Positions 1 to 64,000 of a stretch of 64,000 nt of DNA are shown piece by piece. Every line of letters starts with the position of its first letter. The first letter of the stretch is position 1. The notes below the pieces were generated by a model. That model made no database searches. It saw nothing but the letters and a program-made list of their open reading frames with translations, and was not told where the DNA came from. The stretch spans positions 186,001-250,000 of the forward strand of contig PKTR01000004.1 of the NCBI GenBank assembly GCA_002869065.1, given 5' to 3'. The translations under genes and the position numbers were made by a program. Origin of the DNA: Hyphomicrobiales bacterium. Lineage in GTDB: Bacteria > Pseudomonadota > Alphaproteobacteria > Rhizobiales > Rhodobiaceae.

Positions 1-1783
1 CGATCAGATCGAGTTTCGGCCACAGGTTCCGCACCATGTATTCCTGACCCTTGGCCTGGTTCAGGAAGTTGCCGCGGTAGGCGATGAGGACTTTCGGGTC
101 CCGGCCATCGCGCGGATAGATCGGCATCTGACCGCTTTCCAGGCCGGCGCGCAGATAGGCGGCCGTGTCAATGCCTTCGTTCTCCATCGCGTCGTAGACT
201 TCGCTGTGGTAGTAGCACCAGATCGTGGTCTGGCAGACGCGGTGCTTGGCCAGCGAGTTCGGGAACGACAGCGCGGCGACACCCGGCAGGGCGGTCGGCT
301 TCCATTGCCCGACATAGTGGTTAACGCCGCCGCCGTTCTTGCCGTCGTTGCCGGTCAGCGCCGACAGGAAATGGAACGTCCGCAGCACGACGTCGGAATA
401 GTACCAGTGGTTGGTGCCACCACCAGTGATGATCATCGACGGTGTTTCGGTCGCGTAGAGGTCTGCCAGCCGAACGACCATGTCGGCGGGCACACCGGTG
501 ATCTCGTTCACCTGCGCCGGGGTGTACGATCCCATGATCTTTTCCGAGAAGACGTCGAACACCGGTCGCACGTCGATGGCCGTGCCGTCCTTCAGCTGGA
601 CCGAGAAGGTACCCTGGAGGGCGGGCTCGACCTCGCCGAGGGCGATGTGGCCGTCCGGGAAGGTCAGGGTGTTGCGGCCGAAGAACGGCGGCTGGATTGG
701 CGGGGCCTTCTCCGGTTCCTCGCCCCAGCTGCCCTTCGTCAGCACCGGCTTCATCTGCTTCGTGCACCAGACGTAGAACTTGCCGTCCGAACCGCCTTCG
801 ACCACGTCCGCTTCGCGCAGGAACATGCCGGTGTCGTTCCGCACGAGGAACGGCATGTCGGTCTGTTCCTTGATGTTCGCGGCGTCGAACTTGCCGGCCT
901 TGATGATCTGGTGGGCCATGCCGAGGGCCAACGCCGCGTCGGTGCCGGGTTTCGGATGGATCCACAGGTCGGCCTTGATCGACGTCGAGTTGTAGTCCGG
1001 CGAGATGCTGACGACCGTTGAACCGTTGAGCGCCGCTTCGTAGATGTAGTGCGCATCGGGAATGCGGGTGGTCGCCGGATTAGCGCCCCAGACAAAGATC
1101 GTCTTGGCGTTGTACCAGTCGGCGGTCTCGCAGGTATCGCCCTGGATGCCGCAGGTCTGGGTCGTGCCGGTCGGAGGGTCGGCGTACCAGTCGAAGAAAG
1201 TGTGAGTGTGAGCGCCGATATAGTGCGCGAACCGATGGCCAGCTGAGAATGAAATCGGCGACACCGCCGGAACCGGCGTGTAGACGCTGATGCAATCGGG
1301 GGCTTCGTCGCGGATCGTGTCGACGATCTTGTCGGCGATCATCTCCAGCGCTTCGTCCCAGGTCGCGCGCCGCCACTTGCCTTCGCCACGTTCACCGGCT
1401 CGGATCAGCGGGTATTTCACCCGATGGGCACTCTACATGTAGTCCGAAGCGCACGACCCCTTGTTGCAGCCGCGCGGATTGTATTCCGGAACGCCGTCGA
1501 AGGTTGGAATATCCTTCGACTGCCCCTCGCGCAGGACGATGCCGGCCTTCGTATAGACGAAATGCGGGCAAGAACCAGTGCAGTTGAGGTGGTGGGTGCC
1601 GCGGGTCTTGGCATCCCAAGACCATTGATCGCGGTGCAGGTTTTCCCAGCCGCTATAGTCGTGCTGCACCATCGGGTCGCTCATGGCAGCGAGCGTCCTG
1701 AAAGCAAATCCGCTGCCGAAGGAGGCGCCCAAGCAGGTGGCGCTTGCACCTGTCAGGAAGGTTCTTCGCGTTGTCTTCGACAC
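1..1783 (-). pseudogene. pcrA: Perchlorate reductase alpha subunit (PcrA-like), amber-interrupted and partial
   Basis: Type II DMSO-reductase-family molybdopterin protein that would reduce perchlorate/chlorate in the periplasm. It starts at a GTG preceded by AGGAGGT, followed by a twin-arginine signal (TTRRTFLTG). The FS0 motif is intact (H-x3-C in HHLNCTGSC, then NPRGCNKGSC), and so is the molybdenum-ligand Asp (TFFDWYAD). The text resembles PcrA of Azospira/Dechloromonas through GGGTNHWYYSDV and NQAKGQ. Codon 117 is TAG (1433-1435), within DYM-stop-SAHRVKYPLIR where relatives read DYMYGPHRIKYPLIR. I translated the remaining 477 codons to the window edge and found no second stop or frameshift. 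The 3' part of the gene lies outside the window. It is a recent pseudogene, a readthrough gene, or a sequencing error; its family is clear. Confidence 0.85.
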
Positions 1784-1915
1784 TTCCCTACCTCCTTTTC
1801 GTCGCCGGAGGCGTATTTCTCGAGTAATTTCGCCCCGTAGCGTTGATGACCTGCGGATTGGTTAGCTATCGAGTCGCGATGGAAAGCCGACCCGTCGCGA
1901 CGACAGATGGAGGAC

Positions 1916-1957
1916 AGGATGGTGCCGATCGGCAACCCGAGTGTGATTGCGATCACA
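1916..1957 (-). promoter_or_regulatory. CRP/FNR-type operator with class II promoter geometry upstream of pcrA
   Basis: TGTGATTGCGATCACA (1942-1957) is a perfect TGTGAT-N4-ATCACA inverted repeat, extended by one more matched pair (GTGTGAT...ATCACAC). On the minus strand a -10-like CATCCT lies at 1921-1916, 31 nt centre to centre. That spacing is expected if the operator is centred near -41.5. The same arrangement precedes cld. The start would be about 125 nt upstream of the pcrA GTG. The site is seen directly; activation by the local FNR-type protein is inferred. Confidence 0.7.
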
Positions 1958-2063
1958 CAGCGCGAAATAATGGGGGTTATTGCGACCGAACGAGGTCGCA
2001 GCGAGGGCCGCGCGTCGTGGCGTCCCGCCGTTCCTTCGAAGAATCGAAAACGCTCGGCGCCGA

Positions 2064-3254
2064 TCAGCCGTCGGCGTCGTCGCCGTAAAGCGGCAGCGTG
2101 AAGTGGAAGGCGACGCCTTTCAAGTCGTTCAGGTTTTCCGCGCTAATCCGACCGCCCTGCAATTCGACGAGGTGGCGGGCAATGGCGAGACCAAGGCCGG
2201 CATGGCACTGATGGCCGGAACTGCTGTGGGTCGTGAAGAACGACTCGAACAGGTGCGGCAGATCAGAAGACGGAATGCGGGCTCCTTCATTGACCACCGA
2301 CACCATGGCAAATCCATCTTTGGCGGCCGCACGTATGGTTACCCGGTCGCCGCTACTCGAGAACTGAAGCGCGTTGTCGAGAATATGATCGAAAATCCGT
2401 TCGGTTGCGCCCACATCGCCGGCAACGAATGGCATCTGCGGCATCGTCGCGAGGTAGATCGACGTTCCATGCCGGTCTGCGTGAGCCAGGTGCTTTTGCG
2501 CGATATCGTTGATGAGCTCGTCGATCGCGAACGCTTCCCTTTGGAGTGCGACGTCACCGGCTTCCAACGCCGCCAGCTGGAACATGTTCGAGACGATCTT
2601 TTCCACCGACCGGACCTGCAGAAGGGCGATGTTGACGTATTCGCACCGCTGCTCCTGGGTCATCTGCTCCCGCTTCATCTGTAGTGTCTCCAGATAGCCA
2701 TAGGCCGACGCAAGCGGGCTGCGCAGCTCATGCGAAAGCTGAGAAATCAATCGGCGGCGCAGGTCATTCTTTCGACCGTACTGTGCCGTCCAGTCATCGA
2801 GCGCGGCGGAAATCCGATCGAGTCTTTCCTCGAGCCGGTCGTGTTCCGCCGCCCCGGTGCGCCCGCCCGTGGCCAACGGCCCTCCAACTGCTGCGAGGTG
2901 CTGCTCCAATGCCCGCACCCTATTCGAAAGGCGCCCGAGACGGCGGGCGGTTGCCCACAGCGCCGCCAACCCAACCGTGAGCCCGACGACAAATCCGAGT
3001 CCCCAATACCACCCGCTGTCCCATCCGATCGCGCCGGCCGAAATGGTCGCCGCCAAAACGGGCTGGGCCGCGGACAGGTCGGGTATCGCGCCGGCAAACA
3101 CCGCCAAGCCGCAAAGCCCGGCGTATCCGTCGACCGGGGCGAAGGCGGCCACGATCGCCGGTTCATAGGTATCGAACGGCAAGAACAGGGAAGCCAATTT
3201 CGCGGTGAACAATTCGACAGGCAATAGCGCTTCGACAGACAGACAACAGGTCAT
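2064..3254 (-). CDS. Membrane sensor histidine kinase (partner of the OmpR-type regulator)
   Basis: 396-residue sensor kinase that would autophosphorylate on His and pass phosphate to the regulator just upstream. The N-terminal 75 residues contain a hydrophobic stretch. A transmembrane segment follows around residues 81-103 (GWYWGLGFVVGLTVGLAALW), then a short coiled linker. The H-box is LISQLSHELRSPLAS, the N-box HILDNALQFS, an F-box LPHLFESFFT and the G-box GLGLAIARHL. No PAS domain is visible. ATG 3254 lies four bases after the TAG stop of the regulator, so the two are translationally coupled. The next gene downstream is the broken pcrA, 280 bp away. The signal is unknown; location in the island suggests oxyanion or redox sensing, which is inference. 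Confidence 0.9.
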   Translation of the reverse strand: MTCCLSVEALLPVELFTAKLASLFLPFDTYEPAIVAAFAPVDGYAGLCGLAVFAGAIPDLSAAQPVLAATISAGAIGWDSGWYWGLGFVVGLTVGLAALWATARRLGRLSNRVRALEQHLAAVGGPLATGGRTGAAEHDRLEERLDRISAALDDWTAQYGRKNDLRRRLISQLSHELRSPLASAYGYLETLQMKREQMTQEQRCEYVNIALLQVRSVEKIVSNMFQLAALEAGDVALQREAFAIDELINDIAQKHLAHADRHGTSIYLATMPQMPFVAGDVGATERIFDHILDNALQFSSSGDRVTIRAAAKDGFAMVSVVNEGARIPSSDLPHLFESFFTTHSSSGHQCHAGLGLAIARHLVELQGGRISAENLNDLKGVAFHFTLPLYGDDADG

Positions 3255-3257
3255 CGA

Positions 3258-3974
3258 CTAGTCGGCCATTTTATACCCGCAACCCCAAATCGTTTTTATG
3301 AAGACGGGGTTCTTCGGATCCCGCTCGATCTTGGCGCGCAGGCGATTGATGTGGGTATTGACGGTGTGTTCGTATCCCTCGAAGGCGTATCCCCATACCT
3401 GCTCGAGAAGTTCTATGCGGCTGTATACCCGGCCCGGATTGCGGGCAAAGTGCAGCAGGAGTTCGAACTCGCGGGCGGTCAGATAGATTGCCTTTTCATT
3501 CACGGCAACCTGCCGCTTCTGAATATCGATATGGATGCTGCCGACATCGATCAGATGCGCTGCACTGCCTTCTTGTGCCGGATTTTCGGCGGCAATCCTG
3601 GCGGCTGCATCGATCCGCCGGAACAGCGCGTTGACCCGTGCGATGAACTCGCGAATGCTGAAGGGCTTGGTCATGTAGTCGTCTGCGCCGATTTCCAGGC
3701 CCAGGACCCGATCGAGTTCGGATGCCTTTGCCGTGAGAATCAGGATCGAGACGGTTCGATCAAATTCGCGGATCATCCGACAGATACTCAGGCCGTCGAG
3801 AACCGGCAGCATCAGATCGAGCACCACCAGACGGAACCGGCCGGCCTTGAACCGTTCGAGCCCGGTGTCGCCGGAGTGTTCGATGGTGACATCGTAACCG
3901 CTGTCGCGCAGATGTATGGCGATCAACGACGCGATGTCCTTGTTGTCCTCGATGATCAATACCGAACGCGGCAT
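3258..3974 (-). CDS. OmpR/PhoB-family response regulator
   Basis: 238-residue two-domain regulator. The receiver domain (residues 1-120) has the acidic pair ED at 9-10, phospho-acceptor Asp53 (VVLDLM) and the conserved Lys in YMTKPF. The C-terminal winged helix (about 140-235) has the usual LTAREFELL and VNTHINRLRAKIE motifs. An AAGGG Shine-Dalgarno precedes the ATG. It is the first gene of a two-gene operon with the histidine kinase. Known perchlorate islands of Azospira and Dechloromonas use a sigma-54-type regulator with a PAS protein, so this pair is a different regulatory solution in a comparable position. The target genes cannot be read from the sequence. Confidence 0.92.
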   Translation of the reverse strand: MPRSVLIIEDNKDIASLIAIHLRDSGYDVTIEHSGDTGLERFKAGRFRLVVLDLMLPVLDGLSICRMIREFDRTVSILILTAKASELDRVLGLEIGADDYMTKPFSIREFIARVNALFRRIDAAARIAAENPAQEGSAAHLIDVGSIHIDIQKRQVAVNEKAIYLTAREFELLLHFARNPGRVYSRIELLEQVWGYAFEGYEHTVNTHINRLRAKIERDPKNPVFIKTIWGCGYKMAD

Positions 3975-4046
3975 ATCGGCCCTTTATTGGCGCCAAACGA
4001 TTCAAGTCCGATTATTCCACGCCGGCTCGCCGATGAACAGCGTGAT

Positions 4047-4058
4047 CCCCCCCCCCCC
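4047..4058. repeat. Homopolymeric C12 tract
   Basis: Twelve consecutive C residues flanked by GAT on both sides (GTGAT-C12-GATT). The tract lies 73 bases upstream of the response-regulator start, in the 386-bp gap between that gene and the FNR-type gene. Tracts of this length can vary by slippage, and they are also a common source of sequencing error. No other tract like it was noticed in the window. Confidence 0.8.
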
Positions 4059-4360
4059 GATTGGCGACCGCAGCGCCGAACGCAGGTCACTTTCGCAATG
4101 GCACCGATTGGCGCCCGGCGGGCCTTCCCCCGTGCGGGCCATCATGGCGGACATAGCCGCCCGATTCAGGCTTTTGTCCTCCCCTGCTGCCGGTCACCAT
4201 ACGAATGCCGGCATCGCGGGACCCATCGGTGAGGACAGGCCGGCAAGGACATGAACACGTTGCACGTTGAATTTGCCGTTTGTCCAGCGCGGTCGCGGAT
4301 GGCGGGAATTCCACCGCCACCTCGGCTCCCCTGGTTGGGTATCGAAACCGCCGGCGGCCC

Positions 4361-5125
4361 CTATGCGTCGTACTGGCGAGGAGCGTCGATCCGTCCCGAT
4401 TGCTGCGGGTTGACGGACGACGTAACGATCTCGGAGTCGACGAGATTGGCCAACCGCCGGATATTCCGAATTGCATGGGTCTGACGGTTGAGGACGCTGA
4501 TGTAACCCTCGTCGCGCAACTGAGAAAACGCCCGGCTGACGGTCTCGCGCTTGAGGCCGAGGTAATCGGCGACATCGGAGCGCGTCATCGGCAATTCGAT
4601 CAAGCATTCGCGGTCGCAATAGATGCCCGACCGTTCGGCAATGTCGAGCAGGAAATAGATCACCCGGTCCAAGGGTTTGCGCAATACCAGTATCCGCTGC
4701 CAGAGCTCGGCGTGGTTGTTCTCCCAGATCGCCGATGCGAGCAGCACCCGGTCGATGCCGGGAAATGGCGCTTCAGCCTGCCGATGCCACTGATAAGCGA
4801 TATCGCAGATCTTGACGTCGGTCAGCGCGATCGTCGTACATTTGGGAATCTCGGCCCACGGCTGCAGTTTCAGGAATTCGCCCGGATAGACGAATTTGTG
4901 GATGAACTGCTCGCCGTTTCTCGTGTAGTCGAAAACTTTGACGATACCGGAAATGACGATCCGCAATCCGTAGGTTTCAGTGGTATTGGACGTGATGCAG
5001 TCGCCACTGCCCAGGCGACGACGCAGTACCCATCGCGATTTCGAACAGGTCTCCGTTCCATCGAAACACGCCCGGATCGGACACCGGCAGGAGCACATCC
5101 CAAGGCGAGCAAGATCAGGACTCAT
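4361..5125 (-). CDS. FNR-type transcriptional regulator (Crp/Fnr family)
   Basis: 254-residue Crp/Fnr protein. The N terminus holds an unusual cysteine cluster (CSCRCPIRAC, Cys11, 13, 15 and 20, plus Cys27), and a central Cys107 (VKICDI) matches the fourth ligand position of FNR. An oxygen-sensing Fe-S cluster is therefore plausible. A cyclic-nucleotide-like beta-roll is followed by a dimer helix and a helix-turn-helix (TRSDVADYLGLKRETVSRAF). The recognition helix RETVSR keeps Glu194, Ser197 and Arg198 of FNR but also has Arg193, at the position where CRP uses Arg180. It sits inside the island, and two matching operators lie upstream of pcrA and cld. The first ATG, after GAAAAGAAG, was taken as the start. 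Confidence 0.9.
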   Translation of the reverse strand: MSPDLARLGMCSCRCPIRACFDGTETCSKSRWVLRRRLGSGDCITSNTTETYGLRIVISGIVKVFDYTRNGEQFIHKFVYPGEFLKLQPWAEIPKCTTIALTDVKICDIAYQWHRQAEAPFPGIDRVLLASAIWENNHAELWQRILVLRKPLDRVIYFLLDIAERSGIYCDRECLIELPMTRSDVADYLGLKRETVSRAFSQLRDEGYISVLNRQTHAIRNIRRLANLVDSEIVTSSVNPQQSGRIDAPRQYDA

Positions 5126-5191
5126 AGCTTCTTTTCCACTTTATTGCGGTTATCTTAGACTGTTCGATTCTTGAACGATGTTTATCTTGGT

Positions 5192-5827
5192 CTATTTGGG
5201 CGTATTTCCAGCTGGTTTTCCGCCTCCATTAAGCAAATCAAGGTCAAGCCCAAGACTACTGTCCAGCGCCTTGGCTTCCTTGGGCAGTTGATGGGCGATA
5301 CCCTTGTGGCACTCGATGCAGGTCTTCTTCTGTTCGGCCGCATCTTTCATTTTTTCCGATGCGGCGCGGCGCTGCTTTTCCCAGTGCATCGAATCGTAGG
5401 CATGGCAATTCCGGCATTCGTGCGAGTCGTTCGCTTCCATTTGCGCCCAGACGCGCTTGGCCATTTCGAAGCGCATCGCTTCGAACTTCTCCGGCGTGTC
5501 GATTGTCCCGACCACCCAGTGATACAGCTCGTTGCTCGCCTGGATCTTGCGCCTGAGTTTCGGGACCCATTCCTTCGGGACGTGGCAATCGGAGCAGATC
5601 GCCCGCACACCGGAAGCGTATGAGTAGTGCGGACTGGTCATGTATTCCTGTGCCACGGTCTGCCGCATTTCATGGCACGCAATGCAGAATTCGAGCGTAT
5701 TGGTGTATTCCATGAAGGTGTTGAACCCACCCCAGAACACAACACCGCCGATACCCCCGCAAACGAATGCCAGGGATACCAGCACCGCAACAGGCCACTT
5801 CTTGATATTCTGTAAGAATGGCGGCAT
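5192..5827 (-). CDS. NapC/NirT-family tetraheme c-type cytochrome (quinol dehydrogenase)
   Basis: Membrane-anchored cytochrome that oxidises quinol and passes electrons to periplasmic carriers. From MPPFLQN it has one N-terminal transmembrane helix (WPVAVLVSLAFVCGGIGGVV) and four CXXCH haem sites: CIACH, CSDCH, CRNCH and CIECH. This is the standard NapC/NirT arrangement. The start at 5827 has GGTGGAG six bases upstream; an earlier in-frame Met at 5854 lacks a ribosome site. Perchlorate islands of other Proteobacteria carry a comparable gene (pcrQ), and here it lies between the FNR gene and the hybrid kinase. It most likely feeds the monoheme cytochrome and the Mo enzyme encoded upstream; that pairing is inferred from position. 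Confidence 0.9.
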   Translation of the reverse strand: MPPFLQNIKKWPVAVLVSLAFVCGGIGGVVFWGGFNTFMEYTNTLEFCIACHEMRQTVAQEYMTSPHYSYASGVRAICSDCHVPKEWVPKLRRKIQASNELYHWVVGTIDTPEKFEAMRFEMAKRVWAQMEANDSHECRNCHAYDSMHWEKQRRAASEKMKDAAEQKKTCIECHKGIAHQLPKEAKALDSSLGLDLDLLNGGGKPAGNTPK

Positions 5828-6189
5828 GCGACGCTCCACCAAGCGCTTTGACATACCAATTGGACGAAGATTGCTCGGATTTTCTGGACCGAGAATACGA
5901 AGTGGGAACTGTCGTGGTCGCAAAGCCTTTCGTTCGCATTGCCCACCCGATCCGAGAATCCCGTCGAGAATGAGAGGGCCGATAGATCACGTATTGCCCA
6001 GCGCCTCCCTCGCCCGTTCTGCGCCGATACCGATTTCCGCTTTTTCGGGTTCATCCGGCACGGCCAACCTTGCCGCAGCCGGACGTGACCGCTCGAATAC
6101 CGGCCAGCACCTTGTTTCGAACAGGACTGTAAAGATGAAAATTCTCGTGGTGATAACGTAGAAATCACATTTTGATAACGCGATTGCGT

Positions 6190-7770
6190 TCAGTCGTGGC
6201 CGCTACTATTCCCTGCTTCGCCGTCATAAACGAAACGCAATCCCAAGTGTTTCGCCAGAAGATTCACAATGTCGTCTTCGCGGTAGGGCTTGCAGAGGAA
6301 GTCATCGCACCCGGCAGCGCGAGCCCGCTGGCGTTCTTCGTCGAGCACGTGGGCGGTCATCGCGATGATTTTCGGCTGGGGATCGCCGCTGTTGGCTCGA
6401 ATGGCCCGCGTGGCCTGCAGTCCGTCCATCCCCGGCATCCGGACATCCATCCAAACCAGGTGTGGCCGCCATTCCTCGACCTGCACGATCGCCGACTGCC
6501 CGTCGCTGACTTCGCGCAGATCGAAATGAAAGCGCTCGAGGATCTGCCTTAAAAGCATGCGGTTCTCGAGTCGATCCTCGACGATCAGGACGCACAGGCG
6601 CGGTTGCCCTTCGGCCAAACCGATCGCCCGCCTCGGCGCCGCCGCCGGCGTCACGACTCGGGTTCCGACGCTGAGTTCGACCGGCACGTCGATGCGGAAC
6701 ACCGACCCCTTGTCGGGTTCGCTGACAACCTCGATCTGGCCGCCCATCAGGTCGATATAACGCCGGCAGATTGCCAGGCCCAGGCCGGCCCCCGAGCGCG
6801 CCGCCGGCAGAGATTTCCCCTGTTCGAACGGTAGGAAAACTCTGGCGATATCCTCCTCCAGAATGCCGACGCCGGTGTCCTCCACCTCAAATCGCAGGGT
6901 CGCCTTTTCCGGTTTTTCCCAGCGCAGAATACTGCAGGTTACCGAAACGCCGCCAGACTCGGTATACTTGACGGCATTTCCGACGATATTTATCAATATT
7001 TCTTGTATTTTTTCTTTGTCTGAGCGAACAATAATTGGCGCATTACTATTTACTACAATTTTTAGTTCGATATTTTTTTTATTGACCTGCAGTATACTAA
7101 TTGAATACACTAACTTCAGAATATCTTCTATATCAAATTCTGAATAGCTTAATTCTATTTTATTAGCTTCTATTCTTTCAAAATCGAGAATATTACCAAT
7201 TAATTTCACAAGATAATCGCCACTATTTATAATTATGCTAATTTTTTCTCTTAGTTCTTTATTTATATTTGGATCTGCATTGGCAAGTCGCGCAAATCCA
7301 AGGATTGCGTTAAGCGGCGTGCGCAATTCGTGACTCATGTTGGCCAGAAATTCACTCTTTGCGCTATTGGCGAATTCGGCTTGGGCCCGCGCCGCCTGAG
7401 CTTCTTCCTTGGCTAGGGTTTCGCGTTTACGCAATCGCAGCATCGCTTCGCCCATGATCGAGATCATCAGGCAATTGAGTACGAACACACTGACACCGAG
7501 CCAGTCCCGCTCGTCGTTGATAAACGGCATGTCGACGGGCGACCAAACGAGCACCAACAGAATGGTAAGGGCGATTGCCATCCCGCCGAACCAACCGCCA
7601 CCGATCAGTGCCGACAGCGTCACCGCGGGATAGAACGTAATCCACGGAACGCGCGCCTCAAGCGCGCCGAGTGGCCAGATTCGGGCAAGGGCAGCTATTC
7701 CGACAAAAAGCGCCGTCAGAAGGGCCATCCTGATGCATTTGCCAAGCCATAGCGGTGTGTGTATCGGCAC
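6190..7770 (-). CDS. Hybrid sensor histidine kinase (DUF4118-like sensor, HisKA, HATPase, receiver)
   Basis: About 526 residues from a GTG at 7770 preceded by AGGAGG and five bases; earlier starts (7827, 7908) lack a ribosome site. Hydrophobic helices in the first 110 residues resemble the KdpD-type DUF4118 region (PWITFYPAVTLSALIGGGWFGG). Then come a coiled linker, the H-box FLANMSHELRTPLNA, an ATPase domain (NIVGNAVKYTE, GAGLGLAICRRY) and a C-terminal receiver (LCVLIVED, VWMDVRMPGMDG, KPY). It has no DNA-binding domain, so it must hand phosphate to another protein. Bases 6975-7300, the end of HisKA and start of the ATPase domain, are very AT-rich (AAT, ATA and TTA codons) in an otherwise GC-rich gene, which suggests a mosaic origin. 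The signal is unknown. Confidence 0.88.
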   Translation of the reverse strand: MPIHTPLWLGKCIRMALLTALFVGIAALARIWPLGALEARVPWITFYPAVTLSALIGGGWFGGMAIALTILLVLVWSPVDMPFINDERDWLGVSVFVLNCLMISIMGEAMLRLRKRETLAKEEAQAARAQAEFANSAKSEFLANMSHELRTPLNAILGFARLANADPNINKELREKISIIINSGDYLVKLIGNILDFERIEANKIELSYSEFDIEDILKLVYSISILQVNKKNIELKIVVNSNAPIIVRSDKEKIQEILINIVGNAVKYTESGGVSVTCSILRWEKPEKATLRFEVEDTGVGILEEDIARVFLPFEQGKSLPAARSGAGLGLAICRRYIDLMGGQIEVVSEPDKGSVFRIDVPVELSVGTRVVTPAAAPRRAIGLAEGQPRLCVLIVEDRLENRMLLRQILERFHFDLREVSDGQSAIVQVEEWRPHLVWMDVRMPGMDGLQATRAIRANSGDPQPKIIAMTAHVLDEERQRARAAGCDDFLCKPYREDDIVNLLAKHLGLRFVYDGEAGNSSGHD

Positions 7771-8203
7771 GCCAACCTCCTGGTAGACCGCGCAGTGAAC
7801 TCGCACGACGCCTTGGCGGTTCGTCATCTGACGGAGATGCCCATATCGGCCCAAATGCCTCACCGGTTTCCATCGACAACCTTCGCTATTAAGGCTCCCT
7901 TCGAACAAACCGATACTGCTTGGTGCTAAATCATGAAACTGAAATCTGAGAAATTCGTTCTGCTATCTATTTCGGTCAGTGCCGTCCCCGGGGTAGATCG
8001 ACATCACCCGCAAGGAACGAACCGCCCCGAAAAGGCAGTCCGGCATTCCCGCCGAACTCAGAGTTGCCGCGCCGTCGGTCCGGCCGGGGCATTGGCAGGA
8101 CGAGGGGGGGATGTTCTTGTCCGCACAGGGACAAGTCCTGGTCGCGACCGTTGGTCTGACCGGCACGGGCAACAGTCGGCGAAAATGCCGGGCTCCATGG
8201 CCG
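7771..8203. other. Intergenic stretch, no gene recognised
   Basis: This 433-bp gap lies between the cytochrome c stop and the hybrid-kinase start. It holds the kinase ribosome-binding site near its left end and a short hairpin at 8116-8135 (CTTGTCC/GGACAAG) without a following T-run. Reading frames here have no protein-like composition. No operator of the TGTGAT-N4-ATCACA type is present. Confidence 0.6.
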
Positions 8204-8650
8204 TCATTGGTTCATCGGCGCTTTCCGCTGCAATGTGTTGACGAAGGCCAGGACGCTTTCCTGATCTTCCGCCGATAGAACGTAGGCAAATGACGGCATC
8301 ACGACGAGCGGCGGTTCGAGGTTCTTCAAGCCGTCGTGCAGGCTCGTGGCGATGGTATCCTTGCGTGCCTCCATGAATTCCGGGTCGGTCAGGTCGGGGA
8401 TGTACTGGTAGTCCTGCCACGAGTATTTCTTGAACCCGGCGCCGTCGCCGCGAACGCCGTGGCAGTTGACGCAATGGCGAACAAAGAGCATTTGCCCCCG
8501 CTCGACCGAGACCTCGCCACCCGACGACTTGAGACGTGGCATGGCCGGTTCCCAAACGACGTCCTGTGAGGATGCACCATCGGCGACTGCCATGCCGAGC
8601 AGCAGGGCTCCTGCTGCGAAAAACGCTACATTTTGGAAAATCGGTTTCAT
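8204..8650 (-). CDS. Monoheme cytochrome c, putative electron donor to the Mo enzyme
   Basis: 148-residue periplasmic cytochrome. It has a Sec signal peptide (FAAGALLLGMAVADGASS), one haem site CVNCH in HCVNCHGVRGDGAG, and a probable axial Met in VVMPSFAYVLS. These are class I cytochrome c features. ATG 8650 overlaps the chaperone stop (ATGA), so it is the last gene of the cld-alpha-beta-delta-cytochrome cluster. Perchlorate reductase operons usually carry a multihaem PcrC, and related type II enzymes have a haem-b gamma subunit. Neither is present here, and this small cytochrome is the obvious candidate to carry electrons from the tetraheme quinol dehydrogenase. That role is inferred from gene order. 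Confidence 0.88.
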   Translation of the reverse strand: MKPIFQNVAFFAAGALLLGMAVADGASSQDVVWEPAMPRLKSSGGEVSVERGQMLFVRHCVNCHGVRGDGAGFKKYSWQDYQYIPDLTDPEFMEARKDTIATSLHDGLKNLEPPLVVMPSFAYVLSAEDQESVLAFVNTLQRKAPMNQ

Positions 8651-9372
8651 TGGTCCAAACCTTTCTGAACTGAAGCAGTGCCGCTGGTCGCAGCGTGCCG
8701 GCAGGCGCGATCGTGGCGCAGGACAGCGGCGGCGAAACCGATCAGGCCGCAATAGAAGTTGTGCGGTCTGATCATCGCAGTGACGGCCTCCATGCCGTCC
8801 AGCAAGCCCATGGCGTGGCGGTCGATGAACCCCCGCGCCTTGTCCTCGAAGAACGCGCCGAGCTTTTCCTCACCGCCAACTCTGGCCCGTTCTGCCTCGT
8901 AGGCGAGATACTGCAGGAATTCAAATTCGACACAGATGTGGTCGGGCAGGTCCTTGAAGTCGGCCGAAACGACCATTCCGCAGTCCTCGTAGAAATCGCG
9001 GACGGCAATCATTTCGCCGAGACGCTTGTCGTCGTCCGCCGACGTGAACAACGAGCTGTACGGCGGACAGAGAACTTGCGGAACGCCGCAGGCAAACATC
9101 CTGATGTAAGTCGCTTCCAACTCTTCAAAGCTGAGCTGGTTTGCGTCCTCGACGAGCTCCTTCACTCGCGACATCAGTTTTTCGACCAAGTCTTCCGGTT
9201 TTGGCAGGCGCCCTGCGACAGCGAGGATTTCCTCCAGCGCAGTGCCCCCCTGCCACCACTCCAACATGTCTCCGTCGGGATGGGCGAAGCACATCGACAG
9301 AAAATGATACATTTTCCCGTGTGCGGAGATTTCGACCTCCCCGGGCGGACGGGAAGCAACCGCAGTGTTCAT
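8647..9372 (-). CDS. TorD/DmsD-family molybdoenzyme assembly chaperone (PcrD/NarJ-like)
   Basis: 241-residue cytoplasmic chaperone of the type that binds the Tat signal of a Mo-bisPGD alpha subunit and delays export until cofactor is inserted. It is mostly helical. It contains the family signature around residues 142-156 (LPDHICVEFEFLQYLA), the usual PDH followed by an acidic/aromatic helix, and an earlier YIRMFACG...CPPYSSLF stretch matching the conserved middle helix. It starts 12 bp after the beta subunit and overlaps the cytochrome gene by 4 bp. Its client should be the alpha subunit two genes upstream, and perhaps also the pcrA product. Confidence 0.9.
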   Translation of the reverse strand: MNTAVASRPPGEVEISAHGKMYHFLSMCFAHPDGDMLEWWQGGTALEEILAVAGRLPKPEDLVEKLMSRVKELVEDANQLSFEELEATYIRMFACGVPQVLCPPYSSLFTSADDDKRLGEMIAVRDFYEDCGMVVSADFKDLPDHICVEFEFLQYLAYEAERARVGGEEKLGAFFEDKARGFIDRHAMGLLDGMEAVTAMIRPHNFYCGLIGFAAAVLRHDRACRHAATSGTASVQKGLDQ

Positions 9373-9384
9373 GGGGTGTGCCTC

Positions 9385-10248
9385 CTACGCCTTGGTGTAT
9401 TTGAGCCGCGCTTCGGGAGCGTGCGGCTCGTCGATCAACCCGTTCATCGCGTGACCGAAATACTTCTCCAGTTCCTCCATCGGAACGTTCTTGGGGAGGA
9501 TGTACCAGATCGACGGAATGGTGCCGAAATCGGGGCGGTACTGCCGTCGTTCGTTTTCGGTCATGTACCGGGTCACGGCGTTGAAATGCTTGTCGGGATC
9601 ATACGGCTTGGCACCGAGCGAGGGATCGCGGATCAGCTTGGAAATCGGGCTTTCCGGATCCATCAGATCGCCGAACACGCGGATCTTGCCGACGCAGCTC
9701 TTCACGCATTGCGGCTCCTGCCCCTTCTCGATCAGCGGGAAGCAGAGAATGCATTTCTGCGATTTCTTCGTCACGCTGTTGAAGTAGATCTTGTCGTAGG
9801 GGCAGGCCTGAATGCAGTTCTTGTACCCCTGGCACAGATCCTCGTCGATCAGCACGAGACCATTCTCGTTCTTGTAGATCGCCTGGGTCGGGCATGCCGG
9901 CAGGCAGGCCGGACGGGCGCAATGGTTGCAGGGGCGCGGCAGATAGAATTGCCACAGGTTCGGGTAGACTCCCTTTGGCACGTCCTGATAGAGGTTCGGA
10001 TTGGTGTAGTCCTTGCCATCCGGAGCGTTTTCATCCTGCCTGGGATAGGCGCCAAAAGGCTTAGTGTTGACACTGTTCCAGTACATGTTGTCCTGGCCCG
10101 GACCGTCGGTCCAGGACGTCTTGCACGAGATCGTGCAGGTGTGACACCCCAAGCATTTGTTGAGGTCGATCAGCATCCCGTACTGCTTGGTATTCCCGTA
10201 GATCGGGTTCGGCTGACCGTAGTATTTTTGCCAGAGTTCTTCAGACAT
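9385..10248 (-). CDS. Type II DMSO-reductase-family beta subunit, Fe-S electron transfer protein
   Basis: 287-residue ferredoxin-like subunit that wires the cytochrome to the Mo alpha subunit. Cysteine clusters in order are CLGCHTCTISC, CNHCARPACLPACP, CQGYKNCIQACP and CILC...CVKSC. The Tyr in place of one Cys in the third cluster fits a 3Fe-4S centre, as in NarH. Text such as KIYFN and CVGKIR matches NarH/PcrB/DdhB-type subunits. PcrB is usually some 45 residues longer. It lacks its own signal peptide and would ride out with the Tat-targeted alpha subunit. Start ATG has AGGAGA seven bases upstream, and it lies 16 bp after alpha. Confidence 0.92.
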   Translation of the reverse strand: MSEELWQKYYGQPNPIYGNTKQYGMLIDLNKCLGCHTCTISCKTSWTDGPGQDNMYWNSVNTKPFGAYPRQDENAPDGKDYTNPNLYQDVPKGVYPNLWQFYLPRPCNHCARPACLPACPTQAIYKNENGLVLIDEDLCQGYKNCIQACPYDKIYFNSVTKKSQKCILCFPLIEKGQEPQCVKSCVGKIRVFGDLMDPESPISKLIRDPSLGAKPYDPDKHFNAVTRYMTENERRQYRPDFGTIPSIWYILPKNVPMEELEKYFGHAMNGLIDEPHAPEARLKYTKA

Positions 10249-10264
10249 CGATGATCTCCTGATC

Positions 10265-12811
10265 TCAAGCCTTTTTTACTTCGCATATTTCGTCGAAGTG
10301 GCCTGACACGGGGCCCCAAACATTGGGGATAAAGTAGATCTCGTGGATCGGATTGATGGCGTTCCGATTGAGAGCGTTCCAGTGTCCGTCCTGGATCTGT
10401 TCGCGCTGCCAGCCGAAATACATCAGCACCGCTCCCGGGGGGACGGCCTCGCGCAGCTTCAGCCGGGCCTTGACGTAGCCATCCTGGTTGTAGGCGATCG
10501 CCCAGTCGCCAGCCGACAGGTCGCGCTTGGCGGCGTCGAGCGGGTTCATTTCGAGGAGCGGTTCGCCGACATCGTCTAGTCGGCGGACGAGGTCTTCGGT
10601 CCGCCAGGACGAATGGACGCTCCAGCGAGTATGGCGCGCCAGATAGTAGAGCGGATATTTCTCGAAGTCCGGGTTCTGGACTTTCTTGGCCTCCTTCCAC
10701 TCCATCGACCGCCCGTACGGAGTAGCCATCTGTGGCTCTTTGTGGGTCGGCAGCTGTTCGCCAAATTCGAGGAAGCGATCCTCCTCCTTGTAGAGCTCCT
10801 GGCGTTTCGTCGCGGTCTTGAACGATTTCTTGCCCTGCATCTCCTCGGAAAAGGCGGCAATCGGATTGGACGGGCTGTTGACTCGGATGACCCGTTCCTT
10901 CTGCAGTCGCTCGAGGGTGATACCCTCGACCTGCGGACCGCCCGTCTTCAGCAGATGGTCGACCGCATCGACCGGTTCGCGGAACTTGAAGACGTCGCCC
11001 GTGCCCAGCCGCTTGCAGACCTCGTGGTAGATCTCCAAATCGGTCTTGGCCTCGTAGAGCGGTGCGACCGGTCCCTCGACGTATTGGATGTACGGGTGGG
11101 CCGGCGTCGTCGCGACATCGGCCGACAGCTCGTACCAACTGACCACCGGCAGCACGATATCGGCGAGCTGAGCGCTCGAGCTCATCTCGATTTCCGGGGC
11201 GACGATCAGTTCGACCTCCGGAAGCGACTTGTAGAGCAGTGTGTTCTGATCCGACGCCTGCCCGAGCAGGTTGCCGCCGGCAATCCAGATACAGCGGACC
11301 TGCCGCCACAGCTTCTCGCGGTTGGCCATGGTGTCGGTCGGCCCATTGACCACGTAGGCGGTGTCGAGCGGAACCGGCCGATACCGATCGTCCTTGCCGG
11401 CTTCCTTCAGCGGGAAGAAGTAGTCGGTCGGATTGAGGCGCATCTTGTACTGGCCGGCCCACGGGCTGACGCCGCCACCGTTGACGCCGACATTACCGGA
11501 CAGGATGGTCAGCGCGATCACCGCCCGCCCCATCAGATCGCCGTGGTACCAGTGGTTGATACCGGTGCCGGACCATATCGAGGCCGGGGCGTGGCTGGCA
11601 TATTCGACCGCCAGACGCTCGACGTCCGCCGCCGGCACGCCGGTGATTTCGGACACGGTCGCCGGATCGAACTCCTCGAGCTTGGCGAGAAACAGCGTGT
11701 GGGCCGTCGAGCAGGCGACTTCCTTGCCATCCGCAAGCTTCACGGTGAAGGTCCCGGTCAGTGCCGGCTTGTCGCTGAAATACTCGTCCGCGGCCGGTCC
11801 GCCCATAGCAGCGTCCCAGACCATGAAGACCTTTTCGTCGCCGCCGGCCTGAACGTCCGACTGACGCAGGTACTTCCCGTTATCGGCGCGCACGAGGAGC
11901 GGGCCACTGGTCGTCCGCCGGATCGGCTCGTCCTTGGCAAGGCCCTTCTTGACGATGACGTGGCACATGCCGAGCGCCAGGGCAGCGTCGGTGCCCGGGC
12001 GTACCCGCACCCACTCGTCGACGGCTGTCGCGGTCGGGTCGAAATAGGGCGAGATATAGACCGTCTTCGCTCCCTTGGCGCGCACGTCCATGAAGAAATG
12101 CGCATCGGGAATGCGGGTCTGCACCATGTCGCTGCCCCACATGATGACGTATTTCGAGTTCTGGACGTCCATCAGCTCGTGTTCTTCGGTCTGGACGTTC
12201 CATGTCATCGGGTGGGCGATCGGAAGGTCGCCGTACCAGTTGTAGAAGGTGCCGATGCCGAAGCCGTTGACCGCGGCAAAGCGGAAACCGGCACCCTGCT
12301 TGACAAGACCCGTCGCCGGTACCGGCGGATAGATCCATACCGCCTTGGGGCCGTATTTCTCGTTGATGCGTTTGATTTCCGATACGATGTAGTCGTACGC
12401 CTCGTCCCAGCTGATCCGTTGCCAGTGGCCCTGACCGCGAGCGCCGATGCGCTTCATCGGGTACTTGACCCGGTTCGGCCCGTAGGTCCGCTTATGGTAG
12501 GTCTGCCCCTTCATGCAGCCGCGCGGGCTGTAGTCGGCATCGGGATAGTCATAGGGCGGTTCGGCGTGATGCACGATGCCGCCGCGCACATGGACGTTCC
12601 ACCCGCACGAACCGGTGCAGTTCGGCAGGTTGACGGTGCGTACGACCTGGTCACCTTCGACCATCTTGCGATAACCGTCCTCCCAGGGACGCGGACCCTT
12701 TGCTATTTCAAGCGCCGCAAGAACCGGCTGGCGGATGGCGAACGGCGAGCCTACGAAGGCTGCTGCATAGAGGCCACCCCTGATGAAATTCCGTCGACTT
12801 GTTGTCCACAT
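10265..12811 (-). CDS. Divergent type II DMSO-reductase-family molybdopterin alpha subunit, candidate (per)chlorate or other oxyanion reductase
   Basis: 848-residue Mo-bisPGD oxidoreductase with a twin-arginine signal (TTSRRNFIRGG). The Fe-S motif is NCTGSC (Cys65, Cys69) with Cys99 in SPRGCMKGQ, followed by the type II text RVKYPMKRIGARGQGHWQRISWDEA. Relatives have His four residues before the first Cys; here that residue is Asn61. The Asp that binds Mo in NarG and PcrA (DWY) is Asn191 (FYNWYGDLP). Other pocket text is normal (RIPDAHFF, RPGTDAALALGM, GINHWYHGDL). The gene follows cld by 107 bp on the same strand and leads beta, chaperone and cytochrome. That context suggests chlorate or perchlorate as substrate, but nitrate, selenate or another oxyanion cannot be excluded. 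It is clearly different from the PcrA-like gene at 1-1783. Confidence 0.88.
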   Translation of the reverse strand: MWTTSRRNFIRGGLYAAAFVGSPFAIRQPVLAALEIAKGPRPWEDGYRKMVEGDQVVRTVNLPNCTGSCGWNVHVRGGIVHHAEPPYDYPDADYSPRGCMKGQTYHKRTYGPNRVKYPMKRIGARGQGHWQRISWDEAYDYIVSEIKRINEKYGPKAVWIYPPVPATGLVKQGAGFRFAAVNGFGIGTFYNWYGDLPIAHPMTWNVQTEEHELMDVQNSKYVIMWGSDMVQTRIPDAHFFMDVRAKGAKTVYISPYFDPTATAVDEWVRVRPGTDAALALGMCHVIVKKGLAKDEPIRRTTSGPLLVRADNGKYLRQSDVQAGGDEKVFMVWDAAMGGPAADEYFSDKPALTGTFTVKLADGKEVACSTAHTLFLAKLEEFDPATVSEITGVPAADVERLAVEYASHAPASIWSGTGINHWYHGDLMGRAVIALTILSGNVGVNGGGVSPWAGQYKMRLNPTDYFFPLKEAGKDDRYRPVPLDTAYVVNGPTDTMANREKLWRQVRCIWIAGGNLLGQASDQNTLLYKSLPEVELIVAPEIEMSSSAQLADIVLPVVSWYELSADVATTPAHPYIQYVEGPVAPLYEAKTDLEIYHEVCKRLGTGDVFKFREPVDAVDHLLKTGGPQVEGITLERLQKERVIRVNSPSNPIAAFSEEMQGKKSFKTATKRQELYKEEDRFLEFGEQLPTHKEPQMATPYGRSMEWKEAKKVQNPDFEKYPLYYLARHTRWSVHSSWRTEDLVRRLDDVGEPLLEMNPLDAAKRDLSAGDWAIAYNQDGYVKARLKLREAVPPGAVLMYFGWQREQIQDGHWNALNRNAINPIHEIYFIPNVWGPVSGHFDEICEVKKA

Positions 12812-12918
12812 GGCGACACCATTTTTCCTTTGTTCTGAAGACCAGTTGCACCAGTCAACCGATCAACGGAAGTCCGCCAGGGGCGGCAGAACCGCCCCCG
12901 GGGAGAGAAGACTCGTAG

Positions 12919-13764
12919 CTATTTCGAAAGAGCCATCACCACGTCCTTCACGGACATGATCGCGCCCATCACGGTCGGCCGCCCATACCGCGTGTTGTTC
13001 AGCATCTCAGGAACTGAAAACAGTGCGATGTTAAGGTCGTTGAAGGCGACGAGATCGGCGGTCTCGAAGTAGGTGATGAAATCCGTGTCATCGATGCCGG
13101 TCGAGTGGTAGAGTTTACGCTTGACGTTGACGAGGAACGGCAGTGTCGGGAGCGTATGCTCTTCCATTCTCTTCAGCTTGTCAGCTTCCGACATGTTCCA
13201 CCATTCGGCATCCTTGGCGATGGGGATCATGAAGGCGTATTTCGGATCCGGTGCCGAATAGGCGGTTTCCTGCAGTGCTTTTAGCAGGTCGGGTGATTTC
13301 TCTTTGGTTGTGTGATTGAGCGGCTTGGTGACACCGAAAACCGAGAAGGTGACGTCGGAATTGCGACCGAGCCGGGTCGCCGCGAATTCCGTCAGAAACG
13401 CCTGGGAGTTCAGCGGCTCATAGGCATTCAGCCGCAGCATGAAGTCGGACTCGCTTTCGAAGCCGCGGGTCAGGTAGGCATCGACGAGGACCTTGTCCTT
13501 GTGCGCCATGACCAGCGCGTCGACTTCATCGGCGGCCATGGCACGCTCTGCGGCGTCCAGCATGTAATAGCTCGGCCGGACCTTGAAGGTGGTGAAGAGG
13601 CCGTAGACGCCGATGTCCTTCAAGATTTTCGCCCGTTCCACCATCATCTCTTCGGCGGAGGCCGAGCTGGAGAAGCTGGCGGATCCCACGACGGCAGCGG
13701 CGGCAATTGCGATGACGCCTACACCGGCGGACAACCAGTTCCTTCTAAAACGTTTCGGATTCAT
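12919..13764 (-). CDS. cld: Chlorite dismutase (chlorite O2-lyase)
   Basis: Periplasmic haem enzyme converting chlorite to chloride and dioxygen, the detoxifying and oxygen-yielding step of (per)chlorate respiration. The 281-residue protein has a Sec-type signal peptide ending ASA-EE. It closely follows long (clade I) Cld proteins, with VDAYLTRGFE, EWWNMSEADKLK, EEHTLPTLPFLVNVKRKLYHSTG and DTDFITYFET. The proximal haem His (in EEHTL), the distal Arg (in NVKRKL) and the Trp pair are all present; in ATG-start numbering these are His203, Arg216 and Trp188-189. ATG 13764 was preferred to GTG 13773 because the weak AGAG site is correctly spaced only for the ATG. It is first in a cluster with the alpha, beta, chaperone and cytochrome genes, behind an FNR-type operator. 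Confidence 0.95.
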   Translation of the reverse strand: MNPKRFRRNWLSAGVGVIAIAAAAVVGSASFSSSASAEEMMVERAKILKDIGVYGLFTTFKVRPSYYMLDAAERAMAADEVDALVMAHKDKVLVDAYLTRGFESESDFMLRLNAYEPLNSQAFLTEFAATRLGRNSDVTFSVFGVTKPLNHTTKEKSPDLLKALQETAYSAPDPKYAFMIPIAKDAEWWNMSEADKLKRMEEHTLPTLPFLVNVKRKLYHSTGIDDTDFITYFETADLVAFNDLNIALFSVPEMLNNTRYGRPTVMGAIMSVKDVVMALSK

Positions 13765-13840
13765 ATCTGACACTCTAGGTTGGAGGTATTGCTAGGCGGC
13801 GATGAAGTGGACGATACGGTTCGAACCGACGTCCGCCTTG

Positions 13841-13882
13841 AGAATGAAACGCCTCCGACCGGGTCGTGTGATCTCAATCACA
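13841..13882 (-). promoter_or_regulatory. CRP/FNR-type operator with class II promoter geometry upstream of cld
   Basis: TGTGATCTCAATCACA (13867-13882) has both TGTGAT half-sites of the pcrA site with a different 4-bp centre. On the minus strand CATTCT (13846-13841) sits 31 nt downstream, centre to centre, exactly as CATCCT does at pcrA. Transcription would begin near 13834, giving a leader of about 70 nt before the cld ATG. The repeat and spacing are seen directly; use as an anaerobic promoter is inferred. Confidence 0.72.
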
Positions 13883-14176
13883 AAACAAAAAAAAAACCGA
13901 TTGAGCTACCGCCCGCCAACGTTCGCGCGCGAATGTATTTTGGTGATTTTCTTCCGTTGATTTTTGTCGCGCCGGGCGACGGATCCGGCGTCCATTTTCC
14001 TTTATGGAATAACGTCTTAAATCACGGAAAACCCACTGGACTTCTCCTCCAGGAAGAGCGGTAGTGTTCAGGCGCTGATATGCCGTCGTCATTAGATCCG
14101 CGTTCGCCCGGATATCCGGGCTCTGCCTGGTGGAAGCACCGGAATAGTTCCGTGGCATTCTTCCAGGAGTCTTCTG

Positions 14177-14503
14177 ATGACCAGCAATCTTCTCAATTCG
14201 ACGACCTCGCCCACCTCCGAAGCGGACAAGTCCGCAGGTCGAAAACAGGACCCAAGGCAGACCAAGACATCCCGTCTGATCGGAATGCTGCGGCGGAAGA
14301 ATGGTACTTCGGCCGCTGGAATCGGCCGTGCGCTCGGCTGGCAACCGCATACCGTGCGGGCCGCGATCTCCGGCCTGAGAAAGGCCGGATACAGCGTCGC
14401 GACGGCAAAGGCGGCCAAGGACAGGGCTGGTCCGACCTATCGGATAATAGCCGAGCCTTCGTCGGGGAATACTGCGCACGGGTTGCCGGAGGTCGAGGAA
14501 TGA
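14177..14503 (+). CDS. DUF3489 family protein (accessory gene of a serine-recombinase module)
   Basis: 108-residue protein. The core, about residues 30-92, has the DUF3489 text KTSRLIGMLRRKNGTSAAGIGRALGW then QPHTVRAAISGL, a winged-helix-like DNA-binding fold. A CAGGAG site lies seven bases before the ATG. Its stop overlaps the next start (ATGA), so it is co-translated with the DUF2924 gene. In Alphaproteobacteria these two genes typically precede a large serine recombinase, and all three are adjacent here. A role in controlling recombination or module expression is plausible, but its function is not established. Confidence 0.85.
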   Translation: MTSNLLNSTTSPTSEADKSAGRKQDPRQTKTSRLIGMLRRKNGTSAAGIGRALGWQPHTVRAAISGLRKAGYSVATAKAAKDRAGPTYRIIAEPSSGNTAHGLPEVEE

Positions 14504-15021
14504 TGTCCCGGCGACGATCTCATTCCTCTGTACCCGTACCCTCCCCCGAGGCGTTGACGACTGCTCTTGCGGAACTCGACAGCTCCGATCGAGCGGCACT
14601 CCTTGGTCTCTGGCGGGAGATGATCGGCGCTCCGCCGCCGAAAAGCCTGTCGCTTCCCTTTCTGCGACGGGCAATTGCCTTCGAGATGCAGTGTGCTGCC
14701 CTGGATGCCCCGAAATCTCAGACGCTCAAAGATCTGAAGCGCATCGGCAATGGAAAAACGTCGAGAGCTTCAACCGGCGCGGTGCTGAAGCCGGGAGCCC
14801 GCCTTGTCCGGGAATGGAAAGGACGAACCTGGACGGTTGACGTGGTCGAGGGCGGGTATCTGATGGCTGGAGAACGTTACGTCTCGCTTTCGGCAATTGC
14901 CGGACGGATCACCGGCGCCCATTGGTCCGGACCGCGGTTCTTCGGCCTGAACCGATCGTCAGGAAACGAAGGTGGTCAGAGATCGAAGACAGCGCGTCGG
15001 TCCGGCATGAGGAGTGCCTGA
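14500..15021 (+). CDS. DUF2924 family protein (accessory gene of a serine-recombinase module)
   Basis: 173-residue basic protein. It has the DUF2924 pattern of an N-terminal helical part (LAELDSSDRAALLGLWREM...LRRAIAFEMQ) and a C-terminal beta part with LKPGARLVREWKGRTWTVDVVEGGYLMAGERYVSLSAIA and ITGAHWSGPRFFGL. Start ATG at 14500 follows GGAGG and overlaps the upstream stop by 4 bp. It ends one base before the recombinase ATG. Such proteins are almost always found next to recombinases or on mobile DNA. DNA binding is likely, but the exact role is unknown. Confidence 0.87.
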   Translation: MMSRRRSHSSVPVPSPEALTTALAELDSSDRAALLGLWREMIGAPPPKSLSLPFLRRAIAFEMQCAALDAPKSQTLKDLKRIGNGKTSRASTGAVLKPGARLVREWKGRTWTVDVVEGGYLMAGERYVSLSAIAGRITGAHWSGPRFFGLNRSSGNEGGQRSKTARRSGMRSA

Positions 15022-15022
15022 C

Positions 15023-16675
15023 ATGACCCGTCGCCTTCGCTGCGCGATCTACACTCGCAAATCCTCCGAGGAAGGGCTCAAACAGGATTTCAACTCGCTC
15101 GAGGCCCAACGGGAGGCCTGCCTCGCCTATGTCGCCAGCCAGAAAGCCGAGGGATGGATACCGGTCCAGACCCGCTATGACGACGGAGGCCTGTCAGGTG
15201 CCACATTGCAGAGACCGGCCTTGCTGAGGTTGCTAGCAGATATCGAGGCCGGCCACGTCGATCAGATCGTCGTCTACAAGATCGATCGCCTGACCCGTCC
15301 CCTGTCTGACTTTGCCAAGATCGTCGATCGTCTCGATGCGGCAGGCGCGTCGTTCGTCTCAGTCACCCAGTCGTTCAATACTGCAACCAGCATGGGACGT
15401 CTCACCCTCAACATGCTGCTCTCCTTTGCTCAGTTCGAGCGGGAGGTCACGGCGGAGCGCATTCGCGACAAGATCGCAGCCTCGAAGAAGAAGGGTCTTT
15501 GGATGGGGGGCAATGTCCCCATCGGATACCGGCCACAGGGACGAACCCTGACGATCGATGAGAAGGAAGCCGTTACGGTCCGGGCGCTCTACGACCTCTA
15601 CCTGCAACTGGGATCGGTTCGGGCCGCCAGGGAGGAAGCCGATCGCCTGGGCCTGCGAACGGCCAAACGTATCAGCGGATCGGGGCGGATCTCCGGCGAT
15701 CGGCCTTTTACCGCCGGGCACCTCTACAGCATCCTGACCAACCCGCTCTACGCAGGTCGTATCCGGCATCGGGACAGGGTCCAAGACGGCCAGCACCCGG
15801 GAATCATCAAACCGGAGCTGTGGCAGCAGGTTGAGGATCGACTGATCGAAGACTCCGCCCGCAGTCGCGGAAAGGGCAACTCCTCGGCCCATTCCCCGCT
15901 TGCCGGCAAGCTCTTCGACGAAACCGGCGATCGCCTGACACCCAGCCACACGCAAAAGAACGGCAAGCGTCTTCGTTACTACGTCTCACGGCGACTGATC
16001 ACCGATCGACGCCACAGCCACGCCGATGCCTGGCGGCTGCCGGCAGGCGAGATCGAAGCTTTCCTCTCAGGTGTTCTCCGCGACTCTCTGATAAAGCCGG
16101 CTTTCCTCACCGATCTGATCGCCAACATCACAGCTTCGGAAATCACGAACTTTCGGGACAAGCTGCACCATCTCGCCGCCGACTGCGAACGCGAACACGG
16201 AGCCGCGGAATGGGCTCCGCTCATGCGGCGTGTCGACCTTGCGCAAGGCATTGTCATAGTGCGGCTCGACCGGAAGGCGCTTACCGACCGCCTTGGCATC
16301 GACCGCAACCGCCTCGTCGCCGAGGCATGCCAACTCACCGCTCCGTTCCGCCTTCAGCGGCGCGGGATCGAAACGAAAATCATTCTCGGCGCCACAACAC
16401 CGCGGATCGATCCGATCCTCGTCAAGAACATCCTGACCGCTCGGAGGTGGTACGATGCCATCAAGGCAGGAACCACCTTCAGCAAGCTGGCCGAACGCGA
16501 GAACACCACACCCAATCGCATCCAGCAGATGATCGGTCTCGCCTTCCTCGCCCCGGACATCCTCGATCAGGTTGTGGCCGGAACCCAGCCGGTCGGCTTT
16601 ACCTCGGAATGGTTCAAGCGCCGCCAGTTGCCGGCCGACTGGAGCGACCAGCGCCAAGCCTTCGCATCCCTCTGA
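15023..16675 (+). CDS. Large serine recombinase (resolvase/integrase family)
   Basis: 550-residue site-specific recombinase. The N-terminal catalytic domain has AIYTRKSSEEG, with the nucleophilic Ser in this motif, then DDGGLSGATLQRP, KIDRLTRP and FAQFEREVTAERIRDKI. Next come a recombinase domain (LYSILTNPLYAG) and a long C-terminal region with a zinc-ribbon-like part that has lost obvious cysteine pairs. ATG 15023 has GAGGAG eight bases upstream; GTG 15014 is less well placed. It lies 232 bp from the 3' end of tRNA-Ser(GCU), at what appears to be the island edge. It probably moved the island or its own module; the att site cannot be located from one end. Confidence 0.92.
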   Translation: MTRRLRCAIYTRKSSEEGLKQDFNSLEAQREACLAYVASQKAEGWIPVQTRYDDGGLSGATLQRPALLRLLADIEAGHVDQIVVYKIDRLTRPLSDFAKIVDRLDAAGASFVSVTQSFNTATSMGRLTLNMLLSFAQFEREVTAERIRDKIAASKKKGLWMGGNVPIGYRPQGRTLTIDEKEAVTVRALYDLYLQLGSVRAAREEADRLGLRTAKRISGSGRISGDRPFTAGHLYSILTNPLYAGRIRHRDRVQDGQHPGIIKPELWQQVEDRLIEDSARSRGKGNSSAHSPLAGKLFDETGDRLTPSHTQKNGKRLRYYVSRRLITDRRHSHADAWRLPAGEIEAFLSGVLRDSLIKPAFLTDLIANITASEITNFRDKLHHLAADCEREHGAAEWAPLMRRVDLAQGIVIVRLDRKALTDRLGIDRNRLVAEACQLTAPFRLQRRGIETKIILGATTPRIDPILVKNILTARRWYDAIKAGTTFSKLAERENTTPNRIQQMIGLAFLAPDILDQVVAGTQPVGFTSEWFKRRQLPADWSDQRQAFASL

Positions 16676-16907
16676 GACAACGCGGCGAGTGCGCCGAGCA
16701 ATCGGCAGCCCGTCCAGGCCAAGCCCTTCACCAGCCAGAACGCCGAAAACCGTATCGCCCACAACGGCCAACAGAGACTTGCGCCAAATTGGGCCGGATT
16801 TGCGGGCTGAAAATTGCGTCTCTGCAGCGCCCTGCACTCGGCAAGAGGTGGACATTTCGCCTCTATTACCAAGGAATAAAACTACATAATATCAATAGAT
16901 TAGTAGG

Positions 16908-16998
16908 TGGCGGAGACGGAGGGATTCGAACCCTCGATACGCTTTTGACGTATACTCCCTTAGCAGGGGAGCGCCTTCAGCCACTCGGCCACGTCTCC
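16908..16998 (-). tRNA. tRNA-Ser(GCU)
   Basis: A 91-nt class II tRNA on the minus strand. The acceptor pair is GGAGACG (16998-16992) with CGTCTCC (16918-16912), then discriminator G and an encoded CCA (16910-16908). The anticodon loop CTGCTAA sits in a CTCCC/GGGAG stem, giving GCU. A long variable arm (TATACGTCAAAAGCGTATC region) and the T arm GAGGG-TTCGAAT-CCCTC are present. Its 3' end faces the recombinase and the island. Confidence 0.97.
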
Positions 16999-17104
16999 GT
17001 GACGACCCGTCTAAGGCGAAAGCGCGCCCGATTCAAGGCCTTTTGTCCGACCAATTGCCACCCGGCACGCGCTTTCCCCGGGGAATGCGAACCCGCATGC
17101 CGCG

Positions 17105-20100
17105 TCAGGCCTCGTTCGGCCCGTCCGATGCCGCCGCCTCCGGCTTGATGCGGAACCAGGCGAGATAGAGCGCCGGCAGGAACAGAAGCGTCAGCATGGT
17201 GCCGGCGATGATGCCGCCCATCATGGCGAACGCCATCGGTCCCCAGAAGATCTCCCGCGCGATTGGAATGAGCGCAAGGCTCGCCGCCGCCGCCGTCAGC
17301 ATGATCGGACGCGTGCGTTGCTCCGTCGCCTGGCGCACCGCGTTCCACGCTGACACGCCGTCGCGCCTGAGATCCTCGATCTGCACCACCAGAATGACCG
17401 AGTTGCGGATCAGGATGCCGATCAGCGCAAGCACGCCGAGCAGCGCCACAAAGCCAAGCGGCGCGCCGCTTGGAACCAGTGCCGCGACCACGCCGATGAG
17501 ACCGAGCGGCGCCACCGCGAACACCAGGAACAGCCGCTGGAAGCTCTGCAGCTGGAACATCAGGATGGTGACCATGGTGAAGATCATGAACGGCGCCACA
17601 TCGGCGATCGGCCCCTGTGACTTGGCGCTTTCCTCGACCGAGCCGCCCATGGCGATCTTGAACTCGTTCGGCAGACCGGCGCGCACCGCATCGATGTCGC
17701 CCTTCAATTCGGCAACGATGGTCGCCGGCAACGTATCGTCGGCGATTGTGCCCTTGACCGTGATCGTCGGCACGCGGCTACGCCGCCAGATCACCGGCTG
17801 CTCGGTCTCGTAGCGGAAATTCGCCACCGCCGCGAGCGGGATCGACTGGCCGTTGCCTGACGGCAATTGGAGTTGCTGGATTGTTTCGATCGAGTGGCGT
17901 TCGTCCTCGTTGGCGCGCGCCACGATATCAACCAGATAGATCGAATCGCGGATCTGCGTGATCGTCGTGCCGCCGACCACATTGTTGAGCGAGCCGGCAA
18001 TATCCTGCGAGCTGATGCCGAGCTTGCGCGCCTTGTCCTGCAGCACGTCGACACGCACCACCCGCCCTGGCTCGAACCAGTCATAGACGACCGAGCCGAC
18101 GTGCTTGTTGGCGCTGACGACAGCGGCAATCTTCTGCGCGAACTCCCGCACCGTCTCGATGTCCGGGCCGCTGACGCGATACTGGATCGGCCGACCGACC
18201 GGGGGCCCGAGCGCCAGCAGCTGCAGGTGGGCGTCCGTCCCGGCGAAGTCGTTGCGCAGGATCGGCTTCAGCCGCGCCTTCACCCGTTCTCGCGCCTCGA
18301 TGCCCTTGGTGACGATGATCATCTGGCCGAAATACGGCATCGGCACCTGCACATCGAAGGAGAGCAGGAAGCGAACCGCGCTCTGGCCCACATAGGACGA
18401 CCAGCGCTCGATATCCGGATCACCCTTCAGATGCTCCTCGAAGCGGTCCATCTGCGCCCTGGTCTCGGCAATCGAGGCGTTCTGCGGCAGCGTCCAGTCG
18501 ATGACCAGCTCCGGCCGGTCCGACTGCGGAAAGAACTGCTGTTGTACGAAGCGCATGCCGTAGAGCGACAGGCCGAAGATCACCACCGTGAGGATGATCG
18601 TCACCCAGCGGAAATGCATCGCGAAGTCGAGCAGCCGCCCGAAGATGCGCCCGACCAGGCCCGGTCCCTCGTGATGGTGCTTGAGTTTTGCCGGCAGCAT
18701 GGTGACGCCGAGCAGCGGTGTGAACAGCACAGCGACAATCCACGACACGATCAGCGACACCGCGATCACCACGAACAGCGTGAAAGTGAACTCGCCGGCG
18801 TTACTGTTGTTGAGGCCGATCGGAATAAAACCCGCCACGGTGACCAGCGTTCCCGTCAGCATCGGGAACGCCGTCGAGGTGTAAACGTAGGTCGCCGCCT
18901 TGTTGAGATTGTCGCCGAGTTCGAGCCGCGCCACCATCATCTCGACCGCGATCATGGCATCATCGACCAGCAGACCGAGCGAGATGATAAGCGCGCCGAG
19001 CGAAATGCGCTGCAGCGGAATGTCGAGCAGTTGCATGGCAAGGAAGGTGATCGCCAGCACCAGCGGGATCGACAGCGAGACGACGATGCCGGCGCGCACG
19101 CCAAGGCTGATGAAGCTGACCGCGAGCACGATGGCCACCGCCTCGAAGAAGGCGCGGGTGAACCCGCCGACCGCTTCCTCGACGACGCCCGGCTGGTCGG
19201 CAACCAGATGGATTCCGACACCGACCGGCAGTTTTTCGACAACCCGGTCAAGTTCCTTGTTCAACGCCTCGCCGAAGTCGAGCAGATTGCCGCCCGCCTT
19301 CATACCGATGGCAAGCCCGATCGCCGGTTCGCCCTTGTAGCGGAACAGCGTCGAGGGCGGATCCTCATAGCCGCGCCGCACCGTGGCGACATCGCTCAGC
19401 CGGAAAAACCGCCCGTCGACACGCAGATTGACGTTCTCGAGGTCCCGTTCGGAACCGAATTGCCCGTCGACGCGCACGCTGATGCGCTCAGGCCCCGCCT
19501 GAATGACGCCGGACGGCGTGATCGCGTTCTGCTCCTGCAATGTCTGCAGGACGATTGCCCGCGTCACGCCGAGCGCGGCCATCTTGCGGGTCGAGAACTC
19601 CAGGTAGACGACCTCGTCCTGTTCGCCGATCAGTTCGACCTTGCCGGCGTCGGGAATCGTCAGCACGCGGGCGCGCACCTCTTCGACATAGTCGCGCAAT
19701 TGCCGGAAGCTGATGCCGTCGGCGGTAAACGCATAGACATTGCCGAACACGTCGCCGAAACGGTCATTGTAGAAGGGCCCGACAACGCCGGAGGGGAATT
19801 GCGGTTTGATGTCGTCGATCAGATTGCGAACCTGAATCCAGACATTGGGAACATTGTGGCCCTTGGTGGTGGCCTTCAGATTGACGAAGATCGTGGTCTT
19901 GCCGGCGGTCGTCACGCTGCGCGTGTAGTCGAGCGAGGCCAATTCCTCGAGCTTCTTCTCGATCCGGTCGGTGACCTGGTTGATCGTGTCCTCGACGGAC
20001 GCGCCCGGCCATTGCGCCTGGATCAGCATCGTCTTGATGGTGAAATCTGGATCTTCCTGCCGCCCGAGCTCGATATACGAGCCAAGGCCGAGCACCATGA

Positions 20101-20170
20101 AGATCAGCATGAAATACCAGATCAGCGAGCGGTGCTGCAGCGACCAGTCGGAGAGATTGAACTTCTTCAT
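17105..20170 (-). CDS. RND-family efflux pump permease
   Basis: 1021-residue inner-membrane proton-driven transporter of the AcrB/MexB superfamily. The N terminus (SLIWYFMLIFMVLGLGSYIELGRQEDPDF) is followed by the first porter domain. The proton-relay pair Asp403-Asp404 sits in the fourth transmembrane helix (GLLVDDAMIAVEMM). A second half ends with the duplicated helices and a conserved NSVILVVQIED. It starts on the last base of the upstream fusion-protein stop (TAATG), forming a three-gene operon. No outer-membrane channel gene is present. The substrate is unknown; multidrug or solvent efflux is usual for this group. Confidence 0.94.
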   Translation of the reverse strand: MKKFNLSDWSLQHRSLIWYFMLIFMVLGLGSYIELGRQEDPDFTIKTMLIQAQWPGASVEDTINQVTDRIEKKLEELASLDYTRSVTTAGKTTIFVNLKATTKGHNVPNVWIQVRNLIDDIKPQFPSGVVGPFYNDRFGDVFGNVYAFTADGISFRQLRDYVEEVRARVLTIPDAGKVELIGEQDEVVYLEFSTRKMAALGVTRAIVLQTLQEQNAITPSGVIQAGPERISVRVDGQFGSERDLENVNLRVDGRFFRLSDVATVRRGYEDPPSTLFRYKGEPAIGLAIGMKAGGNLLDFGEALNKELDRVVEKLPVGVGIHLVADQPGVVEEAVGGFTRAFFEAVAIVLAVSFISLGVRAGIVVSLSIPLVLAITFLAMQLLDIPLQRISLGALIISLGLLVDDAMIAVEMMVARLELGDNLNKAATYVYTSTAFPMLTGTLVTVAGFIPIGLNNSNAGEFTFTLFVVIAVSLIVSWIVAVLFTPLLGVTMLPAKLKHHHEGPGLVGRIFGRLLDFAMHFRWVTIILTVVIFGLSLYGMRFVQQQFFPQSDRPELVIDWTLPQNASIAETRAQMDRFEEHLKGDPDIERWSSYVGQSAVRFLLSFDVQVPMPYFGQMIIVTKGIEARERVKARLKPILRNDFAGTDAHLQLLALGPPVGRPIQYRVSGPDIETVREFAQKIAAVVSANKHVGSVVYDWFEPGRVVRVDVLQDKARKLGISSQDIAGSLNNVVGGTTITQIRDSIYLVDIVARANEDERHSIETIQQLQLPSGNGQSIPLAAVANFRYETEQPVIWRRSRVPTITVKGTIADDTLPATIVAELKGDIDAVRAGLPNEFKIAMGGSVEESAKSQGPIADVAPFMIFTMVTILMFQLQSFQRLFLVFAVAPLGLIGVVAALVPSGAPLGFVALLGVLALIGILIRNSVILVVQIEDLRRDGVSAWNAVRQATEQRTRPIMLTAAAASLALIPIAREIFWGPMAFAMMGGIIAGTMLTLLFLPALYLAWFRIKPEAAASDGPNEA

Positions 20171-21243
20171 TACCGCGTTCCCTCGCCGACACGCACTTTC
20201 TGACCGTCGTCAAGGCTGTGGACGCCCGCCGTGACGACCCGTGTTCCCGCCTCCAGCCCGTCGACGACCACGAAGCTCCTGGCGTTGCGCGCGCCGACCG
20301 TTACCGACTGCCTGTTCACCGAGCCCGCCGCCTCGTCGACCACCCACACGAAGCTCTTGCCGTCTTCTTCCAGCAACGCCGACAGCGGCAGCCGCAGGCG
20401 CGATTGAACGGCTTCGAGCGGCCGCGCGGTCACCGTTGCGCCAAGCCGGAACGGTGCCGGCATCTCGTCGAGCGTGATGCGCACCCGCCGGCTGCGTGTC
20501 GCGCGGTCGGCTTCCGGCGCGATTTCGCGCACCGTCCCCTCGACCGCCGGCGATCCGGGCGCCTGCACGGTCATCTCGAAACGACTACCGACCGCAACTC
20601 CGCTAACGTTTTCAGGAATGTCGACAACCGCTTCGCGCCGATCGAGCCGGGCAAGCGTCACCACGATCTCACCGGCCGAGACGACCTGCCCGACCTCGGC
20701 CCCAACGGCTGTCACCACGCCATCGAAACTCGCCGTGAGCTGCGTATAGCCAAGCTGTTCTTCGGCCTTGGAGAGGTCAGCCTCAGCTCGCGTCACCGCC
20801 GCCTCGGCACTCTTGCGTGCCTGTTCGGCCGCGTCGACATCGGCCTGTGTCGCCACACCGCGTTCAAGCAGCGTCTTTTGCCGCGTCTCGCTGGCAAGCG
20901 CGTTGGCAAGTTGCGCCTTCGCCGCCGCGAGGTTGGCCTTGCTTGCCTGCAGCGCGAATTCATAGGCCGAGGCATCGAGGCTCGCGATCGGCGCACCCTT
21001 GTCGACCGTGTCGCCCACATCGACACTGCGCGAAATCATCCGCCCGAGAACCCGGAACCCGAGATCGGTGCTGAAGCGCGGCTCGACCGTACCGACGAAG
21101 CCGGAATCGGCCGCCGCCGACAGGCTCGCAACGACCGAAAGGACCGGGCGAACCGGCGGCTCCTTCGGCGCCTTTTCCTCATTGCACCCGGCCACAAGAA
21201 GCGGAACGGCGGCGGCGAACAACAGCGGCAGGAGATTTTTCAT
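20170..21243 (-). CDS. RND efflux membrane-fusion lipoprotein (HlyD/AcrA family), first of two
   Basis: 357-residue periplasmic adaptor. It has a lipoprotein signal (LLFAAAVPLLVAGC), a barrel-sandwich domain, a coiled-coil hairpin about residues 85-145 (ANLAAAKAQLANALASETRQKTLLERG region) and beta-barrel domains with GEIVVTLARLDRREAVVDIPE. It bridges the permease and an outer-membrane channel. Start ATG overlaps the stop of the second adaptor gene by 4 bp. Two different adaptors for one permease is a less common arrangement, shared with pumps whose adaptors form hetero-oligomers. Confidence 0.93.
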   Translation of the reverse strand: MKNLLPLLFAAAVPLLVAGCNEEKAPKEPPVRPVLSVVASLSAAADSGFVGTVEPRFSTDLGFRVLGRMISRSVDVGDTVDKGAPIASLDASAYEFALQASKANLAAAKAQLANALASETRQKTLLERGVATQADVDAAEQARKSAEAAVTRAEADLSKAEEQLGYTQLTASFDGVVTAVGAEVGQVVSAGEIVVTLARLDRREAVVDIPENVSGVAVGSRFEMTVQAPGSPAVEGTVREIAPEADRATRSRRVRITLDEMPAPFRLGATVTARPLEAVQSRLRLPLSALLEEDGKSFVWVVDEAAGSVNRQSVTVGARNARSFVVVDGLEAGTRVVTAGVHSLDDGQKVRVGEGTR

Positions 21244-22334
21244 TGGCCCTCTCCCGCGCCGGCGACCGCCACCACCTGCCCCACATGGAGCAGCTGGGAG
21301 CCACCTGCAACCACCTGCTCACCGGGCTCGACCCCTGAGCGGATCATCACGACATCGCGCTCGTGCCGTGCCACCTCGACCGGGCGCAAGGAAACCGAGC
21401 GGCTCTCCGGTTCGAGAACCCAAACAGCCGGGCCGTCCGCCGAAACCGTCAGCGCACTCCACGAAAGAAGCGCAAGCCGTTCCGGTTTGAGACGTACCTT
21501 GCCAGCGACACTCGCCTGCAGGGTCAGGCCCGCCGGAGGATTGTCGATACCGAATTTCACCCGGACGGTCCCCTTGGTGGCATCCACCGTCGGCGAGACC
21601 TCGCGAAGAATCGCTGTGGTCGTCACTGCCGGATCGGAAACCAGCGAAACAGTCATTTCCTGTGTGGCCAGTTCGTTGGCCAGCAACGTCTCGAAAACAT
21701 CGAACACGGCGTCGCGCGGACCATCATTGGCGAAGGTGAAAACGGCCTGCCCGGGCAGAACGACCTGCCCCACTTCGCCGCTGCGCGCGGTGACGACGCC
21801 GTCGGCTTCCGCCTTCAATTCCGTGTCCGCGAGGTTCTGGCGCGCCGTCGAAAGTCTTGCTTCGGACGCATCGAGCGTACCTTCCGCCACGCGAAACGCT
21901 TCTTCCGCCGTATCGAACTGACGTCGTGTGGTGAACCCCTTGCCGAGCAGCGCCTTTTGCCGCTCAAGCGTTGTCTTTGCCTGGCGCAAAACGGCTTCCG
22001 CCGCCCGCACGCTGGCTTCCGCTGCCTCGAGGTCGGCTTGTTGTTCATGCGGGCTGAGCCGGGCGATGGTGGTGCCCGCGGCAACGTGATCGCCGACATC
22101 GGCGAACCGTTCCACGATGCGTCCGGCAACCTTGAACGCCAGATCGTTCTGCACCCGGGCACGGATTTCCCCGGTCAGTTCGATGGTCTCGGAGTGCTCG
22201 GCAAAGGCCACGGTCTCGACGCGGACGAGCGTTGGGAGCTTGTCGCTTTCGCTCGACTGCTCCCGGCAGCCGAAGACCGCCAGAGCAAGGACGCAAACAA
22301 CAAGCGAACGGCGGATGGTCACATCTTTCCCCAT
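21240..22334 (-). CDS. RND efflux membrane-fusion lipoprotein (HlyD/AcrA family), second of two
   Basis: 364-residue periplasmic adaptor and first gene of the efflux operon. The lipobox is LALAVFGC. The order is lipoyl-like half (GRIVERFADVGDHVAAGTTIARLSPHE), a coiled-coil hairpin with repeated AAEASVRAAEAVLRQAKTTLE, the second lipoyl half (LKAEADGVVTARSGEVGQVV) and beta-barrel domains. It is about as long as the downstream adaptor and organised the same way, but the texts are clearly different, so this is not a recent duplication. No regulator gene flanks the operon. Confidence 0.93.
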   Translation of the reverse strand: MGKDVTIRRSLVVCVLALAVFGCREQSSESDKLPTLVRVETVAFAEHSETIELTGEIRARVQNDLAFKVAGRIVERFADVGDHVAAGTTIARLSPHEQQADLEAAEASVRAAEAVLRQAKTTLERQKALLGKGFTTRRQFDTAEEAFRVAEGTLDASEARLSTARQNLADTELKAEADGVVTARSGEVGQVVLPGQAVFTFANDGPRDAVFDVFETLLANELATQEMTVSLVSDPAVTTTAILREVSPTVDATKGTVRVKFGIDNPPAGLTLQASVAGKVRLKPERLALLSWSALTVSADGPAVWVLEPESRSVSLRPVEVARHERDVVMIRSGVEPGEQVVAGGSQLLHVGQVVAVAGAGEGQ

Positions 22335-22920
22335 CGGTCAGAAACAGGAAAAGATGCACTCACCGCCCCCGCGTCTCCGCGAGCCGGTCTGCATCGATTC
22401 CGCTTCCCAATATAGGGGACCACCGCGATGCTGCGTAGCGGCAAAACCCGCGCATCAGCTACGCTTTCAACGGATAGCGGAGCTGACGTAACGGATTCAA
22501 AGCCTTGCGCGGGCACCCACAATCAAACCGCGTCGGCATGCCGCCACACCACCCGTAGAATTAATCGAGAAAACAATTAAGCGGCTGAAAAATCGAAATT
22601 TTTCGCCAATTTTGATGCATCTCATAAATCCAGAAAAAATTCGGCGCGATAATTGCGCCTGAGAAAATTTGCTCAGGCTCGTTCCCTCCCGTGGATCCGC
22701 CCCCAGGAACGGCACGAACGGCAGAAGCCGTTTCACCCGCATGTAACCAACCCCTTTGAGCGAAGCTGCGAGAGAAAACCGAACAAGGCGGCGGGCCAGA
22801 CCGTTGAGGCAAGTAGCCACGCCCTCGCGGCCACGGTCAGGCAACCGGAGCCCGAGCAACCCGGAAGCGGCGACAAGACTCTGACGGGGCGCCAGCCCCA
22901 TACGACAAAGGTAAGGCCCA
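22335..22920. other. Intergenic stretch between divergent efflux operon and RTX gene
   Basis: This 586-bp stretch is AT-richer than its surroundings around 22560-22670 and contains a small inverted repeat, GGCGC-N7-GCGCC (about 22643-22659). It must hold the promoters of two divergent units, but no convincing -35/-10 pair was identified. The reading frames here look non-coding. The AAGGTAAGG just before 22921 serves the RTX gene. Confidence 0.5.
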
Positions 22921-25900
22921 ATGCCCCTTGAAGCCCCCTCAATCCTCAATCTTCACGACGACCACGTGAACTTCAAACTGGGCTTCGGCGCAGTGGCGCT
23001 CGATGCCAGCAGCACTCAGGTCGACAACCGCGTGCTGAGTTCGGTCGCCGCAACGGTGACAGATGGCGACAGTGCCGACTTTGACGGCGGCGCCCTCACC
23101 GTCACCATCGTCAGCGGCGAAATCGCCGCCGAAGACCTTCTGACACTCGACACCAGCGGAACCGTCTCGCTTTCCGGCTCGACCGCCGGCTCGAACGTCC
23201 TTGTCGACGGCACGGTCGTCGGCACGCTCGGCAACGACATCGGCGTCGGCAACGACCTCGTCATCAATTTCAACGCAAACGCCAATCCGACGACCGCAAC
23301 GACACTCGTCCAGGCGCTGCAATACGACAATACGAACGCAACCGACCCCGACACCGACCCGCGCACCATCCGCGTCACCATCAGCGACGGCGATGGCAGC
23401 ACATCGGCCAACGCCGATGTCGAACTGCGCGTCACGACACCGGCGACAGGTTCGTTCGTCGATACCAACCAGGCGCTCGGCAGCAGCAACAGCGACGCCA
23501 TCGCCTTCGGCGACGTCGACGGTGACGGCGACCTCGACGCCCTCGTCGGCAACAACGGCATCGATCGGCTTTGGCTGAACGACGGTAGTGGCACCTTTAC
23601 CGATTCAGGACAGGCGATCGGACCTTACGAAGGAACGGAACAGGTCGCCCTCGTCGACATAGACGGTGATGGCGACCTCGATGCGGTCACCGGCGGCGAT
23701 TCGATCAAGGTCTACACAAACAACGGCTCCGGCACCTTCACCGAAGTCACCAGCATCGCCGGCCACAATGCCTGGGATATGGGCGTCGGCGACCTGAACG
23801 GCGACGGCAATGTCGACCTGATGCTCGGCAATTTCGGCGCCGCCAATACCGTCTGGTTCGGCAATGGCGCCGGTGGATTTTCAAACAGCGGCCAAAGTCT
23901 CGGCTCCAACGACACCCGTTCACTTGAACTCGCCGACCTCGACGGCGACGGCGACCTCGACGCCCTCGAAATCGTCAAGGATTCCGGCGCCTATCTATGG
24001 ATCAACGACGGCTCGGGCACTTTCTCCGGCGGCAGCCTCGCCATCGCCCACACCGATCCGCGCTGCGTTGCGCTCGGCGACGTCGACGGCGACGGCGATA
24101 TCGACGTCTTCATCAGCGACTGGGACACCCCGAACCAGGTCTGGCTGAATGACGGCTCCGGGTCGTTCACCGATTCCGGCCAGACGATCGGCGGCGTAGA
24201 GACGTATGAAGTCGCTCTGGAAGACATCGACGGCGACGGCGATCTCGACGCGATCGTGACGTCCTACAACACCAATACCAAGGTCTACTTCAACGACGGC
24301 AGCGGAACCTACACCGACAGCGGCCAGACGCTCATCAGTGCCTACGGCCAGGGCCTCGCGGTCGGCGATCTCGACAATGACGGCGATCTCGACATCATGA
24401 TCGGCAACTATTCGAGCGTCGCCAATGACGTCTTCCTCAACAACAATGATCCGGTGCTGGTCAATCTGCACGGTGACGCTCTCGCCTACACCGAAGGCGA
24501 CGGCGCGCAGGTGATCGAGGAAGGCGGCGACGCGGCCGTCAGCGATTCCGACTCGACCGATTTCGATCTCGGCACCCTGACGGTTTCGATCTCGGCCGGC
24601 CTCGACAACGCGGAAGACCTTCTCGCAATCCGCAACCAGGGCACAGGCGCCGGTCAGATCGGCGTGTCGGGCTTGGATGTGACCTATGAAGGCACCGTGA
24701 TCGGCACCTTCGTCGGCGGCGCCGGCGGCACCGATCTCATCGTCACCTTCAATTCGAGCGTCACTGCGGCGGCGTCTTCCGCGCTGATCCGCAACATCAC
24801 ATTCGAGAACGTCGACACGGTCGCACCGACAGAAGGCCCGCGCACCATCGACTTCACCCTCACCGATGGCGACGGCGGCAGTACCGGAACCCATTCGGCG
24901 ACCGTCACCGTTTCCGGCATCAACTCGACGCCCGTGATCGCCAACCTCGATGGCGACAGCCTCGCCTATACCGAAGGCGACGGTGTCGTCGTCATCGAAC
25001 AGGGCGGCGACGCCACTGTCAGCGATATCGACTCCGCCGATTTCAACGGCGGCACGCTGACCGTTTCCTTCGCGGCCGGCTCCGACGCCAGCCACGACCT
25101 GCTCCAAATCCGCGATCAGGGCACAGGCACCGGGCAGATCGGCCGCAACCTCGCCGACATCACCTACGAAGGCACCGTGATCGGCACCTTCACCGGCGGC
25201 ACCGGCGGTGTCGACCTCGTCGTCACGCTGAACGCCAACGCCACGCAGGCCGCGACGCAGGCACTATTGCGCAACATCACCTTCCAGAATGCCGGCACTG
25301 AAGATCCGACCGAAGGCGCGCGCACGATCCGCTTCGAACTGACCGACGGAGACGGCGGCTCGACCGGCACCCATGACGCGACGGTCACGGTGACAGGCGT
25401 CAACGACGCGCCCGACATCGGCAATCTCGCCGGCGACGCCCTCGCCTACACCGAAGACGATGGCGCGGTGGTCATCGATCAGGGCACGGCGGCAACCGTA
25501 ACGGATCCCGACTCCGCCAATCTGGAATCGGGCACCCTGACGGTTTCGATTGCCGCCGGCGGCGACACCGCCGAGGACGTGCTTGCGATCCAAAATCAGG
25601 GCACCGGCGCCGGGCAGATCGGCGTGTCGGGCTCCAACATCACCTATGAAGGCACCGTGATCGGCACGGCAGCCGGAGGTACGGGCGGCGCCGACCTCGT
25701 CGTCACATTCAATGCCAGCGCCACGCCGGAAGCGGTTGAAGCCCTCGTCCAGAACGTCACCTACGAGAACACCGACACCGACATGCCGAGCGAAGGCGCG
25801 CGCACCGTGCGGTTCACGGTCACTGACGGCGACGGCGGCACCTCGACCGCGCGCGATACGACCGTCACGGTCACGCGCGCCAACGACGCACCCGCCTTTG

Positions 25901-27867
25901 CCGGTCTCGACGCGACACCGGGCTACACCGAAGGCGACGCGCCGGTCGTTCTCGACGCCGACGCGACCGTCTCCGACATCGAGCTCGACGCGGCTAACGG
26001 CGGCAATGGCGACTATGACGGTGCAACGCTCACCGTCGAGCGCAACGGCGGCGCCAATGCCGACGATGTGTTCTCGTTTGCCGCGATGGCGAATGTCACA
26101 GTTGTCGGCAGCAATCTGGTCAAGGACGGCCTCATCATCGCCACCTACACCAGCACCGGTGGAACGCTGGCGATCACCTTCACCAACGGCAATGGCGGCA
26201 CGCCGACCACGGCCGTTGTGAACGAGATCGTCCAGGCAATCTCGTATCGCAATCCGTCGCAGGATCTGCCGGTCGGCGCGACGGAAGCCGTCACACTCGA
26301 CTTCACCCTGAATGACGGCACCGACAGCGGAACCGAGTCACTCACGCTCACCCATACCGGCATCGACAGCAACGACGTCATCAACGGCACGCCCGGAGAC
26401 GACAGCCTTTCCGGCGGCATCGGCCGCGACACGATGAACGGCTTCGCCGGCGACGACACACTCCGCGGCGACGGCGGCAACGACAGCATCATTGGCGGCA
26501 CCGGCGCAGACCTGCTTGACGGCGGAACCAACGACGACACGCTGCTCGGCGGCGACGGAGACGACACCCTCATCGGCCGCAACGGCAACGATCACCTGCA
26601 GGGCGACACCGGCGTCGATACCGCAACCTTCGTCGGAGCCACGGACATCACCGTCGATCTTCGTGTGACTGTCGGTCAGGACACCGGTCAGGGCATCGAC
26701 ACGCTCACCGGGATCGAGAACCTCACCTCCGGCGGCGGCAACGACCGGCTCGTCGGCAAGGCGGATGCCAACAGGCTTGCAGGCAACAATGGTAACGACA
26801 CCCTGATTGGCCTTGGCGGCAACGATCTGCTGTTCGGCGGAGACGGCAATGACAGCCTGAAGGGCGACTACGGCGCCGATGTGCTACGCGGCGGCAACAA
26901 CAACGACACGCTCGAGGGCGGCGCCGGCAACGACCGGCTCTATGGCGACGATGGCACCGACAAGGCGGTCTTTGCAGGGGCTGCCGACATCACGGTTGAC
27001 CTCCGCGTCACCGGCGCTCAGAACACCGGCCTTGGTAACGACACGCTGCTCGACATTGAAAATGTCGCATCCGGAACGGGCGACGATCAGCTCACCGGAC
27101 ACGCCAGCGCCAACTGGATTGCTGGGAATGCCGGCAACGACATCCTGAAAGGCCTTGGCGGCAACGATACGCTGCTCGGCGGCAACGATGCCGACAAGCT
27201 ATACGGCGGCAACGGCAACGACGTCCTGCGCGGCGGCGGCGGCAACTATACGCTTACCGGCGACGCGGGAAATGACACGATCGACGGTGACGCCGGTGTC
27301 GACATGGCAACCTTCCTTGGCTCCAATGACATCACGGTGGATCTGCGCAAGACGGCCGCGCAGGACACCGGTCAGGGCACGGACAAACTGCTGCAGATCG
27401 AAAACGTCACCTCGGGCGCCGGCGACGACTTGCTGATTGGCAAGTTGGGAGCAAACAGGCTGGCCGCGAACAACGGCAGCGACACGCTCAGAGGCCTCGG
27501 CGGCGACGATACGCTGTTTGGCGGCGGCGGCCAGGATACGCTCGATGGCGGCACCGGACGCGACATACTCAGAGGCGGATTGGGAAATGATCTGCTGATC
27601 GGTGCGGCTGGCAACGACACCCTGTTCGGCCAGGGCGGTGGCGACACCTTCCGCTTCAACGACGGCTTCGGTCGCGATCGGATCATGGACTTCGTGTCCG
27701 GGACCGACGTGATCGATCTGCGGCCCTATGCAGGCCTGTCGAGCTTCAGCGATCTGAGAATCCGCGAGAACGCGGACGGCGACGCTGTGGTCGACCTGGG
27801 CACTGATGAAATCACCGTCGTCGGCTTCGCGGCCAGCGATCTCGACGCGGGCGACTTCATGATCTGA
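22921..27867 (+). CDS. Giant FG-GAP/cadherin-like/RTX secreted protein
   Basis: 1648-residue acidic, Cys-free, Gly/Asp/Thr-rich protein, presumably exported by type I secretion and calcium-bound outside the cell. An N-terminal beta domain is followed by seven FG-GAP/VCBS repeats of about 47 residues (DVDGDGDLDA pattern, residues 190-500). Next come four cadherin-like repeats of up to 160 residues (LAYTEGDG...TLTVS, residues 510-1140). Then come many nonapeptide RTX repeats (GGxGxDxL) interleaved with three longer blocks (TVDLR...DTGQG...IENVTSG). The C terminus ends DAGDFMI, a typical uncleaved secretion signal. No Sec signal and no transporter genes are nearby. A surface, adhesin or matrix role is likely. 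AAGGTAAGG precedes the ATG. Confidence 0.9.
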   Translation: MPLEAPSILNLHDDHVNFKLGFGAVALDASSTQVDNRVLSSVAATVTDGDSADFDGGALTVTIVSGEIAAEDLLTLDTSGTVSLSGSTAGSNVLVDGTVVGTLGNDIGVGNDLVINFNANANPTTATTLVQALQYDNTNATDPDTDPRTIRVTISDGDGSTSANADVELRVTTPATGSFVDTNQALGSSNSDAIAFGDVDGDGDLDALVGNNGIDRLWLNDGSGTFTDSGQAIGPYEGTEQVALVDIDGDGDLDAVTGGDSIKVYTNNGSGTFTEVTSIAGHNAWDMGVGDLNGDGNVDLMLGNFGAANTVWFGNGAGGFSNSGQSLGSNDTRSLELADLDGDGDLDALEIVKDSGAYLWINDGSGTFSGGSLAIAHTDPRCVALGDVDGDGDIDVFISDWDTPNQVWLNDGSGSFTDSGQTIGGVETYEVALEDIDGDGDLDAIVTSYNTNTKVYFNDGSGTYTDSGQTLISAYGQGLAVGDLDNDGDLDIMIGNYSSVANDVFLNNNDPVLVNLHGDALAYTEGDGAQVIEEGGDAAVSDSDSTDFDLGTLTVSISAGLDNAEDLLAIRNQGTGAGQIGVSGLDVTYEGTVIGTFVGGAGGTDLIVTFNSSVTAAASSALIRNITFENVDTVAPTEGPRTIDFTLTDGDGGSTGTHSATVTVSGINSTPVIANLDGDSLAYTEGDGVVVIEQGGDATVSDIDSADFNGGTLTVSFAAGSDASHDLLQIRDQGTGTGQIGRNLADITYEGTVIGTFTGGTGGVDLVVTLNANATQAATQALLRNITFQNAGTEDPTEGARTIRFELTDGDGGSTGTHDATVTVTGVNDAPDIGNLAGDALAYTEDDGAVVIDQGTAATVTDPDSANLESGTLTVSIAAGGDTAEDVLAIQNQGTGAGQIGVSGSNITYEGTVIGTAAGGTGGADLVVTFNASATPEAVEALVQNVTYENTDTDMPSEGARTVRFTVTDGDGGTSTARDTTVTVTRANDAPAFAGLDATPGYTEGDAPVVLDADATVSDIELDAANGGNGDYDGATLTVERNGGANADDVFSFAAMANVTVVGSNLVKDGLIIATYTSTGGTLAITFTNGNGGTPTTAVVNEIVQAISYRNPSQDLPVGATEAVTLDFTLNDGTDSGTESLTLTHTGIDSNDVINGTPGDDSLSGGIGRDTMNGFAGDDTLRGDGGNDSIIGGTGADLLDGGTNDDTLLGGDGDDTLIGRNGNDHLQGDTGVDTATFVGATDITVDLRVTVGQDTGQGIDTLTGIENLTSGGGNDRLVGKADANRLAGNNGNDTLIGLGGNDLLFGGDGNDSLKGDYGADVLRGGNNNDTLEGGAGNDRLYGDDGTDKAVFAGAADITVDLRVTGAQNTGLGNDTLLDIENVASGTGDDQLTGHASANWIAGNAGNDILKGLGGNDTLLGGNDADKLYGGNGNDVLRGGGGNYTLTGDAGNDTIDGDAGVDMATFLGSNDITVDLRKTAAQDTGQGTDKLLQIENVTSGAGDDLLIGKLGANRLAANNGSDTLRGLGGDDTLFGGGGQDTLDGGTGRDILRGGLGNDLLIGAAGNDTLFGQGGGDTFRFNDGFGRDRIMDFVSGTDVIDLRPYAGLSSFSDLRIRENADGDAVVDLGTDEITVVGFAASDLDAGDFMI
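24463..25890 (+). repeat. Three tandem approximately 480-bp in-frame repeats (cadherin-like modules)
   Basis: Three consecutive modules inside the RTX gene recur every 480 bases, or 160 residues. Each begins near GGCGACGCCCTCGCCTACAC (24472, 24952, 25432) and contains a shared GGCACCGTGATCGGCAC. A shorter, more divergent fourth copy follows at about 25890-26380. High DNA similarity suggests recent duplication or conversion and makes the copy number liable to change. Confidence 0.8.
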
Positions 27868-27968
27868 AGCGCTTTCCCAAAAAGTTGACAGACTTTTTGG
27901 ATTGGAAAACGCGACAGGGCAATTCGTTAGAGCATTTTGCGGATTCAGTCTGAAGCAAAACGATCTGG
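27868..27968. repeat. RIME-like palindromic intergenic element
   Basis: Two palindromes lie about 40 bp apart: CCAAAAAGT/ACTTTTTGG and TTTTGC...GCAAAA (27935-27960, with an inner TTCAG-T-CTGAA). They sit in text such as AAGTTGACAGACTTTTTGG and TTAGAGCATTTTGCGG. This resembles the Rhizobium-specific intergenic mosaic elements as I remember them. Only one copy was noticed in the window. Confidence 0.4.
27877..27900 (+). terminator. Hairpin after the RTX gene
   Basis: CCAAAAAGT-TGACAG-ACTTTTTGG forms a perfect 9-bp stem with a 6-base loop, starting 10 bases after the RTX stop codon. The T-run is inside the stem rather than after it, so termination is plausible but not certain. It may equally be part of a palindromic intergenic element that continues to about 27965. 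Confidence 0.55.
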
Positions 27969-28065
27969 CCGGAGTTCAGCCGAACGGCTGTGTCGGCTTA
28001 TGTCGCGCGGCGATCGTTCCCCGCCACACCCCTGGCGGGGAAAGGATCGCTGCAAGACATATCAA

Positions 28066-28335
28066 TCAGTGCAGGCGCAGCCACTCGCGCGCAGCGCGCT
28101 GAGCCTCGGCAACTTCCGACGACGACATTTCCGCGGCAATCTCCTGGCGATAGCAGACCGCTTCGCGCTTGCCCTTCATCGCGGCGAGATTGAACCACTT
28201 GTGTGCTTCGACCAGATCGGACGTACCGTTACGGCCGGTCGAATAATTCATGCCGAGCCGGAACAGGATATCTCCACTGGCGTCTTCCTGTCCCAGCGCC
28301 GCCATCGTTGCATCGTTGATCTCCAAACGAGCCAT
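28066..28335 (-). CDS. Small Sel1-repeat-like protein
   Basis: 89-residue protein starting MARLEINDATMAALG at 28335, behind a GGGAGAG ribosome site. One Sel1/TPR-like helix pair is visible (GDILFRLGMNYSTGRNGTSDLVEAHKWFNLAAMKGKREA), followed by a charged helix (EIAAEMSSSEVAEAQRAAREWL). Nearly the same small protein occurs widely in Rhizobiales, so it is a real conserved gene. Its function is unknown; a protein-interaction role is the usual guess for Sel1 repeats. It stands alone, convergent with the RTX gene. Confidence 0.82.
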   Translation of the reverse strand: MARLEINDATMAALGQEDASGDILFRLGMNYSTGRNGTSDLVEAHKWFNLAAMKGKREAVCYRQEIAAEMSSSEVAEAQRAAREWLRLH

Positions 28336-28740
28336 GACACTCTCCCAAGTCCTTTCTTCAGGTAAGGCCTGAAAACCCCACGACTTTTCAACGTCGTAAT
28401 GTCTTCGAGTGTGTGGCAGTCGCTTGAATCGCGAGTTAAACAACAGCCTTAATTTTACTCAAATAAAGCACAAATTGTTCGTAAATTTCACAGTCTATTA
28501 AAGCTGATTCCGTGAATCGTCTTTTGGATTCAAGGTGCGAAACAAACAATTTCACACAATCATTTCACCGATCATTAAGCATGGACTCGAAACCACGCGG
28601 GAATTTTCGGGCCGCGATTTCCGTCCGGTAAGGCATCAAACGCTCTCACAGGGCGGATAACAGGCGCCGTCCGACGTTTCACATGCGCGTCATGGAGGCG
28701 CGCTTGGATGGGCGGATGTGATCGAAGAAGGAGTCGTGGA
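28336..28740. other. Intergenic stretch upstream of the Sel1 and DUF2147 genes
   Basis: This 405-bp divergent region is AT-rich between about 28440 and 28600, with runs such as TTAATTTTACTCAAATAAAG. It must contain promoters for both flanking genes, but no clear consensus pair stands out. AGAAGGAG just before 28741 is the ribosome site of the DUF2147 gene. No coding sequence was recognised. Confidence 0.55.
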
Positions 28741-29181
28741 ATGCCGTTTCGCACTTACCTTGCCGTCCTCGCCGTCACTGGGCTGTCACTCAGCACGGCC
28801 GCCCGGTCGGACGACAGTGTCCTGCGCGGCTTCTGGGAGACCAAGGACAAGGCGACGATCGAGATCGCGCCCTGTGATTCCGGCCTGTGCGGGACGCTCG
28901 TCGACTTCATCCTGCCGCCCGGCATCACCCGCGAGCGCGCAATCGACAGGAACAACCCCGATCCGGCAATGCGCGCGCGCTCGCTCTATGGCGTCCATGT
29001 GCTGGAAGACATTACACCAACGGCGCCGCAAACCTGGGAAGCAGAAATCTACCTGCCGAAGAACGGCATCCTCACCGACGCGACCATCACCGTCGAGACC
29101 CCCGATACCATCAAGCTCACGGGATGCGTCCGGGTCGCCTTCAAGATCTGCCAGGACGAAATCTGGACGCGCAAGAACTGA
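28741..29181 (+). CDS. DUF2147 family secreted protein
   Basis: 146-residue protein with a Sec signal peptide (LAVLAVTGLSLSTAARS). It shows the DUF2147 pattern: GFWETKDKATIEIAPCDSGLCGTLVDF, then a central GVHVLEDI and a C-terminal DTIKLTGCVRVAFKICQDEIWTR. Cys pairs suggest disulfides in the periplasm. It starts at the second Met of the frame, which has AGAAGGAG nine bases upstream. These are small lipocalin-like beta proteins of unknown function. It stands as a single gene, convergent with the GFA gene. Confidence 0.88.
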   Translation: MPFRTYLAVLAVTGLSLSTAARSDDSVLRGFWETKDKATIEIAPCDSGLCGTLVDFILPPGITRERAIDRNNPDPAMRARSLYGVHVLEDITPTAPQTWEAEIYLPKNGILTDATITVETPDTIKLTGCVRVAFKICQDEIWTRKN

Positions 29182-29213
29182 GCGGCGTCGAAACAAACTG
29201 GCCGAAAGCCCGC

Positions 29214-29606
29214 CTAGTCCTCGGTCCGCTCAGTGCCTTCGCGGTCGCGCTCACAGTGACGGGCGAGCGGGAACGGCGGCAGCCAGGCCTCGCGGCGGAT
29301 CGTCCAAAGCTCATAGGTCGGCAGGAACTGATCCGGCGCGTCGAGCGCCCCGAGATGCACCTCGATCTCATCGCCGCTGCGCGAGAACACCGACGACCCG
29401 CAACGGGGGCAGAAATGCCGCCCCTCATAAGCGTGCGTCTCGCCCTCGAGCGTCACAGCGTCTTCGGGGAATATCGCAGAGGCGTGGAAAAGCGCGCCAT
29501 GATGCTTGCGGCAATCGAGGCAATGGCACAGGCCGACCCTGTACGGACGGCCTGAAGCCTTGAGCCGAACGCGGCCGCACATGCAGCCGCCCGTCACCTG
29601 ATCCAT
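29214..29606 (-). CDS. GFA family protein (CENP-V/GFA zinc domain)
   Basis: 130-residue cytosolic protein with the zinc-binding pattern of the GFA/DUF636 family: GGCMCGRVR, CHCLDCRKHHGALF and HFCPRCGSSVF. The family is named for glutathione-dependent formaldehyde-activating enzyme, but most members, including this one, have no proven activity. A glutathione transferase gene follows upstream on the same strand, 50 bp away. A joint glutathione-linked detoxification role is possible, but this is inferred only from position. Confidence 0.9.
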   Translation of the reverse strand: MDQVTGGCMCGRVRLKASGRPYRVGLCHCLDCRKHHGALFHASAIFPEDAVTLEGETHAYEGRHFCPRCGSSVFSRSGDEIEVHLGALDAPDQFLPTYELWTIRREAWLPPFPLARHCERDREGTERTED

Positions 29607-29656
29607 GACGCCCTCCTCCGCTCACCAAGCGGCGGCAAGACGCGCCGGATGGAATG

Positions 29657-30361
29657 TCAGCGCGCCTTCTGCCCGAACAGCACCGATTGCGCGTCCTTGT
29701 CCTTGGCGAGATCGAGATTACGCCGATGTTCGGCGCCAACCGCAAGTCCCCGCTCGACGGCCGGACGCGCCAGCATCGTCTCGAACCAACGCTTCAGGTG
29801 CGGGAAGTCATCAAGATCCTGGCCCTGCCGGGCGTAAGGCTTGATCCAGCCGACCGCCGCCATGTCGGCGATCGAATAGTCGCCGGCAAGGAAATCCCGG
29901 TCGGCGAGACGCTTGTTCATCACCCCGTAGAGCCGATTGACCTCATTGGTGTAGCGTTCGATGGCGTACGGCACCTGCTCCGGCGCGTATTGCCGGAAGT
30001 GATGCGCCTGACCGGCCATCGGACCAAGACCGCCCATCTGCCACATCAGCCACTGCTCGACCTCGACCCGGCCACGCTCGTCGGTCGGGTAGTACTTACC
30101 GAACTTGCGCCCGAGATATTGCAGGATCGCGCCGGATTCGAACACCGAGATCGGCTCGCCCCCCGGCCCTTCCAGATCGACGATGGCGGGCATGCGGTTG
30201 TTCGGCGAAATCGCCAGGAAAGACGGCTCGAACTGTTCGCCCACGCCGATATTCACATAGTGAACCTCGTAGGGCACGCCGAGTTCTTCCAGCATGATGG
30301 AAATCTTCCAGCCGTTCGGCGTCGGCCAGTAGTAAAGGGCGATGGGTTCTTTCTGCGTCAT
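29657..30361 (-). CDS. Glutathione S-transferase (YfcG/Nu-class-like)
   Basis: 234-residue two-domain protein. The thioredoxin-like N-terminal part has ALYYWPTPNGWKISIMLEELGVPY and the glutathione-site NNRMPAIVD and VFESGAILQYL. The C-terminal helical domain includes YSIADMAAVGWIKPY. The Thr-Pro-Asn active-site context and overall length fit the YfcG-type bacterial class, which often shows disulfide-bond reductase activity. It precedes the GFA gene on the same strand. Confidence 0.92.
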   Translation of the reverse strand: MTQKEPIALYYWPTPNGWKISIMLEELGVPYEVHYVNIGVGEQFEPSFLAISPNNRMPAIVDLEGPGGEPISVFESGAILQYLGRKFGKYYPTDERGRVEVEQWLMWQMGGLGPMAGQAHHFRQYAPEQVPYAIERYTNEVNRLYGVMNKRLADRDFLAGDYSIADMAAVGWIKPYARQGQDLDDFPHLKRWFETMLARPAVERGLAVGAEHRRNLDLAKDKDAQSVLFGQKAR

Positions 30362-30437
30362 GTCTGGAGGCTCCCCGGCAGGTGTTTGCGAGCATTGTCG
30401 ACCCTAAATAGGACCACCGGCGACGCACCTCAACGGG

Positions 30438-32246
30438 TCACCCTTCCTGGGGTCGTGCCGCTCGCGCAGTTGTGAAGTCGGCGATGGTAGCACCATCATC
30501 CTCACCCTCCCCGGCAAGTTCCACGGCAAAGGCCTCAGCGCGGCGGATCACGGCTTCGGGCCCGGTCTCCGCCGGCGTCGCGAACAAGCCGCTGCGCATC
30601 GCAATGCGCCCGACCAGCGGCGACGCCGTCCAGGAAATGACCAACGGGGCGAAGATCAGCGGCACCGCGATCGGCCACAGCCAGATCAGGATTTTCGGCG
30701 CGAAGAACCAGCCGAGCAGAGCACCGATACCGCCGGCGAGCATCATCCACCAGCTCGCTGCAAAGCCTGTCGCAAGTCTGACCGACCCGTCGGCCCGGTT
30801 CGCCGCCGGCCAGCCGGCATCGCGTCCCATCAGCACCTGCATGACTGACCGGCTCTGGAACATCATGTTGATCGGGGCAATCACACTCGACAGGACCAGC
30901 TCGATAGCGGAGCCGACAAACACCGCGAAGCGGCCGCGATAGGCCGAGAGGTCCTCCTGCCAGAGCGCGCGCACCAACATCAGGGCTTTCGGCAGGATCA
31001 GCAACGCGACAATGCCGATGATGAGAGCAATCGCCTTGCCGGTCTCGGGATAGGGAAAGATCGGCACGCCGCTTCCCTCGGTCGGGAAATAGACCGGCGC
31101 CGGCGCAACAATCAGCGCGGTCAGGCTGGTGACGAGGAACAACAGCCACATGGGAGAGGCGAGATAGGCGAGGATGCCCTGCACCAACGCCACGCGACTC
31201 CAGAACGGCAGCCCCTCCGTCGGCAGGACCCGGCTATGCTGCAGATTGCCCTGGCACCAGCGCCGGTCGCGCTTGGCGTATTCCAGAAGATTGGCCGGCG
31301 CTTCCTCGTAGGAGCCGACCAGATCCGGATCGAGCCGAACCTTCCAGCCGGCCCGCGCCAGCAAGGCCGCCTCGACGAAATCATGGCTCAGCACGTCGCC
31401 GCCGAAAGGCGGCTTGCCCGGCAGCGAAGGAAGCCCGCAACTCTCGGCAAAGGCGCGCACCCGGATCAGCGCGTTATGCCCCCAGAACGGCCCGTCACGC
31501 CCCTGCAGGGCGGAGACACCGCGCGAGAAGATCGGCGAATAGAAGGCGGAGGAAAATTGCAGCGCGCGGCCGAACAGCGACGTGCGCCCGATCACCACCG
31601 GCACCGTCTGCAACAGCCCGAGTTCGGGATCGCCATCCATCCGGCGGACCATCTCGAGGATCGTCTCGCCGCGCATCAGGCTGTCCGCATCGAGCACCAG
31701 CATCGAGGTGTAGGCGCCGCCCGAGGCGGTCACGAAACTCTTGATGTTACCCGCCTTGCGGCCGGCATTGGGGGAGCGATGACGGTAGAAGATGCGGTTG
31801 CCAACGCCGTAGCGGGTGACGATGGCACGAAACAGCCGCAGTTCTTCCGCTGCCCGCTCCGGCCGCGTGCTGTCGCTCAGGATATGGAAGTCAAACCAGG
31901 CGCCGAAGCCGGTCGCGGCAAGGTCGTGATACATCGCCATGACATTGGCGAAGACGACCGTCGCATCCTCGTTGTAGATCGGCACCAGAACGGCGACCCG
32001 CCCCTCCGGCTCATCGCGGCCATGCGCGAAGGCGGCAACATCGACGGGAAACAGCAAGCCGATAAAGGCGGTACAGGCACCCCAGGCGAGCCAGCCGCTC
32101 GACAGGGCAAGCAGAACGAGACGGATCGCGTCCAGGACATCGAAGCCGTCAGAACCGACGACCCCGTAGAACAGCATGACGCCGATCGCCGTAAGGCAGA
32201 CAGTCAGGATTGCGGCCGCAAGGCGCCGCACGACAATCGCCATCAT
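30438..32246 (-). CDS. opgH: Glucan glucosyltransferase OpgH (MdoH)
   Basis: 602-residue inner-membrane glycosyltransferase that uses UDP-glucose to build the linear backbone of osmoregulated periplasmic glucans. Two N-terminal membrane helices (residues 10-66) are followed by a GT-2 domain with LVPIYNED, the metal-binding LDADS (Asp186, Asp188) and the RRWCQGN motif. Several C-terminal helices form the channel. It is shorter than enterobacterial OpgH (about 850 residues), as many alphaproteobacterial versions are. It is the third gene after opgG and a small unknown gene. Confidence 0.94.
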   Translation of the reverse strand: MMAIVVRRLAAAILTVCLTAIGVMLFYGVVGSDGFDVLDAIRLVLLALSSGWLAWGACTAFIGLLFPVDVAAFAHGRDEPEGRVAVLVPIYNEDATVVFANVMAMYHDLAATGFGAWFDFHILSDSTRPERAAEELRLFRAIVTRYGVGNRIFYRHRSPNAGRKAGNIKSFVTASGGAYTSMLVLDADSLMRGETILEMVRRMDGDPELGLLQTVPVVIGRTSLFGRALQFSSAFYSPIFSRGVSALQGRDGPFWGHNALIRVRAFAESCGLPSLPGKPPFGGDVLSHDFVEAALLARAGWKVRLDPDLVGSYEEAPANLLEYAKRDRRWCQGNLQHSRVLPTEGLPFWSRVALVQGILAYLASPMWLLFLVTSLTALIVAPAPVYFPTEGSGVPIFPYPETGKAIALIIGIVALLILPKALMLVRALWQEDLSAYRGRFAVFVGSAIELVLSSVIAPINMMFQSRSVMQVLMGRDAGWPAANRADGSVRLATGFAASWWMMLAGGIGALLGWFFAPKILIWLWPIAVPLIFAPLVISWTASPLVGRIAMRSGLFATPAETGPEAVIRRAEAFAVELAGEGEDDGATIADFTTARAARPQEG

Positions 32247-32306
32247 CGAAGCTGCCCGAAAAGAGCGGACATATTGGGTCGGTTTCCTTCGCTATGAGCA
32301 GAACGA

Positions 32307-32654
32307 TCAGGCGGCTTTTTCGCGCCGCCACGGCAACCATGAACGCCGGACGGCCGGCTGGCGGACACGTCCGAGCGGCTGCTCCGGCATCGCCATCGGC
32401 GAAAACGGCGCAGGGAACGCAATGGCTGCGACGAGCGCTGCCACGACATCGGGCGCGACGGCTCCACGCACCACGGAACCCGCTTCGATACCGTCCATGC
32501 CGAGGCGCACGATCGCGTCGGCGATGAGGTCACGCACCGTCTCAGGCGCCAGATCTTCCCGCCCGACCCGGCTCGCGAACGCGCGATAGGGCTGGTCCAA
32601 GAAGGCTTCGCCGTCGTCCGGCAGAATAGAAAGAACGTGTGCGTGAACCGTCAT
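32307..32654 (-). CDS. Small protein between opgG and opgH, unknown function
   Basis: 115-residue protein starting MTVHAHVLSILPDDGEAF. Its ATG overlaps the opgG stop (ATGA at 32654-32651), so it is co-translated with opgG, and opgH follows 60 bp later. An N-terminal helical half (YRAFASRVGREDLAPETVRDLIADAIVRLG) precedes a hydrophobic stretch (VVAALVAAIAFPAPF) and a basic tail (RRSWLPWRREKAA). This could be a single membrane-associated segment. I do not recognise the family. Position suggests a role with the glucan synthase. Confidence 0.75.
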   Translation of the reverse strand: MTVHAHVLSILPDDGEAFLDQPYRAFASRVGREDLAPETVRDLIADAIVRLGMDGIEAGSVVRGAVAPDVVAALVAAIAFPAPFSPMAMPEQPLGRVRQPAVRRSWLPWRREKAA

Positions 32655-34213
32655 TCGACACTCCATTGATAGAGCCAGGTTTCACTCAGTCGCTGATCAT
32701 TGAACCGAAGGAAGGAACGCAATTCGACCGGGTTGGTTCCATCCCGCTTAACATCGAGAACGAGACGCCAGCGCCCTTCCCGCTTCAACGGCTGCAGAAC
32801 GCTGTCGACAATCGACCCGTTACTGCATTCGACCTCAGGAGTAAGGCGGCTTTCTGGCGGCAGCGAGGCAAGCATGCCGTCGGCGAAATCGATGACGAAT
32901 TTGCGCACTGCCGGATCCTTGCGCAGCACCGGTGTCGTTGCATGGCCGGAACGGGTCGCCACCACACGGGCCAGATCGGCATTCCCATGCGGCTGGTCGC
33001 CCCAATACATGCGGTAGCTGTATTCCCGCGCCTCGCCGGCGGCCGGCGCCGCTTCCGGCTGCCAGAAGGCGACGATGTTGTCGTTCGCCTCGCTCTTGCT
33101 CGGGATTTCGGCCAGCACCACACGCCCCTGCCCCCAGGTCCCCTGCGGTTCGATCCACAGCGACGGCCTACGGTCGTATTGGGCCTCGAGGTCCTGGTAA
33201 TTATTGAAGTCGCGATCGCGCTGCTCCAGCCCGAACCCGCGCGGATTGGCGACCGAGAAGAAGGAAACGCGAAGCGACGGCGGATTGCGCAGCGGACGGA
33301 ACACCTGCTCGCCATCGCCATTGACGATCGCCAGCCCATCGCTGTCGTGTACTTCCGGCCGGTAATCGTCGAAGCCGGCACGCTCGTTCTCGCCGAACAG
33401 GAACATGCTGGTGAGCGGCGCGACGCCGAGCCGCTCCACGCCATCGCGGAAGAACAGCCGCGCCGTGACATCGACGACCGTCGACGAACCCGGCTGGATC
33501 GTGAACGCATAGGCGCCCGTCACGCTCGGTCCTTCGAGCGTCGCCCACAGCCGCATGGCCGTCGCCCCGGCCGCCGGGCGCTCCAGATAGAACGAGGTGA
33601 ATGCCGGAAACTCCTCGCGCGTGTCAGACGCCGTGTTGATCGCCAGCCCGCGCGCGGACAACCCGTAGATCGAATTGCGTCCCAGCGAACGGAAATAGCT
33701 GGCACCGAGGAAGGAAATGAGCTCATCGCGATAGTCGGGCCTGTTGAGCGGATAATGCAGGCGGAAACCGGCAACGCCCGGCAGCTCAAACCCGGCGAAC
33801 TGCGCAGGGTCGAGCGGGGCGCGGTATTCGAAGTCGGCCGCCGTATAGACCACTGGATTGGCCCGTCCGTCGACAACCTCGAACAGTTGAACCGGCCGTT
33901 TGAACAGCCAGCCGGGGTGGAACGCCTGCGCCTCATAGGCAGACTCGCTCCCCCGCCAGAGCGACCGGTCGGGCCGATAGCGGATCGCACGATACTGGTC
34001 GTAGGAAAAATCCTTGAGAAGGTCCGGCAGTTTCGGCTCGCCGCCGGCCCACTCGGTTGCGGCCGCCGACTGCATCTGTTGGCTCAACTTATCGAACGAA
34101 AACTCCGAGCCCGCCGGCGGCGCTGCCTCATCGGCAAACACCGGCAACGCAACCCCCGCGCCCGCCAAAACCAACAGGCTGACACTGCCGTTCAAGAACC
34201 GGCGTCGATCCAT
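32651..34213 (-). CDS. opgG: Periplasmic glucan biosynthesis protein OpgG (MdoG)
   Basis: 520-residue periplasmic protein needed for branching and maturation of osmoregulated glucans. The start at MDRRRFLNGSVSLLVLAGAG (34213) gives a twin-arginine-like signal cleaved near VFADEA; GGTGG lies seven bases upstream. Family text includes SYDQYRAIRYRPDRSLW, FHPGWLFKRPVQLFEV, FGENERAG and GFGLEQRDRDFNNYQDLEA. Last is the RPSLWIEP-GxWGxG block. It leads a three-gene operon with opgH. Confidence 0.94.
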   Translation of the reverse strand: MDRRRFLNGSVSLLVLAGAGVALPVFADEAAPPAGSEFSFDKLSQQMQSAAATEWAGGEPKLPDLLKDFSYDQYRAIRYRPDRSLWRGSESAYEAQAFHPGWLFKRPVQLFEVVDGRANPVVYTAADFEYRAPLDPAQFAGFELPGVAGFRLHYPLNRPDYRDELISFLGASYFRSLGRNSIYGLSARGLAINTASDTREEFPAFTSFYLERPAAGATAMRLWATLEGPSVTGAYAFTIQPGSSTVVDVTARLFFRDGVERLGVAPLTSMFLFGENERAGFDDYRPEVHDSDGLAIVNGDGEQVFRPLRNPPSLRVSFFSVANPRGFGLEQRDRDFNNYQDLEAQYDRRPSLWIEPQGTWGQGRVVLAEIPSKSEANDNIVAFWQPEAAPAAGEAREYSYRMYWGDQPHGNADLARVVATRSGHATTPVLRKDPAVRKFVIDFADGMLASLPPESRLTPEVECSNGSIVDSVLQPLKREGRWRLVLDVKRDGTNPVELRSFLRFNDQRLSETWLYQWSVE

Positions 34214-34727
34214 TCCTTCGCCACCCCCAGGCCCGCCCCGAGGGCAGCCAGATTTCAATCAACGAAAACAGCCTAGTGACCAAAATACGGCAAAAACACG
34301 GTCGTCTTCGTGCGCCCGGCCAACTTGCTGACCAGCCGAAAAGCGATCGATATTTATGTCATCCGCGCTGCAGCGCAAGAGGAATAAAACGCCCTCGTAT
34401 ACAAGCAGAAAACCGGTTGCATACAATGCCGCCTTCTGCGGCGCACACATGGCCGATTTGCAAGCAAATGCCCGCTGAAAGGGCACGGAATTCCCGCATT
34501 CTGGATGGGTTTCGACAAGTGCCTGCGTGCAACCATGCCGCCGGCGCGAACGCGCGCATGGGCCGGATAGGCAGGAGCGGCACATAACCGCAGGTGCCAG
34601 ACACTATGGCAGGCGGAACGGAGGGCCGGCAGAACCGGGTTTGACGCGTGCAAAACGTCGGCGGCGCCAATCGGGCGCGCACCGCGTGTCCTGCTCTCGG
34701 GCGAAAAATGCCGCGCCGGCCGGCAGC
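34214..34727. other. Intergenic stretch, no gene recognised
   Basis: This 514-bp stretch lies between gatB and opgG, and both flanking genes run leftwards. It should contain the opgG promoter; no clear -35/-10 pair was found. Short reading frames across it have arginine- and cysteine-rich, non-protein-like translations. No palindrome of the TCAAG family is present. Confidence 0.55.
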
Positions 34728-36209
34728 CTATTCGAGGCCGATCTTGTCCTTGAGCAGCTGATTGACCGCCTGCGGATTGGCCTTGCCCTGGCTCGCCTTC
34801 ATCACCTGGCCGACGAACCAGCCAAGCAGGCCCGGCTTCTCGCGCGCCTGCTCGACCTTTTCCGGATTGGCGGCAACGATCTCGTCGACGATCGCCTCGA
34901 TGGCGCCGAGATCGGTGACCTGCTTCATGCCGCGCTCTTCGACGATCTTGGCCGGATCACCGCCTTCGGCCCAGACGATCTCGAACAGATCCTTGGCGAT
35001 CTTGCCGGAAATCGTGCCGTCCTTGACGAGATCGATGACGGCGCCGAGCTGTTCGGCCGACACCGGCGAGGTCTCGATGTCGAGGCCTTCCTTGTTGAGG
35101 CGGGCAAAGAGCTCGTTGGTCACCCAGTTCGCCGCCTGCTTGGAGTCGCGGCCGGCAGCAACCTTCTCGAAGAAGTCGGCAGCGATCTTCTCGACGACGA
35201 GAATGTCGGCGTCGTAGGGCGTCAGGCCGTAATCGGCGATGAAGCGCGCGCGCTTCTCGTCCGGCAGCTCCGGCAGCCCTTCCTTCAGTTCCTCGACATA
35301 GGCCTCGGTAAACTCGAGCGGCAGCAGGTCCGGATCCGGGAAGTAGCGGTAGTCGTGCGCCTCTTCCTTGGACCGCATCGAGCGCGTCTCGCCCTTGTTC
35401 GGATCGAACAGGCGGGTTTCCTGCGCGATCGAGCCGCCGTCTTCCAGAATACCGATCTGGCGCCGCGCCTCATAGTCGATGGCCTGGCCGGCGAAACGGA
35501 TCGAGTTGACGTTCTTGATCTCGCAACGGGTGCCGAATCCCTCGCCCGGACGGCGCACCGAGACGTTGACGTCGGCGCGCAGATTGCCCTTGTCCATGTC
35601 GGCATCAGACGTGCCGAGATAGCGCAGGATGGTGCGCAGTTTGCCGATATAGGCCTTGGCCTCGTCGGCCGAGCGCATGTCCGGCTTCGACACGATCTCC
35701 ATCAGCGCCACGCCCGAGCGGTTCAGGTCGACATAGGACTTCGTCGGGTGCATGTCGTGGATCGACTTGCCGGCGTCCTGCTCCAGATGCAGCCGCTCGA
35801 TGCCGACGCGGATTTCCTCGCCGTCAAGCTCCAGAAACACCTCGCCTTCGCCGACGATCGGCTGCTTGAACTGCGAGATCTGGTAGCCCTGCGGCAGGTC
35901 CGGATAGAAATAGTTCTTCCGGTCGAACACGCTCTTGCAGTTGATCTCCGCCTTCAGCCCGAGCCCGGTGCGGATCGCCTGGCGCACGCACTCCTCGTTG
36001 ATCACCGGCAGCATGCCCGGCATCGCCGCGTCGACCAGCGACACGTGATCGTTCGGCGCACCGCCGAATTCCGTCGAGGCGCCGGAGAACAGCTTCGCTT
36101 CCGATTGCACCTGCGCATGCACTTCCAGACCGATGATGATCTCCCAGTCGCCGGTGGCGCCTTTGATCAGGTTCTTCGGATCGGTGGTACGGGTGTCGAC
36201 GAGAGTCAT
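34728..36209 (-). CDS. gatB: Asp-tRNA(Asn)/Glu-tRNA(Gln) amidotransferase subunit B
   Basis: 493-residue subunit of the GatCAB complex. It holds the kinase-like site that phosphorylates Glu-tRNA(Gln) or Asp-tRNA(Asn) and a C-terminal YqeY-like tRNA-binding domain. Typical text includes [52 protein letters not shown] and [20 protein letters not shown]. The last 60 residues have [21 protein letters not shown]. The other subunits, gatC and gatA, lie about 6 kb away in their own pair, an arrangement common in Alphaproteobacteria. Confidence 0.96.
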
Positions 36210-36435
36210 GGGATGCCTTGAATGCTTGGGAGAACCATGGATACCCGCGAAAGGTATTCACGGCCTTCCTTTAGCGCAATGCGGCACAGGGTGGAAGGCA
36301 GAAGGAGCGGATGATGGGCGGGATACTCGTTCGGTCACCGAGCGCGACGCGCGCGGGCGCCTCTCTCGTCTGAGGCACTGTACCGCTCTGGTCAACCCCT
36401 GGACTCTTCCCTCGTAATCCTCCGGAATCTCTCCT

Positions 36436-36466
36436 CGTCATCCTCCGGTCAAGCCGGAGGATGACG
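36436..36466. repeat. TCAAG-loop palindromic element, copy 1
   Basis: A perfect 13-bp stem CGTCATCCTCCGG/CCGGAGGATGACG with loop TCAAG. Related copies with the same loop are at 36531, 45539, 45645, 45745 and 45853. It could act as a bidirectional terminator or be a mobile REP-like element. Confidence 0.85.
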
Positions 36467-36530
36467 TGGGCGGGAGAAGCGAGCGCCTGTTACATCGCAA
36501 TCCACACACCCCGCCGAAAGGGACATTGGC

Positions 36531-36549
36531 CCCCGGGTCAAGCCCGGGG
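36531..36549. repeat. TCAAG-loop palindromic element, copy 2
   Basis: CCCCGGG-TCAAG-CCCGGGG, followed by TGACGGGG. The loop is the same as in copy 1, and the TGAC flank lies on the same side, but the stem sequence differs while remaining self-complementary. Confidence 0.8.
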
Positions 36550-36614
36550 TGACGGGGAGCGCCTGGATCGCGTGCCTTCTCTCGATCGCCTATTCGGACA
36601 AAAAGCCCCGCCCC

Positions 36615-37079
36615 TCACAACTCCAGCGTCATGTAGACGCTGAACGGGTCGTAGACATAGTCCGCGAACGGCCCGCAGCGGGTGAAGCCATGGCGTTCAT
36701 AGAGCGCCAGCGCGGGGTGGAACGGCTCCGGCGAGCCGGTCTCGAGGCTGAGCCGGGCGTAACCCCGTCGCCGCGCTTCGTCGAGAATGTGCGCGACGAG
36801 CGTCGCCGCGATCCCCTTGCCGCGATGTTCCGCGGCCGTGTGCATCGACTTGATCTCGCCATGGGCGCCGTCGAGTTCCTTCAGCGCCCCGCAGCCGACC
36901 AGATCGTCACCGTCCCACACGCACCAGAACGTCACCTCCGGCTTGCGCAGACCATCAAGATCGAGCGCATGCACGCTTTCGGGCGGCGTATGCGCGCGCA
37001 TCGTATCGAGATGGCGTTCCAGCAGACCGATGATCGCCGCGCTCTTCAGTTCACGATCGACAGCAATCGTCAGGCTCAT
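36615..37079 (-). CDS. GNAT-family N-acetyltransferase
   Basis: 154-residue acetyltransferase. The acetyl-CoA-binding motif is in EHRGKGIAATLVAHILDEARRRGYARLSLETGS. The acidic VGCGALKELDGAHGEIKSMHTAAE strand precedes it and ALYERHGFTRCGPFADY follows. The text resembles the YsnE/PhnO-like group, but the substrate is unknown. Its ATG overlaps the stop of the TerC-family gene by 4 bp (ATGA), so the two are co-translated. Confidence 0.9.
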   Translation of the reverse strand: MSLTIAVDRELKSAAIIGLLERHLDTMRAHTPPESVHALDLDGLRKPEVTFWCVWDGDDLVGCGALKELDGAHGEIKSMHTAAEHRGKGIAATLVAHILDEARRRGYARLSLETGSPEPFHPALALYERHGFTRCGPFADYVYDPFSVYMTLEL

Positions 37080-37873
37080 GCAGCCTCCTGCCCGCGTTCG
37101 GCGGCTGCCTGCGCCAGCAGTTTCTTCTGGTAGCGCGACTGCACCAGATCGACGATCACCATGACGCCGATCACGAAGTAGAAGGTCGATTTGGCCATCG
37201 GCTCGACCGCATAGCCGAACAGGTGCAGATGGCCGAGATGACCACCCTCCGACAGCAGCATGACACCGACGATGAACAGGATGAACAGGCCGAGCACCTC
37301 ATACATCCGGTTCTTCTTGAGGAACTCCGACACGTAGTCGGCAAGGAAGATCATCATCAGACCGGAGATGACGATGGCCGTCGCCATCACCCAGAACACC
37401 TTGGTCAGCGCCAGCGCCGACAGAATCGAGTCGAAGGAAAAGACGAGGTTCATCAACACGATCCAGACAATCGCGGAAATCACCGAGCGGCTGTTCCTTT
37501 TCTGGTGATCGCCGATCTCCTCGATCACCAGCATGTGCGAGATCTCCTTCATCGCGGTGTAGATGATGAAGGCGCCACCGACGAGCACGATCACGGTGTG
37601 GACGTTGAACGAGCCTTCGAGCACGCCTGTCCAGTGGATCGACGCGAACGGTTCCTGAAAGTACTGGATCGCCTGCATGACGACGAAGAGCAGAATGAGG
37701 CGCAGGATGATCGCGAGCCCGATACCCATGCGGCGCACGAAGGCCTGACGGTCCGCTGCGACCCGCTTCGATTCGATCGAGATGTAGAGCAGGTTGTCGA
37801 AGCCGAGCACCGCCTGCAAAAGCACCAGCATGGCAAGCGTGAACCAGTTATCGATCGAAAAGACGGCTTCCAT
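37076..37873 (-). CDS. TerC-family integral membrane protein
   Basis: 265-residue polytopic membrane protein with about seven helices. The TerC-type acidic motifs within membrane segments are present: LGFDNLLYIS in helix 1 and VFSFDSILSALAL in a later helix. Members are linked to metal-ion (Mn2+) export or tellurite resistance. The gene is first in a pair with a GNAT acetyltransferase. No manganese riboswitch was recognised upstream. Membership is sure, the substrate is not. Confidence 0.91.
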   Translation of the reverse strand: MEAVFSIDNWFTLAMLVLLQAVLGFDNLLYISIESKRVAADRQAFVRRMGIGLAIILRLILLFVVMQAIQYFQEPFASIHWTGVLEGSFNVHTVIVLVGGAFIIYTAMKEISHMLVIEEIGDHQKRNSRSVISAIVWIVLMNLVFSFDSILSALALTKVFWVMATAIVISGLMMIFLADYVSEFLKKNRMYEVLGLFILFIVGVMLLSEGGHLGHLHLFGYAVEPMAKSTFYFVIGVMVIVDLVQSRYQKKLLAQAAAERGQEAA

Positions 37874-37970
37874 GCCTCATTCCCTCATACGTTTCAGCGT
37901 GCCCCAAGTTTCGAAAACGACCACAAGCCCGGCGCAATGACAAGCCGAAAGAATGTGCAAAGGGAATTGC

Positions 37971-38396
37971 TTAGCCGTCGCGATCGATCTTGCCGCTGCG
38001 CATCTTCTTGATACCGCCGCGCCGGTTTTTCGCTTCAAGTCGGCGCTTCTTGGAGCCGAGCGTCGGCTTGGTCGGAACGCGATATTTCTTCTCGATGGAA
38101 GCCTTTTCGATCATCGAGACGAGACGGGCAATCGCGTCCTCGCGATTCTGCTCCTGGGTGCGGAAGCGGTCGGCGGTCAGCACGATGACGCCGTCCTTGG
38201 TCAGCCGCGAGCCGGCGATTTTCTCCAGCCGCCAACGCACCCGATCCGTCAGCGACGGCGAGTGCCGCGCATCGAAGCGAAGCTGTACTGCGCTCGACAC
38301 CTTGTTGACGTTCTGCCCGCCCGGTCCGCTCGCCCGGATAAAGGAGAGAACGATCTCGCTTTCGTCGATGCTGATCCTGTCGGTGACCCGGATCAT
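37971..38396 (-). CDS. arfB: Peptidyl-tRNA hydrolase ArfB (ribosome rescue)
   Basis: 141-residue release-factor-like protein that frees stalled ribosomes without a stop codon. The catalytic GGQ is at residues 26-28 (RASGPGGQNVNKVSSAVQLRFD). The basic C-terminal tail that enters the empty mRNA channel is present (KKRRLEAKNRRGGIKKMRSGK). Length fits the family. It stands between the TerC gene and the PLP enzyme gene, with 34 bp to the latter, so it may share its transcript. Confidence 0.95.
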   Translation of the reverse strand: MIRVTDRISIDESEIVLSFIRASGPGGQNVNKVSSAVQLRFDARHSPSLTDRVRWRLEKIAGSRLTKDGVIVLTADRFRTQEQNREDAIARLVSMIEKASIEKKYRVPTKPTLGSKKRRLEAKNRRGGIKKMRSGKIDRDG

Positions 38397-38430
38397 CCGA
38401 TCCCTCCCCTGAATGCCCCGTGAGGCACCT

Positions 38431-39645
38431 TCACGCCTTCGCCAGAACGCGGTCGAGATCGGCGATCAGATCGTCCGCGTCTTCCAGCCCGACCGAGAAG
38501 CGGAACATCCCATCGCCCGCAAAGGCGCGATAGCTCTCGGCCGCTGCGCCTTCGAGATGAAACGATGTCTCAATGAGGCCGTCGGTCGGCATCCAGAAGA
38601 TCAGGCTGCGCTGATGGCCGAGCGACACCGCGTAGTGAATGATCTCGAGCTCCTCGATCATCACTTCGGCGAGCGACGCGCCATCGCCGACCTGAAAGGT
38701 CAGCATGCCGGAGAAGTTGGCCATCTGACGCTTCGCCAGATCGTGCTGCGGATGCGACGGCAGACCCGGATAGATAACGCGGCTGACCTTCGGATGCGCT
38801 TCCAGATACTCCGCGACCTTCAGCGCGGTTTCGGCATGCGCCCGCATGCGCAGCGGCAGCGTCGCCATCCCGCGCATGATCAGCCAGGCATTGAACGGGC
38901 TGATGATGCCGCCATAGTGGATGCCCGCCTCGACGTTGAGCGCCTGCATGGCATCCGCATTGCCAAGCACCGCCCCGCCAAGCGCGTCGCCATGGCCGCC
39001 GAGATATTTCGTCAGCGAGTGCACCACGTAGTCGCAGCCGAGTTCGATCGGCCGCGTCGCGATCGGCGTCGCGAAGGTCGAATCGACGGCAAGCTTTGCC
39101 CCGCCCGCACGGGCGACCTCTGCCAGCGCCGAGAGGTCGGTCAGCCGCAGGATCGGATTGGCCGGCGTTTCGGCATAGACAAGCTTCGTTGTTGGCCGTA
39201 TCGCCGCCGACACCGCCGCAAGATCGGACATATCGACCGGCGTTACCTCAATGCCGAAACGCGGCAGGGTCTCGCGCACCAGCTCGGCGACGCCCGCATA
39301 GGACACGTCACTGATCACCACATGATCGCCCGCCGACAGCAGGCTGAAGAACAGCGCGCTCGCAGCCGCCATGCCGCTCGCGAAGGCGACACAGCCCTCC
39401 GCGCCTTCAAGCGCGGCGAGCTTGGCCTCGAGCTGACGCACGGTCGGGTTTCCCCAGCGGGTGTAGAGGTAAGGCGAGTCAGGAGTCAGATCGTGGGCGG
39501 AAAAGCCGGCCACCTCGTCGACCACATAGGTCGTCGACATGGCGATATTGGGCGCCGAAGCTCCTGTCGCCGGATCGGGAACCTCACCGCCGTGAATGGC
39601 GAGCGTCCGCGTTCCCACCGGCCGGTTGTGCCCTTTGATCGTCAT
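38431..39645 (-). CDS. Cys/Met-metabolism PLP enzyme (cystathionine gamma-synthase family)
   Basis: 404-residue fold-type I PLP enzyme. It has YTRWGNPTVRQLEAKLAALEGAE, FASGMAAASALF (phosphate-binding), YAETPANPILRLTD, AVDSTFATPIATRPIELGCDYVVHS and the PLP Lys in SLTKYLGGHGD. These define the cystathionine gamma-synthase/beta-lyase/gamma-lyase group. The exact reaction (synthase, lyase or O-acetylhomoserine sulfhydrylase) cannot be decided by eye. A small unknown gene lies 33 bp upstream on the same strand. Confidence 0.92.
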   Translation of the reverse strand: MTIKGHNRPVGTRTLAIHGGEVPDPATGASAPNIAMSTTYVVDEVAGFSAHDLTPDSPYLYTRWGNPTVRQLEAKLAALEGAEGCVAFASGMAAASALFFSLLSAGDHVVISDVSYAGVAELVRETLPRFGIEVTPVDMSDLAAVSAAIRPTTKLVYAETPANPILRLTDLSALAEVARAGGAKLAVDSTFATPIATRPIELGCDYVVHSLTKYLGGHGDALGGAVLGNADAMQALNVEAGIHYGGIISPFNAWLIMRGMATLPLRMRAHAETALKVAEYLEAHPKVSRVIYPGLPSHPQHDLAKRQMANFSGMLTFQVGDGASLAEVMIEELEIIHYAVSLGHQRSLIFWMPTDGLIETSFHLEGAAAESYRAFAGDGMFRFSVGLEDADDLIADLDRVLAKA

Positions 39646-39678
39646 CGAATATCCCTCACAAACTGACGTGCCACAGGC

Positions 39679-39975
39679 TCAGCTCTTTCCAAGCAGTGCG
39701 TCGGCAATCTCCCGCCATTCGTCTTCAAGCGCCACCTGACATTCAGGCCGCCCGGCCTGCCGGTACCAGTAGCCGGCGTTCCACAAATCGCCCTCGACGC
39801 GATGCAGATAGGCGTGCACCCAGGCGGCGTCGCGCCCGGGATCGTCCTGCACGATGCGGTGCGCCCGGTCCCAGTCGCCGCGACCGGCATGCCACAGCCC
39901 GGCCAGCGCTGGCGAAAGCCCGTCCGGTGCGTTTGCCGCATCTGCATCGAAAAATCGTTCCCGGATATCGCTCAT
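39679..39975 (-). CDS. Small conserved protein, unknown function
   Basis: 98-residue protein starting MSDIRERFFDADAANAPDGL at 39975. The text GLWHAGRGDWDRAHRIVQDDPGRDAAWVHAYLHRVEGDLWNAGYWYRQAGRP looks like a single helical-hairpin (TPR-like) unit. I recall similar small proteins in Alphaproteobacteria. It lies just upstream of the PLP enzyme on the same strand and is probably co-transcribed. No enzymatic motif is visible. The long upstream extension of the frame is arginine-rich and was rejected. Confidence 0.75.
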   Translation of the reverse strand: MSDIRERFFDADAANAPDGLSPALAGLWHAGRGDWDRAHRIVQDDPGRDAAWVHAYLHRVEGDLWNAGYWYRQAGRPECQVALEDEWREIADALLGKS

Positions 39976-40213
39976 CGCACCCTCAGGCCTCACCCGGCAC
40001 CTGTTTTCCCGTGTCCGGCAGCCCCGTTCAACCCCGCGGCGGGAATTGATCAGGCACCTCCGCCGCGTGCGCGGAAACGACGCGCGCGAAGCCCTGCTCG
40101 CATTAATTGCAGGCGATGGACTCAAATACCGTTTAAATTGTATATTTTCCCATCACCACCCGAAGTTACCCGCCCCGCGCGTTCGCGCGACCATAACAAG
40201 GAATTCCGGCACG

Positions 40214-40648
40214 ATGCGTATCCTTCATGCCCTCGCCGCCACCGCCCTCGTTCTCGGCGGCTGCGCCACCGTCACCCGCGGCACCACAAATGACGTCACC
40301 TTCCTCTCGACCCCGTCAGGCGCGGAAGTACGCACATCGACAGGACGGGTGTGCACCACGCCGTGCACGCTGAAGATCGATCGCAAGGAAGAGTTCGTCG
40401 CCACCTTCACCGCGCCGGACTATCCGCCCGTCGAGGTCGAGGTGGTCACCAAGGTCGCCAATGCGGGCGCGGCGGGTTTCGCCGGCAATGTGCTCGCCGG
40501 CGGCGTCATCGGCATGGGGGTCGATGCTGCAACAGGATCGACGCTGGAGCATGTGCCCAATCCGATCCACATCGACTTCACAAAGGGCGGAGCGCTGATC
40601 GAGAAGACACTGGGCGAACCGCAACAGTTGGCTGCGCCGACATCCTGA
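40214..40648 (+). CDS. PEGA-like lipoprotein
   Basis: 144-residue lipoprotein with lipobox LVLGGC and mature N terminus CATVTRGTTNDVTFLSTPSGAEVRTSTGRVCTTPCTLKI. The VTFLSTPSGAEV...CTTPCTLKI stretch has the strand pattern and 'sTPsGA.V' text of PEGA-type domains. A glycine-rich middle (AGFAGNVLAGGVIGMGVDAATGS) could be a membrane-interacting or glycine-zipper segment. A weak AAGGA lies 12 bases upstream. It precedes another small lipoprotein gene by about 110 bp. Likely an envelope protein; function unknown. Confidence 0.82.
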   Translation: MRILHALAATALVLGGCATVTRGTTNDVTFLSTPSGAEVRTSTGRVCTTPCTLKIDRKEEFVATFTAPDYPPVEVEVVTKVANAGAAGFAGNVLAGGVIGMGVDAATGSTLEHVPNPIHIDFTKGGALIEKTLGEPQQLAAPTS

Positions 40649-40756
40649 CGAGATCGATCGCAGCCCTTCCCAATTCCGCCGCATTGGCGCTACAAGCAGG
40701 GACGAATTCAACGCTGGTGGCGCGATCCCGCGCCGCCTCAGGATCGGACCTGATCG

Positions 40757-40918
40757 ATGCGCCTGTTCGCCAGTCTTCTCGCGCTCACGCTGCTTGCCGC
40801 CTGTTCATCGGTGCGCGCTCCCGAGCTGCCACCGCCTGAGGGCACAAAGGTCTATTCCGATGCCAACACCGACATCTACATGTCGGGCGGCATCAGCATG
40901 GAAATGCGCACGGACTAA
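40757..40918 (+). CDS. Very small lipoprotein (53 residues)
   Basis: ATG at 40757 gives MRLFASLLALTLLAAC, a textbook lipoprotein signal, then SSVRAPELPPPEGTKVYSDANTD and a short tail ending MEMRTD before TAA. The mature peptide would have only about 38 residues. It lies after another lipoprotein gene and directly before a strong hairpin terminator, which supports a real transcription unit. Function unknown. Confidence 0.72.
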   Translation: MRLFASLLALTLLAACSSVRAPELPPPEGTKVYSDANTDIYMSGGISMEMRTD

Positions 40919-40950
40919 AAAGCCCGCGCCGAACCAGCGCGGGCTTTCAA
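40919..40950. terminator. Rho-independent terminator, probably bidirectional
   Basis: AAAGCCCGCGC (40919-40929), loop CGAACCA, GCGCGGGCTTT (40937-40947). The 11-bp stem is flanked by A-runs and T-runs on either side. It sits between the small lipoprotein gene and convergent gatA, so it can serve both strands. Confidence 0.88.
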
Positions 40951-40998
40951 TTCAGCTTCGATACCGAACACCATTGCCCGGCCGGGCCTTGCAAACCC

Positions 40999-42477
40999 CT
41001 ACCACCACTTGGTCGGCGTGAAACGCCCGGCTGCGTCCTCGATCACCTTGGCAGTGCGGAACAGCGTGCCCTCGTCGAACGGGCGGCCGATAAGCTGCAG
41101 GCCGAGCGGCAGACCCTTGGCGTCGAGCCCGGCCGGCACCGAAATGCCCGGCAGGCCGGCCATGTTGACCGTGACGGTGAAGACGTCGTTCAGGTACATC
41201 TCGACCGGCGAGGCCGTTGCCATCTCGGCGATGCCGAAGGCCGCCGACGGAGTTGCCGGCGTCAGGATCGCGTCGACACCGGCGTCGAACGCCAGCTCGA
41301 AGTCGCGCTTGATCAACGTGCGGACCTTCTGCGCGCGCAGGTAATACGCATCGTAATAGCCCGCCGACAGCACGTAGGTGCCGATCATCACGCGGCGCTT
41401 CACTTCCGCGCCGAAGCCCGCTGAGCGCGTCTTCTCGTAAAGGTCGATGATTTCGTCGGACGCCACGCGCAGCCCGTAGCGAACGCCGTCGTAACGCGCG
41501 AGATTCGACGAGGCCTCTGCCGGTGCGACAATGTAATAGGCCGGCAGCGCGTATTTCGTGTGCGGCAGCGTGATGTCGACGATCTCCGCGCCGGCGTCGC
41601 GCAGCATGTCGGCACCCTTCTGCCACAGCGCCTCGATCTCCGCCGGCATGCCCTCAACGCGGTATTCCTTCGGAATGCCGATCTTCATGCCCTTCACCGA
41701 CTGGCCGATCGCCGCCTCGTAATCCGGCACCGGCACGTCGACCGAGGTGGTGTCCTTCAGGTCCACCGAGGCCATCGATTTGAGCATGATCGCCGCGTCC
41801 TGCACGGTCTGGGCAATCGGGCCGGCCTGGTCGAGCGACGAGGCAAAGGCAACGATGCCCCAGCGCGAGCAACGGCCATAGGTCGGCTTGATGCCGACCG
41901 TGCCGGTAAACGCGGCCGGCTGGCGGATCGAACCGCCCGTATCGGTACCGGTCGCACCGGCGCAAAGCTGCGCGGCGACCGCCGATGCGGAGCCACCGGA
42001 CGAACCGCCTGGAACCAGATCGGCGTTGGAGTCCTTCGCCCGCCACGGGCTTTTCACCGGTCCGTAGTAGGAGGTCTCGTTCGACGAGCCCATGGCGAAC
42101 TCGTCCATGTTCAGCTTGCCGAGCATCACCGCGCCATCGGCCCACAGATTGGACGTCACGGTCGACTCGTAGGTCGGCTTGAAGCCGTCGAGGATGTGGC
42201 TGCAGGCCTGCGCATGCACCCCCTCGGTGCAGAACAGATCCTTGATGCCGAGCGGCACGCCCTCGAGCGGCCGTGCCTCGCCCGCCGCGATCCGCGCGTC
42301 GGAGGCCGTCGCCATCTCGCGCGCCTTGTCCGGCGTCACCGCCACATAGGCGTTCAACACCGGATTGGCGGCTTCGATCGCGCCGAGATAGGCGTCGGTC
42401 AGTTCAACAGCCGAGAATTTCTTGGCGCCGAGCCCGTCGCGGATTTCGGCAATGGTCAGTTTGGTCAGTTCGCTCAT
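40999..42477 (-). CDS. gatA: Asp-tRNA(Asn)/Glu-tRNA(Gln) amidotransferase subunit A
   Basis: 492-residue amidase-signature subunit that frees ammonia from glutamine for the GatCAB reaction. The Ser-cisSer-Lys triad is visible as Lys79 (PLGIKDLF), Ser159 ([11 protein letters not shown]) and Ser183 ([12 protein letters not shown]). Length is normal for GatA. It follows gatC by 14 bp on the same strand. GatB is encoded separately about 6 kb to the left. Confidence 0.96.
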
Positions 42478-42491
42478 TGCAACGCCCCCGC

Positions 42492-42779
42492 TTACTCGAC
42501 GACTTTCGGCACGACGAAGAAGTTGTCTTCGCTCTCCGGCGCGTTCGCCGTCACCCGCTCGGGATATCCGCCGTCGGTCACACCATCGACGCGCTTGCGC
42601 ATGGTGGTGTCGACCACCGACGTCATCGGCTCTACGCCGTCGACGTCGACCGCGTCCAATTGCTCAACGAAGCCGAGGATGGCGTTCAGTTCGCCGGTCA
42701 TCTTGCCGGCTTCTTCTTCGGTGATGGAAATCCGCGCCAGATGGGCAACGCGCTTCACGGTGTCGGTATCGACGGACAT
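42492..42779 (-). CDS. gatC: Asp-tRNA(Asn)/Glu-tRNA(Gln) amidotransferase subunit C
   Basis: 95-residue subunit that wraps GatA and GatB together. Text is typical: [50 protein letters not shown], then LREDxV-like [14 protein letters not shown] and a C-terminal [10 protein letters not shown]. It is first of the gatC-gatA pair. Confidence 0.95.
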
Positions 42780-42946
42780 GGATCGACAATCGCTTCCGTT
42801 GGAATGAGAGGGACTGATGCGGACGCGGGCGCACGCGCGGTGAACCCGGCCACACGCCCGGCTATATCACCCCAAGTGTGCGCCGCGCAACGCGCCCTCC
42901 CCGCAACGGGCAAGCCAATCGCCACATTGCTGCGAATGAAGCCGTC

Positions 42947-43153
42947 TCACGACGCGGAATGGCCCCGCTCCGCCATCCGCTCGGCGGCAACAATACGGAG
43001 GCATTCGGGGCAGTAGCAGCCCTGCACCGCGTCACCCTCGACCGGCAGCGGCATGCGGAACTCCTCGCCCATGCACCAGCACGACCCGGTGCCGGCCCCG
43101 CAGGTAAAGGTCGTGCCACAACGCGGACAGACCGATGCGTTGCCTTCCGACAT
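42947..43153 (-). CDS. Cysteine-rich CWC family protein
   Basis: 68-residue protein with a zinc-ribbon-like arrangement: CPRCGTTFTCGAGTGSCWCMGEEFR and GCYCPECLR. The CWC tripeptide is the family signature. These small proteins are common in Proteobacteria and unstudied; metal binding is likely from the eight cysteines. It lies 30 bp after the UPF0173 hydrolase gene on the same strand. Confidence 0.85.
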   Translation of the reverse strand: MSEGNASVCPRCGTTFTCGAGTGSCWCMGEEFRMPLPVEGDAVQGCYCPECLRIVAAERMAERGHSAS

Positions 43154-43183
43154 GCCGCCTCCGTTTCTTGCGACGCCCGGCGC

Positions 43184-43885
43184 CTACAGCGTGATCGCCT
43201 CGCCGATCTTCATCTCGCGCACCGAGGACGCCTTGTCGCCCATCTGCACCATGAACTTCGCGGTATCCTGATCGATGATCGGGAACGTGCCGTAGTGACA
43301 GGGAATGACAGTGTCGAAGCGGAAGAATCGCCGCGCCGCCAGCGCCGCACTCTTCGCGCCCATGGTGAAACGGTCGCCGATCGGCAGGATGCCGATCTTC
43401 GGCTCGTAGAGCTCGTGGATCAGCGCCATGTCGGAAAAGATGTCGGTGTCGCCGGCGTGATAGAGCGTCTTCTCGCCGGGAGCGGCGATCACCACGCCGT
43501 GCGGATTGCCGAAATAGATCGGCGGCTGCCCGTTCATCTGCGACGACGAGGAATGGTGCGCCACCGTCAGCGAGACCGAGAACGGGCCGACATCGACGGT
43601 GCCGCCGGAATTCATCGGGTTGACCGATTCGACGCCCTCGGCAGCCGCCCACATGCAGATCTCGAAATTGCTGGTGAGCAGCGCGCCGGTCGCCTTGCAG
43701 ATCGGGATAGCGTCGCCGATGTGATCGTCGTGGCCGTGGGTGAGCACCACATGGGTCACGCCCTCCGACGCGGCCTCCACCGTGCCCTCATAGAGCGGAT
43801 TTCCGCTCAGGAACGGATCGATCAGGATCGACGCGTCCTTGATGTCGATACGAAAAGCCGAATGCCCGAACCAGGTCAGTTTCAT
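43184..43885 (-). CDS. UPF0173 metal-dependent hydrolase (metallo-beta-lactamase fold)
   Basis: 233-residue hydrolase with the metallo-beta-lactamase motifs: THGHDDHIGD (HxHxDH), VAHHSSSS, HAGDTDIFSDM and a final VIPCHYGTFPIID. The opening MKLTWFGHSAFRIDI matches UPF0173/YtkL proteins. It should bind two metal ions. The substrate is not known for the family. It precedes the CWC gene. Confidence 0.93.
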   Translation of the reverse strand: MKLTWFGHSAFRIDIKDASILIDPFLSGNPLYEGTVEAASEGVTHVVLTHGHDDHIGDAIPICKATGALLTSNFEICMWAAAEGVESVNPMNSGGTVDVGPFSVSLTVAHHSSSSQMNGQPPIYFGNPHGVVIAAPGEKTLYHAGDTDIFSDMALIHELYEPKIGILPIGDRFTMGAKSAALAARRFFRFDTVIPCHYGTFPIIDQDTAKFMVQMGDKASSVREMKIGEAITL

Positions 43886-43910
43886 CTTTCTTCCTCCGTC
43901 GGCGCCAGCG

Positions 43911-43958
43911 CCTGCGCAAAGCCATACAGTGACTCCTGCGCAAAGCCATACAGTGACT
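43911..43958. repeat. Perfect 24-bp tandem duplication
   Basis: CCTGCGCAAAGCCATACAGTGACT occurs twice head to tail (43911-43934 and 43935-43958). It lies in the 166-bp divergent region between the UPF0173 hydrolase and ruvX, about 94 bp upstream of ruvX. It may be a duplicated regulatory site or a simple slippage product. Confidence 0.9.
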
Positions 43959-44051
43959 ATAGAGGCGTCGGCGCGGCCATCAACGACCCGTTGACGGGAT
44001 ACCGCGACATTTGCCGGGACAAGCTCACGCCCGCCGTGCTAGAGCCGAAAC

Positions 44052-44528
44052 ATGGCTACCGATCCCGCCCTTTCCATTGAAGAATTCGCCACCCGGCTCG
44101 GTCCGAATGCCCGCCTGCTGGGCCTCGACCTCGGCACCAAGACAATCGGACTTGCGCTCTCGGATGTGAGACGCGGCATTGCCACCGCGATGAAGACTCT
44201 GAAGCGGGTGAAATTCACCAAGGACGCACAGGAACTGCTGGCCGTGTGCGCCGAGCATGACGTCGGCGGGTTGGTCATTGGCCTGCCGCTCAATATGGAC
44301 GGCTCGGAGGGCCCGCGCGTCCAGGCAACCCGCGCCTTCGTGCGCAATCTGTCGGCGTTGACCGATTTGCCCATCGCCTATTGGGACGAGCGCCTGTCGA
44401 CGGTTGCCGCCGAACGGGCGATGCTGGCGGCCGATATTTCACGTGCCAAACGGGCCGAAAAGATCGACGCGACCGCCGCCGCTTTCATCCTGCAGGGCGC
44501 CCTCGACCGCCTTTCTCGACTCGGCTGA
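44052..44528 (+). CDS. ruvX: Holliday junction resolvase RuvX (YqgF family)
   Basis: 158-residue RNase H-fold nuclease. It has [17 protein letters not shown] (catalytic Asp26 and strand 1), [24 protein letters not shown], the YWDERLST motif with its Glu and a final [16 protein letters not shown]. These are the standard YqgF motifs. Relatives act on Holliday junctions or on 16S rRNA 5' processing. It lies 5 bp upstream of the transporter gene on the same strand. Confidence 0.94.
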
Positions 44529-44533
44529 CCACC

Positions 44534-45472
44534 ATGCTCGCCGCCTTCGATGCCCTTCTTCCGGTTCTGCTCGTGATCGCCGTCGGCGCGGTGCTGCGCT
44601 CGCGTGCCCTGCTGACCCCGGACCAGTGGATCGGCTTCGAGAAGATCGCCTATTATGTGCTCTTCCCGGCGATTATTATCCACACCTTGTCCACAACGGA
44701 TTTCGGCTCGGTTCCGGCCTTTCCCCTTGGTTTGACGCTATTTCTGGCGATCCTGACCATGGCCGTCATCGTGCTTGCCCTGCATCGGCTGATCGTCGGC
44801 CCGCTCGGGCTCACCGACGCCGCCTTCACCTCGGTTTTCCAGGGGTCGATGCGCTGGAACACACCCGTCGGCATCGCCATGGCCGGCGCTCTCTACGGGC
44901 GCCCGGGCGTGGCGCTGATCGCGGTTGCCATCATCGCCATGATTCCGACGTTGAACGTGCTGTGTGTCGGCGCACTGGTCCGTTACGGCAATGCCGAACG
45001 GCTGCCGTTCAAGGCGATCGTGCTCGATCTCATCCGCAATCCGTTCATCTGGTCCTGCGCAGTCGGGATCGCCATCAATTTGAGCGGCCTCACCCCGCCG
45101 AAACAGGTGCTCGGCGCGCTTGAGTTGATGGGAAGGTCGGCACTTGCCGCCGGTCTGCTGGCCGTTGGCGCCGGGTTACGGCTGTCGACGCTGGCCCGTC
45201 CGAAACCAGCGCACCTGCTCTCATCGGCCTTGCGGCTCACGGGCATGCCGCTTCTCGCTGCCGGTTTCGGGGCGATCTTCGGGCTCGAACCGATGGCGCT
45301 CGGCGTCGCCATCGTCGCCATGTCGGTCCCGACGTCGACCGGCGCCTATCTGCTCGCCCGCCAGATGGGTGGCGATCACGAACTGATGGCGGAAATCATC
45401 ACGCTGCAGTCGATCGTGGCGATCGTCACGATGCCGGTCGCGATCGCCGTTCTGGCGCCTACTTCATTGTGA
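44534..45472 (+). CDS. AEC-family transporter (auxin efflux carrier superfamily)
   Basis: 312-residue integral membrane protein with about ten helices in two halves. The first half has LLPVLLVIAVGAVLRSRALLTPDQWIGFEKIAYYVLFPAII. The second repeats ALAAGLLAVGAGLRLSTL and VAIVAMSVPTSTGAYLLARQMGGDHELMAEIITLQ, the family signature. Bacterial members move dicarboxylates such as malate or malonate; the substrate is not predictable here. It starts 5 bp after ruvX. Confidence 0.9.
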   Translation: MLAAFDALLPVLLVIAVGAVLRSRALLTPDQWIGFEKIAYYVLFPAIIIHTLSTTDFGSVPAFPLGLTLFLAILTMAVIVLALHRLIVGPLGLTDAAFTSVFQGSMRWNTPVGIAMAGALYGRPGVALIAVAIIAMIPTLNVLCVGALVRYGNAERLPFKAIVLDLIRNPFIWSCAVGIAINLSGLTPPKQVLGALELMGRSALAAGLLAVGAGLRLSTLARPKPAHLLSSALRLTGMPLLAAGFGAIFGLEPMALGVAIVAMSVPTSTGAYLLARQMGGDHELMAEIITLQSIVAIVTMPVAIAVLAPTSL

Positions 45473-45538
45473 GCAGCGCCCGACTCAATCCACTCCGCTG
45501 GCCCTCACGATCCGCGTCATCCAGCCCTCACTCGCGTC

Positions 45539-45561
45539 ATCCTCCGGCTTGACCGGAGGAT
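45539..45561. repeat. TCAAG-loop palindromic element, copy 3 (inverted)
   Basis: ATCCTCCGG-CTTGA-CCGGAGGAT, preceded by GCGTC. It is the reverse orientation of copy 1, sharing the same 9-bp core stem. Confidence 0.82.
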
Positions 45562-45644
45562 CGGCCAGCGACCAGCGCAACGCGAGTAATTGACAGGAAA
45601 GAGATCGGCCTATTCACAAAGAAAGACCGCCCGAATGGAGAACG

Positions 45645-45667
45645 ATCCTCCGGTCAAGCCGGAGGAT
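45645..45667. repeat. TCAAG-loop palindromic element, copy 4
   Basis: ATCCTCCGG-TCAAG-CCGGAGGAT followed by GACGTGGG. The last bases match the right flank of copy 1 at 36461-36470 exactly (GATGACGTGGG). Confidence 0.83.
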
Positions 45668-45744
45668 GACGTGGGAGAAAACCCCAGATCACAAATCCAT
45701 GCCGACTGTAGGGGACTACACCCGACCCACGCACTCCCTCGTCA

Positions 45745-45763
45745 CCCCGGACTTGATCCGGGG
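45745..45763. repeat. TCAAG-loop palindromic element, copy 5 (inverted)
   Basis: CCCCGGA-CTTGA-TCCGGGG, preceded by CGTCA. The stem is of the same type as copy 2 but in inverted orientation. Confidence 0.78.
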
Positions 45764-45852
45764 CCTAATGCCCATCTCGGCACGGTAGCCCAGCAAAATA
45801 GCAACGCTCGTGTTGCTTCGCGAACCCTTCCACCTGCCGCCAACGCCATTGG

Positions 45853-45873
45853 ATGCCGGGTCAAGCCCGGCAT
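45853..45873. repeat. TCAAG-loop palindromic element, copy 6
   Basis: ATGCCGGG-TCAAG-CCCGGCAT followed by GACGACG. Stem bases differ from copies 1 and 4, but pairing, loop and the TGACG flank are kept. Confidence 0.8.
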
Positions 45874-45918
45874 GACGACGAAGGGGATGATCGTAGGGTC
45901 GATGACAGCTCCGCTCGC

Positions 45919-47562
45919 CTACGCCGGGAAAATGTAGTCGACGAGGCCCGCCGCCTCGAAGCGACCATCGAGCATGCCGTAGGTCGCCCGCCACTGTCCG
46001 CCGAGGCGGGAATAGAGGAAGGCATCGCCGATGCCGCGCGGCAGGAAGCGGCGCAGCGCGGCAGCCGCCGCCGTCAGCGCCAGTTGCTCGGTCAGAATAC
46101 GCGCCGAACCGATATCATCGCTGCACGCCTTGGCCGCCGCCTTCAAGACGTCGACCGACACCAGAGAATGCTCGCCGAGATCCGACTTGATGTCATCGAG
46201 CACCAGGTCAAGCACCTCCGGCTCGCGTTCGAGCGCCCGCATCACATCGAGGCACATGACATTGCCCGAGCCCTCCCAGATCGCGTTGACCGGGGCCTCG
46301 CGGGAGATGCGGGCAAGATCGCCCTCTTCGATGTAACCGTTGCCGCCAAGGCATTCCATCGCCTCGGCGATCAACGGCGGCGCGCTCTTGCAGATCCAGT
46401 ATTTCGCAGCCGGCGTCATCAGCCGTGCAAATGCCGCTTCCGTCTCGCTTTCCGCCCGCCCGTCAAAGGCGTGCGCCAACCGCATCGAAAGCGCGGTAGC
46501 CGCCGCCACGTCGAGCGCCATATCGGCCAGAAGCCTGGTCATCAGCGGCTGTTCGACAAGCGGCCTGCCGAAAACATGGCGATGCCGCGTGTGATGGACG
46601 GCGCGCGCGAGTGCTGCCCGCATGAGCCCGGCGGACGACACCGCACAGTCGAGCCGCGTCAGCGTCACCATCTCGATGATCGTCTTGACGCCCGCGCCCT
46701 CCTCGCCGACCAGCCAGGCACCGGCGCCTGAAAACTCCACTTCCGACGACGCATTGGAGCGGTTGCCGAGCTTGTCCTTCAGTCGCTGCAGCTTCAGCCC
46801 GTTGACCTCGCCATCCGGCAGGAAGCGCGGCATCAGGAAACACGACAGACCCTCCGGCGCCTGCGCAAGAACCAGGAAAGCATCGCTCATCGGCGCCGAC
46901 AGGAACCATTTGTGCCCGGTCAAGCGGTAGAGACCATCTTCGCCGCGCTCGGCGCGCGTCGTGTTGGCGCGCACATCCGTGCCGCCCTGTTTCTCGGTCA
47001 TGCCCATGCCGAGCGTCAGCGCGATCTTCTTCTCCGCCGGCAGGAAGCGATGGTCGTAGCGCCGCTCGACGACGCCGCCGCCCCATTTGGCGATGAGATT
47101 CGGCTCCGTCTGCAAGGTCGCCAGCGCCGCGTTCGTCATCGTCATTGGACACAGATGTCCGCATTCGAGCTGCGCCATCAGATAATAGCGCGCCGCGCGC
47201 AACTGGAACCGCCGTCCGGCTTCGGCCCCGCCCCGCTCGAATGTCGAACAATGCAGTCCGGCCTCGGCGCTGCGCCGCATCAACGCGTGATAGGCGGGAT
47301 GATAGTCGACCGTGTCGAGCCGGCGCCCCTGCGCATCATGGGTGCGAATCCGCGGCACATTTTCATTGGCGAGCCGCGCCATCTCGGCGGCTTCCTGCGA
47401 ACCGCAATAGGCGCCGAGCTTGGCCAGTTCGCCCTCGCTCTGCGGGTCCAGAACCCCGTCGAGAACGGTGCGCAGAACCGGGTCCGTCTTCAACAGATTG
47501 CGCCCGGCATAGGCCGGCGCCTGGTTGAGAACCTCGTGCGTGTCGAAGGGCGAACCGCTCAT
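45919..47562 (-). CDS. AidB-like acyl-CoA dehydrogenase family protein
   Basis: About 547 residues from [14 protein letters not shown] at 47562; an upstream ATG at 47601 is possible. FAD-binding acyl-CoA dehydrogenase fold: [55 protein letters not shown] and [41 protein letters not shown]. The N-terminal text ([10 protein letters not shown]) and the length place it with AidB, linked in E. coli to the alkylation response, rather than with fatty-acid enzymes. It is divergent from pyrB. No Ada-type gene is nearby. Confidence 0.88.
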
Positions 47563-47725
47563 TGCGCGAAATATCCTGTTATCCATGATCGTGGATTGCA
47601 TGAGTCTAACATCATGCCATCACTTCGTGCCCAAATGGTTATCCCCCGCTTTTGCATGGCAGGGATCGAAGGAAGGTCGGTTCGCCTTGTCGCGCAGCAG
47701 CAAACTGCGTATAGACCTGATTTTG

Positions 47726-48682
47726 ATGAGCGCACATTCTGCAACGGCCAAGACCGTCTTTCCGCACCGACATCTCCTCGGGATCGAGGGCCTCCAGCCC
47801 GACGAGATCGTGAGCCTTCTCGACCTCGCCGACGAGGCTGTCGCCGTTTCCCGTCAGGTGGAAAAGAAGAAGAGCGTGCTGCGCGGCCGCACGCAGATCA
47901 ATCTCTTCTTCGAGGCCTCGACGCGCACCCAGTCCTCCTTCGAGATCGCCGGCAAGCGACTCGGCGCCGACGTGATGAACATGTCGGTCGCTTCGTCCTC
48001 GGTGAAGAAGGGCGAAACGCTGATCGACACCGCCGCGACGCTGAACGCCATGCACCCCGATATCCTCGTGGTGCGGCATCAGTCCGCCGGCGCGGTCGCG
48101 CTGCTCGCCCAGAAGGTCGGCTGCTCGGTCATCAATGCCGGCGACGGCGCGCACGAACACCCGACCCAGGCCCTGCTCGATGCGCTCACCATCCGCCGCA
48201 ACAAGGGCCGCATCGCCGGCCTCACCGTGGCGATCTGCGGTGACGTGCTGCACTCCCGCGTCGCCCGCTCGAACATTCTGCTGCTCAACGCCCTGAACGC
48301 ACGGGTGCGCATCATCGCGCCCTCGACGCTTGTCCCCGCCGAAGCTTCGCGCCTCGGCGTCGAGGTGTTCACCTCGATGGAAGAAGGGCTCGCCGGCGCC
48401 GACATCGTCATGATGCTGCGCCTGCAGCGTGAGCGCATGAGCGGCGCCTTCGTCCCCTCGGTGCGCGAGTATTACCGCTACTACGGCCTCGACGAGGCGA
48501 AGCTCGCCTTCGCCGACCCCGAAGCGCTCGTCATGCATCCAGGCCCGATGAACCGTGGCGTCGAGATCGATCCCGCCATCGCCGACGGTCCGCGCAGCCT
48601 CATCGAGGAACAGGTGGAGATGGGCGTCGCGGTGCGCATGGCCGTACTCGAGGCGCTCGCCGCCAACCTGCCGAACCAGTAA
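47726..48682 (+). CDS. pyrB: Aspartate carbamoyltransferase catalytic subunit
   Basis: 318-residue enzyme joining carbamoyl phosphate and aspartate, the first committed pyrimidine step. Carbamoyl-phosphate motif STRTQ is at residues 65-69. Others are [40 protein letters not shown] and a C-terminal [13 protein letters not shown]. It starts at [10 protein letters not shown]; the upstream extension of the frame lacks conservation. It is followed 17 bp later by a dihydroorotase paralogue that has lost its metal site, as in the PyrB-pseudo-DHO complexes of other Proteobacteria. Confidence 0.95.
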
Positions 48683-48699
48683 CGCAGAGGATGCCGACC

Positions 48700-50001
48700 A
48701 TGTCCGACAAGGCCCCGCTGCTGATCAAGGGCGGCCGCATCATCGACCCCGCACGCGGTCTCGACACCTCCGGCGACGTGCTCGTCATCGATGGCAGAAT
48801 CGCGTCCGCCGGCCCCGGTGCGGCGCGCGACGTGCCCGAACGCGCAACGGTCATCGAAGCCAAGGGCGCCATCATCGCGCCCGGCCTCATCGACATGCGC
48901 GTCTTCATCGGCGAACCCGGCTACGAACACCGCGAAACGCTGGCTTCGGCCAGCAAGGCCGCCGCCGCCGGCGGCGTCACCACCATGGTGACCATGCCCG
49001 ACACCGACCCGACCATCGACGATCCCGCGCTGGTCGACTTCATCCTGCGCCGCGCCCGCGATACGGCCGTCGTGCGCGTGCTGCCGATGGCCGCCCTGAC
49101 CAAGGGCGGCAAGGGCCGCGAGATGACCGAAATCGGCCTGCTGCAGGAAGCCGGCGCTATCGCGTTTTCCGCCGGCCGCCACGCGGTCTCCGACGCGCAG
49201 GTGATGCGCCGTCTGCTGACCTATGCGCGCGACTTCGGCGCGCTCGTCATTAATCACATCGAAGACCCGGATCTGGTCGGGTCCGGTGTCATGAACGAAG
49301 GCGAGATGGCGTCGCGCCTTGGTCTGCCGGGCATCCCGCGCGAGGCCGAGATCATCATGGTCGAGCGCGATGTGCGCCTCGCCGCCCTGACCCGCGGCCG
49401 CTATCACGCCGACCAGGTATCCTGCGGAGAAGCCGTCAAGGTGATCGCCACCGCCAAGGCCCGTGGACTTTCGGTCAGCGCCGGCGTGTCGATCAACCAT
49501 CTGACGCTGAACGAAAACGACATCGGCGCCTACCGCACCTTCTTCAAGCAATCGCCGCCGTTGCGCGGCGAGGACGACCGCCGCGCCGTGGTCGAAGCGC
49601 TGAACGACGGCACCATCGACGTCGTCGTCTCGAGCCATGATCCGCAGGACGTCGAGACCAAGCGCCATCCCTTCGCCGAAGCCGCCGATGGCGCGATCGG
49701 CCTTGAGACGCTGCTGGCCGCAGCCCTGCGCCTCGTCCATTCCGGCGACGTGTCGCTGATGACCGTGCTGAAGGCCATGACGAGCCGCCCGGCCGAACTG
49801 CTCGGCCTCGACACCGGCACACTCGCGCCCGGCGCGCCGGCCGACATCGTCATCTTCGACCCTGATCGCCCGTGGATTTACGGCGAGGAGACCATCGTCT
49901 CACGTTCAAAGAACACGCCGTTCGAGGCCGGCCGCTTCTCCGGCCGCGTCCTTCACACCCTGGTTGCGGGCGAGAGTGTCTACACCTACTCTCCCGGCTA
50001 G
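48700..50001 (+). CDS. pyrC: Inactive dihydroorotase paralogue PyrC' (structural partner of PyrB)
   Basis: 433-residue amidohydrolase-fold protein, start [12 protein letters not shown] with AGAGGA about nine bases upstream. The usual GLIDxHVHxREPG metal motif reads [13 protein letters not shown], so both His of HxH are gone. The later HxxH reads YHADQ, and the catalytic TDHAPH-type Asp motif reads SSHDPQ. It should therefore not hydrolyse dihydroorotate. Such pseudo-dihydroorotases assemble with PyrB in Pseudomonas-type complexes, and a true PyrC is expected elsewhere. It sits between pyrB and plsY on the same strand. Confidence 0.88.
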
Positions 50002-50132
50002 ACACCGATCCGGACTGCGACGGCCGGAAATTTGACGCTGAATGCGCATGGGCGCATAGAAGTCCCGATAACGCAGCCCGCCCGGACGCGACGGAAACCG
50101 CGCGGGCACATCGATCATGGGGGGATCGTATC

Positions 50133-50738
50133 TTGGCTGATCTGTCCTGGCCTCTCCTTATCGGCGCCCTCGCGGTCGGCTACCTTTTCGGCTCCGTACC
50201 GACCGGCCTGATCGCCAGCCGCCTTGCCGGCCTTGGCGACGTGCGCAAGATCGGCTCCGGCAATATCGGCGCGACCAACGTGCTGCGCACCGGCCACAAG
50301 GGCGTCGCCTTCCTGACCCTGCTCGGCGACATGCTCAAGGGCACCATTCCCGTCGCGCTCGCTGCCTCCGAGATAGGCGCCTTCGCCGCCATGGCCGCAG
50401 CCCTCGGCGCCCTTCTCGGCCACATGTTCCCGGTCTGGCTGAAATTCTCCGGCGGCAAGGGTGTTGCCACCTATATCGGCATCCTGATCGGCCTGTTCTG
50501 GCCGGCCGCGCTCGCCTTCGTCGCAATCTGGCTCGCGGTCGCCGCCCTCACCCGCTATTCGTCGCTGTCGGCGCTGATCGCCACAGCCGCCACGCCGGTC
50601 GTGCTGATCGGCTTCGACATGCCCGCCTTTGCCCTCCTCTTCCTTGTCTGCACCTTGTTGGTGTGGATCAAGCATCAGGCCAATATCGGCCGGCTCCTGA
50701 GCGGCAAGGAAAGCCGGATCGGCGGTTCCGGAAAATGA
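50133..50738 (+). CDS. plsY: Acyl-phosphate glycerol-3-phosphate acyltransferase PlsY
   Basis: 201-residue membrane enzyme starting phospholipid synthesis by acylating glycerol-3-phosphate from acyl-phosphate. Motifs are [35 protein letters not shown], then [18 protein letters not shown] and a C-terminal [15 protein letters not shown]-like end. Start is a TTG at 50133, with GGGGGGATC about nine bases upstream, giving [13 protein letters not shown]. Its stop overlaps the dprA ATG (ATGA). Confidence 0.94.
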
Positions 50739-51886
50739 CCGAAGACCCGGGCAAGGCGACCTCGACGGGCGTTCATTTAAGCGACGCGCAACGACTTGCC
50801 TGGCTTCGGTTGATCCGCTCCGAAAACGTCGGTCCCGCGACCTTTCGAACATTGCTCAATCACTACGGTTCCGCTGCCGAAGCGCTGCGCCGAATCCCCG
50901 ATCTGTCGCGCCGAGGCGGATCGAAACGCACCATCCGCATCTGTTCGCTGCAGGACGCCGAAGCCGAAATGGCGCTCGCCGAGCGGATCGGCGCGCGGTT
51001 CGTTGCGCTTGGGGAGCCGACCTATCCTGCCTTGCTGCGACAGATCGACGGCCCGCCGCCGCTGATCGCCGTGCGCGGTTCGACCGATGTGCTGAATCGC
51101 GCGGCGATCGCCATCGTCGGATCGCGCAACGCCTCGCTCGCCGGCATCAAGATGACCGAGCGCCTCGTCCACGGACTGAGCCGTGAAGACCTGGTGATCG
51201 TCTCCGGCCTCGCGCGCGGCATCGACACAGCGGCCCACAAGGCCTCTCTCGCCACGGGTACGGTTGCCGTGCTGGCCGGCGGGCTCGACCACATCTATCC
51301 GCCGGAAAACGAGCCGCTGCTGCGCGCGATCATCGATGCCGGTGGCGCCATCATTGGCGAGATGCCGTTTGGGTGGTCGCCGCGCGCCCATGATTTTCCG
51401 CGCCGCAATCGGCTGATTTCCGGCTTGAGCCTCGGCGTCGTCATCGTCGAGGCGACCAAGCGTTCGGGCTCGCTGCATACAGCCCGCTTTGCGCTCGAAC
51501 AGAACCGCGAGGTCTTCGCCGTGCCCGGATCGCCACTCGATCCGCGTTCGGAAGGCTGTAACCGGTTGATCCGCGACGGCGCCGTTCTGATCCGCGACGC
51601 CGCCGACATCAGCGCCGAACTGAGCCCATCGCAAGGCTCGCTGTTCGATCCCCACCGGGGCGCCGAAGAACCCGACCGAGACGCCGGCGACATTTCCCCG
51701 CAGGAGCCCGACGACAGCGCGCGCACCAGAATCGCCGACGCTCTCGGGCCAACGCCGACGGGCATCGACGATCTGATCCGTCACACCGGCCTTCCTGCCG
51801 GCATGGTGCACGTCATCCTGCTTGAACTGGAATTGGCCGGCCGGCTCGAACGGCACGGCGGTCAGCGCGTGTCGCTGTTGCTCTGA
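50735..51886 (+). CDS. dprA: DNA-processing protein DprA
   Basis: 383-residue protein that loads RecA on incoming single-stranded DNA. A short N-terminal helical domain ([23 protein letters not shown]) precedes the Rossmann core with [68 protein letters not shown] and [25 protein letters not shown]-terminal winged helix follows ([34 protein letters not shown]). The ATG overlaps plsY, so the two are co-translated. Confidence 0.95.
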
Positions 51887-51907
51887 CGCGCGCCCTCGAG
51901 GGTCGGC

Positions 51908-52096
51908 TCAGACCGCCGAGCGATTCGGCGTGACCCGGATTGCGCCCGCCTGCTGCACCGCTTCCTCACGCGCCACGTCGAGGAGGTAGGCCAGAAAATT
52001 CATATCCGCACCCGCTGCCAGATTGCGCAGCTCGGAACACATGCGCTCGATGAAAATCGCCGCCTCGGGCGCCGACAGGGTGTTATTCTCGTTCAT
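51908..52096 (-). CDS. Small conserved protein, unknown function
   Basis: 62-residue protein starting MNENNTLSAPEAAIFIERMCSEL. It is mostly helical, with NLAAGADMNFLAYLLDVAREEAVQQ. An in-frame upstream extension with another Met (52126) looks non-native. I recall close relatives in Rhizobiales annotated as hypothetical. It converges with dprA and faces the topA upstream region. Function unknown. Confidence 0.72.
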   Translation of the reverse strand: MNENNTLSAPEAAIFIERMCSELRNLAAGADMNFLAYLLDVAREEAVQQAGAIRVTPNRSAV

Positions 52097-52439
52097 GTGC
52101 GCTGCCACTCTCTTGCACGAGACCAATACACGGCCCGTTCCCGCCCCTATTGCTTGTCGCTGGCTGCGCGAGTCAGCCCGTCCTCCCCGAGAACACCGAC
52201 AAGCGTACCCAAAAGCGAATACAACTTCAATTTGTAATTTTTAGTTGTATGCACGCGAACTTTTTTGACGGTTTGCAACCACGTGCTCCACATGATTGTG
52301 GCAACACCATTTGACAGCGGCCCCCGGAACAACGATTTTGCCGCACTGGCGCGGCCGCCGGCTGGCAGGTTTTTGCTGTCCGATTCTTCCTTGGAGCTTG
52401 GCCGCCGGCTCCGGAAATAGCCAAATTTGTCGAGTTCCT
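52097..52439. other. Upstream region of topA
   Basis: This 343-bp stretch lies between the divergent small gene and topA. It contains an AT-rich patch (52220-52270, AACTTCAATTTGTAATTTTTAG) and a candidate sigma-70 promoter described separately. No gene was recognised. Confidence 0.6.
52311..52339 (+). promoter_or_regulatory. Candidate sigma-70 promoter for topA
   Basis: TTGACA (52311-52316), a 17-bp spacer and GATTTT (52334-52339). The -35 is perfect and the -10 weak. It would give a leader of about 95 nt before the topA ATG at 52440. Confidence 0.45.
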
Positions 52440-55067
52440 ATGCAGGTCGTCATCGTCGAATCGCCCGCCAAGGCAAAAACCATCAACAAGTATCTTGGCT
52501 CGGACTATCATGTCCTGGCCTCCTACGGGCATGTCCGCGATCTGCCCGCAAAGGACGGTTCCGTACGGCCCGACGAAGACTTTGATATGTCCTGGGAGGT
52601 CGACGGCAAGGCCAACAAGAGGTTGTCCGAGATTGCAAAAGCGGTCAAAGGCGCCGACCGTCTGATCCTCGCCACCGACCCGGATCGCGAAGGTGAAGCG
52701 ATCTCCTGGCACGTCCTCGAGGTGCTCAAGAAGAAGAACGTCATCAAGGATACGCCGGTCGAGCGGGTCGTCTTCAACGCGGTGACCAAGCAGGCGATCA
52801 CCGAGGCGATGAAGAACCCGAGGGCGATCGATACCTCGCTCGTCGACGCCTATCTCGCCCGCCGCGCGCTCGACTATCTCGTCGGCTTCACCCTCTCGCC
52901 CGTCCTCTGGCGCAAGCTGCCGGGTGCCCGGTCGGCCGGCCGCGTGCAATCGGTTGCGCTGCGTCTGGTCTGTGACCGCGAGCGCGAGATCGAGACCTTC
53001 ATCACCCAGGAATACTGGACCCTTGTGGCTGCACTTCAGACGCCCTCGGGCGACGCGTTCGAAGCGCGCCTGACCGGCAGCGACGGCCAGAAATTCGCCC
53101 GCCTCGGCATCGGTAATGCCGAGATGGCGAACGACCTGAAGGGCCTGCTCGATGCGGCGAGCTATCAGGTCGCGTCCGTAGAGTCGAAACCCCAGAAGCG
53201 CAATCCCTACCCGCCCTTCACCACGTCCACCCTGCAGCAGGAGGCCTCGCGCAAACTCGGCTTCAGCGCGTCCCGCACCATGCAGGTCGCCCAGCGCCTC
53301 TATGAAGGCATCGATATCGGCGGCGAGACCATCGGCCTCATCACCTATATGCGTACCGACGGCGTGCAGATGGCACCAGAAGCGATCGGCGCGACGCGCG
53401 GCGTAATCGAACGCGTCTACGGCGCTCGCTACCTGCCCGACCGCCCGCGCGCCTATTCGACGAAAGCCAAGAACGCCCAGGAAGCGCACGAAGCGATCCG
53501 CCCGACCGATCTTTCCCGCCTGCCGCAGGACGTCTCGCGCTTCCTCGAGCCGGAACAGGCGAAGCTTTACGACCTCGTGTGGAAGCGCGCCGTTGCCAGC
53601 CAGATGGAATCGGCGCAGCTCGAACGCACCACCGTCGAGATCGACGCCACCGCCGGCGAACGTTCCGCACAGCTGCGCGCCACCGGCTCCGTCATTCGCT
53701 TCGACGGCTTCCTGACTCTCTATCAGGAAGGCAAGGACGACGAGAAGGATGAGGAGTCCGGCCGCCTCCCGGCGATGGCCGCCAACGACGCGCTGAAGAA
53801 GGATGCGGTCAAGGCCGACCAGCACTTCACCGAGCCGCCGCCGCGCTACACCGAAGCGACCCTGATCAAGAAGATGGAAGAGCTCGGGATCGGCCGCCCT
53901 TCGACCTACACCTCGACGCTCACCGTGCTGCGCGATCGCGAATACGTCGAACTCGACAAGAAACGCCTGGTGCCGGAAGACAAGGGCCGCCTCGTCATTG
54001 CCTTCCTCGAGAGCTTCTTCGAACGCTATGTGGAGTATGACTTCACCGCCGACCTCGAAAGCCAGCTCGACCAGATTTCCGCCGGCGATCTCGTCTGGAA
54101 GGACGTGCTGCGCGACTTCTGGCGCGACTTCTCCAAAGCCACCGACGACATCAAGGAACTGCGCGTTTCCGACGTCCTCGAAGCGCTGAACGAGGTCCTC
54201 GGGCCGCACATCTTCCCGCCCCGCGAGGACAGCTCGGATCCGCGCTCCTGTCCGAGCTGTTCGGAAGGCCGGCTGAGCCTGAAGGTCGGCCGCTACGGCG
54301 CCTTCGTAGGCTGCTCGAACTATCCCGAATGCCGCTACACCCGGCAACTGGCGCAGGCGAACGGCGAAAACGGCGAGGACAAAGCGGCGGAGGGTCCGAG
54401 GGTGCTCGGCACCGACCCCGAAACCGGCCTCGACGTTACCCTGCGAGATGGCCGCTTCGGCCCCTATGTGCAGATCGGCGATGAGGCGAAGCCGAAGCGC
54501 GCCAGTCTGCCGCGCGGCTGGGAGCCCGCCTCCATCGATCTGGAAAAGGCGCTCGCCCTGCTGTCACTGCCGCGCGAGGTCGGACTGCATCCCGAAACCG
54601 GCAAGCCGATCAGCGCCGGTATCGGCCGCTACGGCCCCTTCGTGCTGCATGAGGGCGTCTACGCCAATCTCGACAGCGCCGAGGAAGTCTTCGTGGTCGG
54701 CATCAACCGCGCCGTTGCCGCGCTCGCCGAAAAGGCCGCCAAGGGTGGACGCCGCTCGGCCCCGGCCGCGCTGAAGGAACTCGGCGACCACCCCGACGGC
54801 GGTGCAATCACCGTGCGCGATGGCCGCTACGGGCCCTACGTCAATCATGGCAAGGTCAACGCCACCCTGCCCAAGGGCACCGACCCGATGACGGTGACCA
54901 TGGAGCAGGCGCTTGAGCTGATCGCTGCCAAGGGTGGCTCGAAGGGCAAGGCGAAAGCAAAGACGACCAAGGCCAAGACCACCAAGACCACTGCCGCAAA
55001 GAAGAGCAAGACCACGGCGAAATCGAAGTCGAGCGCCAAGGCGAAAGCCGACGCCGACAAATCCTGA
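52440..55067 (+). CDS. topA: DNA topoisomerase I
   Basis: 875-residue type IA topoisomerase relaxing negative supercoils. The Toprim domain opens VVIVESPAKAKTINKYLG with DPDREGEAISWH. The active Tyr is Tyr303 (LITYMRTDG). Others are LPGARSAGRVQSVALRLVCDRE, AHEAIRPTD and GIGRPSTYTSTL. One C4 zinc ribbon (CPSC...CSNYPEC, about residues 604-629) is followed by three repeated C-terminal modules (DGRFGPYVQ, GRYGPFVLHEG, DGRYGPYVNHG). A Lys/Ala-rich tail closes it, typical of Alphaproteobacteria. rnr follows 17 bp later. Confidence 0.96.
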   Translation: MQVVIVESPAKAKTINKYLGSDYHVLASYGHVRDLPAKDGSVRPDEDFDMSWEVDGKANKRLSEIAKAVKGADRLILATDPDREGEAISWHVLEVLKKKNVIKDTPVERVVFNAVTKQAITEAMKNPRAIDTSLVDAYLARRALDYLVGFTLSPVLWRKLPGARSAGRVQSVALRLVCDREREIETFITQEYWTLVAALQTPSGDAFEARLTGSDGQKFARLGIGNAEMANDLKGLLDAASYQVASVESKPQKRNPYPPFTTSTLQQEASRKLGFSASRTMQVAQRLYEGIDIGGETIGLITYMRTDGVQMAPEAIGATRGVIERVYGARYLPDRPRAYSTKAKNAQEAHEAIRPTDLSRLPQDVSRFLEPEQAKLYDLVWKRAVASQMESAQLERTTVEIDATAGERSAQLRATGSVIRFDGFLTLYQEGKDDEKDEESGRLPAMAANDALKKDAVKADQHFTEPPPRYTEATLIKKMEELGIGRPSTYTSTLTVLRDREYVELDKKRLVPEDKGRLVIAFLESFFERYVEYDFTADLESQLDQISAGDLVWKDVLRDFWRDFSKATDDIKELRVSDVLEALNEVLGPHIFPPREDSSDPRSCPSCSEGRLSLKVGRYGAFVGCSNYPECRYTRQLAQANGENGEDKAAEGPRVLGTDPETGLDVTLRDGRFGPYVQIGDEAKPKRASLPRGWEPASIDLEKALALLSLPREVGLHPETGKPISAGIGRYGPFVLHEGVYANLDSAEEVFVVGINRAVAALAEKAAKGGRRSAPAALKELGDHPDGGAITVRDGRYGPYVNHGKVNATLPKGTDPMTVTMEQALELIAAKGGSKGKAKAKTTKAKTTKTTAAKKSKTTAKSKSSAKAKADADKS

Positions 55068-55084
55068 CCGGATCGGATACGCCC

Positions 55085-57391
55085 TTGGCTCCTCGCCGCA
55101 GCAGCAAGACACCGAAAACCAGATCCGCCGAAGACGGCCTGCCGAGCCGCGAGGAAATCCTCGCCTTCGTTGCCGAGCACCCCGGCGAGGCCGGCAAGCG
55201 CGAGATTGCACGTGCCTTCGGCATCAAGGGCGGTGCCCGCATCGCCCTGAAGCGGATTCTGAAGGATCTGACCGACGACGGTCTGATCGAGAAGCGCGGC
55301 AAGCGTCTCGCGCGCCCGGGCGACCTGCCCTCGGTCACAGTGGTCAAGGTCGTCAGCCGCGACGAAGCCGGCGAGCCGGTCGCTATCCCCGTTGCCTGGG
55401 ATGCCGACGAACACGGCGAGCCGCCGACCGTCCTCGTCATTCCGCTACGCGGCAAGCAGCCCGGCCCCGCCCCTGGCATCAACGACCGCGTGCTGGTGCG
55501 CATTGCCGAAGCGCCCGCAGACCTGGGCGTCGCCTATCTCGGCCGCACCATCAAGGTGCTCGAACAAAAGCGCAGCTCGGTGCTCGGCGTGTTGCGCCTT
55601 AACCCGGACGGTACCGGCCGCATCGTCCCCGTCGACCGCAAGCAGAAGGAACTGACGGTCGAAAAGGGCAATATCGGCACCGCTGAAGACGGCGATCTCG
55701 TCGAAGTCGAACCGCAGCGCGCCGGACGCTACGGCCTGCCGAGCGCGACCATCCGCGAGAGCATCGGCTCGATGGACAGCGAAAAGGCGATCTCGATGAT
55801 CGCCCTGCATGCCCACGGCATTCCGCACGTCTTCCCGGCCGCCGTTCTGACCGAAGCCGAGGAAGCCAAGCCCGCGCCGCTGCAAGGCCGTGAAGACTGG
55901 CGCGAACTGCCGCTCGTCACTATCGACCCGCCCGACGCCAAGGACCACGACGACGCGGTCTTTGCCGAGCCCGACACCGCATCCGACAACGAGGGCGGCG
56001 TAATCGTCACCGTCGCCATCGCCGACGTCTCCTGGTATGTCCGCCCCGGTTCCGCTCTCGACCGCGAGGCATTGTTGCGCGGCAACTCGGTCTATTTTCC
56101 AGACCGCGTCATTCCGATGCTGCCGGAGCGCATCTCCAACGATCTGTGCTCGCTGCGCGAGGCCGAGGACCGCGCCGCGATCGCCGTGCGCATGATCTAT
56201 GGCGCCGACGGCCGCAAGCGCTCGCACAGCTTCCACCGCGTCATGATGCGCTCCGCCGCCCGCCTCGCCTATCAGGAGGCGCAAGCCGCCATCGACGGCA
56301 ACGCGAGCGAGCGTACCGCCCCGCTGCTCGAACCGATCCTCAAGCCGCTGTGGCAGGCCTATGAGGTGCTGAAGCGCGGCCGCGCCGCCCGCGAGCCGCT
56401 CGACCTCGACCTGCCGGAACGCAAGATCAAGCTGAAGGAGGACGGCACCGTCGACCGGATCGTCGTCCCCGAACGCCTCGACGCCCACAAGCTGATCGAG
56501 GAGTTCATGATCCAGGCCAATGTGGCCGCCGCCGAGACGCTGGAGAAGAAGCGCACGCCGCTGCTTTACCGCATCCACGACACGCCTTCGCCGGAGAAGC
56601 TCGAAGCGCTGCGCGATTTCCTTTCGAGCATCGACATCAAGCTGTCGCGCGACGGCAACCTGCGCCCTGCCGCCTTCAACGGCATTCTTGCCCGCGTGAA
56701 GGACACAGAACAGGCAGGCCTCGTCAACGAGGTGGTGCTGCGCACCCAGGCGCAGGCCGAATACGCACCGGGCAATATCGGTCATTTCGGCCTCAATCTG
56801 CGCCGCTACGCCCACTTCACCTCACCGATCCGCCGCTATGCCGACCTGATCGTCCATCGCGGGCTGGTGCGCGCCCTCGACCTTGGCGCCGGCGCGCTGC
56901 CCGACGGCATAGAGGAGCGGCTCGAATCGATCGGCTCGGAAATCTCGGCGGCCGAACGCCGCGCCATGGCCGCCGAGCGCGACACCATCGACCGCCTCGT
57001 TGCCCACTGGCTCGTCGATCATGTCGGCGCGCAGTTCACCGGCCGGATTTCCGGCGTGACACGCTCAGGCCTGTTCGTGCGGCTCGATGAATCGGGCGCC
57101 GACGGCTTCGTCCCCGCCTCGACCCTTGGCGACGAGTACTTCCACTACGACGAAGAACGCCACGCGATGGTCGGGGAAAAGACCGGCGAAACCCATCAGC
57201 TCGGCGACACCGTCGACGTCCGTCTGGCCGAAGCCGCACCGCTTGCCGGTGCGCTCAGGTTTGAACTCCTGTCGGAAGGACGCTATCTGAAACGCAAGGT
57301 CGCTCCACGCCGGACGGGAAAACCTCCCTTCCGCAAGGGTGGCGCCAGAAAAGGCGGCAACAAGGGACGCCCACCGCGTTCGCGCCGCTAA
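55085..57391 (+). CDS. rnr: Ribonuclease R
   Basis: 768-residue 3'-5' exoribonuclease. Start is TTG 55085 (MAPRRSSKTPK), 17 bp after topA. An N-terminal winged helix is visible (IARAFGIKGGARIALKRILKDLTDDGLIEK), then cold-shock domains. The RNB catalytic domain has TIDPPDAKDHDDAVFAE with the metal-binding Asp residues, and FTSPIRRYADLIVHRGL. An S1 domain (about residues 653-720) has FTGRISGVTRSGLFVRLDE, and a Lys/Arg/Gly-rich tail follows. It acts on structured RNA and in trans-translation quality control. Confidence 0.95.
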   Translation: MAPRRSSKTPKTRSAEDGLPSREEILAFVAEHPGEAGKREIARAFGIKGGARIALKRILKDLTDDGLIEKRGKRLARPGDLPSVTVVKVVSRDEAGEPVAIPVAWDADEHGEPPTVLVIPLRGKQPGPAPGINDRVLVRIAEAPADLGVAYLGRTIKVLEQKRSSVLGVLRLNPDGTGRIVPVDRKQKELTVEKGNIGTAEDGDLVEVEPQRAGRYGLPSATIRESIGSMDSEKAISMIALHAHGIPHVFPAAVLTEAEEAKPAPLQGREDWRELPLVTIDPPDAKDHDDAVFAEPDTASDNEGGVIVTVAIADVSWYVRPGSALDREALLRGNSVYFPDRVIPMLPERISNDLCSLREAEDRAAIAVRMIYGADGRKRSHSFHRVMMRSAARLAYQEAQAAIDGNASERTAPLLEPILKPLWQAYEVLKRGRAAREPLDLDLPERKIKLKEDGTVDRIVVPERLDAHKLIEEFMIQANVAAAETLEKKRTPLLYRIHDTPSPEKLEALRDFLSSIDIKLSRDGNLRPAAFNGILARVKDTEQAGLVNEVVLRTQAQAEYAPGNIGHFGLNLRRYAHFTSPIRRYADLIVHRGLVRALDLGAGALPDGIEERLESIGSEISAAERRAMAAERDTIDRLVAHWLVDHVGAQFTGRISGVTRSGLFVRLDESGADGFVPASTLGDEYFHYDEERHAMVGEKTGETHQLGDTVDVRLAEAAPLAGALRFELLSEGRYLKRKVAPRRTGKPPFRKGGARKGGNKGRPPRSRR

Positions 57392-57458
57392 CCTCTATGT
57401 GAATTCCCGGCCCAAGGCCGGCTGTTATTGCATTTGGACCTCGCACCAGGGAGAGACC

Positions 57459-57908
57459 GTGCCTTATCAGGACACCTCACACACCGCATCGCGCCCCGAG
57501 CGGCCGCTCGGCGATGCCATCCTGCGCGGTCTTTCCTCGCGCTGCCCGGCCTGCGGCGAGGGTAAGCTGTTCGATGGCTATCTTGCGGTCCAGCACGCCT
57601 GCCCATCATGCGGCGAGGAGCTGCACCACCACCGCGCCGACGACGCCCCGCCCTATTTCACCATTCTGATCGTCGGCCATTTGATCGTCAGCCTTGTGCT
57701 CGGCGTCGAGGTCGCGTTCAAGCCGCCGCTGTGGATCCATTTCATGCTATGGATCCCGCTGACCATCATCTCCGCTCTCGCGGTCCTGCGCCCCATTAAG
57801 GGCGGCGTCGTCGGGCTGCAATGGGCGCTTTACATGCATGGCTTCGACCCGGACGCAGAGCCGGACCTGCCAGAACCCGAACCCCAGCCGGCCGGAACCG
57901 CATCATGA
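57459..57908 (+). CDS. DUF983 family membrane protein
   Basis: 149-residue protein with an N-terminal zinc ribbon (CPACGEGKLF...CPSCGEEL), then PPYFTILIVGHLIVSL and a second membrane helix (HFMLWIPLTIISALAVLRPIKG). This is the standard DUF983 layout in Alphaproteobacteria, where it usually follows rnr. Start is GTG 57459 with GGGAGAG upstream. The stop overlaps the NUDIX gene start (ATGA). Function unknown. Confidence 0.9.
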   Translation: MPYQDTSHTASRPERPLGDAILRGLSSRCPACGEGKLFDGYLAVQHACPSCGEELHHHRADDAPPYFTILIVGHLIVSLVLGVEVAFKPPLWIHFMLWIPLTIISALAVLRPIKGGVVGLQWALYMHGFDPDAEPDLPEPEPQPAGTAS

Positions 57909-58645
57909 CCGATCTTCTCAAGCGCCTCACCGACGCCGAACGGCGCACCGACTATGCAAACCGCCGGCCGGTCGATGCCGCAACGCTGATGATTCTCGAC
58001 CGCGACAGCGGCAAGGACGTGCGCGTACTCATGGGCCGGCGCCACATGCGCCACAAGTTCATGCCGGGCAAGTTCGTCTTCCCCGGCGGCCGTGTTGATC
58101 CTGTCGATTCGCGCGTGCCCTTCATCGGCGACTACGACCCGGCCGTCGCCGGCAAGCTGACCAACGACATGAAGGGCCCGAAAACGCTCGCCCGCGCCCG
58201 CGCCTTCGCGCTGGCCGCCATTCGCGAGACCTATGAGGAAACCGGCGTCTTCATCGGCCGCAAGACCGATGACCCCGCACCTTTGAAGGGCTCCTGGGAA
58301 GCGTTCACCGAGCGCAGCCTGATGCCCGACCTCGCGCCGGTCCGCGTGATTGCCCGCGCCATCACGCCACCGCGCCGCCCGCGCCGCTTCGACACCCGCT
58401 TCCTCGCGGTATGGGCCGATTCGATCGCCGAAACCCTACCCGAAGGCACCGGCCCCTCCGGCGAGCTGGAAGAGGTCGACTGGCTCACCCTCGACGAGGC
58501 CAAGGGGCTCGAACTGCCGACGATCACGCTGACCATCATCGAGGAACTCGAGACGCGGCTGAAGAGCGACCCTGATCTCGCCCCCGAGACCGAGACGCCC
58601 TACTATTACTGGCGAGGGGCTGGCTTCATTCGGCAAATGGTGTAG
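57905..58645 (+). CDS. NUDIX hydrolase
   Basis: 246-residue pyrophosphohydrolase. The Nudix box is partly recognisable: FPGGRVDP at about residue 60, then, after an insertion, AIRETYEETGVFIG at about 107-120 (REUXEEXGU). The long gap between the Gly and the REXXEE part is characteristic of the NUDT7/19-like or RNA pyrophosphohydrolase-distinct group found next to DUF983. The substrate is unknown. It is co-translated with DUF983. Confidence 0.9.
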   Translation: MTDLLKRLTDAERRTDYANRRPVDAATLMILDRDSGKDVRVLMGRRHMRHKFMPGKFVFPGGRVDPVDSRVPFIGDYDPAVAGKLTNDMKGPKTLARARAFALAAIRETYEETGVFIGRKTDDPAPLKGSWEAFTERSLMPDLAPVRVIARAITPPRRPRRFDTRFLAVWADSIAETLPEGTGPSGELEEVDWLTLDEAKGLELPTITLTIIEELETRLKSDPDLAPETETPYYYWRGAGFIRQMV

Positions 58646-58705
58646 GCAGGAGGGTATAACCCTTCCACCAACGATGGTTCGTGGAGCAAGCGGAGCATCG
58701 GCCCC

Positions 58706-59899
58706 ATGTCGAAATCCGGCGCGTTCTTTTCCGCGGCAGGTCTTCTTGCGCGCTATGGCGGTCTCATCGCCGCCATTGCCTCGATATCCTCGGTCGGCGT
58801 GAGCCTCAGCCTGAGCCTGCCTCTTCTGTCGTTCATACTCGAAGCGCGCGGCATCTCGGCAGCCGCCATCGGCGCGAACTCTGCCATGGGCGGCGTCGCC
58901 TCGATACTCGTGGTGCCCTTTGTCACACCGCTCGCGCACCGCTTCGGCACCAGCAATCTTCTGATCGCCACGATCCTTATTGCCGCCACCAGCTTCGTCG
59001 GCTTCTACCTGATCGATTCCTTTGCTGTCTGGTTCATCCTGCGCGTCTTCATGTTCGGCTCGATCACCATGGTGTTCGTGCTGTCGGAATTCTGGATCAA
59101 CGAACTCGCACCCATGGCCCATCGTGGCCTCGTGCTCGGCATCTACGGCACGGTGCTCTCCGCCGGATTCGCGGCAGGCCCGGCATTGCTGAGCATCATC
59201 GGCTGGCAGGGGGCGCTTCCCTTCGCGGTCGGCTTCGCGATTCTGGCCCTCTCGGTCCTGCCAGTGATCTTCACCCGCGCAAGCAGCCCGCAGGTCGACA
59301 AGGAGCCGCCGACGGCCCTCTTCCGCTTCATCACGGTCGCGCCCCTCGCGACCTTTTCCGCGCTCGCCTTCGGCGCCGTCGAATCGTCCCTGCTCGCCTT
59401 TCTGCCGGTCTATGGCCTGCGCCTTGAGATGGATGCCGGCCTCGCCGCCCTGCTCGTTTCCGTCGCGACCCTCGGTAACGTCGCGCTGCAGGTCCCCGTC
59501 GGCATCCTCACCGACCGATTCGACCGCCGCCTGGTGATCCTCGGCTGCGGCATCGTCGGCATCATCGGCGCCGTGCTCATGCCGTTCGCATCGTCAAGCA
59601 CACCCGCCCTGCTCGCCACCCTCTTCATCTGGGGCGGCGTCACAGCCGGTATCTACATCGCCGGCCTTGCCCATCTCGGCTCGCGCTTCACCGGAACGGA
59701 TCTCGCCAACGCCAATTCCGCCTTCGTCATGATGTACGCCGTCGGCATGCTGGTCGGCCCGATGAGCGTCGGCGCCGGCCTCGATATCTGGGATCCGCAC
59801 GGCTTTGCCATCGTCAATGCGATCATTTTCACCGCCTTCGTGACCTTCGCCATTGTCCGCATTGCGTTTAAGCCGCGAAAAAGCGATCTCCTTTCTTGA
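58706..59899 (+). CDS. Major facilitator superfamily transporter
   Basis: 397-residue permease with twelve predicted helices. After the second helix VVPFVTPLAHRFGTSNLLIA resembles the A-motif loop, and VPVGILTDRFDRRLVILG is the clear second A-motif. The text matches the YcaD/UMF-like MFS group of unknown substrate. Its TGA stop overlaps the -35 of the rpmG promoter. Confidence 0.9.
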   Translation: MSKSGAFFSAAGLLARYGGLIAAIASISSVGVSLSLSLPLLSFILEARGISAAAIGANSAMGGVASILVVPFVTPLAHRFGTSNLLIATILIAATSFVGFYLIDSFAVWFILRVFMFGSITMVFVLSEFWINELAPMAHRGLVLGIYGTVLSAGFAAGPALLSIIGWQGALPFAVGFAILALSVLPVIFTRASSPQVDKEPPTALFRFITVAPLATFSALAFGAVESSLLAFLPVYGLRLEMDAGLAALLVSVATLGNVALQVPVGILTDRFDRRLVILGCGIVGIIGAVLMPFASSSTPALLATLFIWGGVTAGIYIAGLAHLGSRFTGTDLANANSAFVMMYAVGMLVGPMSVGAGLDIWDPHGFAIVNAIIFTAFVTFAIVRIAFKPRKSDLLS

Positions 59900-59923
59900 C
59901 AATGCATGCGCGATGAGTAGGGT
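59896..59923 (+). promoter_or_regulatory. Candidate promoter of rpmG
   Basis: TTGACA (59896-59901), a 16-bp spacer, then TAGGGT (59918-59923). This is similar to strong ribosomal promoters of Alphaproteobacteria with a CTTGAC -35. It overlaps the last bases of the MFS gene and gives a leader of about 70 nt. Confidence 0.5.
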
Positions 59924-59998
59924 GGCGCCTCAATCACGCTGGTGCCGGCGCAATGTCGCTTGGGCAGACCCGGATAAGATTTCTAAGGAACACAAACG

Positions 59999-60166
59999 AT
60001 GGCCAAGGCGACCACCATCAAGATTCGTCTCGTCTCCAGTGCCGATACCGGCTTCTTCTACGTGACGAAAAAGAACACCCGGACCATGACCGAAAAGATG
60101 GTCAAGAAAAAATACGATCCGGTTGCGAAGAAGCACGTCGAGTTCCGCGAAGCGAAGATCAAGTAA
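59999..60166 (+). CDS. rpmG: 50S ribosomal protein L33
   Basis: 55-residue ribosomal protein: [21 protein letters not shown], then [28 protein letters not shown] with an EAKIK end. It lacks the four zinc-binding cysteines of C+ L33, so it is the zinc-independent form usual in Alphaproteobacteria. AAGGA lies eight bases before the ATG. It is a single-gene unit with its own promoter and terminator. Confidence 0.97.
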
Positions 60167-60210
60167 GATCCGCCGTCGAAAGACGGCGTCCACGCTTCGA
60201 CGAACGAGCG

Positions 60211-60239
60211 AGCCGGCCGCGAGAGCGCGCCGGCTTTTT
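60211..60239 (+). terminator. Rho-independent terminator of rpmG
   Basis: AGCCGGC (60211-60217), loop, GCCGGCT (60229-60235), then TTTT. A second short hairpin (CCGTC-GAAA-GACGG) lies just after the stop codon. Confidence 0.85.
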
Positions 60240-60901
60240 GCTGTTCGGAACCCCCTCCACTTCCCCCCAGACAGGAATCGCGGAATCGCTCTGCGCGGCG
60301 CCAATCGTGGTGCCACGTCCAGAATGCATGACGGGTGAAAAAGCGGGATAGGTGGTCGACCGGCTGCGGTTCGATACGAGGAGGCCACTCTTCCCCCGCA
60401 AACCGGTCGACCTGACCCCACGGACCCAGGAGATGCGGCGGACCTGAGCACTCCGTAGGGTATTCCAAAAGGGGACGCGACCGCCGTGCGGAACTGTGCC
60501 GTATGGTGCCTGTCGCCCTTGTCCGCCCGGCGCTTGGCCTCAAGTATTCGAGGGACACCGTGGCGGTGGATACTGCCCTCAACCTGACAACGCAAAAGCG
60601 TTTACGACGGGAACCAGAAGGCAATATCCAATTTCTTTTTGGACGTTGATGCATGCACCGCACAAAATCAACGAATTCGTAACTATTCAGGGGGCTCGTC
60701 TGCGAATGGGGTAAACAGTTAAGCTTAACGCCCCCGCCCCCGGCAATAATTTTTCAAAACCCGAGGAAAACAAGCTTATTTGAGGAAGAAAACCTCGCCG
60801 CCAAACTGCCGCTACGGAAATCCGGATATCCGCAGAAACAAGAAAAGGCCCTCCCGACAACGCCGGAAGAGCCTTTTTGTATGCGGGTAATCCCGGAAAC
60901 T
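60240..60901. other. Intergenic stretch between rpmG and pleD, no gene recognised
   Basis: This 662-bp convergent region is less GC-rich than its neighbours around 60600-60790. Reading frames on both strands were looked at and none has a recognisable motif, ribosome site or consistent third-position bias. The right end holds the pleD terminator. Confidence 0.55.
60842..60879 (-). terminator. Rho-independent terminator of pleD
   Basis: On the minus strand AAAAAGGCTCTTCCGGCG, a short loop, then GGGAGGGCCTTTT. The stem is slightly imperfect, with A-run and T-run ends, and begins about 23 bases past the pleD stop. Confidence 0.65.
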
Positions 60902-62275
60902 CTAGGCGGCGTCGGCAACCACCTTGTTGCGACCGCTGCGCTTGGCCATGTAGAGCGCGTTGTCGGCGCGCTTGAGAATGGTTTCCGGCGTATCGTCCGC
61001 GTGATCGAGCGTGGCAACGCCGACACTGATCGTCACGTCGATCGCCTTCGCCCCGCCAAGCACCATGAACGGCTCGCCTGCAACGCGCTGACGCAGCCGC
61101 TCGGCAATGGCATAGGCCTGCGCCCGGTCGGTCTCCGGCATGACGATGACGAATTCCTCACCGCCATAGCGACAGGTCAGATCGATGCCGCGCACATTCT
61201 TGCGCAGCCGACGGGCGAATTCGCGCAACACCTCGTCGCCAGCATCGTGGCCGTAAGTGTCGTTGACCGCCTTGAAGTAGTCGAGGTCGACGATCAGCGC
61301 GGCCAGCGCCTTGGAGCGGTCGCGCGCCTGCTCGACCAGCGTGCCGAGATGGGTTTCCAGATAGCGGCGGTTCTGCAGCCCGGTCAGGCCGTCGGTGATC
61401 GCCATTTCCATCGTCTGCTGAACGTTGTCGCGCAGGTGATCCGCATAGCGCTTGCGGCGGATCTGCGTGCGAACGCGCGCCAGCATCTCGTTCTTGTCGA
61501 CCGGGCGCAGCACGTAGTCGTTGACGCCGAGGTCGAGGCCCCGCATCAGCCGTGCATTGTCTTCCGGTTCCGTGATCAAAAGGATCGGCAGCGAGCGCGT
61601 GCGCTCCAGCGAGCGCATCTGCGAACACAGTCGCAGACCGTCGAAATTCGCCAGCCCGAGGCTCAGGATCGCCAGGTCGAAATCGCCTTCCGCGGCGCGG
61701 AACAGCGCTTCCTGCGGATCGGTCTCCACCACGACGTCATGCTCGCTGGCAAGACCCGCGGCGACGCGTTCGTAGGACGAGCGGCGATCGTCGACCAAGA
61801 GCAGCTTGCCGCGCTTGTTGACGTCGAGCGCCTCGATATCGACCGTGCCGTCAAAACCCATTTCCTGACCGGTGACCGAGCGCATGCGCAGCTCGTCGGT
61901 CAGCATCTTCAGCCGCACCAGGCTCTTCACCCGGGTGATCAGCGCAATATCGTTGACCGGCTTGGTCAGGAAGTCATCGGCACCCGCCTGCAGACCCTTC
62001 ACGCGGTCGGACGGCTGCTCGAGCGCAGTCACCATGACGACGGGAATGTGCAGCGTGCGCGGATCGGACTTCAGCCGCCGGCAGACTTCGAACCCGTCCA
62101 TGCCGGGCATCATCACATCAAGGAGAACGATGTCACAGAGGCCCTGCTCACAATATTTGAGCGCTTCGACCCCGTTCATGGCCGTGATCACTTCGAAATA
62201 CTCGGCCGTTAGCCGGGCTTCGAGCAGTTTCACATTCGCAAGGACGTCGTCGACCACCAAAACGCGCGCGGTCAT
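60902..62275 (-). CDS. pleD: Diguanylate cyclase response regulator PleD
   Basis: 457-residue regulator making c-di-GMP on phosphorylation. The first receiver has Asp53 (IVLLDVMMPGMDG); a second, degenerate receiver follows (about residues 155-280). The GGDEF domain has RYGGEEF as active site and an RxxD inhibitory site (RGID) five residues before it. This REC-REC-GGDEF layout with the DivK gene directly upstream is the Caulobacter/Rhizobiales cell-cycle arrangement. It controls polar development and the motile-sessile switch in relatives. Confidence 0.96.
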   Translation of the reverse strand: MTARVLVVDDVLANVKLLEARLTAEYFEVITAMNGVEALKYCEQGLCDIVLLDVMMPGMDGFEVCRRLKSDPRTLHIPVVMVTALEQPSDRVKGLQAGADDFLTKPVNDIALITRVKSLVRLKMLTDELRMRSVTGQEMGFDGTVDIEALDVNKRGKLLLVDDRRSSYERVAAGLASEHDVVVETDPQEALFRAAEGDFDLAILSLGLANFDGLRLCSQMRSLERTRSLPILLITEPEDNARLMRGLDLGVNDYVLRPVDKNEMLARVRTQIRRKRYADHLRDNVQQTMEMAITDGLTGLQNRRYLETHLGTLVEQARDRSKALAALIVDLDYFKAVNDTYGHDAGDEVLREFARRLRKNVRGIDLTCRYGGEEFVIVMPETDRAQAYAIAERLRQRVAGEPFMVLGGAKAIDVTISVGVATLDHADDTPETILKRADNALYMAKRSGRNKVVADAA

Positions 62276-62286
62276 GAATACTCTCC

Positions 62287-62658
62287 TCAGCCTTCCCCGA
62301 TATAGGAGCGCACCGTCTCCAGAAACCGGCTCACCGAAATCGGTTTCGACAGATAGGCCTCGCAGCCTCCCTGGCGGATTCGCTCCTCGTCCCCTTTCAT
62401 CGCAAACGCGGTAACCGCGATCACGGGGATCATCTTCAGCTCATCGTCTTCCTTGATCCATTTTGTGACCTCCAGGCCGGACACTTCCGGCAACTGGATA
62501 TCCATCAGAATCAGGTCGGGATGGTTGGCGCGCGCGATGTCCATCGCTTCAAGCCCGTTGCGCGTTTGCAGCGTCTTGTAGCCATGGGCTTCCAGCAGAT
62601 CGCGAAAGAGCTTCATATTAAGCTCGTTGTCCTCGACGATCAGGACCGTCTTGGTCAT
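62287..62658 (-). CDS. divK: Single-domain response regulator DivK
   Basis: 123-residue receiver-only protein. Start is [23 protein letters not shown] at 62658; the upstream in-frame extension is a low-complexity artefact. It has Asp53 ([13 protein letters not shown]), Thr and Lys of VTAFAMKG and LSKPIS. In relatives it connects the DivJ/PleC kinases to CtrA control and to PleD. It is 11 bp upstream of pleD on the same strand. Confidence 0.95.
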
Positions 62659-62805
62659 TGCACCATTACCCCTATTACCGCCCCCTCCGGCTACTCGCAA
62701 AAACGGGAAACCGGTCCAGCCCGTCCGCTTTGCTCTGAAGAGATCGGCGGCGAACTGTGCTAGTACGATAGTCGGGAATTCTTTCAGAAAGGCAAACAGC
62801 CGACC

Positions 62806-63105
62806 ATGTTACGCAAGGAAGAGTCGCGCCTCGAGAAGGGCGAAGCGGAGCGAATTGCCGTTGAAGGCCTGCAGTTTATCGCCAACGACATGGAGTTGTT
62901 GGGGAAATTCCTCGCGCTCAGTGGCCTTGGCCCGCACAGTTTACGTGACGCAGCGGCAGATCCGGGCTTCCTGGCCGGCGTTCTGGAGTTCCTGATGGCC
63001 GATGAAACGACCCTTCTGGCCTTCCTCGAAACCCAGCGCATCCGCCCCACCATGATCGCCGCGGCCCATTTCAGGCTTGCCGGAGACGCGCCCGCCCATG
63101 ACTGA
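62806..63105 (+). CDS. DUF3572 family protein
   Basis: 99-residue helical protein with the DUF3572 text [60 protein letters not shown]. It is found across Rhizobiales, usually near divK and a HAD-type gene as here. Function unknown. It overlaps the next gene by 8 bp. Confidence 0.9.
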
Positions 63106-63775
63106 GCCGGCCCCGCTGCACGCCGACACGCGCGCCCAGATCGATGCTTTCACCACCAGCGGCCGCCCGCTTATCGTCTGCGATGTCGACGAGGTCGTAC
63201 TGCATTTCATCGCCCCGCTCGAGCGCCATCTCGACGCCTATGGCTACGACCTGATCGCGCGCAGCTACAGCCTTGCCGGCAACGTCATCCACCGCGAGAG
63301 CGGCGCCGCCCTGCCCGGCCCCGAGGTACACGCGCTGCTGCATGGCTTCTTCGCCGAACGCATCCACGAACAGCCGCCGGTGGACGGTGCGGCGGAAGCA
63401 CTCGACGCGCTCAGCGCCGATGCCGATATCGTCATGCTGACCAACATGCCCGGCGAATACCGTGAGGAGCGCGCCGCCGTGCTCACCCGCCACGGCATTC
63501 CCTTCCCGGTAATCACCAACACCGGAACCAAGGGCGCAGCCGTCGCCGCCCTTGCCGAGCGTTCCGACGGCCCGGTCATCTTCCTCGACGACAGTCCTGC
63601 CAATCTGCGCTCGGTCCGCGATACGGCCGGCGACACCCGGCTCGTGCAGTTCATCGCCGACCCCCGCTTCCTGGCGCTTGCCGGCGACATCGACGGAATC
63701 GACCTGCTGACCGGCGTCTGGAGCGAGGCGCATCGCTTCATCGACACCCTGCTTGGCGGCGGGAAAGGCCGCTAA
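63098..63775 (+). CDS. HAD-superfamily hydrolase-like protein
   Basis: 225-residue protein. HAD motif I is [13 protein letters not shown] (DxD), motif II is [18 protein letters not shown], and motif IV is [14 protein letters not shown]. It starts at ATG 63098 inside the DUF3572 gene. Phosphatase activity is plausible; the substrate is unknown. Confidence 0.85.
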
Positions 63776-63779
63776 GTCC

Positions 63780-64000
63780 ATGGCCGAAGGGGCTGTTTCC
63801 GCAGTCAGACCAGGCGCAGATCAGGGTCTTTGCCGCGACTGTTCGACCCGCGTGAAGCCCGCCACGAAGCGGTGCCCGAAATGTCATAGCCCGCGCCTCA
63901 TCTTCCACGCGGAACTCTATTCGCTGACCATCGCCCATATCGATTGCGACGCCTTTTATGCGGCCATCGAAAAACGCGACGACCCGTCCCTGCGAGACAG
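63780..64000 (+). CDS. dinB: DNA polymerase IV (DinB), 5' part only
   Basis: About 73 N-terminal residues are in the window. A zinc-ribbon-like extension (CRDC...CPKCHSPRL) comes first, followed by the catalytic start [21 protein letters not shown]. The IDCDAFYA motif carries the first metal-binding Asp and the steric-gate region of Y-family polymerases. The N-terminal ribbon is a feature of some rhizobial DinB proteins. The gene continues past the right edge. Confidence 0.93.

Follow-up and report, generated by a model that had tools for sequence, protein, structure and literature searches.

The alpha subunit of a type II DMSO reductase encoded in the window (the whole stretch of 64,000 nucleotides that was analysed, from a Hyphomicrobiales bacterium) carries Asn61 where NarG has His49, the histidine ligand of the iron-sulfur cluster FS0, and the same Asn recurs in all seven members found of a clade that spans Alpha- and Gammaproteobacteria. 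We consider it likely that this protein is a chlorate reductase exported to the periplasm by the Tat system, probably the enzyme called group 3 Clr, with its Mo bound via Asp195 and its FS0 held via three cysteines together with Asn61 or solvent. FS0 is the electron gateway to Mo in type II enzymes, and a natural clade with Asn, conserved together with chlorite dismutase (cld) across two bacterial classes, makes the role of the fourth FS0 ligand directly testable, where NarG mutants at His49 fail.

Family placement and gene neighbourhood

In profile searches, the best family of the alpha subunit is by far TIGR03479, type II DMSO reductase alpha, with a score of 578 bits that does not reach the curated NCBIfam cut-off of 984.75 bits; its closest solved relative among PDB chains is PcrA (4ydd), followed by NarG (phmmer). 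Membership of type II is in line with its operon, which includes an iron-sulfur beta subunit and a TorD/NarJ-like chaperone, and with the presence of Asp as the protein ligand of Mo, which is the basis of type II classification (PMC8301774). Of the type II motif for FS0, H-x3-C-x3-C-xn-C, the three cysteines are there and the His is Asn in all seven clade members, but this motif is not strictly defining, because NXR, also a type II enzyme, lacks the His. The protein does not belong with PcrA, as it lies in a separate monophyletic clade with a long stem (100/100 support) and, of the Phe-Tyr-Trp aromatic gate of PcrA, keeps Phe189 and Tyr190 while having Tyr455 instead of Trp in 7/7 sequences. 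Nor does it belong with NarG, in which the gate is Phe-Tyr-Glu and the FS0 position is His.

Features of the window (all on the minus strand)
Feature	Coordinates	Strand	Remarks
Chlorite dismutase (cld), directly upstream of alpha	12919..13773	-	
Alpha (catalytic, Mo-bisMGD) subunit, 848 aa	10265..12811	-	intact ORF; Tat-type N-terminus (SRRNFIRG)
Asn61, codon AAC, at FS0 His ligand position (NarG His49)	12629..12631	-	PDB-chain and 37-sequence alignments
Cys65, FS0 ligand position	12617..12619	-	7/7 clade, 30/30 others
Cys69, FS0 ligand position	12605..12607	-	37-sequence alignment
Cys99, FS0 ligand position	12515..12517	-	37-sequence alignment
Asn191, codon AAC, in place of the 'DWY' Asp (NarG, PcrA); not at the Mo ligand site	12239..12241	-	alignment and published numbering
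Asp195, codon GAC, actual Mo ligand position, retained (NarG Asp222, PcrA Asp198, NXR Asp275)	12227..12229	-	
Tyr455, third residue of the substrate gate (PcrA Trp, NarG Glu)	11447..11449	-	alignment
Beta subunit, iron-sulfur, 4Fe-4S dicluster, 287 aa	9385..10248	-	
TorD/NarJ-family maturation chaperone (delta)	8647..9372	-	
Monoheme cytochrome c, one CxxCH	8204..8752	-	likely electron donor; real start probably an internal ATG
NapC/NirT-type tetraheme cytochrome c	5192..5923	-	likely quinol dehydrogenase
Crp/FNR-family regulator	4361..5125	-	
pcrA-like alpha, FS0 His and Asp intact	1..1780, cut by window edge	-	in-frame TAG at 1433-1435

The cld gene is directly upstream of the alpha gene in the loci of all seven clade members, and the order cld-alpha-beta-chaperone-cytochrome c is complete in six of these, the locus L048 ending in the chaperone. 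Most of the window's Cld sequence can be aligned with the Cld of Alicycliphilus. Farther along the window there follow a histidine kinase with a receiver, the NirT-type tetraheme cytochrome, the Crp/FNR regulator, a two-component pair and then a pcrABCD-type cluster.

Asn61 and the predicted FS0 cluster

Besides the window protein, the clade comprises L009 (83% identical to the window alpha, from a Hyphomicrobiales MAG), L010 (73%, gammaproteobacterial MAG), L011 (73%, alphaproteobacterial MAG), L023 (69%, on a conjugative plasmid of Alisedimentitalea scapharcae) and the pairs L030/L048 and L031/L047, which represent two genomes of one genus. These seven sequences were aligned with 30 other type II alphas, 13 of which are of NarG type. 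In phmmer and profile alignments alike, the residue of the PDB chains that stands opposite Asn61 is the FS0 His, both in NarG (His49 of the mature protein, index 50 when Met is counted) and in PcrA, which confirms the sequence-only reading that had placed it there in an N-x3-C-x3-C motif. Column 61 is Asn in 7/7 clade members and His in 30/30 of the others, a count that does not cover type II as a whole, since 16 further sampled alphas that failed the motif filter stand outside the 30; one of them, L055, is NXR-like, without the FS0 His and with an NXR-type FS0 loop (CCPND). Judging from these sequences, one normally fixed FS0 ligand, the His, is exchanged for Asn throughout the clade.

The rest of the site is conserved. 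The three FS0 cysteines are present in all 37 sequences, and the clade retains Asn64, Lys101, His420 and Asp195 as well, while Lys101, Trp71 and much of the FS0 loop are invariant within it. Fifty columns are kept in at least 29 of the 30 other alphas and are also invariant in the clade; the two groups differ in only four of them (61, 205, 242 and 367). The ratio dN/dS is about 0.09 for the window gene versus L010 and 0.24 versus L011, several other pairs being saturated. Purifying selection and invariance in the clade rule out gene decay, and the same view expressed from the sequence alone was sound, given also the conserved operon and the retention of the other pocket residues. At each of positions 200, 211, 367 and 507 of the alpha subunit, all clade members share a His or Cys that none of the 30 other alphas has in that column, the alignment at 367 being uncertain. 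Many of the sampled genomes encode alphas, L055 among them, that are about 1,170-1,200 aa long and match the type II profile only from its middle onwards.

How would FS0 be held in these proteins? The His has been described as 'apparently fully conserved' in subfamily II (PMC8840923, 2021), and the departures on record are few: NXR has a 3Cys/1Asp FS0 with Cys at the His position, the likely alternatives for NXRs and NARs being, in its authors' view, 3Cys/1Asp and 3Cys/1His according to lineage (PMC8387239), and two haloarchaeal NarG sequences are mentioned, with no further detail, that do not have the usual pattern (PMC8301774). We found no report of an Asn-type FS0 in the literature. Asn is normal throughout the clade, probably the group 3 chlorate reductases, which is part of what the earlier reading had named as counting against it (a large known clade in which Asn is normal and characterised); no characterisation of FS0 was found for the clade. 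In E. coli NarG, assembly of FS0 is a precondition for insertion of the Mo cofactor, and the variant with Ser at the FS0 His (3ir6, the Ser being visible in our PDB-chain alignment) lacks both FS0 and the Mo cofactor (PMC10609526); replacement of the same His by Cys abolishes activity (PMC8301774). Because of these mutants, Asn in a clade that is under selection and linked to an operon is unexpected. By analogy with them Asn61 might hold no cluster at all, which is a point against our main reading.

An alternative is that FS0 has been lost, or persists as a labile [3Fe-4S] cluster, and that electrons reach Mo more slowly or along a different path, a situation that we regard as unlikely. Asn is a poor ligand of Fe, which would favour such a loss. 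The NarG protein with Ser at the same position and no FS0 speaks for it too, but loss of FS0 in NarG goes together with lost insertion of the Mo cofactor (PMC10609526), and in a protein without the cluster one would not expect Lys101, Trp71, the three cysteines and a large part of the loop to be invariant. These retained residues argue that an FS0 cluster is present in the alpha subunit. Its fourth ligand could also be some other residue, for instance Cys367 or Cys507, both invariant in the clade and absent from the same column in the other 30 alphas; we deem this very unlikely, given that both are distant from the FS0 loop in sequence and that phmmer pairs Cys367 with a Cys of NarG, so that it may not be new. 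As to the preferred arrangement, the chances appear even that the whole chlorate reductase clade uses a third natural type of FS0, either 3Cys/1Asn or 3Cys plus solvent. AlphaFold2, run on five sequences, gave a mean pLDDT of 33.5, too low for the geometry of FS0 to be read from the model.

The ligand of molybdenum

Asn191, in the context FYNWYGD, had likewise been taken for a substituted ligand, this time of Mo. The residue is real (7/7 clade members have Asn at both 61 and 191) and does take the place of the 'DWY' Asp that NarG, PcrA and haloarchaeal enzymes carry, but it does not occupy the Mo ligand site. The motif F-Y-D-W-Y-x-D of type II alphas contains two Asp, of which the second is the ligand. 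Counting residues along the PDB chain places Asp222 of mature NarG at index 223, the second Asp of the motif. In PcrA (precursor numbering) the gate residues Phe192 and Tyr193 go with the Mo ligand Asp198, and in the Haloferax enzyme Phe243 and Tyr244 go with Asp249 (PMC8301774); the ligand thus lies five residues past the gate Tyr in both proteins and is therefore the second Asp. The Mo ligand of Kuenenia NXR, Asp275 (PMC8387239), is by the same counting the Asp of WHGD, at index 275. Hence, the true ligand sits four residues after the 'DWY' Asp and corresponds to Asp195 in the alpha subunit, a column that is Asp in 37/37 sequences. Column 191 is instead variable, with Asn in the clade and Asp (20), Ser (6) or Ala (4) in the others, ClrA being among the ten with Ser or Ala.

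The claim about Mo failed because the first Asp of the motif had been mistaken for the ligand. Loss of the Mo ligand is ruled out by the published residue numbering, and the altered coordination sphere that had been proposed is not borne out: the ligand is a conventional one and gives no grounds for proposing a novel coordination of Mo. That the FS0 His and the Mo Asp have both been lost deserves next to no credence, even if Asn191 does replace an Asp, considering the invariant later Asp and the Ser or Ala already present at position 191 in other type II alphas.

Substrate, related enzymes and movement of the cassette

To judge from the strict linkage with cld, chlorite is formed close by. In metagenomes, the reductases that most often accompany cld are Pcr and 'group 3 Clr', the latter having a conserved link to cld, and one MAG encodes both reductases (PMC9751292). 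Group 3 Clr is described as a type II DMSO reductase that is neither Pcr nor one of the older Clr groups, tied to cld and present in one genome with Pcr; the alpha subunit is alike in these respects, including the cld association in 7/7 loci, in a comparison made by description only. Matched in this way by context and description, not by sequence, the protein is probably what Barnum & Coates (2020, doi 10.1111/1758-2229.12869) called 'group 3' Clr. We sought the enzyme of Rhodoplanes roseus in genomes of the order, of a large family of it (guessed to be Xanthobacteraceae) and of one genus of that family; no sequence under this species name was reached, and the genus gave only PcrA-type genes. 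This organism, according to what Barnum and Coates reportedly stated in 2020, grows on chlorate, not perchlorate, with a group 3 Clr, and some organisms are said to carry both reductases.

The third gate residue bears on the substrate, too. The Tyr455 gate agrees with a chlorate enzyme without being proof of it. The PcrA variant W489E maintains growth on chlorate and has a raised Km for perchlorate (PMC8301774). A main substrate other than chlorate (perchlorate, nitrate, bromate, iodate or another), with chlorate reduced incidentally, would fit the promiscuity of type II enzymes (Km table in PMC8301774), and chlorate activity of the clade proteins is itself a prediction. We nevertheless judge it improbable. 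Strict linkage to Cld implies chlorite as a product, the window and L010 each have a perchlorate reductase cluster besides, and the third gate residue is neither the Trp of PcrA nor the Glu of NarG.

For a chlorate reductase, electrons would flow from quinol to the NirT-type tetraheme protein, then to the small cytochrome c, the beta subunit, FS0 and finally Mo, where chlorate would be reduced to chlorite; the adjacent Cld would convert chlorite to chloride and O2. Two MGD and Asp195 would coordinate Mo in the manner usual for type II enzymes, and the predicted FS0 would be held by Cys65, Cys69 and Cys99, its fourth ligand being Asn61 or a solvent molecule. Fixed in the clade, such a departure from 3Cys/1His probably shifts the redox potential of the cluster or the lability of its fourth Fe. 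If the whole clade does use it, 3Cys/1Asn (or 3Cys plus solvent) would join the known 3Cys/1His and 3Cys/1Asp types; this would suggest that evolution tunes the FS0 ligand to substrate and electron donor, and that the cofactor loss of the NarG His49 mutant is not a general rule.

Each of the known systems shares part of these features. PcrAB of Azospira (4ydd) has the Mo-Asp, the FS0 cysteines, the Phe/Tyr gate and the cld neighbourhood, but differs in its FS0 His, its Trp as third gate and its own clade, PcrA-type alphas being about 36% identical; moreover, pcrC of the window encodes a C554-type cytochrome, as opposed to the monoheme cytochrome of the Asn-type cassette. NarG (1q16) has the CTGSC loop, a Trp near FS0, the Mo-Asp and the catalytic His in common with the alpha subunit, whereas it has FS0 His49, the Glu gate, a much longer protein and the NarI membrane anchor. 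NxrA of Kuenenia (7b04) also departs from 3Cys/1His, and its Mo ligand Asp275 aligns with Asp195, but it uses Asp71 as FS0 ligand with Cys at the His position, where the alpha subunit has Asn alongside the three usual Cys. ClrABDC of Ideonella and Alicycliphilus is expected to catalyse the same reaction, next to cld and with the same order of alpha, beta, chaperone and last subunit; yet it is about 29% identical, has the FS0 His and Ser at 191, and its last gene is annotated as a gamma subunit instead of a monoheme cytochrome c.

The pcrABCD-type cluster crosses the window edge, with pcrB, C and D beyond it, and its pcrA-like gene is, apart from the TAG, open over 948 codons. The TAG suggests either a recent loss of Pcr, with the Asn-type reductase intact, or an assembly error. 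In L010, pcrABCD and a NirT gene lie right behind the cassette. The genomes G398 (that of L009) and G628 have the cassette of cld and Asn-type enzyme and gave no match to a separate PcrA, a combination that speaks for our main reading. Behind the cassette of L009 stands a single pcrD-like chaperone gene (L009:14878-15552), perhaps the remnant of a lost pcr cluster.

The Asn clade was not found in two other genomes of the window's genus, and L023 lies on a plasmid, which together point to horizontal movement of the cassette. On that plasmid (NZ_CP123588.1, typed conjugative) the cassette is beside a molybdenum cofactor gene (glp), possibly forming a transferable module for chlorate respiration. 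On one flank of the chlorine-oxyanion genes, the window encodes a large serine recombinase, accompanied by a DUF3489 gene (14177-16675, plus strand); on the other, beyond pcrD, there is a protein resembling ParB or a DNA methylase with a partner gene, as read by eye (L012:2607-5203, plus strand). These genes may constitute a mobile island. Elsewhere in the L010 genome there is a further type II-like alpha, L084 (G1377:C89:45342-48053), which is 36% identical to the PcrA of that genome.
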